The notes under the pieces: generated by a model
What the model was told of the DNA's origin: nothing
Seen by the model: the letters and a program-made list of their open reading frames with translations, nothing else
Database searches by the model: none
Position numbers and translations under genes: made by a program
Origin: Acidobacteriota bacterium
GTDB lineage: Bacteria > Acidobacteriota > Terriglobia > Terriglobales > Acidobacteriaceae
Assembly: GCA_021819585.1 (NCBI GenBank)
Contig: JAKAQS010000007.1
Span: forward strand, 1 to 39,944
Length of the DNA stretch: 39,944 nt
Direction of reading: 5' to 3'
Part shown: piece by piece, positions 1-39,944 of the stretch
Position numbering within the stretch: position 1 is the first letter of the stretch
Layout of the letters: each line of letters starts with the position of its first letter

Positions 1-57
1 CCGATCTGAGAGGTCTAAAGGCCTGGCAAGAACAACAGGAGAGGCAGGAGAAAGACA

Positions 58-3000
58 ATGAGCAATAGAACGACCCAACACTCAGCGTTTCGACGGCTGG
101 CCGGAACCCTATCCTGGCAACTTCATCTTCGGCATTTTGCAGCGTTTGTACTCCTGACGGCCCCACTGGTAACCCCAGTCTACGGGCAGGAGTTTCGCGC
201 TACGATTACCGGTGAGGTGCAAGATCCCTCAGGCGCCGTCATTCAAAATGCAACCGTTACCGCGGTCAATGTCGACACCAAGGTCTCCGCCTCCGCAAAG
301 ACAGATACCCGAGGCGTCTATTCGCTGCTTTATCTACTGCCGGGAACCTATACGGTTACAGCCACGGCGCCGCGCTTTCAGACCGAAGTTTACAACCGCG
401 TCCGTCTGGATTCAGCCCAACAATTGGGTCTAAACCTGACCCTGAAGCCTGGCAGTGTCTCTCAGCAGGTGGTGGTGACAGAAGGATCGGTTGAACTGGA
501 TACTGTCTCCGCCAGCACCGGGGGCGTTCTCGACCAATTGAAGGTGGAAAACATGCCGACCGTCGGCCTGATGGTCTGGGATGACGTGGTTTTGACCCAG
601 GGAATCAGCTACTCCAATAATGGCGGACTGTTCAATCTCACCCTAAGAAACAACTCCGACAGCTATGCGGCTGCCGGAGCACAGACCGACGAAAACGCCT
701 TTTTTGTCAACGGCGTTCCCGTAAGCGATCAAGGGAGCTGGTACATTACTCCCAACATGGCATCTGTCCAGCAGATGCAATCCAGTGTCATGCCCTACGA
801 TGCGGAGTATGGGCGGACCGGGGGAGCCGTCTTCAACGCCAACGTCAAGGACGGAACCAACGAGTTCCATGGAGCGGTCTACGACTACTACGGCAACTCG
901 GCCTTGAATGCGAATACCTGGGAGAACAACCTGACTGGAATTCGCAAGCCCATTAACACCCGCGACACCTGGGGCGCCCAGACCGGCGGGCCGATCCGCA
1001 AAGACAAAACCTTCTTCTTTGGCTCTTACGAGCAATTCGACCAACATGAACCAATGGATGTGACTTCTACCGTGCCCACTGCAGCAGAGGCCGGCGGAGA
1101 CTTTACCGGGAGCGGTTACACCATCTACGATCCCAATTCGACCGCCTGTATTAAGAAGAACGCATCCGGCGGCTGCGTCACATATGGAAGAACCGAGTTT
1201 TCCAACGACACCATCCCTTCCGCCGATATCAGTCCCATTGGCAAGGCGATTATTGACTTGTTTCCCAAGCCAAACAACTCGGCCATCCTGGACAACTACA
1301 TCGTAGCTGCCCCCAATATCTACGGATACACGCAGTTCATCGGCCGAGTGGATCAAAACTTCTCGCAGAATACCCGCATGTATGGAGTCTTCTTATTCCA
1401 ATACAACGATGACACCACTGGCGGTAACGGCTTCCCTGGCCTCGGATGGGACGGAGCCCACGACACCGGTACCGACTACACCGGAATTCTGGATTGGACC
1501 CATATCTTTTCGCCGAACCTGGTTGTTGACTTGAAGGCCGGATACACGCGCGACTCCTCGATGAATGAGAACGGAGTGACGGTGAGCCAAAACTTTACCG
1601 CCGGCAAAGTAGGTCTCACGGATCCTGCCGTGGGTACCTCGTCGCTGGGAATCATGCCGGAAGTTTTTATGACCGATGCCACCCAGATCTTCGGCAATAC
1701 GGACAACGGGCACATGGATGCCGATGCGGACTTTTCGGGAAGCATCACCCAGCTCCTCGGTCGCCATAGCCTGCACTATGGGGGCGAGTTTGAGGATGTC
1801 CAAGCGGCCCCCACAGGTGTTCTGGGAAATCCCTACGGAAGTTTCACCTTCAACTCCGCCTTCTCCCAGGAAAATCCCACGCAACCTGTCGTAGGCGAGG
1901 GCAACGAGTTCGCCGATCTGCTCCTCGGCTACCCAGCCTCGGGCGGCGTCAACTGGAATGAACCGACGTTCGTCACCGTCCACTACTACGCTCTTTTTGT
2001 CCAGGATGAATACCACGCTCTTCCCAACCTGACCCTGAACCTCGGCTTGCGCTGGGACGTTGAATTGTCACCGCGAGACCGCCATAACCGCATCAACGCC
2101 GGCTTTTGTCTTACCTGCACCAATCCCCTCACCAACTCTGTCAACTTTGCCGATGCCCCTGATCTCTCCAGCCCCTTATTGGGAGGACTTCAGTTTGCCG
2201 GAGTGAATGGAGAGCCGAGCACGCCCTTTGCCGTGCAATGGAACAACTGGCAGCCCAGGATCGGCTTTAGTTGGCAACCCATAGCCAATACCGTTGTTCG
2301 CGGAGGCTTCGGACTCTACTATCCGTGGGAGACGCCGGACGTTGACGATATCGGCTTTAGCCAGACCACCCCATTCACCCCAACGCTCGACAACCCTAAT
2401 CCATACACACCGGACAATTACTTCAACTCCGGCACGCCGTATCCGGACGGCGCGACGGCGCCCACCGGATCTTCCCTTGGCCTGGAAACCGACGCAGGAG
2501 ATGGCATCTCCTACAATGATCTGAACCGCCAGTTGCGCCGGACCCAGCACTGGTCTTTTGGCGTGCAGCGCGCCTTGCCTGCCGGCATGGTGCTCGACGT
2601 TGAGTATCTGGGCACCCAAGTCCAGCATGTCCCCGTAAATATCCCTCTAGGCATTATCTCCACTGCCTTGCAGCAAGCATGCTATGCGGACCTTTCCCAG
2701 TGCGAAACACTTGTCAAGAACCCGTTCTTTGGCGTATTGCCGAGGAACACTCCGCTGGGTGCATCCCCGACGATTCCCGATTGGGAGCTCAAACGAGGCT
2801 ATCCGCTCTTCGACGGTGTCACAGAAGAACGGGTTCCTTCGGGAAGCACTCACTACAACTCTCTCAACGTACGCGTGGAAAGCCGCGTAAAGAAGTTTGA
2901 TTTCATCTTCAACTACATCTACTCCAACTGGATGGATAGGGATGCCTACCTCAACGCCGGAGACTTCATCTACCCGGACTATCTCATCAGTGAGCTTGAT

Positions 3001-3558
3001 AGCAACGATAGAAGGAATTCCTTGAATACGGACGCGGTTCTGCCCATACCCGGCCTTAGGCGCGGTGGACCCTTCGTGCAATATCTCACCAAGGACTGGC
3101 TCTTCGATTCTCTCCTCCTGTGGCAGACCGGCGCTCCTGTCGGCCTACCCTCAGGCACCTTCAACTTTGGTGCGTCCGGCTGCAACAGCTACTCGCCTCC
3201 CGGAGGCCAAACGCGCGCCCACTGGTTCAATAACAACCCAGATTGCTGGACGCCCTTAGCCGACTGGCAGGCTCGGACGACACCGCCAGAACTGGGCTAT
3301 ATACGCGCTCCAGGCTTCACTCAATGGAACCCCTCGATAAATCGGATCTTTCCCCTTCCTCGCCAGGGCATGTATCTTCAGTTCCGGATGGAGGCGTTGA
3401 ACGGCTCCAACCATCCCACTTGGCGCGAGCCCAGCACGGATATCGCCGACAAACCCGCCTTTTCGCCCAGAACCAGTTGGACCGGCCTGGGAACCCTGCC
3501 TAACTCTCAAGGAAACACGCCGCGACAAATCATTGCGTCGGTCAAGATCGTCTTCTAA
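58..3558 (+). CDS. TonB-dependent receptor, Oar-like, with N-terminal carboxypeptidase-regulatory domain
   Basis: Outer-membrane receptor of 1,166 residues that probably imports or binds an oligosaccharide or other large ligand using TonB energy. A signal peptide covers about residues 1-43 and ends at VYGQ. A Cna-B/CarboxypepD_reg domain follows (about 46-127, beginning TITGEVQDPSGA), then a plug region (about 130-260) and a long beta-barrel ending in SVKIVF with the terminal Phe typical of outer-membrane barrels. The ATG at 58 has a purine-rich ribosome site (GGAGAAAG) just upstream. Length and domain order match the Oar-like receptors that are greatly expanded in Acidobacteriota. The glycosidase genes downstream suggest a carbohydrate ligand, but that is inference from context. 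Confidence 0.93.
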   Translation: MSNRTTQHSAFRRLAGTLSWQLHLRHFAAFVLLTAPLVTPVYGQEFRATITGEVQDPSGAVIQNATVTAVNVDTKVSASAKTDTRGVYSLLYLLPGTYTVTATAPRFQTEVYNRVRLDSAQQLGLNLTLKPGSVSQQVVVTEGSVELDTVSASTGGVLDQLKVENMPTVGLMVWDDVVLTQGISYSNNGGLFNLTLRNNSDSYAAAGAQTDENAFFVNGVPVSDQGSWYITPNMASVQQMQSSVMPYDAEYGRTGGAVFNANVKDGTNEFHGAVYDYYGNSALNANTWENNLTGIRKPINTRDTWGAQTGGPIRKDKTFFFGSYEQFDQHEPMDVTSTVPTAAEAGGDFTGSGYTIYDPNSTACIKKNASGGCVTYGRTEFSNDTIPSADISPIGKAIIDLFPKPNNSAILDNYIVAAPNIYGYTQFIGRVDQNFSQNTRMYGVFLFQYNDDTTGGNGFPGLGWDGAHDTGTDYTGILDWTHIFSPNLVVDLKAGYTRDSSMNENGVTVSQNFTAGKVGLTDPAVGTSSLGIMPEVFMTDATQIFGNTDNGHMDADADFSGSITQLLGRHSLHYGGEFEDVQAAPTGVLGNPYGSFTFNSAFSQENPTQPVVGEGNEFADLLLGYPASGGVNWNEPTFVTVHYYALFVQDEYHALPNLTLNLGLRWDVELSPRDRHNRINAGFCLTCTNPLTNSVNFADAPDLSSPLLGGLQFAGVNGEPSTPFAVQWNNWQPRIGFSWQPIANTVVRGGFGLYYPWETPDVDDIGFSQTTPFTPTLDNPNPYTPDNYFNSGTPYPDGATAPTGSSLGLETDAGDGISYNDLNRQLRRTQHWSFGVQRALPAGMVLDVEYLGTQVQHVPVNIPLGIISTALQQACYADLSQCETLVKNPFFGVLPRNTPLGASPTIPDWELKRGYPLFDGVTEERVPSGSTHYNSLNVRVESRVKKFDFIFNYIYSNWMDRDAYLNAGDFIYPDYLISELDSNDRRNSLNTDAVLPIPGLRRGGPFVQYLTKDWLFDSLLLWQTGAPVGLPSGTFNFGASGCNSYSPPGGQTRAHWFNNNPDCWTPLADWQARTTPPELGYIRAPGFTQWNPSINRIFPLPRQGMYLQFRMEALNGSNHPTWREPSTDIADKPAFSPRTSWTGLGTLPNSQGNTPRQIIASVKIVF

Positions 3559-3583
3559 CCAGGAACAAACGAGCTAAACCTCC

Positions 3584-3616
3584 GCCTGGCTGGAGATCAC
3601 AGCGCTCCAGCCAGGC
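3584..3616 (+). terminator. Hairpin after the TonB-dependent receptor
   Basis: A perfect 12-bp inverted repeat (GCCTGGCTGGAG at 3584-3595 and its complement at 3605-3616) with a 9-nt loop lies 25 bases after the receptor stop codon. It is placed as an intrinsic terminator, but no clear U-run follows. The rest of the 250-base gap to the next gene holds nothing recognisable. Confidence 0.5.
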
Positions 3617-3810
3617 ACGTATCAAAACGTCAGACACATTTCGTCAACTTTAGGGAGGACGAACAAATTGCCGTTCTCTTCCCAGAAGAGTCAACCGTCA
3701 TCTTATAACGGAAGTAGAATCCGAACGCACCAAGTCAATCTCCCTGCATCTCCTCTGCCAGAACTCTTACGTCAGCTTTCCCTGTTCCATCCGCTCCGAG
3801 GATCTCCTCC

Positions 3811-6063
3811 ATGCCTTCATCTCTGGTTCCATTCCGCATGACGTTCTTTCGCATGAGGCTGCTCCAGGCAGCGCTTATCCTCACCTGCTGCCCGGCTTTG
3901 TCCAGCGCGCAACAGCAGTACCAGTACCCGTTTCAAAATCCGGATGTACCCGCCGAACAGCGCATCACCGATCTGCTCTCCCGGATGACCCTCGATGAGA
4001 AGATTGACATGCTCAGCAATGAGGCGCTCTCCGCGGGCATGATGTCTTCGAGCGATGTTCCTCGTTTGGGAGTCGTTGGAACTGGACATATCGAAGGCTT
4101 GCACGGCGTATCTCTCGGCGGCCCAGGTCACTGGCAAGGAGCCGGAAAAACGATTATCCCCACTACGCAATTTCCGCAAGCGCGCGGTCTAGGGCAAACC
4201 TGGGACCCGGCCCTGCTGGAGCAGGCAGGCGGCGTGGAGGGGTTTGAAGCCCGCTATATCACCGGACGCTATCATCGCGGCGGGCTCATTGTGCGCGCTC
4301 CCAACGCTGATTTAGCGCGCGATCCTCGCTGGGGCCGCAGCGAAGAGTCCTACGGCGAAGATCCCTACGAGACCGGCACGATGGCCGTGGCTTACGTAAA
4401 AGGCTTGCAGGGCAACAATCCGCATTACCTGCTCTCCGCTTCGCTCATGAAGCATTTCCTCGCCAACAGCAATGAGATTGGACGAACCAACGGCTCGTCG
4501 AACTTCGATGAGCAACTCTTCCGCGAATACTATTCGGTTCCCTTCCGCATGGCGATCGAGCAGGCCCATGTCTCGGGATTCATGACCGCCTATAACGCCT
4601 GGAATGGGATTCCCATGGCTGTACAGCCGGTGCTCAAGAACGTGGTCATCAAAGAGTGGGGCTTTGACGGCATCATTTGTTCGGATGGCGGCGCGATCAC
4701 CAATCTGGTGACGCAGCACCACTACTACAAAACCTTGCCGCAGGCCGTTGCAGGCGCCGTTCATGCGGGCGTCAATGAATTCATAGATAACTATGCCAAG
4801 ACTACGCAGGCGACGCGAGAGGCAGTCGCGGAGGGCCTGCTGACCGAGGCGGATATCGACACTGATCTGCGCGGCCTGATCCGTGTGATGATTCGGCTCG
4901 GCCTGCTGGATCCCGCAAGCCGCGTTCCGTATTCAGGAATTGGCATCTCGGATGTGGATCCCGCAAAGGGCGATCCCTGGTACTGGCAGTCTCACAAGGA
5001 TTTGGCTCGCAAAGCCACAGACGAGTCCATCGTCTTGCTGAAGGATGAGAATAAAACGCTGCCGCTTGACGCAAGCAAGCTCAAATCAATCGCAGTCATT
5101 GGTCCCGATGCGGACAAGGTACTACAAGATCTTTACGGTGGAACCTCGCCCTACGCCGTCAGTCCGCTCGACGGCATCCGCAAGCGCGTAGGATCCGCGG
5201 TGACCGTCAACTTTGCATCAGGCTCTGATCTCGATCAAGCCAAAAAGCTGGCACAGCAGTCAGATGTGGCTATCGTAATCATCGGCAACAGCCCGACCTG
5301 TGAAGGCACAGGATGGCATCACTGCACCCTGCCGAGCGAGGGTCATGAGGGTGTAGACCGCACTTCGCTATCGCTCGAACAGGAGCAGATCGCCAAGGAA
5401 GTCTTTGCCGCCAATCCGCATACCATCGTGGTACTCAATGCGAACTTTCCGTATACCACCACATGGTCGCAGCAGCACGTGCCGGCGATTCTGGAGATGA
5501 CCCATGGAAGCCAGGAAGAGGGAGATGGATTGGCCGACGTTCTGTTCGGCGATTATGATCCGGCCGGCCGGCTCACGGAAACCTGGGTAGCTTCCATGGA
5601 TCAGTTGCCGCCCATGAAAGACTACGACCTACGCCACGGACGGACCTACATGTATCTGCGCCAGAAGCCTCTCTACCCGTTTGGCTACGGGCTGAGCTAT
5701 ACCACCTTCCGGTACTCGAAGCTGCACTTGAGTTCCATGTCCTTGCGCTCCGGCGGCACAGTCAACGTCAAGGTGAATGTGAGCAACACCGGTCAACGTG
5801 GCGGCGATGAGGTGGTACAACTCTATGTGACCCACCTCAATTCCAAGGTCGAGCGGCCGATTGAGCAGCTCAAAGGCTTTGATCGCATCCATCTTGCTCC
5901 GGGCGAAACCAAGACGGTGAGCCTGCCGCTCACCGCCAATTCGCTGCGTTACTGGAGCGACACCGCCAACAGTTGGGTGCTTGAGCCAGATCAGGTGGAG
6001 ATTCGAGTCGGTGCTTCTTCAGAAGATATTCGCACACGGCAGACCATCCATGTCCTTCCATAA
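3811..6063 (+). CDS. Glycoside hydrolase family 3 beta-glucosidase-type enzyme, secreted
   Basis: Exported GH3 enzyme of 750 residues that would release terminal beta-linked sugars from oligosaccharides. A signal peptide covers about residues 10-33 (ends LSSAQQ). The N-terminal TIM-barrel domain carries LARDPRWGRSEESYGEDPY (about 168-186), the KH pair at K214-H215 and the nucleophile motif GIICSDGGA, with Asp292 as the expected nucleophile. The second alpha/beta domain runs from about 400 to 610, and a fibronectin-III-like C-terminal domain from about 655 to 745. This is the BglX-type layout and length. The ATG at 3811 has GAGGA eight bases upstream; ATG codons at residues 10 and 15 are alternative starts. 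The exact substrate (glucoside, xyloside or other) cannot be read from sequence. Confidence 0.93.
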   Translation: MPSSLVPFRMTFFRMRLLQAALILTCCPALSSAQQQYQYPFQNPDVPAEQRITDLLSRMTLDEKIDMLSNEALSAGMMSSSDVPRLGVVGTGHIEGLHGVSLGGPGHWQGAGKTIIPTTQFPQARGLGQTWDPALLEQAGGVEGFEARYITGRYHRGGLIVRAPNADLARDPRWGRSEESYGEDPYETGTMAVAYVKGLQGNNPHYLLSASLMKHFLANSNEIGRTNGSSNFDEQLFREYYSVPFRMAIEQAHVSGFMTAYNAWNGIPMAVQPVLKNVVIKEWGFDGIICSDGGAITNLVTQHHYYKTLPQAVAGAVHAGVNEFIDNYAKTTQATREAVAEGLLTEADIDTDLRGLIRVMIRLGLLDPASRVPYSGIGISDVDPAKGDPWYWQSHKDLARKATDESIVLLKDENKTLPLDASKLKSIAVIGPDADKVLQDLYGGTSPYAVSPLDGIRKRVGSAVTVNFASGSDLDQAKKLAQQSDVAIVIIGNSPTCEGTGWHHCTLPSEGHEGVDRTSLSLEQEQIAKEVFAANPHTIVVLNANFPYTTTWSQQHVPAILEMTHGSQEEGDGLADVLFGDYDPAGRLTETWVASMDQLPPMKDYDLRHGRTYMYLRQKPLYPFGYGLSYTTFRYSKLHLSSMSLRSGGTVNVKVNVSNTGQRGGDEVVQLYVTHLNSKVERPIEQLKGFDRIHLAPGETKTVSLPLTANSLRYWSDTANSWVLEPDQVEIRVGASSEDIRTRQTIHVLP

Positions 6064-6067
6064 GACT

Positions 6068-6095
6068 CGCCTCTTCCACTCTCAAGAAAGAGGCG
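6068..6095 (+). terminator. Hairpin after the GH3 gene
   Basis: An 8-bp perfect stem (CGCCTCTT at 6068-6075 and AAGAGGCG at 6088-6095) with a 12-nt loop starts four bases after the GH3 stop codon. It is likely a terminator or an mRNA 3' stabilising hairpin. There is no U-run, so confidence is moderate. Confidence 0.4.
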
Positions 6096-6147
6096 CGGAG
6101 GGAGGCTTACTACCGCTCTCCAAGGCCGACTCAATGACGAACTCCCG

Positions 6148-6926
6148 GGTTATTAAAGCGGCTTCAAGGTGTTGGGACGCAACATGGACTTGATTTCGTT
6201 GCAAGCGGACGATACGCCGTACAAGCTGATCCTGGCTCCCAATCTGCGGCTCATCGACGACGCGATCGTGGATCGCCTTCACGCTTTCGTTACCAACTAC
6301 GGCATACTGGTGCTCAACAACCGTGCCGCCACGCAAAATCGCGATGGCAGCATGAGGCGAGCGCTCGCCCCGGGTCCGCTCGCCTCGATTGCCGGGGTGA
6401 GCTCCGTCGCAAAGCTTGATCTTACCGAGTACAATGCACAGGATGGAACGTTCACTGGTCAAGACAAGCTGGAGGTGGTTTTCTCCAGCAGAACGTAGGC
6501 ATTTTGCCCTCGGACATCGTGGAATTCCTGGTGCTGGAAGGAGCGGAGGCTGTGGCGGCTGTTCGCGGTGGAGGCAAGTTGACTGGCCGGCCCGCCATCA
6601 CGTGCAACAGGTATGGCAAGGGATGGGCATTTTATGCCGGCGCAGACCGCGCCGAAGAAGGACTTTACGAGACTCTGGCCCGGTCCGCGGCGAGCGCTTG
6701 CGCCATAAAACCGTTGATCGAAGTTCCTTACGGAGTGGAGGTTGTCAGCCGCCAGGATGCGGGCGCGGTCTACTACTTTCTGCTGAACCTCACGCCGGCA
6801 GCCCAGGGCCCCATCCGTCTTGCGCGCCCCATGGACGAGTGCATTTCCAGCAAAGCCGGATTGACGCATGTTCTTCTTGGCCCTCTCGATGTTGTCATCC
6901 TTGCCGAACCCATCACGCCCGCCTGA
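6148..6926 (+). pseudogene. Decayed C-terminal part of a GH42 beta-galactosidase
   Basis: Two adjacent reading frames together give the trimerisation and C-terminal domains of a GH42 beta-galactosidase. The catalytic (alpha/beta)8 domain is missing. Similarity starts at about 6148, where a TAA at 6154-6156 interrupts a stretch that in the family reads like YYxGFKxLGRN. It continues in frame 1 through LISLQADDTPYKLILAPNLR and ends at a TAG at 6496-6498. The frame then shifts, between about 6465 and 6485, into frame 3, with LEGAEAVAAVRGGGKLTGRPA and GKGWAFYAGAD, and runs to the stop at 6924-6926. An internal stop, a frameshift and loss of the active-site domain make this a remnant and not a working gene. 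The identification rests on recognised family motifs. Confidence 0.75.
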
Positions 6927-6992
6927 AACCGATCAGCATCGTATTGCCCGGCATCTCGCGGGCAGCAATCGCAACTTTGAAAGGATATTTCC

Positions 6993-8915
6993 ATGTTGGA
7001 ACGCAGGAAATTTTTCAAGACCGCCGGCATGGCTGCCGCCGGCGTCATTGCCTCTCGCCATCCGCTCGCGGCGCAAATTGCCACACGGTCCGCGCCTGAC
7101 GACGACACAAACCTTCACTATGTCTCGGACAGCATCGAAGCTCAACTTTCCGCAAGCGCTCCGGCGTTTTTGAGCCTGAATATTGACGGCCTCGGAAAAG
7201 GCCGGCGCGGAGCGAACCTGCTGGAGCCGCTCGGACCCATGAGCGGCTACGTAGCATCCTCCTCCAGGTCTGGATCCACGTTGCGAGTGGAATACCGCAG
7301 CAATCTGGCCGGCGCTCATACGCGCCCCATGTGGACGGTGGAATGTAGTGGCAACAAGATCGTGCTGAGCTCGGAGTGGAACGCGGATGTCGAGCCCGCA
7401 CCGTTCTCATTTCAATTCAACCTGAACCAGGCTCACAGCACGGTCCTCGCCCTGTTCCGGCATGACAGCCTGCTGGCGTTGCCCGCGTTGGTGCATGTTC
7501 CAGGACAAGGCTCCATGCGCCTCACCGCAAATGTTCCCAGTCTGGGGCTGACGTATGACTCCAATCGTTCCGATGAGACGGCCGTGCTTACGATTCCAGG
7601 AGCGACGTTTGCGTTCCAGAGAGTAGCCTATACGCTGGAAGCTACAGCGATTTATCCCAACTTGCCGGGCATCGGCGGTGATGCGCGCTTCGATCCTTTT
7701 CGCCGCGGCTGGCTTGACGTTCTGCAACTCAATCCCACGCTGCACGCGCTGGCCAACAACACGGCCAGCGACTCCTGCGCATTTTGCTACTACGAATACG
7801 CCGACATTGCCGCACTATCACCACCACTGGTGGAAGGGCTGACAGCGCTTGCGATCGTTCGCCAGACACTGGATCGGATGTTGGCCGGCGGCGCCGCGTA
7901 TGGAATGCCCGCGGTGCCCGACCATCCGACGGCGACTTCAGATACCTATCCCTCCATGGTGATCGCCGCGGCCAACTGTGTGCGCAATGGTGGCAGCGAT
8001 GAATGGTTGATGGCGAACTATGAAGGCATTCGCGGCTGGACAGAATCGATGCTGGCTTCAGACTCCAATGGCAATGGCCTGATCAAATATTGCGTGAGTG
8101 GAGACTCAGGCATCTGGCCCGATGGCGACCCTCCCTTTCGGCCATCCAATTGGTGGGACACGATCGGATTCGGGTATGAGGACGCCTATGGCAACGCACT
8201 GGCTTATCGCGCTCTGCGCAACATGGCGATGATGGCCAAAAGAGCAGGGAAAAGTGACGATTCCACTCGCTATCTGGCGGCCGCGCAAAAGCTGCGAGAA
8301 GCCTATTTCAAGTGCTTTTTTGATCCAGACACCGGCGTTATGGGCGGCTGGCGCAGCCAGGATGGACAACTCCACGACTTCTATTTTCTCTTCGTCAGTG
8401 GTATCGCGATCCACTATGGCCTTATTGAAAAGACCCAAGCCAACTCCATCATGGACAAGCTTTTGGCAAAGATGCGTGACGTGGGATACACGAACTTCCA
8501 CCTTGGCTTGCCCGGCAACCTGATCACCGTGGCCTTGCCGGATTGCGTAGACAAACGCGGCAAAGGCCGCTTTGGCTGCGGCGTCCGCCCGGATAACTCC
8601 GATGGCTTTCAAAACTACGAAAACGGCGGCGCCACTGGAGCTTTCGCCTTCTTCACCCTTGCAGCGCTCTATGATTTGAACCGCAAGGAAGAGGCGGACA
8701 AGATCCTGTTTGCGATGCTGGACGAATACGGCAAAAATGGCTTTTCGCAACGCGCTCCGGATGGATTGTCTACCGACTGGCGTCGTTGGGATGGAACTCC
8801 CAAGGGGTACGAGGGCCTGCTGACCGACGACTACTACGCCATGCTCGCAGTTCCCTTGCGCCAATCCGAGATCGCCTGGGAGAGCAGCTACCGACCGGCT
8901 ACCAACCTGACCTGA
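6993..8915 (+). CDS. Tat-exported six-hairpin glycosidase-like protein
   Basis: Protein of 640 residues starting with a twin-arginine signal (ERRKFFKTAG, then a hydrophobic run to about residue 26), so it should be exported folded. The N-terminal third (about 40-250) looks like the beta-sandwich found before (alpha/alpha)6 catalytic domains. The C-terminal part (about 270-620) has the helical-toroid pattern of six-hairpin glycosidases, including FGYEDAYGNALAYRAL and YENGGATGAFAFFTLAALYD. I cannot assign it to a numbered GH family. Asp and Glu residues in these motifs are candidate catalytic groups. The ATG at 6993 follows GAAAGGA. It probably acts on the same glycans as the GH3 enzyme upstream, which is inference from neighbourhood. 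Confidence 0.75.
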   Translation: MLERRKFFKTAGMAAAGVIASRHPLAAQIATRSAPDDDTNLHYVSDSIEAQLSASAPAFLSLNIDGLGKGRRGANLLEPLGPMSGYVASSSRSGSTLRVEYRSNLAGAHTRPMWTVECSGNKIVLSSEWNADVEPAPFSFQFNLNQAHSTVLALFRHDSLLALPALVHVPGQGSMRLTANVPSLGLTYDSNRSDETAVLTIPGATFAFQRVAYTLEATAIYPNLPGIGGDARFDPFRRGWLDVLQLNPTLHALANNTASDSCAFCYYEYADIAALSPPLVEGLTALAIVRQTLDRMLAGGAAYGMPAVPDHPTATSDTYPSMVIAAANCVRNGGSDEWLMANYEGIRGWTESMLASDSNGNGLIKYCVSGDSGIWPDGDPPFRPSNWWDTIGFGYEDAYGNALAYRALRNMAMMAKRAGKSDDSTRYLAAAQKLREAYFKCFFDPDTGVMGGWRSQDGQLHDFYFLFVSGIAIHYGLIEKTQANSIMDKLLAKMRDVGYTNFHLGLPGNLITVALPDCVDKRGKGRFGCGVRPDNSDGFQNYENGGATGAFAFFTLAALYDLNRKEEADKILFAMLDEYGKNGFSQRAPDGLSTDWRRWDGTPKGYEGLLTDDYYAMLAVPLRQSEIAWESSYRPATNLT

Positions 8916-8935
8916 GTGGGGCAAATAGGAAGAAG

Positions 8936-10249
8936 ATGAGATCTCCAACAACCGAGAAGGACAATGCTGAGATGCTCACCAATCCGGAATCACTGCGCAG
9001 AAACTGGGCTGGGAATCTGGTCTTCCAAGCCGCTCAGGTAAGCGAACCAACATCGCTGGAAGAGTTGCAGCACCTGATAAGAGTCTCTTCTCGAGTCAAA
9101 GCGTTGGGCACGCGTCACTCTTTTCACGACATTGCCGACACCTCCGGTATGCACCTGTCGCTGCGCCGCTTCGACGAGATGACGCTGGATCCTGTTGCCG
9201 CAACAGTGTCCGTGGGAGCGGGTGTGCGCTATGGAGAGCTGGGAGCATGGCTGCACGCAAAGGGATTCGCCCTTAAGAATCTGGCCTCGCTGCCGCACAT
9301 CAGCATTGTGGGGGCCTGCGCCACCGCCACGCATGGCTCCGGGCTCGGGAACCATTGCCTCTCTGGAGAAGTAGCAGCCGTCGAGTTTGTTGATGGCCGC
9401 GGCGAACTGGTCACCTGGACGCGCCAGAGCGAGCCCCAGAAATTGGCGGCCTCGGTTGTAGCGTTGGGAGCGTTGGGAGTCGTGACACGGGTGACGCTCG
9501 ATGTGGTCCCCACCTTCTCTGTGGCGCAGACCGTTTATGAAAACCTTTCTCTGGATTCCCTGGACAGGCACTGGGAAGAAATTCTAGGAGCAGGGTACAG
9601 CGTGAGCCTGTTTACAGATTGGCGACAGGATCGAATCAGGCAGATCTGGGTGAAGCGAAAGCTTGCCCAAAGCGTAGAAACAGAGCCGCCTGAGGCCCTG
9701 TTTGGTGCGGTACGGCAACAGGACAAGCTCCACCCTCTACCCGGACATGCCGCGGAGCCTTGCACGGAGCAGATGGGACAACCTGGCCCATGGTTTGAGC
9801 GGCTGCCGCATTTTCGGATGGACTTTACGCCATCCAGCGGCGCGGAACTGCAGACGGAGTACTTGGCGCCGATCGAACGGGGTATGGAAGCACTGCTCGC
9901 GGTGCAACGGCTTGGCGCGTCGATCTCACCGCATCTGCAAATCTCGGAGATCCGGACCGTTGCCGCGGATGATCTGTGGATGAGCATGGCCTACGAGCGG
10001 GACTCACTTGCCATTCACTTCACCTGGCAGCCTCATGGAGAAGCGGTGCAGCGGCTGCTGCCGCGGATCGAAGAGAGCCTGGCGCCGTTCGGGGCTCGGC
10101 CCCACTGGGGCAAACTGTTCAGCATGCCACGTACGCGTCTACGGGAGATCTATCCGCGCTTCAATGATTTTGTCGCGCTGGTGAAGCACTGCGATCCGGA
10201 GAGAAAGTTCCGGAACGCCTTTTTGGACCGATATCTTCTCAAAGATTGA
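8936..10249 (+). CDS. FAD-linked alditol (xylitol/sorbitol) oxidase-like protein
   Basis: Flavoprotein of 437 residues in the VAO family, closest in pattern to alditol oxidase (AldO) and xylitol oxidase, which oxidise the C1 hydroxyl of sugar alcohols with O2 to give the aldose and H2O2. The FAD domain includes GTRHSFHDIADT. His61 in that motif is in the place of the histidine that binds FAD covalently in AldO. Further FAD-domain signatures are ATATHGSG and ALGALGVVTRVTL. The C-terminal substrate domain contains PHWGKLFSM. Length fits the family (about 420 residues). The ATG at 8936 has AGGAAG upstream and lies 20 bases after the previous gene; ATG 8972 is a possible alternative. There is no signal peptide, so it is cytoplasmic. 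D-arabinono- or gulono-lactone oxidase is a less likely alternative. Confidence 0.85.
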   Translation: MRSPTTEKDNAEMLTNPESLRRNWAGNLVFQAAQVSEPTSLEELQHLIRVSSRVKALGTRHSFHDIADTSGMHLSLRRFDEMTLDPVAATVSVGAGVRYGELGAWLHAKGFALKNLASLPHISIVGACATATHGSGLGNHCLSGEVAAVEFVDGRGELVTWTRQSEPQKLAASVVALGALGVVTRVTLDVVPTFSVAQTVYENLSLDSLDRHWEEILGAGYSVSLFTDWRQDRIRQIWVKRKLAQSVETEPPEALFGAVRQQDKLHPLPGHAAEPCTEQMGQPGPWFERLPHFRMDFTPSSGAELQTEYLAPIERGMEALLAVQRLGASISPHLQISEIRTVAADDLWMSMAYERDSLAIHFTWQPHGEAVQRLLPRIEESLAPFGARPHWGKLFSMPRTRLREIYPRFNDFVALVKHCDPERKFRNAFLDRYLLKD

Positions 10250-10473
10250 ACCGAGTCATCTACCGGCGCAAAAGCGGCCATATCACGATCATGGCAGCAA
10301 AGGGCTTCGGTTGGGGCTTGCGGAGCTGAGGGGGTTGGCCATGCCTGGCGTACCGCTGATCGAGATAAGGCTGCACTCGGCTACCCGCTCATTGTCTAAA
10401 CCGAAGGTCTGCTCACGCAAAGCCGGCGCCGATCAATTTGACACACCCCACCCCAGCAGGTAGACGATTACAG

Positions 10474-11247
10474 ATGGATATGGAAAAAGCTCATCCCTTC
10501 GCCCTCATTGGAAAGCATGCCGTTGTCACCGGAGGCGCCAGCGGCATTGGCCTGGCCACCGCCCAGGTCTTCGCCGAAGCCGGAGCTCAAGTCACCATCC
10601 TCGATCTGGCTGCTGCTCAGGCCTCCGAAGCTGCCGCATCGCTCTCCCTGCCCGGGCGCGGCATCGGCTGCGACGTCACCGACCCCGCCAGCGTCGAGCA
10701 GGCCTTCGCAGAGGCCGGCCGAGTCGATCTGCTGGTGAACAGCGCCGGCATCGCCCACATCGGAACCCTGCTCAGCACCACTCCGGATGACCTCGACCGC
10801 CTCTACCGCGTCAACGTCCGGGGCACCTTTCTGTGCATGCAGGCCGCGGTCAGCCGGATGCAGCAGAGCGGTGGAGGCGCCATCGTCAACATGGCCTCCA
10901 TCGCCGCCACCGCCGGCCTTCCCGACCGCTTCGCCTACTCCATGACCAAGGGCGCCGTCCTCTCCATGACCCTTTCGGTAGCGCGTGACTTCCTGACCCA
11001 AGGGATACGCTGCAACTGCATCTCCCCGGCCCGCGTTCACACCCCCTTCGTCGATGGGTATCTCGCCCGCACCTACCCCGGCCGGGAGACCGAGATGATG
11101 CGGACGCTCGAAAAGGCGCAGCCCATCGGGCGTATGGCTCGTCCGGAAGAGATCGCCTGGCTGACGCTCTACCTCTGCTCGAATGCCGCAGGCTTCATCA
11201 CCGGCGTTGATTACCCGATCGACGGCGGCTTCGTCAACCTCCGCTGA
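10474..11247 (+). CDS. Short-chain dehydrogenase/reductase, possibly 2-keto-3-deoxy-L-fuconate dehydrogenase-like
   Basis: Classical SDR of 257 residues and NAD(P)-dependent. The cofactor motif TGGASGIG is at residues 19-26. NSAG is at 89-92, and the catalytic set is Asn114, Ser142, Tyr155 and Lys159 (YSMTK). The C-terminal half, with ARTYPGRETEMM and the end IDGGFVNLR, resembles sugar-acid SDRs of the 2-keto-3-deoxy-L-fuconate dehydrogenase group. That substrate is a suggestion only. The ATG at 10474 is preferred over an upstream TTG at 10438 because the SDR fold starts soon after it and an AGGTAGA site precedes it; ATG 10480 is equally possible. The 224-base gap before it has no recognisable gene. 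Neighbouring sugar genes fit a role in pentose or deoxy-sugar catabolism. Confidence 0.85.
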   Translation: MDMEKAHPFALIGKHAVVTGGASGIGLATAQVFAEAGAQVTILDLAAAQASEAAASLSLPGRGIGCDVTDPASVEQAFAEAGRVDLLVNSAGIAHIGTLLSTTPDDLDRLYRVNVRGTFLCMQAAVSRMQQSGGGAIVNMASIAATAGLPDRFAYSMTKGAVLSMTLSVARDFLTQGIRCNCISPARVHTPFVDGYLARTYPGRETEMMRTLEKAQPIGRMARPEEIAWLTLYLCSNAAGFITGVDYPIDGGFVNLR

Positions 11248-11889
11248 AGCATCTTCCTCGGCTGGAGATGTCGCCTCGGATGGCTTGGGCATCTCCCCAG
11301 GTAGACCGGTCGATCCTCGCTCCCGGAAACCATCTCCACCCAGGATGCCGGGCTCTCACTGCTCCCCCTAAGGAGACCACGAAGCTGCACCATCTTTTCC
11401 TCCATATATGCAACTAAATGCATACTTTTCACTGGAAGGGCAGCTCCAGCTATCGAATATCGGCCATTCCCCGCCTCTGACTTTGGCATCCCAATTGCTG
11501 CTAAATGCAACAACGGAACCAGAAATCAGACGGAGACAGAAGCCAAAGGTGCATTTGCAGACCTGGGAGTCTTCCACCTCCCCCGAGGAAGGTCAACCGT
11601 TGCAAGGAACGAAGCCTTGCCGCATCAGGATTGTTGGCTGCCTTGAAGACCATGGCTGTACGCCAAATCTGCCTCACGGAAGCAAAACCGCCGTCCGGCA
11701 AAACTCAGCAAGGCGCCCACGGCGCATCTCGGGACTTGTTTTCTCCCTGCGGCTGCTTGGAAGCATCGGGCTCTGACCCGAAAAGCAGTTGTAAAACCAT
11801 CCACGTGAAGCGCTCTGGAGGAGATCTCCTGCGCAATTACCCAGTCCAGCGATGGATGCAGTCTCAAGGCATCCTGCAAGGAGATTTCA
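11248..11889 (+). other. Intergenic stretch with no supported gene
   Basis: The 642 bases between the SDR and the PEP-CTERM gene have short open frames on both strands, but none has a convincing start or protein-like composition. The end of this region must hold the promoter of the PEP-CTERM gene. I looked for a sigma-54 (-24/-12) site, sometimes seen at PEP-CTERM genes, and found no clear match. Confidence 0.4.
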
Positions 11890-12462
11890 GTGATCAAGAT
11901 CGTTCGTTCTCTATTTTTATGTTTGCTGGTCTTCGGGCTCACGCGCGCCTCTTATGCCTTCAAACTCGGCGTGCTGGATGCTCCCCCCCCCACGTTTGAG
12001 TACACTGGCGCGCCCCTGAATATTACCTTTTCCAGTTGTGGCGCTGGCTCCAGCTCTACCGACGGTTGCGCCTCCATCATCAACGATACGGGCGCCACCA
12101 TCACCAGCCTGCTCGTGGATGTGCCCGCGAGGGAACTCGCCGGCCAGAGCGCGGTGTCTTGCTTGCAAGCTCCAGGCAGTCTGTTTTCAAGTTGCATGGT
12201 CTCCGAGATCGACAGTAACACCGAATATCAGTTCGACTTCACCGGCGGCGATATCCCCTTCTCCACGTTCAGCAACTGCGACACGGACGACGCCACCTTC
12301 TTCCAGATTGAGGAGCAGGGCGTGAACTACCAGAGCATTACCGCCGACCTTACAGCTCCGACGCCGGAACCGGCGAGCATCTGGCTGCTGGCCAGCGGGA
12401 TGCTCCTCTTAGCAGGCTTTCTCTACCGGCGTCGACTCTTTTGCGGCGCCGTAGGCTCCTGA
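11890..12462 (+). CDS. PEP-CTERM sorting-signal protein
   Basis: Secreted protein of 190 residues. An N-terminal signal peptide (about 1-23, ending SYA) is followed by a Ser/Thr/Asp-rich region with several cysteines. The C-terminus carries a PEP-CTERM tripartite signal: the PEP motif in PTPEPASIW, a hydrophobic helix (LLASGMLLLAGFLY) and an RRR cluster. Such proteins are expected to be recognised by an exosortase and released to the surface or exopolysaccharide matrix. The start is GTG 11890, chosen because AAGGAG lies at ideal spacing directly upstream and the signal peptide begins there. No exosortase or EPS gene is in this window. The function of the middle region is unknown. Confidence 0.85.
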   Translation: MIKIVRSLFLCLLVFGLTRASYAFKLGVLDAPPPTFEYTGAPLNITFSSCGAGSSSTDGCASIINDTGATITSLLVDVPARELAGQSAVSCLQAPGSLFSSCMVSEIDSNTEYQFDFTGGDIPFSTFSNCDTDDATFFQIEEQGVNYQSITADLTAPTPEPASIWLLASGMLLLAGFLYRRRLFCGAVGS

Positions 12463-12496
12463 CCTCATCCCATCTCCATCACCCGCTCCCAAACAT

Positions 12497-12520
12497 GCCT
12501 TGCCCGAACCGGGGCAGGGC
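12497..12520 (+). terminator. Possible terminator after the PEP-CTERM gene
   Basis: A 9-bp stem (GCCTTGCCC at 12497-12505 pairing with GGGCAGGGC at 12512-12520, with one G-U pair) and a 6-nt loop is followed by CTGTTTC. It lies between the convergent PEP-CTERM and nuclease genes, so it may serve both strands. Confidence 0.4.
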
Positions 12521-12643
12521 CTGTTTCTGCCGGAATGAGACCCTGGGGTGATCAACTCGTCCATCGCCGGCGCCATCCGGGCATCTCCACCCGGATCCAC
12601 GCACCCCTCCAGCCACAGAACAGCTCCCATGGCAGGGCCACCT

Positions 12644-13177
12644 CTACATCTTGTAGCGGCCCATCTCGTCGTCGTTCAGGTTCTCCAGCCAGCGGCGAAG
12701 CTCTTCCGGGCTCAGCGTCGAGCTTCCGTTCGAGGAGCGGCGAGCCTGCTCGTAAACCTGCTGGGAGACGAAGATCGGGCAGTCAGAGCGGAGCGCAAGA
12801 GCGATTGCATCCGAGGGCCGCGCATCCAACGCGATCACCTCACCTGCCTGGTCCATCCATACCGTTGCGTGGAAGGTGTCCTCACGCAGATCCCCGACCA
12901 CGACCCGGGTTACCCGGCCGTTCAGGCTGTCGATCGCGTTACGCAGCAGGTCATGCGTCCAGGGACGGAACGTCGTCGCTTTCTCCATCTCGAGTGCGAT
13001 CGCATTGGCCTCGAAGATCCCGACCCATATCGGCAACACCACCTCCCCGGCCAGATCGTTCAACACCACGATGGGCATCTTGGTGGAGGAATCGATCATC
13101 AGGCCCCGGATGCGAACCTCGATCTCCGGTTCGGGTTCGCTGCCCTCAGGCTCGGATTTGAAGCCGGGTAGATGCAT
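12644..13177 (-). CDS. Bifunctional nuclease family (DUF151/BFN) protein
   Basis: Cytoplasmic protein of 177 residues. The BFN domain shows the signature IRGLMIDSSTKMPIVVLND, then LPIWVGIFEANAIALEMEK and DARPSDAIALALRSDCPIFV. Family members have been described with RNase and DNase activity in plants, and the bacterial role is poorly defined. The C-terminus after about 150 (SPEELRRWLENLNDDEMGRYKM) is an acidic tail often seen in bacterial copies. ATG 13177 is preferred because the family similarity begins shortly after it; the frame stays open upstream, but that part is low-complexity and out of family. It is downstream of miaB on the same strand with a 165-base gap, so it may be co-transcribed. 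Confidence 0.88.
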   Translation of the reverse strand: MHLPGFKSEPEGSEPEPEIEVRIRGLMIDSSTKMPIVVLNDLAGEVVLPIWVGIFEANAIALEMEKATTFRPWTHDLLRNAIDSLNGRVTRVVVGDLREDTFHATVWMDQAGEVIALDARPSDAIALALRSDCPIFVSQQVYEQARRSSNGSSTLSPEELRRWLENLNDDEMGRYKM

Positions 13178-13342
13178 GACCGTAGTGTAACCCCTGCCCG
13201 GCGCGGCGGCGAATCCATCCTCGCATCGAACCCGCCCTTGCTCGACCGGCAATCCGGGCTCAGCCATCCGGCCTAAGCAGCCCGGTCTCAGCAACCTCGC
13301 GCTATCTCTCTGTGCTGGCTCCTCGCGCCTCACCCCATGCTC

Positions 13343-14707
13343 TCAAGCCCGGGCGCTCAGCGCCTGCTGCGCCAGCAGGGCCGGCGACGGAGCGAGCGGA
13401 GCAGACACCGCAACCCCCAGCAAGGAACTGGGGAAGATCTCCGTGACGCGGACGTCCAGATAGCTGCCCACCGCAGGGGTGGTCTCACAGGTAAAGTTCA
13501 CGGTCTTGTTCTGAGTGGAACGCCCCGTCATCTGGCCACGATGGTTGGGGCCGTGTTCCACCATCACGGGCATCACCTGGCCAAGATGGCGTGCGTAGTT
13601 GCGGCGCTGGATCTCGCGCTGGCGCGCGTTCAGCCTAGCCAGGCGCTCCACCTTGACCTCTTCCGCAATGGAGTCCGCCATGTGCATCGCCGGGGTGTTG
13701 GGGCGGGGCGAGTACTTGAAGCCATACACGCCGTCATAGCCAACCTCATCCAGCAAGCGGAGCGTTTCCTCGAAGTCGCCGTCGGTCTCTCCCGGAAAGC
13801 CCACAATGATGTCCGTGGTCAGGGAGATATCCCGCCGTGCCGCCTTGGTCCATGCAATTCGTTCCAGATACCACTCCCGGGTGTACTCGCGCTGCATGGC
13901 ATGCAGCACCTTGCTGGAGCCTGACTGGACCGGAAGATGCACATGATCGCACAAGGTCGGCGCCGCATCGATGGCCGCGACAATATCTCTGGTAAAGTCC
14001 CTCGGGTGAGAGGTGGTAAAGCGAACGCGCTTGATACCGTTCACCTCACCCACCGCGGCCAGAAGTTCGGCAAAGCTGCGCCTCCCGCTCGGGTCACGGT
14101 AGCTGTTCACATTCTGGCCCAGGAGCTGAATTTCGGTAAAACCAAGCTGGGCGATGCGCTGCGCCTCGGCCAGTACGGAGGCAGAACTGCGGCTGCGTTC
14201 CTTTCCGCGCGTATAGGGCACTACGCAGTAAGCGCAGAACTTGTCGCAACCTTCGATGATCGTAATGTAGCCGCGGTGGGGATTGGAGCGCGCCGTGAAC
14301 TCGGTATCGAAGGTCCGGTCGGTCTGCCGGTCGTCCAGGCCAGTGATGCGGTTTTCGCCCGCCTCCAGACGCTCCAACATCTCCGGCAGATGGTTGTAAC
14401 TCGCCGAACCGGCCACCAGCGAGACGTAAGGCGCCTTCTCGAAGATCTTGGCGCCCTCCTGCTGGGCGACGCAACCCAGCACAGCGAACCTCTTTCCTTC
14501 CCCCTGCATGCGCTTGTACTCGTTCAGCCGGTGGAAGACCTTTTGCTCGGCCTTGTCGCGAATGGAGCAGGTGTTGTAAAGAATCAGCGTGGCGTCGGCT
14601 TCGTCCGCGGCCTGGGTATAGCCCTGCTGCAGCAGCGTTCCCACAACTTTCTCGGAGTCGTGAGCGTTCATCTGGCAGCCAAAGGTTTCAATGTAAAAGG
14701 TCTTCAT
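13343..14707 (-). CDS. miaB: tRNA-2-methylthio-N6-dimethylallyladenosine synthase
   Basis: Radical-SAM methylthiotransferase of 454 residues that adds a methylthio group at C2 of i6A37 in tRNAs reading UNN codons. The N-terminal UPF0004 domain has Cys11 (ETFGCQMN), Cys47 (NTCSIR) and Cys79 (LGCVAQ) for the auxiliary [4Fe-4S] cluster. The radical-SAM domain has CxxxCxxC at Cys154, Cys158 and Cys161 (GCDKFCAYC). A TRAM domain lies at about 375-435 (GRSTQNKTVNF). Length and motifs are canonical. ATG 14707 is chosen over a TTG two codons upstream because GAAGG sits at good spacing before it. A TATACT hexamer on the minus strand at 14719-14724 could be part of the promoter. Confidence 0.96.
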   Translation of the reverse strand: MKTFYIETFGCQMNAHDSEKVVGTLLQQGYTQAADEADATLILYNTCSIRDKAEQKVFHRLNEYKRMQGEGKRFAVLGCVAQQEGAKIFEKAPYVSLVAGSASYNHLPEMLERLEAGENRITGLDDRQTDRTFDTEFTARSNPHRGYITIIEGCDKFCAYCVVPYTRGKERSRSSASVLAEAQRIAQLGFTEIQLLGQNVNSYRDPSGRRSFAELLAAVGEVNGIKRVRFTTSHPRDFTRDIVAAIDAAPTLCDHVHLPVQSGSSKVLHAMQREYTREWYLERIAWTKAARRDISLTTDIIVGFPGETDGDFEETLRLLDEVGYDGVYGFKYSPRPNTPAMHMADSIAEEVKVERLARLNARQREIQRRNYARHLGQVMPVMVEHGPNHRGQMTGRSTQNKTVNFTCETTPAVGSYLDVRVTEIFPSSLLGVAVSAPLAPSPALLAQQALSARA

Positions 14708-14895
14708 GCGCAACCTTCAGTATAGGGCTTGGCTCGTCCTCTTCTGAATGGCGTTCTGCGCCGCCCTTGGGCCTGTTCGGCATGGGACGCCCCGCCGCAG
14801 CACCCGGACCTCGCCAGTCCACAGGGATCTCCACCGGGGCGCATGCACGGAAACCGGCCGGCATGCTATCCTCGGCCCGAACCCGAGGCGGCGCC

Positions 14896-16626
14896 ATGAC
14901 GGAAGAGATCAAGCAGGAAAGACAACCCCGGTCGCAACTGGACACCCGGCTGGATACAAACTCTACCCGAGCCCGGGAGAATCAGGCCTCCGCGCTGGAA
15001 CTGCTGGCCGTTCTACGCCGTCAAGAGGACGAGATTCGTCAGGGGGGTGGCGCCAAGGCGGCCGAGGCGCAGCGCGCCAAAGGCCGGCTGACGGTGCGCG
15101 AGCGCCTGGACCTCTTGCTGGACCGGAACACGGAGTTCCTCGAACTTGGCCTGTGGGCCGCCCATGGGATGTATGCCGACTACGGAGGTGCTCCCGGAGC
15201 CGGGGTGGTCACCGGACTGGGCAGGGTCTGTGGCCGGCTCTGTATGGTCATCGCCAACGATGCAACCGTCAAGGCCGGAGCCTTCTTCCCCATGACCGCC
15301 AAAAAGGTGCTACGCGCACAGACCATCGCTCTGGAGAACCGGATTCCAACCCTCTATCTCGTCGACTCGGCCGGCGTCTTCCTCCCCTTGCAAGAGGATG
15401 TCTTTCCCGACACCGATGACTTTGGACGCGTCTTCCGCAACAACGCGGTGATGAGCTCGCTGGGCATTCCGCAGATCACCGCAATCATGGGCATGTGCGT
15501 TGCCGGCGGAGCGTACCTGCCCGTGATGACAGATACCGTGCTCATGACCGAGGGATCCGGCCTCTTTCTCGCCGGCCCTTCTCTGGTGCAGGCCGCTATC
15601 GGGCAGAAGACGGGAGCCGAGGAGCTGGGAGGCGCCACCATGCACGCCGAGATCTCTGGAACCGTGGACTTCAAGGAGCCCGACGATGCGGCCTGTCTGG
15701 CCCGGCTGCGCAGCCTGGTCGGCCTGATGGGACAGCGAACCACTGGGCCGTTCTCCGCAGCCGCGTTCGATGCGGAAAAGGATGCACCCCGCTTCGCCGC
15801 CGAGGATCTCTACGGGTTGCTCAATCCAGCGCCGGGAGCGGGCAACATCTATGACATGCGGGAGATCATCGCCCGCATCGTCGACCGCAGCGAGTTTGAG
15901 GAGTACAAGGCGGAGTTTGGCCGAACCCTGCTGTGCGGGTACGCGCGCATCGGCGGCCGCGCCGTGGGCATCGTCGCCAACCAGAAGATCAACCAGACCC
16001 AGACCGTAGCCATGGGCCCCATGGCGGGAAGCAAACGGATCGAAGTCGGTGGTGTGATCTATACCGAAGCCGCGCAGAAGGCGGCACGCTTCATCATGGA
16101 CTGCAACCAGAACCTGGTTCCCTTGGTGTTTCTGCATGATGTCAACGGCTTTATGGTCGGCAAGGATGCCGAATGGTCGGGAATCATCCGCGCTGGGGCC
16201 AAGATGGTCTCGGCCGTGAGCACCAGCGTCGTGCCCAAAATTACGGTCATCATCGGCGGAAGCTTCGGAGCCGGACACTACGCCATGTGTGGCAAAGCCT
16301 ATGATCCGCGGTTTGTCTTCGCCTGGCCAAGCGCGCGCTACGCCGTCATGAGCGGCGCCTCGGCCGCCGGCACGCTGGCGGAAGTTCGAGCCCGGCAGTT
16401 GGAACGCGGCGGCAAACAGCTTAGCCCGGACCAGAGACAAGCGCTCTACGACGAGATCAAGGGAACCTATGATGCGCAAGCGGATCCCAGATATGGCGCG
16501 GCGCGGCTTTGGATCGATGCCATCATCGACCCTGCCCGAACCCGTCAGGTGCTGATAACCGCGCTACAAGCCTGCGCGCTGAATCCCGAAGTGGCAAGAT
16601 TCAATCCCGGCGTGCTGCAAACATAG
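14896..16626 (+). CDS. mccB: Acyl-CoA carboxylase carboxyltransferase (beta) subunit, methylcrotonyl-CoA type
   Basis: Carboxyltransferase subunit of 576 residues. It moves CO2 from carboxybiotin to 3-methylcrotonyl-CoA in leucine breakdown. The start region SQLDTRLDTNS and RENQASALELLAVLR, and the core blocks VKAGAFFPMTAKK, DSAGVFLPLQEDVFPD, CVAGGAYLPVMTD and IIGGSFGAGHYAMCG, are typical of MccB/LiuB. ATG 14896 is chosen because family similarity begins right after it and GAGG lies upstream; the frame is open to 14767 but that extension is not protein-like. No biotin carboxylase/BCCP subunit lies next to it, which is unusual. The following acyl-CoA dehydrogenase, HMG-CoA lyase and hydratase support the leucine assignment over propionyl- or geranyl-CoA carboxylase. 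Confidence 0.88.
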   Translation: MTEEIKQERQPRSQLDTRLDTNSTRARENQASALELLAVLRRQEDEIRQGGGAKAAEAQRAKGRLTVRERLDLLLDRNTEFLELGLWAAHGMYADYGGAPGAGVVTGLGRVCGRLCMVIANDATVKAGAFFPMTAKKVLRAQTIALENRIPTLYLVDSAGVFLPLQEDVFPDTDDFGRVFRNNAVMSSLGIPQITAIMGMCVAGGAYLPVMTDTVLMTEGSGLFLAGPSLVQAAIGQKTGAEELGGATMHAEISGTVDFKEPDDAACLARLRSLVGLMGQRTTGPFSAAAFDAEKDAPRFAAEDLYGLLNPAPGAGNIYDMREIIARIVDRSEFEEYKAEFGRTLLCGYARIGGRAVGIVANQKINQTQTVAMGPMAGSKRIEVGGVIYTEAAQKAARFIMDCNQNLVPLVFLHDVNGFMVGKDAEWSGIIRAGAKMVSAVSTSVVPKITVIIGGSFGAGHYAMCGKAYDPRFVFAWPSARYAVMSGASAAGTLAEVRARQLERGGKQLSPDQRQALYDEIKGTYDAQADPRYGAARLWIDAIIDPARTRQVLITALQACALNPEVARFNPGVLQT

Positions 16627-16937
16627 GAAAACGCACTGAATTCACCCGCCAGACGCAGCCAGATCCGGAACTGCGGACGGAGGTACGCCACCGATCAGGT
16701 GGCATCGTGACCGAAACTCCTTTTTCAGAAAACGCCCGGAGCTTTCCGCTTTGAGTTCGATAGTCGCCCACAGGACTGGGCAGCGGACTTCCCTGAGTTG
16801 TATCATTCGCTGGCTCGTCCCGAAGCCGGATCGAGGCGACCGGAGAACATTGCGGGAAGGATCCGCATCCTTTCCAACACCTACGAAAGATCAGCGCCAG
16901 ACAGTGGCGTGCGGAACCCGACCAAGGAGCCGAAACG
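16627..16937 (+). other. Gap between carboxylase and acyl-CoA dehydrogenase genes
   Basis: About 310 bases with no supported gene. Only small hairpins are visible, for example GCCCA/TGGGC near 16767-16781. It may contain a promoter for the acyl-CoA dehydrogenase, but I see no clear -10/-35 pair. Confidence 0.35.
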
Positions 16938-18128
16938 ATGGATGTTGCAGTTGAACAAGCAGAACGGTTGTACCCATTCCTCCTCACCGAAGACCAGGAG
17001 GCGCTGCGCAAGGAGATTCGCCAGTTCGCCGCGCGCGAGATCGCTCCATTCGTCATGGAGTGGGACGAGAAGAGCGAGTTCCCTGTTGCGGCTGTCAAGA
17101 AACTGGGAGAGATGGGACTCCTGGGCGTGATCTTTCCCACCGAGTACGGCGGCGCAGGGATGGGGTACGTTGACTATGTGCTGGCCATCGAGGAACTTTC
17201 CGCCGTCGACGGCTCCATCGGCCTCACCGTGGCCGCGCATAACTCCCTGGGCACGAATCACATCTTTTTGGCCGGCAACGAAGAACAACGGCGAAGATAT
17301 CTTCCCAAACTGGCAAGCGGCCAGTCGCTGGCCGCCTGGGGGCTCACGGAACCCGGATCCGGCTCCGACGCCGGAGGCGCGCGAACCACCGCCGTGCGCA
17401 AAGGCGACCGATGGATTCTCAACGGAACCAAGACGTTTATCACCAACGGACACTTCGCCGATGTGCTGGTGGTGATCGCCGTAACCGACAAGTCCAAAGG
17501 AACCCACGGCCTCTCGGCCTTTGTGGTGGAGAAAGACGCCAAGGGCTTTCGCGCGGGGAAAAAGGAGAACAAGCTCGGACTGCGGGCCAGCGATACCTCC
17601 GAGCTGATCTTTGAGGACTGCGAGATTCCCGCCGAAAACCTGCTGGGCGCTGAAGGAGAGGGGTTCGTGGATGCGATGCGAATTCTGGACGGCGGCCGTA
17701 TCTCAATTGCGGCGCTCTCTCTGGGGATCGCGCGCGGAGCTCTGGACGCCGCGCTGCGCTACGTCAAGGAACGCCGCCAGTTCGGGAAAGCCATTGCGGA
17801 GTTCCAGGGAATCCAGTGGAAGCTCGCCGATATGGCCACCGAGCTGGATGCGGCGCGCCTACTGACCCAGCGCGCGGCGCTGTTGAAGGATGCCGGGCGA
17901 AGAATCACCCGCGAGTCGGCGATGGCGAAGCTCTTTGCCAGTGAGGTGGCCGTGAAGATCTGCAATGAGGCCGTGCAGTTGTTCGGCGGCTACGGCTTCA
18001 TCAAAGACTATCCGGCAGAGAAGTTCTATCGCGACGTCAAGCTATGCACCATAGGAGAGGGAACCAGTGAGATCCAGCGCATGGTCATCGCACGCGAAAT
18101 TCTGAAGGTACAACCCTCCCGCGGATAA
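16938..18128 (+). CDS. Acyl-CoA dehydrogenase (short/branched-chain type)
   Basis: FAD enzyme of 396 residues that introduces a 2,3 double bond into an acyl-CoA and passes electrons to ETF. Family signatures are [14 protein letters not shown] (about 134-147), [42 protein letters not shown] and IGEGTSEIQ. The catalytic base is expected at Glu374 in IGEGT, the position used by short-chain and butyryl-type enzymes. Isovaleryl-CoA dehydrogenases normally use a Glu on another helix, and the corresponding stretch here ([11 protein letters not shown]) has none. Genome context suggests the isovaleryl-CoA step (LiuA), but the active site looks like short/branched-chain acyl-CoA dehydrogenase. ATG 16938 has AAGGAG eight bases upstream. 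Confidence 0.93.
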
Positions 18129-18432
18129 TGCAATCTTTCCTTGGAGACGGGTGGTACTGGGCCGGCCGGGCGATCTCTCACTGAAAATCTCTCCGCCGAT
18201 GCCGCGCTCCTGCGTAACGTTGCCAGAAAGCTCGCTCCGGGGGGCCGGGCAGGAAACGCCTTCTTGCCCGAAGGCGGTCCGACTCTTTGGTTTCGCCTCT
18301 TCTCCGGGACACGTTCTCCCGGACACGCTCGACGGCGTCTCGCCCTCGGGCTCGGCACGATCTTAACCCCCCGCCCTGCGGCTGCCAAAGGGCTGGAAGC
18401 GGCAGCCATGAGGCTGGGAAGGAAGGGATACC
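18129..18432 (+). other. Gap before the HMG-CoA lyase gene
   Basis: About 300 GC-rich bases. Open frames overlap here on both strands, but none resembles a known protein or has a convincing ribosome site. I see no terminator or promoter I would defend. Confidence 0.35.
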
Positions 18433-19344
18433 GTGAACCAAGCCGTCAAGATCGTGGAATGCCCTCGCGATGCCTGGCAAGGGCTAAAGGAGCAGATTCC
18501 GACGGAGCGCAAAGTCGCCTACCTGCAGCGGCTCTTCGAGGCCGGCTTTGAACACATCGATGCGGCCAGTTTCGTCTCCCCCGCGGCCGTCCCGCAGATG
18601 GCCGACTCCGAAGAGGTCCTGCAACGGCTGCCCCCATCGCCGGAGGGCCTGGAGTTGATCGGTATCGTCGTCAATCTTCGCGGAGCCCAGCGGGCCGGCT
18701 CTACCGGAAGAGTAAACACGTTAGGGTTCCCTTACTCCATCTCACCCGGATTTCTCTCCCGCAATCAGAACCAGACCCAGTTGGAGGCGCTCCATGCGCT
18801 GGAGGAGATTCGCAGCCATGCGCACGGCGCCGGCTTGGGCCTGGTTGCCTACATCTCCATGGCGTTCGGCAATCCCTACGGTGATCCGTGGAGCCCGTCT
18901 TTGGTGACGGATGCTTGCGCGACCCTGAAGAGCTACGGCATCGGGCAGATATCCCTGGCCGATACCGTGGGAGCGGCCACCCCCCCGCAACTCATGCAGG
19001 TGGTCGCCGAGGTGGTGGCCCAGCATCCAGACCTGGAGATCGGGGTACACCTCCATGCGCGCCGTGACCAGGCTGCTGACCACATCAAGGCTGCCTTTGC
19101 CAGCGGTTGCAGGCGCTTCGATGCCGCGATCGGCGGGCTCGGCGGTTGCCCCTTCGCCCAGGACGATTTGGTAGGAAATATCCCCACCGAGATCCTGCTG
19201 GACGTGCTCCGCGAGCTGGACGCAGTGCTGCCGCGGATTCAATCTCTGGATGAACTTATCAGCCAGACAGAGCAGATAGCCGGCGAGTTCGGCCGGCATT
19301 GCCTGCCGGACCAGCGCCCCCGGGAACAAGGAGAAGAACAGTGA
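18433..19344 (+). CDS. Hydroxymethylglutaryl-CoA lyase
   Basis: DRE-TIM metallolyase of 303 residues that splits HMG-CoA into acetyl-CoA and acetoacetate, the last step of leucine breakdown. Conserved parts are Arg12-Asp13 in ECPRDAW, FVSPAAVPQMAD (47-58), SMAFGNPYG, the metal pair His206/His208 (GVHLHARRD), and the loop GGCPFAQDDLVGN with the expected catalytic Cys239 and Asn249. The N-terminal motif is divergent: the family norm is GPRDGLQ, here CPRDAWQ, and the usual HxHDTxG is HLHARRD. Start is GTG 18433, with AAGGGA upstream and similarity starting at once. The stop overlaps the next start by four bases, so the two are translationally coupled. A related acyl-CoA lyase substrate is possible. 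Confidence 0.85.
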   Translation: MNQAVKIVECPRDAWQGLKEQIPTERKVAYLQRLFEAGFEHIDAASFVSPAAVPQMADSEEVLQRLPPSPEGLELIGIVVNLRGAQRAGSTGRVNTLGFPYSISPGFLSRNQNQTQLEALHALEEIRSHAHGAGLGLVAYISMAFGNPYGDPWSPSLVTDACATLKSYGIGQISLADTVGAATPPQLMQVVAEVVAQHPDLEIGVHLHARRDQAADHIKAAFASGCRRFDAAIGGLGGCPFAQDDLVGNIPTEILLDVLRELDAVLPRIQSLDELISQTEQIAGEFGRHCLPDQRPREQGEEQ

Positions 19345-20117
19345 GCTACACAACGATCGAGGTGCAAGAGCAAAATTGGGTGCGCAGAATCCGGCTCAAC
19401 CGCCCGGAGCGGCGAAACGCCATGACTCCCCAGATGCAGACCGAGCTGATCGAAGCCCTGGACGAGGCCGCAGCCGGCGCCTGCCGCGTGGTCGTGCTGG
19501 AAGGAGCCGGCGAAGCATTCTGCTCTGGGCTGGATCTGTCTGCGCTACAGGCGGCCAAAGACAAGAGCGCCCTGGAACACAGGGAGGACGCGGAACGAGT
19601 GTCCCGGCTCTTCCGCACGTTGTATGAGTCGCCCAAGGCCACCATCGCCGCAGTGCATGGAGCGGCGATTGCCGGAGGAACCGGCCTGGCCACCATCTGC
19701 GACTTCACACTGGCCACACCCGAGGCCAGATTCGGTTACTCGGAGGTGCGAATCGGATTCGTTCCGGCACTAGTCTCGGCCTACCTGGTCCTGCAGATCG
19801 GCGAGAAGCGCGCGCGCGATCTGCTACTCACGGGAAGGGTCTTTGACGCCGCCGAGGGGCATCGCCTGGGACTGGTCACCGAGGTCGTCGCTGCCCAGGA
19901 TCTCGCAGCCCGCGTGCAGGCCCTCGCCCAGACACTCAGCTCAAACAGTCCGGCCAGCGTTCAGGCCACCAAAAAGCTCTTGGCGGCCCAGAGCAAGGCC
20001 TGGCTGGATGAGGCCATTGCGTTCTCCCTGCAGGCCAACGCAACCGCCCGGGAGACAGCCGACTTCCAGGAGGGAGTAGCCGCCTTTCTGGAAAAGCGAA
20101 GAGCGCAGTGGTCCTGA
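19341..20117 (+). CDS. Enoyl-CoA hydratase/isomerase, likely methylglutaconyl-CoA hydratase (LiuC-type)
   Basis: Crotonase-fold protein of 258 residues. GTG 19341 is the start: AAGGAG lies six bases upstream and GTG overlaps the TGA of the HMG-CoA lyase in GTGA, a coupled pair. Motifs are RLNRPERRNAM, GAGEAFCSGLDL (oxyanion hole), AAIAGGTGLATICDF and YSEVRIGFVPA. Of the two catalytic glutamates of rat enoyl-CoA hydratase, the second is kept (SEV) and the first is Gly (GGTGLA), a pattern also seen in some LiuC-like hydratases. With the carboxylase, dehydrogenase and lyase, it completes the 3-methylglutaconyl-CoA hydration step of leucine breakdown; this substrate is inferred from context. Confidence 0.86.
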   Translation: MSYTTIEVQEQNWVRRIRLNRPERRNAMTPQMQTELIEALDEAAAGACRVVVLEGAGEAFCSGLDLSALQAAKDKSALEHREDAERVSRLFRTLYESPKATIAAVHGAAIAGGTGLATICDFTLATPEARFGYSEVRIGFVPALVSAYLVLQIGEKRARDLLLTGRVFDAAEGHRLGLVTEVVAAQDLAARVQALAQTLSSNSPASVQATKKLLAAQSKAWLDEAIAFSLQANATARETADFQEGVAAFLEKRRAQWS

Positions 20118-20204
20118 GCCACCCGATCAGAAGCTGGATGCAGCCTCTTGGAGCGCTCGGCTCCTTCCCCTCCCGCCCCATCATGGCGTCCTTGGCGTCG
20201 GTCG

Positions 20205-20237
20205 ACACCCTGCCAAAGACGTAACCTGGCAGGGTGT
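20205..20237. terminator. Bidirectional terminator-like hairpin
   Basis: A perfect 11-bp inverted repeat (ACACCCTGCCA at 20205-20215, complement at 20227-20237) with an 11-nt loop sits between the convergent hydratase and uxaC genes. It is followed by TCT on the plus strand. Its position fits termination from both sides. The rest of the 200-base gap holds nothing else recognisable. Confidence 0.55.
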
Positions 20238-20321
20238 TCTCACCACAGCCTACACGCTTCAGAGAGACCCGAGCCTTGTCGAATCGTCACGCCCTGCTCG
20301 AACGAGATCCCGGCCAAAATC

Positions 20322-21713
20322 CTATAGCCGGTACGCCTTCTTCACCAACCCGTAGGCCAACGCACGGGCCAGCTCCACAGCCTCGTCCTCTTCCAGCCGA
20401 TGGTCGCTCACCAGCCGCGCCAAAAAGCCGCAGTCCATGCGTCGCGCCACATCATGCCGCGCCGGAATCGACAAAAATGCCCTCGTATCGTCATTGAAGC
20501 CGACCGTATTGTAGAAGCCCGCCGTCTCCGTCACTGCCTCCCGGAACCGCGTCATCCCCTCCGGACTATCGAAGAACCACCACGGAGGCCCAAGCTTCAA
20601 ACAGGGATAGTGCCCGGCCAGTGGCGCCAGTTCGCGGCTGTAGGTGCTCTCATCCAGCGTAAAAAGAATGATGCTCAGCCCGGGCTCGTTTCCAAAGGCA
20701 TCCAGAAGCGGACGCAGCGCCTGCACATAGTTGGTCGGGGCAGGAATATCCGCTCCCGTATCTCTCCCATAGCGTTCAAAGATCTTGCGATTATGGTTGC
20801 GGACACTCCCCGGATGGATCTGCATCACCAGCCCATCCTCCAGGCTCATCCGCGCCATCTCGGTCAGCATCTGGGCCCGGAACAGCTCCTGCGTGGCTGG
20901 ATCCGCTCCTCCCCCCAACACCTCGCCAAAGAGTCTCGCCGCCTCTGCGGGCGCAAGATCCGCGGTCTGTGCCGTCGGGTGCCCATGATCGGTGGCCGTG
21001 CAGCCCAGCGAACGAAATCTTTCCCGGGCGGAGCGCAGAGCGTTCAGGTATCCCGTCCACGTAGAAGTATCTTCTCCGGTCAGACCACCTAGACTCTCAA
21101 TGTTGCTCGCAAACCCCTTGAATTCCGGGTCCGCCACGGAATCCGGACGGAACGTGGGCACAATCCGGCCCTTCCATCCCGATCTCTGAATCGCCTTGTG
21201 ATCCTCCAGCGAGCTCAGCGGAGAGTCGGTCGTCGCCAGCACCTCCATGCCAAAGCGCTCGTAGAGCGCGCGGGGCAAAAACTCCGGCGTCATCAGCTTC
21301 GTGGAGATCACGTCAAAATACGTGTCTGCTGTCTTCTCCGACAGCCGCTCCTGCAAGCCAAACAGCTCCTGGAAACAGTAATCCAGCCAGATGCGCGTTG
21401 GCGTTCCACGAAATAGATAATAATGGCTGGCGAATATCCTCCATACCTTGCGCGGATCCTTGATCTCCTCCTGTCCTATCTCCAGATCCTCCATCGACAC
21501 ACCTTGGCTGTACAGCATGCGATAGACGTAGTGATCGGGTTGCACAAAGAGCTTGGCGGGGTCCGGGAATGGCTCATTGCGGGCAAACCACCCCGCCTGC
21601 GTATGCCCATGCGGGCTTACGATGGGCAGTCTTCGCACTTGTTCATACAGTGCCTTGGCGATGGCCCGCGTGCCGGGCTCCGCAGGCAAAAGATAATCTT
21701 CGCGAATCAACAT
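20322..21713 (-). CDS. uxaC: Glucuronate isomerase
   Basis: Amidohydrolase-fold isomerase of 463 residues that converts D-glucuronate to D-fructuronate (and galacturonate to tagaturonate), the entry of uronic acids into the hexuronate pathway. The metal motif is SPHGHTQ (His35, His37). Other family stretches are TDSPLSSLEDHK, IVPTFRPDS, LVMQIHPGSVRNHN, FTLDESTYSRELAPLAGHYP and GPPWWFFDSPEG. Length is normal (about 450-470). ATG 21713 is the first methionine of the conserved start. It stands alone here, without uxaB, uxuA, kdgK or a transporter. The polysaccharide genes at the start of the window may supply substrate, but they are far away. Confidence 0.95.
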   Translation of the reverse strand: MLIREDYLLPAEPGTRAIAKALYEQVRRLPIVSPHGHTQAGWFARNEPFPDPAKLFVQPDHYVYRMLYSQGVSMEDLEIGQEEIKDPRKVWRIFASHYYLFRGTPTRIWLDYCFQELFGLQERLSEKTADTYFDVISTKLMTPEFLPRALYERFGMEVLATTDSPLSSLEDHKAIQRSGWKGRIVPTFRPDSVADPEFKGFASNIESLGGLTGEDTSTWTGYLNALRSARERFRSLGCTATDHGHPTAQTADLAPAEAARLFGEVLGGGADPATQELFRAQMLTEMARMSLEDGLVMQIHPGSVRNHNRKIFERYGRDTGADIPAPTNYVQALRPLLDAFGNEPGLSIILFTLDESTYSRELAPLAGHYPCLKLGPPWWFFDSPEGMTRFREAVTETAGFYNTVGFNDDTRAFLSIPARHDVARRMDCGFLARLVSDHRLEEDEAVELARALAYGLVKKAYRL

Positions 21714-22042
21714 GACCAGTCACGCTTTCTTTCAAGGATGTCCGCTCGTCTCTAAGATCATATTACCGCGTGGTCTGAACACTCAAGCGGCGACAACGAA
21801 GTATAGACAAATTCTGAAGAAAAATGCCAGTCCGATCCTTGCACCCTTCCAGCCGGCGCTCCGCCCCGTCAAATTCCCCTTCCAAAAGGCTCTTCTCCGG
21901 CTACCCCCAGGCTTGCCGGCGCCCTTTTCGGGTTCCGGATTCCATCTCCGAATCAGCTCCCGCCCCACGGCAGCAGAGAATTTTTTCGCCAGGCGCGCCT
22001 TGGCTGGGCTGAGCCAAGATCCTTCCAGGCTGATCATGCGCT
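21714..22042 (-). other. Gap between uxaC and the sigma factor
   Basis: About 330 bases with no supported gene. The half next to uxaC must hold its promoter. On the minus strand TTGAGT (21781-21786) and TAATAT (21760-21765) could form a weak sigma-70 promoter with a short 15-base spacer. I would not rely on this. Confidence 0.3.
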
Positions 22043-22978
22043 TCAAGCCGGGGAAGACCGGGCAGCATCCCCCCGTTGGTCCACCATTCGCAGGTACTCC
22101 TGGGTCAAAAGCAAACGGAGCGTCCGGTCGGTCTCCGGCGCGCAGGGTGTCTCCATGGAGCGGCAGCGATCAATCGCCCGGCGCAGATCCCCAAGAAACG
22201 CAACGCAGGGCCGGCAACCCTCAATATGCTCCCGTATCTGTTCGCACCTTGGCTCTGCAACCCGCCCATCCATGTACTCGGAAAGGTTGGCGAAGATCTC
22301 CTGGCAGGTGTTCGGCTGTGGGCGCATCCCGGCCGGCCTTCTCCTGCGCTCGTTCCCAGTCACGGGCGCCGCCTTATCCCCTGGCTCGGTTCCTTCGCCG
22401 ACCTTACTGTCCGCCGCGGCTAGAAGCTTTCTCAGATGCAGCCTCGCCCGGTGCAGCCTTACCCTTACTGTTCCCTGTTCAACTCCCAGCACTTGAGCAA
22501 TCTGCTCGGTCTCCAAATCCTCCATGTCATGGAGCACCAGCACCATCCGGTAGGGTGGCGAGAGCATCAGAACCGCCTCCTGCAGCCGTTGGTTTTGTTC
22601 GGCCTTGGTGAGGAGTGTCTCGGCATTGGGGTTTGGATCCTTCAGCATCTGGCTCAGTTCGGATTCGGCCGGAGTCAGTTCACTCAGCGACAGCATTTGG
22701 GCCGGCGCATCACTCCCCTTCCGCCGCATCCTCCAACAGCGGTTGCGCGCCACTCTATACAGCCACACCGCCAGCGCCTTCGGCTCAGTGATCTTGGCCA
22801 AATGGGGCAGCGACCGCACAAACACTTCCTGTGCCGTGTCCTCAGCGTCCTCAACATGCCCGCATACCTTCATACTGAAGGCATACACAGTGTTTTGCAG
22901 CAGTTCCAACGCCTCGTTCACCGCGGCGGCATCCTTTTGCTGCAGCAGGTCGGTTGCTCGAATCAGTTCCGGACGCAT
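22043..22978 (-). CDS. ECF sigma-70 factor with fused C-terminal zinc-finger (anti-sigma-like) domain
   Basis: Protein of 311 residues. Sigma region 2 is at about 28-87 (HVEDAEDTAQEVFVRSLPHL, AVWLYRVARNRCWRMRRK). Region 4 is at about 130-187, with the helix-turn-helix EQIAQVLGVEQGTVRVRLHRAR. After a linker (190-222) comes a zinc-finger segment with Cys225, Cys245, His251, Cys255 and Cys258 (the HxxxCxxC of zf-HC2 anti-sigma domains). Typical ECF factors end near 180-200 residues, so the last 110 residues are an addition. The finger could restrain or tune the sigma factor within one chain. ATG 22978 has AGGAG upstream. No separate anti-sigma gene lies beside it. Confidence 0.88.
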   Translation of the reverse strand: MRPELIRATDLLQQKDAAAVNEALELLQNTVYAFSMKVCGHVEDAEDTAQEVFVRSLPHLAKITEPKALAVWLYRVARNRCWRMRRKGSDAPAQMLSLSELTPAESELSQMLKDPNPNAETLLTKAEQNQRLQEAVLMLSPPYRMVLVLHDMEDLETEQIAQVLGVEQGTVRVRLHRARLHLRKLLAAADSKVGEGTEPGDKAAPVTGNERRRRPAGMRPQPNTCQEIFANLSEYMDGRVAEPRCEQIREHIEGCRPCVAFLGDLRRAIDRCRSMETPCAPETDRTLRLLLTQEYLRMVDQRGDAARSSPA

Positions 22979-23213
22979 CGATCTCCTATAGACCCATCCT
23001 TCTTTCCCGGCGCACTCCAGTTCTCAGTACGCTCCTGCCTCCATCATACGGCTCTGGCTCTCCCCTGATGGGTCAGTCGCTTGCTCCGAAATAAACGGAA
23101 CGGGCTCAGGCGTCATCGTCACAATCCATCGGCTCGAGGGAGTTTGGCTGGTTCGAGATATCTCTGGCGCCGCTCAGAACGCCGATGACGGTATGGGTTA
23201 GCTCCATTTGTTC

Positions 23214-23592
23214 TCAGCCGGGCGCCTCGGCGCCGGACTGATGCAGGTCTGAGATGAAACGCTCGTCGCGGTTCAACTCCGGCGGTGGCTGAGCCGGTGG
23301 AAAATCGCGATCTTCTTCTCGTTTCCTTGAATCATTTCTTCTCCGCCTTCGAGTCATGCATCCACAGGTTGCCCAGAATAGGCAAGACTCTCGACACACG
23401 ACTATGCGCGAAGCGGTTCACGAAGCTGAAAACAGTCTTCGCGTTCAGGTAGCGCGAGAAGGTCATCCAGCCCAGATGGCCTTTTGGGGTGACGGTTGAA
23501 ATCACGTTCCGCTTGGAACGGCCGGCGTTGGCCACAACCACCGGCGTCTTGGCCGTGGACGCACAGCCGCGGCGCCCACCCTGCCAATACGC
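23214..23592 (-). pseudogene. IS630-family transposase remnant, frameshifted
   Basis: On the minus strand the DDE part of an IS630-type transposase can be read. From about 23589: KTPVVVANAGRSK, NVISTVTPKGHLGWM, NAKTVFSFVNRF and VLPILGNLWMHDSKAEKK, ending at a stop near 23332. In another frame it goes on with EDRDFPPAQPPPELNRDERF and ISDLHQ, to about 23234. Family proteins have ...VDNxxxHxSK... and ...SPELNPDE.... The N-terminal half is missing, there is a frameshift near 23335, and the second catalytic Asp is Gly (ILGN), while the Glu of PELNxDE remains. This is a dead fragment; I could not find terminal inverted repeats. Confidence 0.8.
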
Positions 23593-24507
23593 CTTTGCCG
23601 GACCCCATTCCGTGTGCGCGGCTCACTCGCTCTGCTCGCCCGCCGCCATCTTGGCGCCGCGCAGTATCACTCTGGCCATTTGTTGGCGCAGCTCATCCAG
23701 CCCGCCCCTGGCAAATCTCTGCCGCGGCTCGCGCTACAGCCATGTTTAACAGGGGAATCACGCCATCCTTCCATCCCGGATCATAATAGTCCGCGAACAA
23801 GGCGACGGCTCTACTTTCTGCTTCACTGGACGCCCCGCGAGGATACGTCATTCCTCTGAACGATAACCGATGCCACGAAGCAAAAAACTCACTCCTCTAG
23901 CCGGTCACCAACAAACCTATCCCGAATGACAAGGATCTCCGGCTAACCGCAGCTAGCGATGCTATCCACATGGATCCTTGATTTTACTGATCGACTTGCA
24001 ACACAACCCACGTAAAGATGCATTTCCCTTCCAGCGGATCTGCCTGCCTGGATGCCCGATGACCTTCTCAAACGGCTTGACCGAACATCGCCTCCATCGT
24101 GCGATCTTCCCGAATTCTGTGAACGTTTCACAACGCTTTTCGCTACCGTTGACCAGCCCCGATCGCATCCTCCGCAGTTACTATCCATGGCCAGGTTTGC
24201 CAGCCCATTAGGAGAGGCCCGGAAACATGACAATTCATTCATAATCAATTGTCTGCAGCACGCGTTCTGCTCGCCAAGTTGTTGTCGTCAGGCCCTGTAC
24301 TCCTTCGGTGACGATAATCACATACAACCTTCCATGGATCTTGATCTGATACACATCAACGGCACTGAGACGATCCGGTGTGCTTCAGTTGCATTCGATA
24401 TTTCAAAGAGCTTGCAGGTGGAGGAGCGTTTTCGGACCGTTTACTGAGATGCAGGTGCCGTGCCAGACCTGGAACCAACCACAATCAAATTGATGCAAGG
24501 AGGAACG
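23593..24507. other. Gene-poor region upstream of the cupredoxin
   Basis: About 900 bases without a supported gene, next to the IS630 remnant. Short frames exist on both strands (for example 24052-24447 plus), but none is recognisable. A minus-strand stretch at about 23635-23720 reads protein-like (LDELRQQMARVILRGAKMA) and may be another decayed gene. The far end must carry the promoter of the cupredoxin gene. TTGAT and ATCAA occur as an inverted pair at 24341-24359, but with nine bases between them, unlike the four of FNR sites. Confidence 0.4.
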
Positions 24508-25089
24508 ATGAAGCGCATTCTTTCAGTAGCTTTCGTGTTGCTGATTACAGCAGTAGTGGCGCAGGCCGGAACGATCCACGGTAAGGTGACAGGCGCCAAA
24601 GGGCAGTCGGTCGTCTACATTGACGCAATTGCAGGCAAGACCTTTCCCGCCCCGGCGCAACACGCGGCTATGGATCAAAAGGGCTTGATGTTTGTTCCTC
24701 ACATTCTGGTGGTCTTGAAAGGGACCACGGTGGACTTCAAGAACGAGGACAGTGTAGAGCACAACGTATTCTGGCCTTCAATCAGCGGCAATAAGAGCCT
24801 TGGCCACAATATGGGAACCTGGCCCACCGGTCAGCAACGCAGCTTCAAGTTCGACACTACTGGAATCGTGCCCTTGCTCTGCAACGTGCATCCCGATATG
24901 TATGGCTACATCATCGTTTCGCCGACGCCTTACTACGCAACAACGGACAAAACAGGCGCCTTCACGATCGCCAATGTTCCCAACGGAACCTATAGCGTGA
25001 CTGCATGGAACGAGCGGGATAAGATGCGCACCCACACCGTTCAGGTGACGGTGAATGGCGATGTGACAACAACCATTCCCGTGAAGTGA
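24508..25089 (+). CDS. Secreted cupredoxin-like copper protein
   Basis: Periplasmic protein of 193 residues. The signal peptide (1-20) ends VVAQA. The cupredoxin part holds a full type-1 copper ligand set in the usual order: His85 (VEHNVFW), Cys125, His128 and Met131 (LLCNVHPDM). After the copper domain, residues 145-193 (TDKTGAFTIANVPNGTYSVTAW) look like a carboxypeptidase-regulatory/Cna-B strand set, so the protein joins two folds. It would carry single electrons in the periplasm. ATG 24508 is set by a perfect AAGGAGG at 24498-24504; an in-frame GTG at 24460 is rejected. It lies 70 bases before the respiratory operon on the same strand and may be part of it. Confidence 0.85.
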   Translation: MKRILSVAFVLLITAVVAQAGTIHGKVTGAKGQSVVYIDAIAGKTFPAPAQHAAMDQKGLMFVPHILVVLKGTTVDFKNEDSVEHNVFWPSISGNKSLGHNMGTWPTGQQRSFKFDTTGIVPLLCNVHPDMYGYIIVSPTPYYATTDKTGAFTIANVPNGTYSVTAWNERDKMRTHTVQVTVNGDVTTTIPVK

Positions 25090-25159
25090 CGGGCGATCCT
25101 CGGACGGGAACTCTCGCGATCCGGTTGTACCACAATGCCACGGCGGAGAGACAGCCAGC

Positions 25160-27133
25160 ATGTTGAAGCGATTTGAAAACAAAGCGGTCGACGCGGGGTG
25201 GTTGAACAGCAACTTCCCCTGCATGATGGCTTGTCCGGCTCATACCAATGCGGGACGATACGTTGCGCTCATTGCGGAAGGCAAGTACGAAGATGCCTAC
25301 CGCTATGCGCGTGGCCCAAACCCTTTGGCCAGCGTCTGTGGCCGGGTTTGCGCTCACCCCTGCGAAACTGCCTGCCGCCGCGGTGAAATTGATCGCCCTA
25401 TCTCGATCCGGGCTCTCAAACGCTTTTTGACCGAGCGTCACGGCCCCGAGTCGCGGCGGCCTGTTGATGTCAATGCTGGATGCAGACAGAACAAACTGCC
25501 CTTCAGCATTGCGGTTGTGGGCGCCGGACCGGTTGGGCTCTCAGCCGCGCATGACCTGGCCGTGATGGGCTACTCGGTCACACTCTTCGAAGCTGCGCCG
25601 GTGGCAGGCGGTATGCTCCATCTTGGACTACCGGAGTACCGGCTGCCACGCAGTGTCATCCAGGCGCAGGTGCGCGAAATTCTCTCTACCGGGGATATCA
25701 CGCTGAAACTCAACCATGCGGCGGGCCGCGACTTCACCATCTCCGGATTGCGCAGTCAGGGCTTCGATGCGGTTCTGATTGCGGTCGGAGCCCATCGCAG
25801 CCGCGATCTCTCCATTCCAGGAGTGGATCTGGACGGCGTTCACAAGGGCATCGACTTCCTACTCAACGTCAATCTTGGCTATCAGTTCACCATCGGCAAG
25901 AAAGTGATTGTGATCGGCGGCGGCAATGTCGCCATGGATGTGGCCCGTTCGGCAGCGCGAGAAGTGCTGCGCCAGCATGCCGCCGGAGTTCAGGAACAGG
26001 AACCCCTTCAGGAGAACGTCAACGCGGTCGCCGGCAAGGAGATGATGGACATCTCCCTGTCCGCACTTCGTCTCGGAGCCAGTGAGGTACATCTGGTCTG
26101 TCTTGAAAACCGTGCCGAAATGCCGGCATCCGACGAAGAGATCGCCGAAGCTGAGGAAGAAGGGATCATTCTGCATCCTGGACTCGGCCCAAAGCGCATC
26201 ATCGGCGGCCCTGGCGGCGTCGCTGCCCTGGAAGTTCTCAAGACCAAGCAGGTATTCGACGCGGACGGCCGCTTTAACCCAGCCTTTTATGAGAACAGTG
26301 AGTTTCAGCTTGATTGCGACACCATCATCATGGCCATCGGCCAGGCTCCCAGGCTTGACTTCCTCCGCCCGGAGGACGGGGTCGAGATCTCGCGCCGGGG
26401 CCTGATCGCAGTCGAACCACGCACTCTCATGACCACAGCCCCGGGAGTCTTCGCGGGTGGCGATTGCGCGTTTGGGCCACGGCTGATCATCGACAGCGTC
26501 GCGGACGGCAAGCGAGCGGCGATGGGAATCGATGAGTACCTTCGGGGCGCCAGCCATCCGGAACCGACGATCGAAGTCGAGATCCTCCAACGCCACAGCA
26601 TGCCGCTCAACCTCCTGGATCTTGTCCGCAAAGACCCTCCCTTGCTTCCCCTGGACCGCCGAACCGGGGTCACCGAGGTCGAAACGGTTTACGACGAGGA
26701 GACGGCCCGGGCAGAAGCGCAACGCTGTCTGCACTGTTGGGTCAACACGATCTTCGAGGGCAGCCCGCTGGATGGAAGTCAATGCATCCTCTGTGGTGGT
26801 TGCGTTGATGTATGTCCGGAGAACTGTCTTGAACTGGTAAGTCTGGACCGCTTTGATTTCCAGCCTGCTGTTGTTGAACAGCTTATTGCCAACGAGCAAC
26901 TCCTCACTGTGGAACTGGACGATGTTCGGGCCGAGGAGCTTGGCACGATCTCTGGCTCCGTGATGCTGAAAGACGAGACGCGGTGCATCCGTTGTGGCCT
27001 TTGCGCAGCTCGATGCCCTGTGGGCACGATCACCATGGAATCCTACAACCTGATCCCGGCCGAACCGACCGGGCTCATCTCCACTGAATCCATCGAAGCG
27101 CCACTGCGCGCGACGCTGGCAGACAGAAAGTGA
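25160..27133 (+). CDS. GltD-like FAD/NAD(P) oxidoreductase with N-terminal Fe-S domain and C-terminal double [4Fe-4S] ferredoxin
   Basis: Cytoplasmic flavoprotein of 657 residues. An N-terminal Fer4_20-type domain has Cys21, Cys25, Cys60, Cys64, Cys68 and Cys72. A Pyr_redox fold follows, with FAD motif VVGAGPVGLSAA (119-130), NAD(P) motif VIGGGNVAMD (251-260) and the second FAD motif FAGGDCAFGP. A ferredoxin-like tail has CxxCxxCxxxC at 542-552 and 609-619, plus an extra CLHC at 523-526. This order is that of glutamate-synthase-small-subunit-like proteins that pass electrons between NAD(P)H and partner proteins. No glutamate synthase large subunit is near. Only seven bases separate it from the Rieske gene, so it should work with the quinol-cytochrome complex, possibly as NAD(P)H donor or, in reverse, acceptor. 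Confidence 0.88.
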   Translation: MLKRFENKAVDAGWLNSNFPCMMACPAHTNAGRYVALIAEGKYEDAYRYARGPNPLASVCGRVCAHPCETACRRGEIDRPISIRALKRFLTERHGPESRRPVDVNAGCRQNKLPFSIAVVGAGPVGLSAAHDLAVMGYSVTLFEAAPVAGGMLHLGLPEYRLPRSVIQAQVREILSTGDITLKLNHAAGRDFTISGLRSQGFDAVLIAVGAHRSRDLSIPGVDLDGVHKGIDFLLNVNLGYQFTIGKKVIVIGGGNVAMDVARSAAREVLRQHAAGVQEQEPLQENVNAVAGKEMMDISLSALRLGASEVHLVCLENRAEMPASDEEIAEAEEEGIILHPGLGPKRIIGGPGGVAALEVLKTKQVFDADGRFNPAFYENSEFQLDCDTIIMAIGQAPRLDFLRPEDGVEISRRGLIAVEPRTLMTTAPGVFAGGDCAFGPRLIIDSVADGKRAAMGIDEYLRGASHPEPTIEVEILQRHSMPLNLLDLVRKDPPLLPLDRRTGVTEVETVYDEETARAEAQRCLHCWVNTIFEGSPLDGSQCILCGGCVDVCPENCLELVSLDRFDFQPAVVEQLIANEQLLTVELDDVRAEELGTISGSVMLKDETRCIRCGLCAARCPVGTITMESYNLIPAEPTGLISTESIEAPLRATLADRK

Positions 27134-27140
27134 GCCTACA

Positions 27141-27632
27141 ATGACCACCACAAAGGATGCTTATATCGTTCAGGAAGGCGCGGCGCTCGATCGCAGGGAG
27201 TTTTTCACCAAGCTTGGCCTCGGCTCTCTGGGCGTAGCAACCGTTGGCGCCTTGGCGTTTTACTACCAGTACCTTTCACCCAACGTATTATTTGAGCCAT
27301 CACCCATTGTCAATGCCGGAGCCATCGATCGGTATCCCCTGGGCTCCGTCACGCTCGATGTCAACTCCGCAATCTATCTCGTGCATATAGCCAGAGGCTA
27401 CTTCTCTCTCAGCGCCATCTGCACCCACTTGGGCTGCATGACCGCTTGGAAGCCCGAGTTGAACATGATCGCGTGCCCATGCCATGGCAGCCGCTTCAAT
27501 CGCGAAGGGCAAAAGCTGGCCGGCCCGGCCCCTAAGCCTCTTCCATGGCTGAAAACCTGGTTGAGCGATGAAGGAGAGCTCATGGTCGACCGCTCCATTA
27601 CGATTCCACAGTTCCAGTTCCTGAGGGTATAA
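27141..27632 (+). CDS. Rieske [2Fe-2S] protein
   Basis: Rieske subunit of 163 residues for a cytochrome bc/b6f-type quinol oxidase. A twin-arginine N-terminus (DRREFFTKLG) precedes a membrane helix at about 28-45. The cluster motifs are CTHLGC (Cys94, His96) and CPCHGS (Cys112, His115), with Cys99 and Cys114 able to form the stabilising disulphide. It is short but complete. The gene begins 7 bases after the flavoprotein and ends 3 bases before cytochrome b, a clear operon. Confidence 0.95.
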   Translation: MTTTKDAYIVQEGAALDRREFFTKLGLGSLGVATVGALAFYYQYLSPNVLFEPSPIVNAGAIDRYPLGSVTLDVNSAIYLVHIARGYFSLSAICTHLGCMTAWKPELNMIACPCHGSRFNREGQKLAGPAPKPLPWLKTWLSDEGELMVDRSITIPQFQFLRV

Positions 27633-27635
27633 AAG

Positions 27636-28427
27636 ATGCCAGGCGCCATCGAAACCTACTTTGACAAACTCGAGCGCACGCGAGTGTGGCGATCGATCTT
27701 CCGCAGCGGGAAGGGCACGAGCACGCTTCACAATGCGTTGGCCATTCAGCAGAACGTATTTCTGCACCTGTTCCCCACCAAAGTTCGCAAACGAATGCTC
27801 GGGCTGGGTGCTACCTGGTACCTGGGAACACTCACGCTAGGTACATTTATCGTTCTAGTCGTCACCGGCATTCTCTTGATGCTCTACTACCATCCATCCG
27901 TACCGCGTGCTTATTCCGATGTGAAAGATCTCCAATTTGTCGTTTCTTCAGGTCTTTTCCTGCGCAATCTTCATCGCTGGTCGGCCCATGCAATGGTCTT
28001 TCTTGCCTTTGCACACATGTTCCGCGTCTTTTACCGTGGAGCATACCGCACTCCAAGAGAATTCAACTGGGTGATCGGGGTCGTTCTTCTCCTGGTAACT
28101 CTTTTGCTTAGCTACACCGGCTATTTGCTGCCTTGGGACCAACTCGCTTTTTGGGCAATCACTGTCGGAACGAATATCTCGTCCGCGGTGCCGCTCATCG
28201 GCGACAAAATCCGATTTATGCTCCTGGGCGGACATCTTGTAAACGCCAATGCCTTACTGCGGTTTTACGTGCTGCACTGCGTGATTCTACCTCTTACCGC
28301 GGTTTTGTTTTTGGCAGTTCACTTCTGGCGGATTCGCAAGGACGGAGGTCTATACGTGCGAGAGACCGAACCGGGTGTAACAAGCGCGGAAAAGCAACTT
28401 TCAAATCAGGAGCAGGGATCGCGATGA
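27636..28427 (+). CDS. Cytochrome b, N-terminal (b6-type) subunit
   Basis: Membrane cytochrome of 263 residues with four main helices and the two b-heme ligand pairs. Helix B has His113 and His127 ([17 protein letters not shown]). Helix D has His214 and His229 ([20 protein letters not shown]). The 15-residue step in helix D matches cytochrome b6 and not mitochondrial-type cytochrome b, which has 14. It forms the quinol oxidation core with the Rieske protein and the following subunit-IV-like protein. Its stop codon overlaps the next start in ATGA, so the two are translationally coupled. Confidence 0.94.
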
Positions 28428-29128
28428 CGCCTCCAAAAGATTACTCGGCTGAAGTCAACTCGAACATGCGAGTTTCCCAGCGGCGCGTCCTTTTCGTAAC
28501 GCGGCGCACCTCTCCCCAGGTTAAGGTGTACGACGAGGAGAGAGTGCAAAGCTCTCCAGAGGTGCTCATTCGAGCGCTGCTCGCAGTCGAGTGCCTGATT
28601 ATTGTTCTCGTGCTGATGTCACTGTTCTTCAACGCGCCGCTCGAAGGAGTCGCAAATCCGACGAACACTCCAAACCCGGCCAAAGCTCCGTGGTACTTTC
28701 TCGGGCTGCAGGAGATTTTGCACTACTTCCCACCTGTTGTAGCCGGGGTGCTCATTCCCGGCATGCTCGTTACCGCACTCATCATTATTCCCTATTTTGA
28801 CATCAATATCGAAGCGGATGGCCTCTTTCTGAAGAATCGCGAGCGGCGTCTGATGCTTTCCATGGCCGCCGCGGGCGCCCTGTCCATCTTCTTCCTGTTT
28901 TTCAAGGTGTATGTGGCGCTGGCCCCGACGCTGATCGTGACGGCATTCGTACTGGTTGCGGCTTTCAGTCCTCCAGAGTCGTCAGGACGCTTTCGACGGT
29001 ATCTCGCACTAAGACCAATCTTCTGGTGGATCATGACTTGGTTTCTTTTTGAACTCATCGTTCTCACGGCAGTGGGCACCTTCTTCCGCGGCCCTGGTTG
29101 GTCGTGGGTTTGGCCATGGAGGAGTTAG
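28424..29128 (+). CDS. Cytochrome b, C-terminal (subunit IV-like) subunit
   Basis: Membrane protein of 234 residues that completes the split cytochrome b. A long cytoplasmic N-terminus (1-46) is followed by helices at about 47-70, 103-124, 145-183 (two) and 198-220. The quinol-site motif that reads PEWY in b6f and many bc1 complexes is here APWY (88-91, in [10 protein letters not shown]), so the Glu is replaced by Ala, as in various menaquinol-type complexes. Start ATG 28424 overlaps the previous stop; an in-frame start 97 codons upstream lies inside cytochrome b and is not used. The next gene starts directly after the stop. Confidence 0.92.
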
Positions 29129-31186
29129 ATGCAAACGAACAATAAGGGCTCATTCTCCTCGATCAGGGCATTCTTGTGCGACCCTTTCCGCATGTTCGGG
29201 GTCGTCAGCGTGATCTTGCTCTTGCTGTTGACGGTGGCGCCGGCAAAGGATTACTTCAGCCAGTGGCGCAGCTACCAGAGGCAGTACCTTAACCTCATCC
29301 GCAATCGGGGCGATGCGGTAACGTTGCTTCGGCACTTTCAAGGCGGCATCCAGCAGATTTGGATTCCTCAGTTGGGCGTGATCGATCGTTGCCAGACCTG
29401 TCACGTTGGCGTGGCTGAGGCAAGCCTTGCCGATGTTAAAGAGCAGCCGTTCCGGGCACATCCACCGATTCCGCACAAGCTTACCGAGTTCGGGTGTGTG
29501 ATATGCCATCGTGGCCAAGGTGCGGCGACGACCGTCTCGGAGGCGCACCACAGCAAAATGGCCGGCGAAGAGCCCATCCTTCCCATGCGCTACATTGAGG
29601 CTTCCTGCGGCCAATGTCACCACGAGCCCCTCGAAGGCACTCCCAAACTCAACCAAGGCCGTCTGATGCTCGCTCGCTATGGATGCGTCAACTGCCATGC
29701 CGTCACTCTTCCCGACGGCAGCACAATGCAAGGTACGGACAATCCTCCGCCATTGACTCACATCGCCGACAAAACCACCCGGGAGTGGATTTACGCCTGG
29801 CTCAAGGATCCCACAAGTTATTCCGCATCATCCACCATGCCGAACTTTCTGTTTAGCGACGCCGACGCGAGTGACATCTCAGCGTTTTTGATTGCAAACA
29901 GTACGCCGCAGCCGGGTGATTCGATGGCGTATTCGGCGACTTCGAGTGGATCCGCTTCCGATTCATCGGCAGGCGCCGTCCTCTATGGCGAGTCGTTCTG
30001 CGCATCCTGTCACGCGACCCAGAATGAGGCCGGCAATCTGGTTGGTGGAGATCTTGGACCTGAACTGACCAACGTTGGGACGAAAGTCAAGCCCGGCTGG
30101 CTCATGGCATGGCTGAAGGATCCACATACGTACGATCCCACGACAAAGATGCCGCAGTATCGGTGGACTGACCAGCAACTCCAAACCCTGACTGCCTACG
30201 TTGCCGGCAAGACAGATCCGGATTTTGTGGCCAATGTTCACCTGCAGCCTGCGACCCAGGCGCAGATAGCACACGGTAAAAAGCTGGTCATCGAGTATGG
30301 TTGCGCCTCATGCCATGAAATCACAGGGATACCGAAGCCAGACAACTTCGCGCCCGACCTCAGCAGAATCGGCAGTAAGCCCCTGGTTCAGCTCATCTTT
30401 CTACCCGGGATGGAGCAGAGCCTGCCTGCCTATCTCGCAGAGAAGATCCGACAGCCACGCGCCTTTGGGCCCTCGCTTCATATGCCCAAGTACAGCTTCA
30501 GCACAAGTCAGATCGAAGACCTGACCACCGCGCTGCTTTCCTTCACGAACCGTAGTTTCACCCTCCCTCCGAACCTGCAGATCCCGGCGGTCCAGGACAC
30601 AAACTACCGTCCGGCGGGTCAGGCGGGCCAGTTGATGGCAAACATCAACTGCCTGAGTTGCCATCGCATCAACGGCAACGGAGGCACGATGGCTCCCGAT
30701 CTTAGCTGGGAGGGGTCGTCGGTTCAACAACCGTGGCTTGATACCTTCCTCAAGAATCCCAACACTTTGCGCCCAACCCTGATTCGGCGTATGCCCAAAT
30801 TCAACCTTACGGATTCGGAACGCACTGTGTTGACCAACTACATGATGACCGTCTACCAGACGCCTGCATTCGAGCGTGACGAGATGCCCCTGAGCGGGTA
30901 CTCTCCGGATCTCGTCGAAAAGGGCCGCCAACTGTTTTATTCCAAGTACGCTTGCCAGTCCTGCCACATTGTCAATCCCAACCAGGACAAAGGTTACATC
31001 GGCCCCACCCTGACAACCGTTGGCGCTCGCCTCAATGCCGCGTGGATCTTCCACTACCTGAAAGATCCTCAGGCAATACGGCCCGAAACCATTGAACCCA
31101 ATCAACACATCAGCGACGACGACGCTCAGGCATTAACGGCATTCCTTATGACACAGAAAACTATCGCTGGGCAGGGGGCAAAATGA
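29129..31186 (+). CDS. Octaheme cytochrome c, membrane-anchored
   Basis: Protein of 685 residues with one N-terminal membrane helix (about 22-38) and the rest in the periplasm. Eight CxxCH sites are present: Cys88, 123, 160, 186, 291, 392, 508 and 609. The first three sit in a compact head (88-165). The last five belong to class-I-like cytochrome c domains. Four of these show a downstream Met-Pro ligand (Met237, Met341, Met452, Met555); the fifth has IEPNQH where the Met is expected. It takes the place of cytochrome c1 or f in this complex, accepting electrons from the Rieske protein. It starts at the base after the previous stop, with GGAGGAG upstream. Confidence 0.92.
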   Translation: MQTNNKGSFSSIRAFLCDPFRMFGVVSVILLLLLTVAPAKDYFSQWRSYQRQYLNLIRNRGDAVTLLRHFQGGIQQIWIPQLGVIDRCQTCHVGVAEASLADVKEQPFRAHPPIPHKLTEFGCVICHRGQGAATTVSEAHHSKMAGEEPILPMRYIEASCGQCHHEPLEGTPKLNQGRLMLARYGCVNCHAVTLPDGSTMQGTDNPPPLTHIADKTTREWIYAWLKDPTSYSASSTMPNFLFSDADASDISAFLIANSTPQPGDSMAYSATSSGSASDSSAGAVLYGESFCASCHATQNEAGNLVGGDLGPELTNVGTKVKPGWLMAWLKDPHTYDPTTKMPQYRWTDQQLQTLTAYVAGKTDPDFVANVHLQPATQAQIAHGKKLVIEYGCASCHEITGIPKPDNFAPDLSRIGSKPLVQLIFLPGMEQSLPAYLAEKIRQPRAFGPSLHMPKYSFSTSQIEDLTTALLSFTNRSFTLPPNLQIPAVQDTNYRPAGQAGQLMANINCLSCHRINGNGGTMAPDLSWEGSSVQQPWLDTFLKNPNTLRPTLIRRMPKFNLTDSERTVLTNYMMTVYQTPAFERDEMPLSGYSPDLVEKGRQLFYSKYACQSCHIVNPNQDKGYIGPTLTTVGARLNAAWIFHYLKDPQAIRPETIEPNQHISDDDAQALTAFLMTQKTIAGQGAK

Positions 31187-31917
31187 TGAAAAGGAGCCCA
31201 TTGATCTTTGCAATGCTTCTGTCCGCCGCGGTCTCAGGTTGTGATCACAAAAAGGCATTGCCACCCGCGCTAACGGCAAAAGCCACCGGCACAGCCATCG
31301 TCGTGGTTAGTGGAGATAAGCAATTGGGATCTCCCGGATCTCAACTTCCTCAACCTCTCATCTTGCAGATCAATGACGACCAAGGAAATTCCGTCACTGG
31401 AGCCATAGTGCAATTGGCCGGACCTCCTGGCGTCGCTTTTACCCCACAGCAGATTCTTACCGACGACAATGGGCAAGCAACGTTCAAGGTAATCATGGGT
31501 GGGATCAATGGGCGATACGAACTTACCGCGTCTTCTCAGGACGCTCATGGTAAGACATTCAGCCTCACGATTCCAGAGTTTGCCGCCGGTTACCAACAGG
31601 AGGTAGGGTACGAGGTCAATCAGAAATACTGCTCTCGGTGCCACAATCCCGACTCGACGTCTGAGCAGGTTTCCAACTACGACAATCTCGCCGTAAAGCC
31701 GCACCGCTTTTCCGACGGGGTAATCTACAACAACATTTCGGAGACTGATTTAACAACAATCATCACTCACGGAGGAGCTGCAATGAATCGTTCCGCCCTG
31801 ATGCCACCCTACGGGTGGACGCTGAACAAAGCGGAGATTCAGGGTGTGATTGCCTACATCCGGCTAATCTCCGATCCGCCCTATGTTGCTCCAGGAGTTG
31901 TATATCAGAAGCATTGA
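31183..31917 (+). CDS. Lipoprotein monoheme cytochrome c with Ig-like domain
   Basis: Protein of 244 residues. A lipoprotein signal ends in VSGC with Cys20 as lipidation site. Residues about 35-132 form a Big-1/Ig-like domain (LQINDDQGNSVTGAIVQLAG, TDDNGQATFKV). The C-terminal cytochrome has CSRCH (Cys150-His154) and probable axial Met207 (LMPPYGW). The start overlaps the octaheme stop by four bases (ATG 31183, with a second ATG at 31186). It is a likely periplasmic shuttle or docking protein tethered to a membrane, perhaps linking the octaheme protein to the outer-membrane barrel encoded next. Confidence 0.88.
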   Translation: MMKRSPLIFAMLLSAAVSGCDHKKALPPALTAKATGTAIVVVSGDKQLGSPGSQLPQPLILQINDDQGNSVTGAIVQLAGPPGVAFTPQQILTDDNGQATFKVIMGGINGRYELTASSQDAHGKTFSLTIPEFAAGYQQEVGYEVNQKYCSRCHNPDSTSEQVSNYDNLAVKPHRFSDGVIYNNISETDLTTIITHGGAAMNRSALMPPYGWTLNKAEIQGVIAYIRLISDPPYVAPGVVYQKH

Positions 31918-32098
31918 ACGAGCGGAGCTGGTGATTTTGTGAGTGAGGGTAGCGTACGAAGAGCTTCTCCTCCGGCTTCCGGGTTGGAGCGCTGTTCGCA
32001 ACTGCTGCGACCGAATATTTTTCATCTCGCCGAACGGTACAACCGGGCAAGTTGGCAAGGTTGTGCTCAATTGATTGATGCAAACAAGGAGGATATAT

Positions 32099-33457
32099 AT
32101 GAAGTTTTCACCTTTGGGGACCAATACCGTACTATCGGTGGCAGCACTTTCGTTCCTGATCTCCGCATTCCCCAAGGATGCAATGGCCGTGCCAAGCTAT
32201 GCCCGTCAAACAGGGCTGCCGTGCAGCGGCTGTCACTATGATCCGCCGGAGTTGAATCCCGCTGGACGGCTTTTCAAGCTACTGGCTTACGTACAGCGCT
32301 CGAGCCTTCTCGGCAGCATAACGGCAAACAGCGGCGGGAAAAGCGCTGGGCTGGATCTTCTTCAGGCACTGCCTCTTGCGGTCATGTTGGAGACCTCATA
32401 CACTTCGCTGAACAGTCCGGAGCCGAACAATCAAAATGGTAACTTTGAGTTTCCCCAGGATATCTCCCTGTTTCTCTCCGGAGCCTGGACGAGCAACATC
32501 GGAAGCTTTCTTCAGGTTACATACGACACCCAAGAGGATCACTTCGGTATAGACAATACCGACATTCGGTTCGCAAACCAGACGAAGCTGGATGGCAAGG
32601 ATCTGGTCTACGGCCTCGATTTCAATAACAATCCGACGGTAGAAGATCTTTGGAACGACACGCCGGCGTGGGGTTTCCCATGGATTCAAAGCGACTTCGC
32701 GCCGACGCCGGCCGCTGTCCCTATCATCGATGGCGCTCTGGCCCAGGATGTTGCCGGATTCGGCGGTTACACCATGTGGAATCGCCATGTGTATCTGGAT
32801 GTGGCGGCCTACACCTCAGAGCACGTTGGCGCTCCACAACCAAACTCAGGAAATGGCTTCTCGTACAATATCCGCAACGCTGCCCCCTACTGGCGCCTCG
32901 CCTATCAGGGGCATACAACCACGATGCAGTATGAAATTGGAACCTATGGGATGCATATGCATAGCAGCCCCAATGCAGTCGTTGGTCCTGAGGATGATTA
33001 CACCGATTACGCCTTTGATACGCAACTCGATCAATCGCTGTTCCGGACAGATGTACTTTCCTTCCGTGGCAATTTCATCCGCGAGAACTCTGACTTGCTG
33101 GCAAGCCTCAGCCAAGGATTGGCTTCTCAAGGAGGACACCATCTAGACACGGGAACAGTTAATGCCGAATACCACATCGGGAACAAATATACGGGTACAT
33201 TCCAGTGGTTTGAAACAAACGGCACAACAGATCCTCTGCGCTATTCTCCCGCTCCAGTCACCGGCAGCGCCAATGGGAACCCGAGGAGCGCCGGATACAT
33301 CCTCAACTTCTCATACTGGCCATGGCAAAACCTCCAAATTTCGCCGCAATACACCGCATATACACGTTTCAACGGTGGTTCGACGAACTACGATGGTTCG
33401 GGACGCAACGCCAGCGCCAATAACACGTTCTATCTGGATGTTAAGTTCCTCTTCTGA
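32099..33457 (+). CDS. Monoheme cytochrome fused to outer-membrane beta-barrel (Cyc2-like layout)
   Basis: Protein of 452 residues. The signal peptide (1-30) ends DAMA. Directly after it stands VPSYARQTGLPCSGCHYDPP with one heme site (Cys42-His46), followed by LNPAGRLFKL. The rest (about 80-452) has alternating amphipathic strands, many Tyr/Trp/Asn/Gly residues and a terminal Phe (VKFLF), as in outer-membrane barrels. The order heme, then PxLNxxGRxFK, then porin is that of fused cytochrome-porins such as Cyc2 of Fe(II) oxidisers. Similar proteins of unknown role are common, so the iron link is a hypothesis. ATG 32099 is fixed by AAGGAGG at 32086-32092. The 181-base gap upstream leaves room for its own promoter. 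Confidence 0.82.
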   Translation: MKFSPLGTNTVLSVAALSFLISAFPKDAMAVPSYARQTGLPCSGCHYDPPELNPAGRLFKLLAYVQRSSLLGSITANSGGKSAGLDLLQALPLAVMLETSYTSLNSPEPNNQNGNFEFPQDISLFLSGAWTSNIGSFLQVTYDTQEDHFGIDNTDIRFANQTKLDGKDLVYGLDFNNNPTVEDLWNDTPAWGFPWIQSDFAPTPAAVPIIDGALAQDVAGFGGYTMWNRHVYLDVAAYTSEHVGAPQPNSGNGFSYNIRNAAPYWRLAYQGHTTTMQYEIGTYGMHMHSSPNAVVGPEDDYTDYAFDTQLDQSLFRTDVLSFRGNFIRENSDLLASLSQGLASQGGHHLDTGTVNAEYHIGNKYTGTFQWFETNGTTDPLRYSPAPVTGSANGNPRSAGYILNFSYWPWQNLQISPQYTAYTRFNGGSTNYDGSGRNASANNTFYLDVKFLF

Positions 33458-33790
33458 GGCACTGCTTATCCAGCAAGCAAATGCTCTGTTAGCGCTTGAT
33501 GAACCAGCTTGGATGGAGGTCCATTGGACGTATTGATCCGGCAAGGAACGGTTGCGCTCTTGCCTCCCTTCCTTGCCCTGAATCGCGCGCACAAGATGGA
33601 GCGCGATGTGGCAATTGTTTCATGGCGAATCAATGGCTACGGCGGTCGAACTCATCCCTAACTAGCGTTTGGAAGAGGACACCTCTTGGTTTCAGCACAC
33701 ATCCTCATTCTCTCAACCTCAGATTGCGCCTCCGGAGAATATGCTTCTGGCAGGTGAAGGTGGCGCTCAGCGGTGAGCTTGAGGAGGGCG
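33458..33790 (+). other. Gap after the heme-porin gene
   Basis: About 330 bases with no supported gene, between the convergent heme-porin and kinase genes. I see no strong terminator close to the porin stop. Confidence 0.35.
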
Positions 33791-33833
33791 GGTGTGCTAG
33801 CCAGGGCCTCGGAGAGCCCCTGGCTAGCACACC
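33791..33833. repeat. Perfect 16-bp inverted repeat
   Basis: GGTGTGCTAGCCAGGG at 33791-33806 and its exact complement at 33818-33833 enclose an 11-nt loop (CCTCGGAGAGC). The right arm contains the TAG stop codon (33824-33826, minus strand) of the HipA-like gene. It could end transcription from either side, but neither side has a clear U-run. It could also be a small mobile palindrome. Confidence 0.7.
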
Positions 33834-34918
33834 TTTCCCATATCTTCCGCAAGGCATCCCGGCGCGGTGTCACGAACGGCGAGAGATGGTTCCGCCGCAT
33901 CCGAAATTTGCTCCTGGACGTTCAGCAGGCGGCCGCCCCTCCAGTTTGGAAAGGGCGATTGGCGGGATCGCCGCAGTTGCCATATCATCTCCCTCAGGCG
34001 ATGGCGCCTGGCAAGCAGTGTCTCTACCAGCAACTCGAGTCGATTCTGATCAGCCCCGTGCCATTCTGACGGCACAGCCTGGGCTAGACCCCACAGAAGT
34101 TCGGGATCAAACTCTTCCATCCGGGTGAGCCATGGCTCGAAGCTGTTCCAACCGGTTACGGCGGCATAGACTCTGGTGTCCATGCACCGTCCCAGAAGTG
34201 GAGCGTCCTGAAACTCCCACTGGCTTCCGCTGAAACAGGATCCCTGATCGATGAACAGAACACGATAGTCGGGTTCTGGCGCATTCCGTAGAAAGATGGC
34301 CTGACGACGGTCGGTGTTGCTTGTCCAGCGGTCGAAGGCGAGCATGGGAGCGAACTCACTTAGATTGCATACATTGCGGAGCCACTCGCCGGGCAGAAGA
34401 TCAAAGGCCTGCTGGTGCAGAACCCCAGCGCCGAACCGGCTTCCGAACTGCAAGCCGCTTGCGCATCTCTCCCAACGCCGGTATCCATATTGGATGACCA
34501 GTTGCGGGCTGCATTCAATCAACCATTCACTGACCTGGATCATTCCCGTCCTGGGCACCGACAATCCCACCAGTTCTGCCATCCGGCTAGCCAGAAACTC
34601 ATTGGCCAGCACCCTGGAATGCTGGGGGTTATTTTTAAACTTGACCACCCACAATGCCTGGTCTTCACCCAGAATCAACTTGCTCTGCGAACCGCCTCGC
34701 AGGGAGGAGATCGCCTGCACCGCCCTTATCGGCGTCTCCGGGAAACACCCCATCTGTCTGGCCGGCCGCTCGGTCAGCGGAGAACCGGCTTCTGGAGCCC
34801 CATGCGCTGCATCTGTCGAGGGGTTCAGCGATGCTCTGATGTCCATGCGCCCGGAGGCCCGCAAAGAGACTTCCGCAGGTGCGCCCACAGTTGCACCCTG
34901 CCACGCGCTTGCCCCCAT
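33824..34918 (-). CDS. HipA-like kinase family protein
   Basis: Protein of 364 residues from the start chosen here. The kinase domain has the glycine-rich start ISSLRGGSQSKL and the ATP-binding lysine in WVVKFKNNPQH (Lys93). The catalytic-loop-like segment is FDRWTSNTDRRQ (Asp203) and the metal-binding Asp lies in FIDQGSCF (Asp224). This matches the HipA_2 family and not the full two-domain HipA toxin; no HipB-like DNA-binding partner is encoded beside it. ATG 34918 is chosen because AGGAG lies about ten bases upstream; the conserved part begins near residue 60, so ATG 34753 is possible too. Its role is unknown. It is on the opposite strand inside the respiratory gene region. Confidence 0.75.
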   Translation of the reverse strand: MGASAWQGATVGAPAEVSLRASGRMDIRASLNPSTDAAHGAPEAGSPLTERPARQMGCFPETPIRAVQAISSLRGGSQSKLILGEDQALWVVKFKNNPQHSRVLANEFLASRMAELVGLSVPRTGMIQVSEWLIECSPQLVIQYGYRRWERCASGLQFGSRFGAGVLHQQAFDLLPGEWLRNVCNLSEFAPMLAFDRWTSNTDRRQAIFLRNAPEPDYRVLFIDQGSCFSGSQWEFQDAPLLGRCMDTRVYAAVTGWNSFEPWLTRMEEFDPELLWGLAQAVPSEWHGADQNRLELLVETLLARRHRLREMIWQLRRSRQSPFPNWRGGRLLNVQEQISDAAEPSLAVRDTAPGCLAEDMGKVC

Positions 34919-35610
34919 GACTACACACTCCTGTTCAGGGAATCGGAGAAACAGGAGGCATCTTGAGATCTGTCTCAATCTGGGGCAGCCTTCGCCCAGG
35001 TTCAATCGTAATCCCCCGCCACCGCCTCAGCGCTGCGATTCTGATCCCCCACCTGCGCATGATTCCCGTCCAGAGGGTCGTCCTTCTTCCGAACCAGGCT
35101 TTTCTTCCCTATACCAAGCTCGGGGCTCCACTCTACCGTCCACCGGTCTGTGGCGACTGCCGGTCGCATCCTACCGCACCGTTCCAATGCCGGCTTGCTT
35201 AGCGATACCAAATTCTTGACCGGCACCGCATCCTTGTCAGCACCGGTTCTTGCCTGCAAGCGCTCTCCAAGTCGGTGCCGGGATCGTCACTTCCCAGGGC
35301 CTCCCTGCCCGCTTCGGTATCGATCCTCGGCACCTATCCTCGGCAGCAATCCATCCTCGCCCTCAGGACCGGCAACGCTGAACCCGACTCTTCTGTGGAG
35401 ATGAGCCGTCTTCTGCCTCTATCCCGCCTCGGACCGGTCTCGACCACTACCCTGTCATCTGCACAGATCCAGAACCTTCGTCTTGTGATGAAGCTCACAT
35501 ACGTTAGTCGTTCTCTTGCCGCCCAATAAGGCAACATCGAATTGGCCTCCCGAGATTCACGCTTCAGAGGGTCGTTCGCTGCAATTGCCTCGCGAAAGCG
35601 ATATCGCTTG
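34919..35610. other. Gap between the kinase and tetraheme genes
   Basis: About 690 bases between divergent genes. It contains C-rich low-complexity DNA (for example TCCTCGG and TCCTCG repeats near 35320-35365). Short frames on both strands look like noise. It must contain the promoters of the kinase (left) and the tetraheme operon (right). Confidence 0.4.
35596..35609. promoter_or_regulatory. 14-bp perfect palindrome before the tetraheme start
   Basis: AAGCGATATCGCTT reads the same on both strands and ends one base before the ATG at 35611. No normal ribosome site is visible there, so it covers the place where one would be. It may be a repressor site or an RNA hairpin limiting translation. 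This is a visible pattern with an inferred role. Confidence 0.4.
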
Positions 35611-36084
35611 ATGAAGAACTTCAGGGATTCGGAACATCTACTCAGATTCGCCTTTCTCTTTGCGATGTTGTTCGTCCTGTTTCTGGTCGCTCGCCACTTC
35701 GTTGTACCGAAGAGCTTCGGAGAATACGGGCACTATCGCGGGGCAGCCATCGCGGAGATGGCTGCCCCGCAACCCCACTTCGCCGGGCAATCGGCATGCG
35801 AAGCCTGTCACACGGACATCGCCGCCAAGAAAAAGACCGGAATGCACTCCGGCGTTCATTGCGAAGCTTGCCACGGTCCTCTGGCCCGGCACGCTGCCGA
35901 TCCTGCATCCGTTCAGCCGCTCAAACTTGACACGGCCGTTCTGTGCGTGCGCTGCCATGCAGCCAGCGCCGCCAAGCCAAAGAACTTCCCGCAGGTAGCC
36001 GCGGCAGACCACTCCGGTGGCCTCGCCTGTGAGACCTGCCACCATCCTCACAGCCCAGCCATTCAAGGCGGAGGCGCCAAATGA
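35611..36084 (+). CDS. Membrane-anchored tetraheme cytochrome c
   Basis: Protein of 157 residues with one N-terminal helix (about 11-31) and a periplasmic part with four CxxCH sites at 63-67, 84-88, 112-116 and 140-144. Extra histidines nearby (His80, His83, His94, His134) could serve as distal ligands. It resembles the small multiheme partner in NrfD-type modules, such as triheme DsrJ or the tetraheme member of Geobacter Cbc-type complexes, but identity with either is not claimed. ATG 35611 is preferred to an upstream TTG at 35542 because the membrane helix follows at normal distance. The stop overlaps the next start in ATGA. Confidence 0.87.
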   Translation: MKNFRDSEHLLRFAFLFAMLFVLFLVARHFVVPKSFGEYGHYRGAAIAEMAAPQPHFAGQSACEACHTDIAAKKKTGMHSGVHCEACHGPLARHAADPASVQPLKLDTAVLCVRCHAASAAKPKNFPQVAAADHSGGLACETCHHPHSPAIQGGGAK

Positions 36085-36815
36085 ATCTCAACCGACGCCA
36101 ATTTCTCGTACTGGTGCCCGTCGCGGCAGCCGCATGGCAGTATGTGCTGGCGGGTACTCCCCAGGACGCTCCCAACTACCAACTCACCGAACATTGGTGG
36201 GGCATGTTGCTCGATATCACCAAGTGCATCGGCTGCGGAAACTGCGTCCGCGCATGCCAGGCGGAAAACGATGTGCCGGATGAGTACTTTCGCACCTGGG
36301 TCGAGCGCTACCTGAGAACCGATTGGAACCTGACCACTCCAGAGGTCATCTCTCCCGATGGCGGCAAAGAGGGCTTCCCGGCCGCCGAAGAAGTCAAGAA
36401 CGGCATGTACTTCTTCGTTCCCAAGATGTGCAACCACTGCGCCGACTCCCCGTGTACCCAGGTATGTCCCGTAGGGGCCACCTTCATTACTCCGGATGGC
36501 GTGGTGCTGATCGACCAGACCTACTGTCTTGGCTGCGCCTACTGCGTGCAGGCCTGCCCGTATGGCTGCCGCTATATTCACCCCACAAAACACGTCGCCG
36601 ACAAGTGTACGCTCTGCTATCACCGCATCACCAAGGGCCTTACCACCGCCTGCTGTGAGAACTGCCCCACCGGCGCGCGTCAACTGGTCGATCTCAAAAA
36701 CCCCAATGATCCCATCCACGCCTTTCTGAAGACTCATGATGTGCATGTCCTCAAGCCGGAGATGGCGACGGGAGCGAAGGCGTTTTACAACGGTTTGGAT
36801 GGCTCAGTGCGATAG
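36081..36815 (+). CDS. Tat-exported ferredoxin subunit with four [4Fe-4S] sites
   Basis: Electron-transfer subunit of 244 residues, related to PsrB/NrfC/DsrO. The N-terminus MNLNRRQFLVLVPVAAAA is a twin-arginine signal, so it works on the periplasmic side. Cysteine groups: 49-52-55-59, 117-120-125-129, 149-152-155-159, and 176-179 with 191/192 and 195. It would pass electrons between the tetraheme protein and the NrfD-type membrane subunit. Coupled by a four-base overlap to the gene before and 30 bases from the gene after. No molybdopterin catalytic subunit is encoded next to it. Confidence 0.93.
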   Translation: MNLNRRQFLVLVPVAAAAWQYVLAGTPQDAPNYQLTEHWWGMLLDITKCIGCGNCVRACQAENDVPDEYFRTWVERYLRTDWNLTTPEVISPDGGKEGFPAAEEVKNGMYFFVPKMCNHCADSPCTQVCPVGATFITPDGVVLIDQTYCLGCAYCVQACPYGCRYIHPTKHVADKCTLCYHRITKGLTTACCENCPTGARQLVDLKNPNDPIHAFLKTHDVHVLKPEMATGAKAFYNGLDGSVR

Positions 36816-36845
36816 TCACTGAGATAGAAGGAGGAACGGACCATT

Positions 36846-38036
36846 ATGGGCGGCGTCGAAGGCTACATGTATCCCAATGAGATCAATCTGTACTGGAGCG
36901 TCCTGATCGTCGTGTACCCCTACGTAACGGGACTGGTTGCAGGCGCGTTTATCCTGGCGTCCCTGGTGCGCATCTTCAACGTGAGAGAGGTGGCGCCCAC
37001 CTATCGCCTTGCTCTATTGACCGCCTTGGCGTTTCTGATCGTGGCGCCCTTGCCGCTGCTGCTCCACCTCGGCCATCCCGAGCGCTCCTTTGAGATGTAC
37101 TTCACCCCTCATGACACCTCGGCCATGGCCATGTTTGGCTACGTCTATATCTGGTACCTGATGGCTGTGCTGTTATTCGAGATCTGGCTCGACTTCCGCC
37201 AGGACATCATCCTCACGGCCCGCTCCTCGAAAGGCCTCAAGCGAACCTTCTATTTCCTGCTGAGCCTGGGCTCAAACAACACCAGTGAGCACTCTCTCGC
37301 CATCGATGAAAGGGCCGGATGGATCGTCACCCTGATTGGCATACCCTCGGCGTTTCTTCTGCACGGGTACGTTGGCTTCATCTTCGGTTCGATCAAGGCC
37401 AATCCATGGTGGAGTTCACCCCTTATGCCGGTGGTCTTCATCTTCTCCGCCATGGTCTCTGGCATCGCCTTGGTGCTCCTGGTGTACATGTTCACCACCC
37501 GCGTGCGGCGCCGCGAAATCGACATGCCCTGCGTGGACACCATCGCCAAGTATCTCTTCTATATCTTCATCATCGACTTCGTTCTCGAGATGCTCGACCT
37601 GGTCCATCGCATCTATGTCGCCGACGAAAGCTTCCGTTCCATCAGCTTCATGGTCCACACCAAACTCTACTTCTCCCAGATCGTGCTGCAGATCTACATC
37701 GGAACGCTGGCGCCCCTGCTCCTCCTGGGCATCGTTCAGGTGACCAGATTCTCCCCAGCCGTGCGCAAGGCCATCTATGTTGTCTCGGCTGCGCTGGTTG
37801 AGGTCGCCGTCCTCTCCATGCGCTGGAATGTGGTCATCGGCGGGCAACTCTTCTCCAAGAGCTTCCTCGGATACACCACCTACAAGATCGGCCTGATTAC
37901 GCACGAAGGTGTGCTTATGTCCATCTTTCTTACCCTGCTCCCTTTGGGAATCCTATGGATTCTGGTCAAGATACTTCCACCCTGGCCGGATCTCAAGCGG
38001 GGCATGAACCACGCCGCAGGTACGACCATGCCATAA
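36846..38036 (+). CDS. NrfD/PsrC-type quinone-interacting membrane subunit
   Basis: Integral membrane protein of 396 residues with about nine or ten helices. The pattern INLYWSVLIVVYPYVTGLVAG, LLLHLGHPERSFEMY and the later Glu/Asp-containing helices are typical of NrfD/PsrC/DsrP proteins, which exchange electrons and protons with the quinone pool. Together with the tetraheme and ferredoxin proteins it forms a quinone:cytochrome oxidoreductase-like module. ATG 36846 has GGAGG about ten bases upstream. The direction of electron flow cannot be read from sequence. Confidence 0.92.
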   Translation: MGGVEGYMYPNEINLYWSVLIVVYPYVTGLVAGAFILASLVRIFNVREVAPTYRLALLTALAFLIVAPLPLLLHLGHPERSFEMYFTPHDTSAMAMFGYVYIWYLMAVLLFEIWLDFRQDIILTARSSKGLKRTFYFLLSLGSNNTSEHSLAIDERAGWIVTLIGIPSAFLLHGYVGFIFGSIKANPWWSSPLMPVVFIFSAMVSGIALVLLVYMFTTRVRRREIDMPCVDTIAKYLFYIFIIDFVLEMLDLVHRIYVADESFRSISFMVHTKLYFSQIVLQIYIGTLAPLLLLGIVQVTRFSPAVRKAIYVVSAALVEVAVLSMRWNVVIGGQLFSKSFLGYTTYKIGLITHEGVLMSIFLTLLPLGILWILVKILPPWPDLKRGMNHAAGTTMP

Positions 38037-38074
38037 ATGCGCCCGGGTTAGGCTTCCCCGGCGAAGAAGGGACT

Positions 38075-39826
38075 ATGAACGAAGACCCTTTCGAAGAGAT
38101 CGAGCAGTTGAGTCAACGCCTGGACGCTCGATTGCGTGCATTGGAGATGCGGGTTGCCCACCTGGAGCGCCACCGGGAAGCATCCTCATCCCCGACACAG
38201 TCTTCGCTCTCGAATTCCCTGGAAGGCGGCGCCGCATCCGCAATACCGTCTCTGCCCAGCACGGGCGGAACCTTCCCCATTCTTGGCAGGGCAGTGCTTG
38301 GCATCGCCGGCGCTTACCTTCTTCGCGCCATGGCTCAGGTAGCTTTCCCTCTGCATATCGCGGTTCTAGCACTGGCCATCCTCTACGCCATGAGCTGGCT
38401 GGCGCTAGCCGCGAGGGTTCGCAATGCAGCATGGTTTGCTCGCCCCACCTACGCTCTCGCTTCTGCTCTGATTCTCATTCCCATGCTGTGGGAGATGACG
38501 CTTCGCTTCCAAATGCTCAGCCCGGTCATGAGTGCCTGCGTTCTTGGAGCCTTCGCGCTGGAGGGTTTGGTTCTTACCTGGAGCCGTTACAGTGCGACCG
38601 TGCTCTGGTTGGCCTATAGCGCTTCCCTGGCGGGAGCCATCGCACTCATGTTCGCCACTCATCAGGTGATGCCATTTGGCTGGGTAACGCTAGGAGTTGC
38701 TCTGGTGAGCGAGATCGCCCAATGCGTCGGCCATAGGCTTCGGGGCCGTATCCTCGCCGCGGTTGCGATCGACTTGATCGTCAGCTTTCTGATCTACGTC
38801 TACTCCATGCCAGAGAACGCTCGCCCAGCGTACCCGGGCGCATCGATCCCTATTCTGGTCGCGCTGGCATCCATTCCGTTCTTTCTCTATCTTGGCAGCT
38901 ACTCTTTCCAGGTTCTATCCAAGACGCGGACCATCACTGTCTTTGAGATGGCTCAGATCGTGCTCACATTCTTCTTTGCCGGTTACGGTTCAATGGTGCT
39001 CAGCTCCGGGCGCTATCAGATCGCCATAGGAGCCATCTGCATTGCATTGTCTGCCGCGGGCTATGGCATTGCTCCATGGCGTTTCGGCGATCAACACCAC
39101 CTGCTCAACCTTCGCGCTTATACCACTGCAAGTACAGCCTGGATGCTTCTCGGTTGTTCCCTTGCGCTTCCCCATGCATGGTTAGCGCCGGCGCTGGGTC
39201 TGGCGGCTTTCATCGTAACCTTCGTTGGAGATCGCCGGTCGGAGCCTATTTTGCTGGCCCAGGGCGGAGCGTATCTGTTGGCGGCTTCGTTCTTCTCAGG
39301 GCTTCTGGAGTTCTGCTTGCATGCGCTCTCTGGGACACAACCCTTAGCGCCTACATGGATCATCTTGTTCGTTCTGGCATGCGCTCTACTTGCCTACGCA
39401 GCCGGAGTCCGGAGTCCGCGGGAACAGACGGAGGTCGAGGTCGCACAGCTTGTTTCAGCGGCTTTGATTAGCGCAACCGCGGCGTCCTTCGCAACGTTTT
39501 TCATTCAGACGGCCATCGCGCATGGCGGAGGCACGCGACTGCTATACAGCGGCGGCTTGCTGGAGTTCCTTCAGACGCTGATTTTGTGCAGTCTTTCTCT
39601 CTGCCTGGCGACATTCGGACCGCGCTGGAACAAGAGCATCTTGACCTGGCTGGCCTACACAACACTAGTGATTGCCGCCGCCAAGATCCTGCTTGAGGAT
39701 GCGCTCCATGGACATCTGGTGCTCATCGCCGCAGCGTTCATCCTCTATGCTGCCACCCTGATGCTTCTGCCGCGCCTCGCCAGTCCTCACCGCAAGGAAC
39801 CGGCTCAGATCTCAAGGCTCATCTGA
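38075..39826 (+). CDS. DUF2339-like polytopic membrane protein
   Basis: Protein of 583 residues. Residues about 5-35 form a coiled coil (LSQRLDARLRALEMRVAHLE). A Ser/Pro-rich linker follows, then about 14-16 membrane helices from residue 70 to the end. This layout is typical of DUF2339 proteins, whose function is unknown. ATG 38075 has GAAGAAGG upstream and lies 38 bases after the NrfD stop; the frame is open further back into the NrfD gene but that is a shadow. It may be co-transcribed with the NrfD module. The last 118 bases of the window hold nothing recognisable. Confidence 0.75.
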   Translation: MNEDPFEEIEQLSQRLDARLRALEMRVAHLERHREASSSPTQSSLSNSLEGGAASAIPSLPSTGGTFPILGRAVLGIAGAYLLRAMAQVAFPLHIAVLALAILYAMSWLALAARVRNAAWFARPTYALASALILIPMLWEMTLRFQMLSPVMSACVLGAFALEGLVLTWSRYSATVLWLAYSASLAGAIALMFATHQVMPFGWVTLGVALVSEIAQCVGHRLRGRILAAVAIDLIVSFLIYVYSMPENARPAYPGASIPILVALASIPFFLYLGSYSFQVLSKTRTITVFEMAQIVLTFFFAGYGSMVLSSGRYQIAIGAICIALSAAGYGIAPWRFGDQHHLLNLRAYTTASTAWMLLGCSLALPHAWLAPALGLAAFIVTFVGDRRSEPILLAQGGAYLLAASFFSGLLEFCLHALSGTQPLAPTWIILFVLACALLAYAAGVRSPREQTEVEVAQLVSAALISATAASFATFFIQTAIAHGGGTRLLYSGGLLEFLQTLILCSLSLCLATFGPRWNKSILTWLAYTTLVIAAAKILLEDALHGHLVLIAAAFILYAATLMLLPRLASPHRKEPAQISRLI

Positions 39827-39944
39827 GATTTTACTGAAGCGCAAGACTCCGGCCCCCCAAACTACCCAACCCGTTGCTTTCCTCCGCTGCCACTCCATGA
39901 TCTGCCGCGCCCCGCTCGGCGCCCTATCCGGAGCGACAGGATAG

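Follow-up and report, generated by a model that had tools for sequence, protein, structure and literature searches.

A Cyc2-like fused cytochrome-porin as the probable, exchangeable outer-membrane port of an anammox-like Rieske/cytochrome b complex in Acidobacteriota

A stretch of 39,944 nucleotides from an Acidobacteriota bacterium (GenBank assembly GCA_021819585.1, contig JAKAQS010000007.1; hereafter, the window) was found to encode a fused cytochrome-porin (FCP) at the end of an operon for a Rieske/cytochrome b complex. The protein is called Cyc2-like here rather than Cyc2. Judging from its gene neighborhood and its relatives, the FCP quite probably provides this complex with an electron port in the outer membrane, most likely an exchangeable one. 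The reading as a whole, in which the FCP would be the port of a dedicated chain with Fe(II) as the most likely donor and with an inward flow of electrons, was given a probability of approximately 0.5. The roles of FCPs outside the verified clades are uncertain. Because the operon, the absence shared with a cupredoxin and the repeated replacement tie the FCP to one complex, its role becomes testable. No earlier description of an operon combining an FCP, a cupredoxin and a Rieske/b complex was found in the open-access literature searched. The features of the region are as follows.

24508..25089, + strand: periplasmic cupredoxin with a carboxypeptidase-regulatory-like domain (Pfam Copper-bind; ORF from GTG 24460, likely start ATG 24508)
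25160..27133, + strand: GltD-like FAD/NAD(P) oxidoreductase with N-terminal Fer4_20 and C-terminal 4Fe-4S sites
27141..27632, + strand: Rieske [2Fe-2S] protein with a Tat-like RREFF (best PDB match 9rk4, Kuste4569)
27636..28427, + strand: b6-type cytochrome b with N-terminal His44 (codon 27765-27767)
28424..29128, + strand: subunit-IV-like protein, Cytochrom_B_C (ExtQ-like below the model cut-off)
29129..31186, + strand: octaheme c-type cytochrome (8 CxxCH) with one N-terminal TM-like segment
31183..31917, + strand: probable lipoprotein with a Big_1-like domain (below the Pfam cut-off) and a monoheme cytochrome c
32086..32092, + strand: Shine-Dalgarno-like AAGGAGG, 6 nt before the FCP ATG at 32099 (read from the sequence)
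32099..33457, + strand: FCP, Cyc2-like, 452 aa (open ORF)
32099..32188, + strand: FCP signal peptide, residues 1-30 (from hydrophobicity; cleavage after AMA by eye)
32186..32254, + strand: core of the FCP heme domain, AVPSYARQTGLPCSGCHYDPPEL, with CxxCH at 32222-32236
32378..33448, + strand: predicted 16-strand outer-membrane barrel of the FCP, residues 94-450 (low-confidence model)

The initial annotation had described a signal peptide, a single CxxCH directly after it and a long domain ending in Phe, and all of these were seen in the 452-aa ORF. A hydrophobic stretch leads to AMA and then to VPSYARQTGLPCSGCHYDPPELNPAGRLFK, which is followed by a long domain with a terminal Phe, and exactly one CxxCH is present, near the N-terminus. 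An alternative start, an in-frame TTG, lies 24 bp upstream of the ATG. Pfam (E ≤ 0.1) and NCBIfam (E ≤ 0.01) searches with the protein returned no match. The motif before CxxCH is AVPSYARQT, and the strict Cyc2 form PxFAR[QK][TY] upstream of CxxCH, which was the screen behind the published Cyc2 tree, fails at one residue, with Tyr for Phe; for this reason, the protein was designated Cyc2-like rather than Cyc2. The strict motif was present in 61 of the 99 FCPs collected and in 18 of the 31 members of the group to which the window FCP belongs, and the FCP of locus L003, which is 82% identical to that of the window, carries it. PxL (here PEL) begins 4 residues after the heme His, and 93 of the 99 FCP rows were alike in this respect. 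The length of the protein exceeds the 365 aa taken as the minimum for Cyc2.

The fold of the FCP was predicted with AlphaFold2 from a 14-row alignment. The model (pLDDT 55.0, pTM 0.58) contained 16 strands of at least 7 residues between residues 94 and 450, a count that leaves out three further strands of 3-4 residues. The model of a relative 48% identical to the window FCP likewise had 16 such strands (pLDDT 54.1, pTM 0.59). Foldseek returned outer-membrane porins as the best matches, with OprP third and OprO fourth; VIA-align gave the highest score to OprO (Z 17.9), with OprP at 17.6 and porins of the OmpF/OmpC type level with them. The porins matched in these searches are presumably 16-stranded. 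The VIA-align list contained no cytochrome at the N-terminus of the FCP, a part of the model that was barely tested by the alignment. Thus, of the 16-strand barrel with an N-terminal heme plug that had been put forward for checking, the barrel emerged, at low confidence, and the plug did not; the heme domain was poorly modelled, residues 22-55 being below pLDDT 50. In excerpts of the work of Keffer et al. (PMC8406198), Cyc2 is described as a 16-strand porin like OprO/OprP, which were the templates used there, with the motifs AXPXFAR[Q/K][T/Y] and PXL.

The FCP is the last gene of a single-strand operon that runs from the cupredoxin through the oxidoreductase, Rieske protein, cytochrome b, subunit IV and octaheme c to the lipoprotein c. 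From the cupredoxin to the lipoprotein c, the genes overlap or are separated by at most 70 bp, and 181 bp then lead to the FCP. The oxidoreductase has Pyr_redox_2, Fer4_20 and Fer4 domains and no TM-like segment. The type-1 copper site of the cupredoxin (His, Cys, His, Met) is conserved, and the copper, Rieske and heme-b ligands were conserved in at least 95% of the aligned rows (28 cupredoxins, 44 Rieske proteins and 44 cytochromes b). It had been claimed that the FCP adjoins a cupredoxin and a bc-type complex. They do share its operon, and the cupredoxin was confirmed by Pfam Copper-bind, but it lies 7 kb upstream with the complex in between. Nor is the complex of the Acidithiobacillus type, as had been supposed; it is b6-like and includes both an octaheme c and a subunit for NAD(P), FAD and 4Fe-4S, the combination described for Rieske/b complexes of anammox bacteria. 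Beginning 2 kb downstream of the FCP, a second redox operon on the same strand (35542-38036) encodes a tetraheme cytochrome, a 4Fe-4S protein and an NrfD-type membrane protein; in the window genome as a whole, NrfD had five matches, of which one is short. Between the FCP and this operon, a HipA-like kinase is encoded on the minus strand (33824-35005).

The window Rieske protein was compared with 177635 distinct PDB sequences. The best match was 9rk4 (E 6.4e-24), and the fourth was 9rk3 (E 9.2e-16), the latter close to Rieske proteins of b6f. 9rk4 is Kuste4569 and 9rk3 is Kustd1480, both Rieske proteins of the anammox bacterium Kuenenia; according to passages of PMC12954380, the complexes of this bacterium combine a b6-like cytochrome b, subunit IV, a hexa/octaheme c and an NAD(P) oxidoreductase. 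The same passages discuss the formation of NAD(P)H as a proposed function of these complexes and report an extra heme b predicted on an N-terminal His of the Kuenenia cytochrome b. The best PDB matches of the window cytochrome b were cytochromes b6, gap-free over 177 aa, and the next gene carries Cytochrom_B_C. His44 was found in all 48 rows of the window cytochrome b class (47 distinct, since L003 = L043; Kuste4571 was not in the alignment). It was missing in all 9 divergent cytochromes b, and no such oxidoreductase was found in their surrounding DNA. His44 was also present at L133, L138 and L140, where the oxidoreductase lies more than 4 kb away, at L139, where none was found, and at L130, where the contig ends inside it. 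Therefore, His44 marks the cytochrome class and not strict gene adjacency. Two cytochrome b matches of this operon type, conserved in other respects (G257:C12:73175-73912 and G265:C4:620015-620758), were each reported with one in-frame TGA. Cys35 of cytochrome b6 holds heme cN. In the window protein, Tyr62 aligns with this residue, so that it lacks the heme cN feature of b6f; on this ground, the window complex is described as having the architecture of the anammox type and not as a member of it.

The linkage of the FCP to the complex was examined in 396 Acidobacteriota genomes with the window cytochrome b as the query, to avoid selecting on the FCP. At least 208 genomes matched (E ≤ 1e-40), and the best 44 of the places listed, the window included, were used. 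Of these 44 best places, 32 had an FCP on the same strand at a distance of at most 9 kb, and 30 of the 32 also had a cupredoxin (27 directly; L043, L044 and L048 were counted from L003 and from wider pieces). The other two, L094 and L098, had an FCP without a cupredoxin match and a monoheme c nearby instead. Seven of the places without an FCP lay at contig edges with less than 2.2 kb of upstream DNA; L123 among them shows the cupredoxin, and L128, with 1.8 kb, shows neither gene. The remaining five had at least 4.9 kb upstream and contained neither FCP nor cupredoxin in every case: L125 and L127 have the same compact operon, and L133, L138 and L140 are those with the distant oxidoreductase. 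Although the numbers are modest, the pattern is that of a complex which can stand alone and to which the cupredoxin and the FCP are added together.

Full-length homologues of the FCP in Acidobacteria were 49-89% identical to it, and 16 loci were found in the genome collection, all acidobacterial by record title. Homologues were also found in 12 records of Pseudomonadota plasmids (30-39% identity, best E 2e-77), 9 of which cover at least 80% of the query; the other 3 gave short, weak matches. A chance ORF was ruled out by these relatives. The plasmid hosts were Caballeronia, Paraburkholderia, Acidithiobacillus, Acidiphilium, Methylocystis, Ideonella and Polymorphobacter, and no known Cyc2 was recognised among the plasmid matches. 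The Acidithiobacillus ferrooxidans plasmid and the Acidiphilium cryptum plasmid gave matches of equal score and identity. Of the nine full-length plasmid homologues, six (L018-L023) were examined; all six lie near c-type cytochrome genes, and one also lies near a HiPIP gene. No viral copy of the window-type FCP was confirmed. The Cyc2 clusters 1-3 reportedly come from McAllister 2020 and Keffer 2021. Acidobacterial 'cyc2' was already known, as Acidobacteriota made up 4 of the 6 cyc2 MAGs in one study according to an excerpt of PMC10367259, and a passage of PMC10654088 mentions a Cyc572 cluster with Acidobacteria.

An alignment of 19 FCP sequences contained 44 invariant columns that span the heme domain and the barrel. 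The profile built from them gave matches in 105 of the 396 Acidobacteriota genomes (E ≤ 1e-8), and these split sharply into full-length matches and matches confined to approximately the first 155 profile positions, that is, the heme domain and the start of the barrel. The full-length class comprised 12 places, including the window, and one more in two pieces. By hand count, 80 of the 128 other profile places listed were taken, nearly all of the best-scoring ones with some skipped. The FCP tree had 99 rows: the window, 13 from the genome collection, 6 from plasmids and 79 further Acidobacteriota places; the fragments L004, L015 and L017 and the duplicate L043 (= L003) were left out. The window FCP fell into a group of 31 with a QT motif (support 100, stem 1.86), and the other 68 FCPs, most of them with ARKY-like motifs, stood apart from it. 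Since long branches meet at the root of this tree, its deep relations are unsure.

Other gene partnerships were seen in this tree. Seventeen acidobacterial FCPs formed a clade of their own (support 100; L071, L073, L076, L082, L083, L085, L086, L088, L090, L092, L096, L102, L103, L105, L108, L110 and L113), and at every one of these 17 loci, an ORF for a 4- or 5-heme cytochrome of approximately 450-640 aa lies on the same strand no more than 3.5 kb away, which is a second conserved FCP partnership. In one branch of the QT group (L011-L014, L046, L047, L049 and L053), the FCP immediately precedes another kind of Rieske/cytochrome b, with 30-44% identity, and a 4-heme ORF was nearby in 7 of these 8 loci. 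Genomes G007, G273 and G388 carry FCPs of both QT-group branches.

The history of the FCP on its operon was followed in a tree of the oxidoreductase, Rieske protein and cytochrome b with 40 rows, 35 with an FCP (3 of them from the genome collection) and 5 without. For the QT family of the window FCP (10 rows), 5 changes were required, of which 4 or more fall on branches with good support; the tree was a quick one, and the FCP groups were chosen after the FCPs had been seen. A single clade for the QT family was rejected on the operon tree (p-AU 2.7e-51), and L051 (QT) and L059 (ARKY) were sisters with support 100. Sorting by whole sequences, with L139 and the FCP-less rows left out, gave at least four FCP families on the operon class and 7 changes against a least possible 3, and the QT count stayed at 5. 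Sorting by motif letters (QT, RQY, RKY) was rejected as wrong for L134-L137, which have an ARKY motif, yet share 41-68% identity with the RQY set across most of the sequence. In L137, the motif lies in a separate piece of a broken FCP gene; L126 has no heme motif in view, and its fragment is 55-57% identical to the nearest ARKY-type rows. The FCP was at the 3' end of the operon in the clade of the window with L005, L043, L044 and L048 and at the 5' end in all other FCP-bearing operons of the linkage test. Other lineages have their FCP upstream of the cupredoxin; at that position in the window, no convincing remnant of an older one was found (best E 0.014). The FCP was thus exchanged repeatedly on this operon class.

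The window genome contained one FCP of the window type and four COX1 matches. The COX1 genes found lie on contigs other than that of the window, and a second cytochrome b was found on contig C24 with one of them. No MtrB_PioB match was obtained at E ≤ 0.001, and an MtrAB/PioAB-type route was rejected on that basis. A search for phosphoribulokinase (E ≤ 0.001) found none. A PF00016 match could be read as a sign of the Calvin cycle, and this was rejected because its best NCBIfam match was OiaX-like (440 of 700 bits, below the cut-off). The OiaX-like protein, at L146:9506-11128 on contig C303, is encoded beside an OiaK-like kinase in a cluster with rhamnosidase, fucosidase and arabinofuranosidase-like genes, and it could easily be mistaken for a sign of carbon fixation. 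Considering that the only RuBisCO match is OiaX-like and that no phosphoribulokinase was found, Calvin-cycle autotrophy appears unlikely, although gene absences are soft here because the bin is 93% complete. The organism looks heterotrophic, apparently with an ordinary respiratory chain elsewhere, to which the FCP operon would be an extra.

The following chain would account for these data. Some small donor in solution, Fe(II) being the most likely, would enter the 16-strand pore of the FCP and pass one electron to its single heme. From there, the electron would move to the periplasmic carriers of the same operon, namely, the cupredoxin, the octaheme c and the lipoprotein monoheme c. These carriers would exchange electrons with the Rieske protein of the anammox-like, b6-type complex with its cytoplasmic FAD/NAD(P) subunit and probably also with terminal oxidases encoded elsewhere in the genome. 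What had been claimed as a Cyc2-like FCP was upheld for the monoheme, the predicted 16-strand porin, the motif region and the link to a cupredoxin and a Rieske/b complex, and it fell short in the strict motif. Fe(II) oxidation seems to be the likeliest use of the FCP, but it is a weaker part of the reading than the port role. The NAD(P) subunit and the lack of a phosphoribulokinase match do not fit a simple Fe(II) autotroph.

The direction of electron flow is not readable from sequence. The main rival is an outward flow, which would fit the complex about as naturally and which we consider possible but rather unlikely as an overall account: the Rieske/b complex would oxidise quinol and send the high-potential electron out by way of the octaheme c, the cupredoxin and the FCP, with dissolved Fe(III) or some other extracellular acceptor at the end, and the low-potential electron would reduce NAD(P)+ via the FAD/4Fe-4S subunit. 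Such a flow is consistent with Kuste4569 as the best match of the Rieske protein and with the N-terminal His in every row of the cytochrome b class. The subunit set is also that of the Kuenenia complexes, for which passages of PMC12954380 give quinol-driven NAD(P)H formation; however, that mechanism is itself a proposal, and a monoheme pore suits soluble acceptors only. Cyc2 forms of A. ferrooxidans were also linked to Fe(III) reduction in excerpts of PMC10715153 and PMC8790237, the latter of which suggests Cyc2/rusticyanin as a route to ferric iron in this species and reports iron reduction for isolates close to Acidobacteriaceae.

It is also conceivable, though doubtful, that the same port and chain take electrons from a different dissolved donor, for instance Mn(II), an organic redox mediator or a compound of sulfur. 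A change of substrate would be in keeping with the large sequence differences among the FCP families of this one operon class, but no substrate-specific feature was found in the FCP. Mn(II) oxidation needs a potential far higher than 208 mV. This is the value reported for a Cyc2 heme in an excerpt of PMC8406198, although a passage of PMC9040806 proposes Cyc2 for Mn(II) oxidation in Manganitrophaceae. Very improbable, in our judgement, is a heme-capped porin for metal or solute uptake or for sensing, with no electron-port role and an incidental link to the operon. The low confidence of the FCP model would leave room for it, and we know of no measured activity for any acidobacterial FCP; against it stand the linkage in 32 of 44 places, the replacement by other FCP families and the joint absence with the cupredoxin. 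Apart from these alternatives, a broader proposal is put forward only tentatively: an anammox-like, NAD(P)-linked and possibly electron-bifurcating Rieske/b complex with an interchangeable FCP terminus may form a modular system in which outside metal redox is coupled to the formation or use of NAD(P)H and in which a porin swap changes the substrate or the pH range. If true, this would be a coupling route between an outside metal and NAD(P)H via one Rieske/b complex that was not found described in the open-access literature searched. Acidobacteriota are common in acid soils and peat, and for finding such organisms, the FCP-Rieske/b link would be a better marker than the porin sequence alone.

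Compared with known systems, the window FCP resembles Cyc2 in its signal peptide, the single N-terminal CxxCH with AxPx[F/Y]ARQT before and PxL after it, the 16-strand barrel predicted for it, to which OprO/OprP are among the closest folds, the length above 365 aa and the neighboring periplasmic electron carriers. Unlike Cyc2, it has Tyr for Phe in the strict motif and shares its operon with a Rieske/b complex that is b6-type and NAD(P)-linked. With the Fe(II) chain of A. ferrooxidans (Cyc2, rusticyanin, Cyc1, aa3 and bc1), the window set shares an outer-membrane cytochrome, a blue copper protein and a bc-type complex. The arrangement in Acidithiobacillus is cyc2-cyc1-cox-rus. The window set, in contrast to that chain, lies in one operon, has an amicyanin-like CxxHxxM copper loop and an extra NAD(P) subunit, and belongs to a genome whose COX1 genes were found on other contigs. 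The closest likeness of the complex itself is to Kuste4569-4573 and Kustd1480-1485, with which it has in common the Rieske protein, the b6-like cytochrome b, subunit IV, a hexa/octaheme c, the FAD/NAD(P)/Fe-S subunit and, possibly, the N-terminal His of cytochrome b, whereas it is tied to an FCP and a cupredoxin and not, as the anammox complexes are, to an HAO-like octaheme protein.
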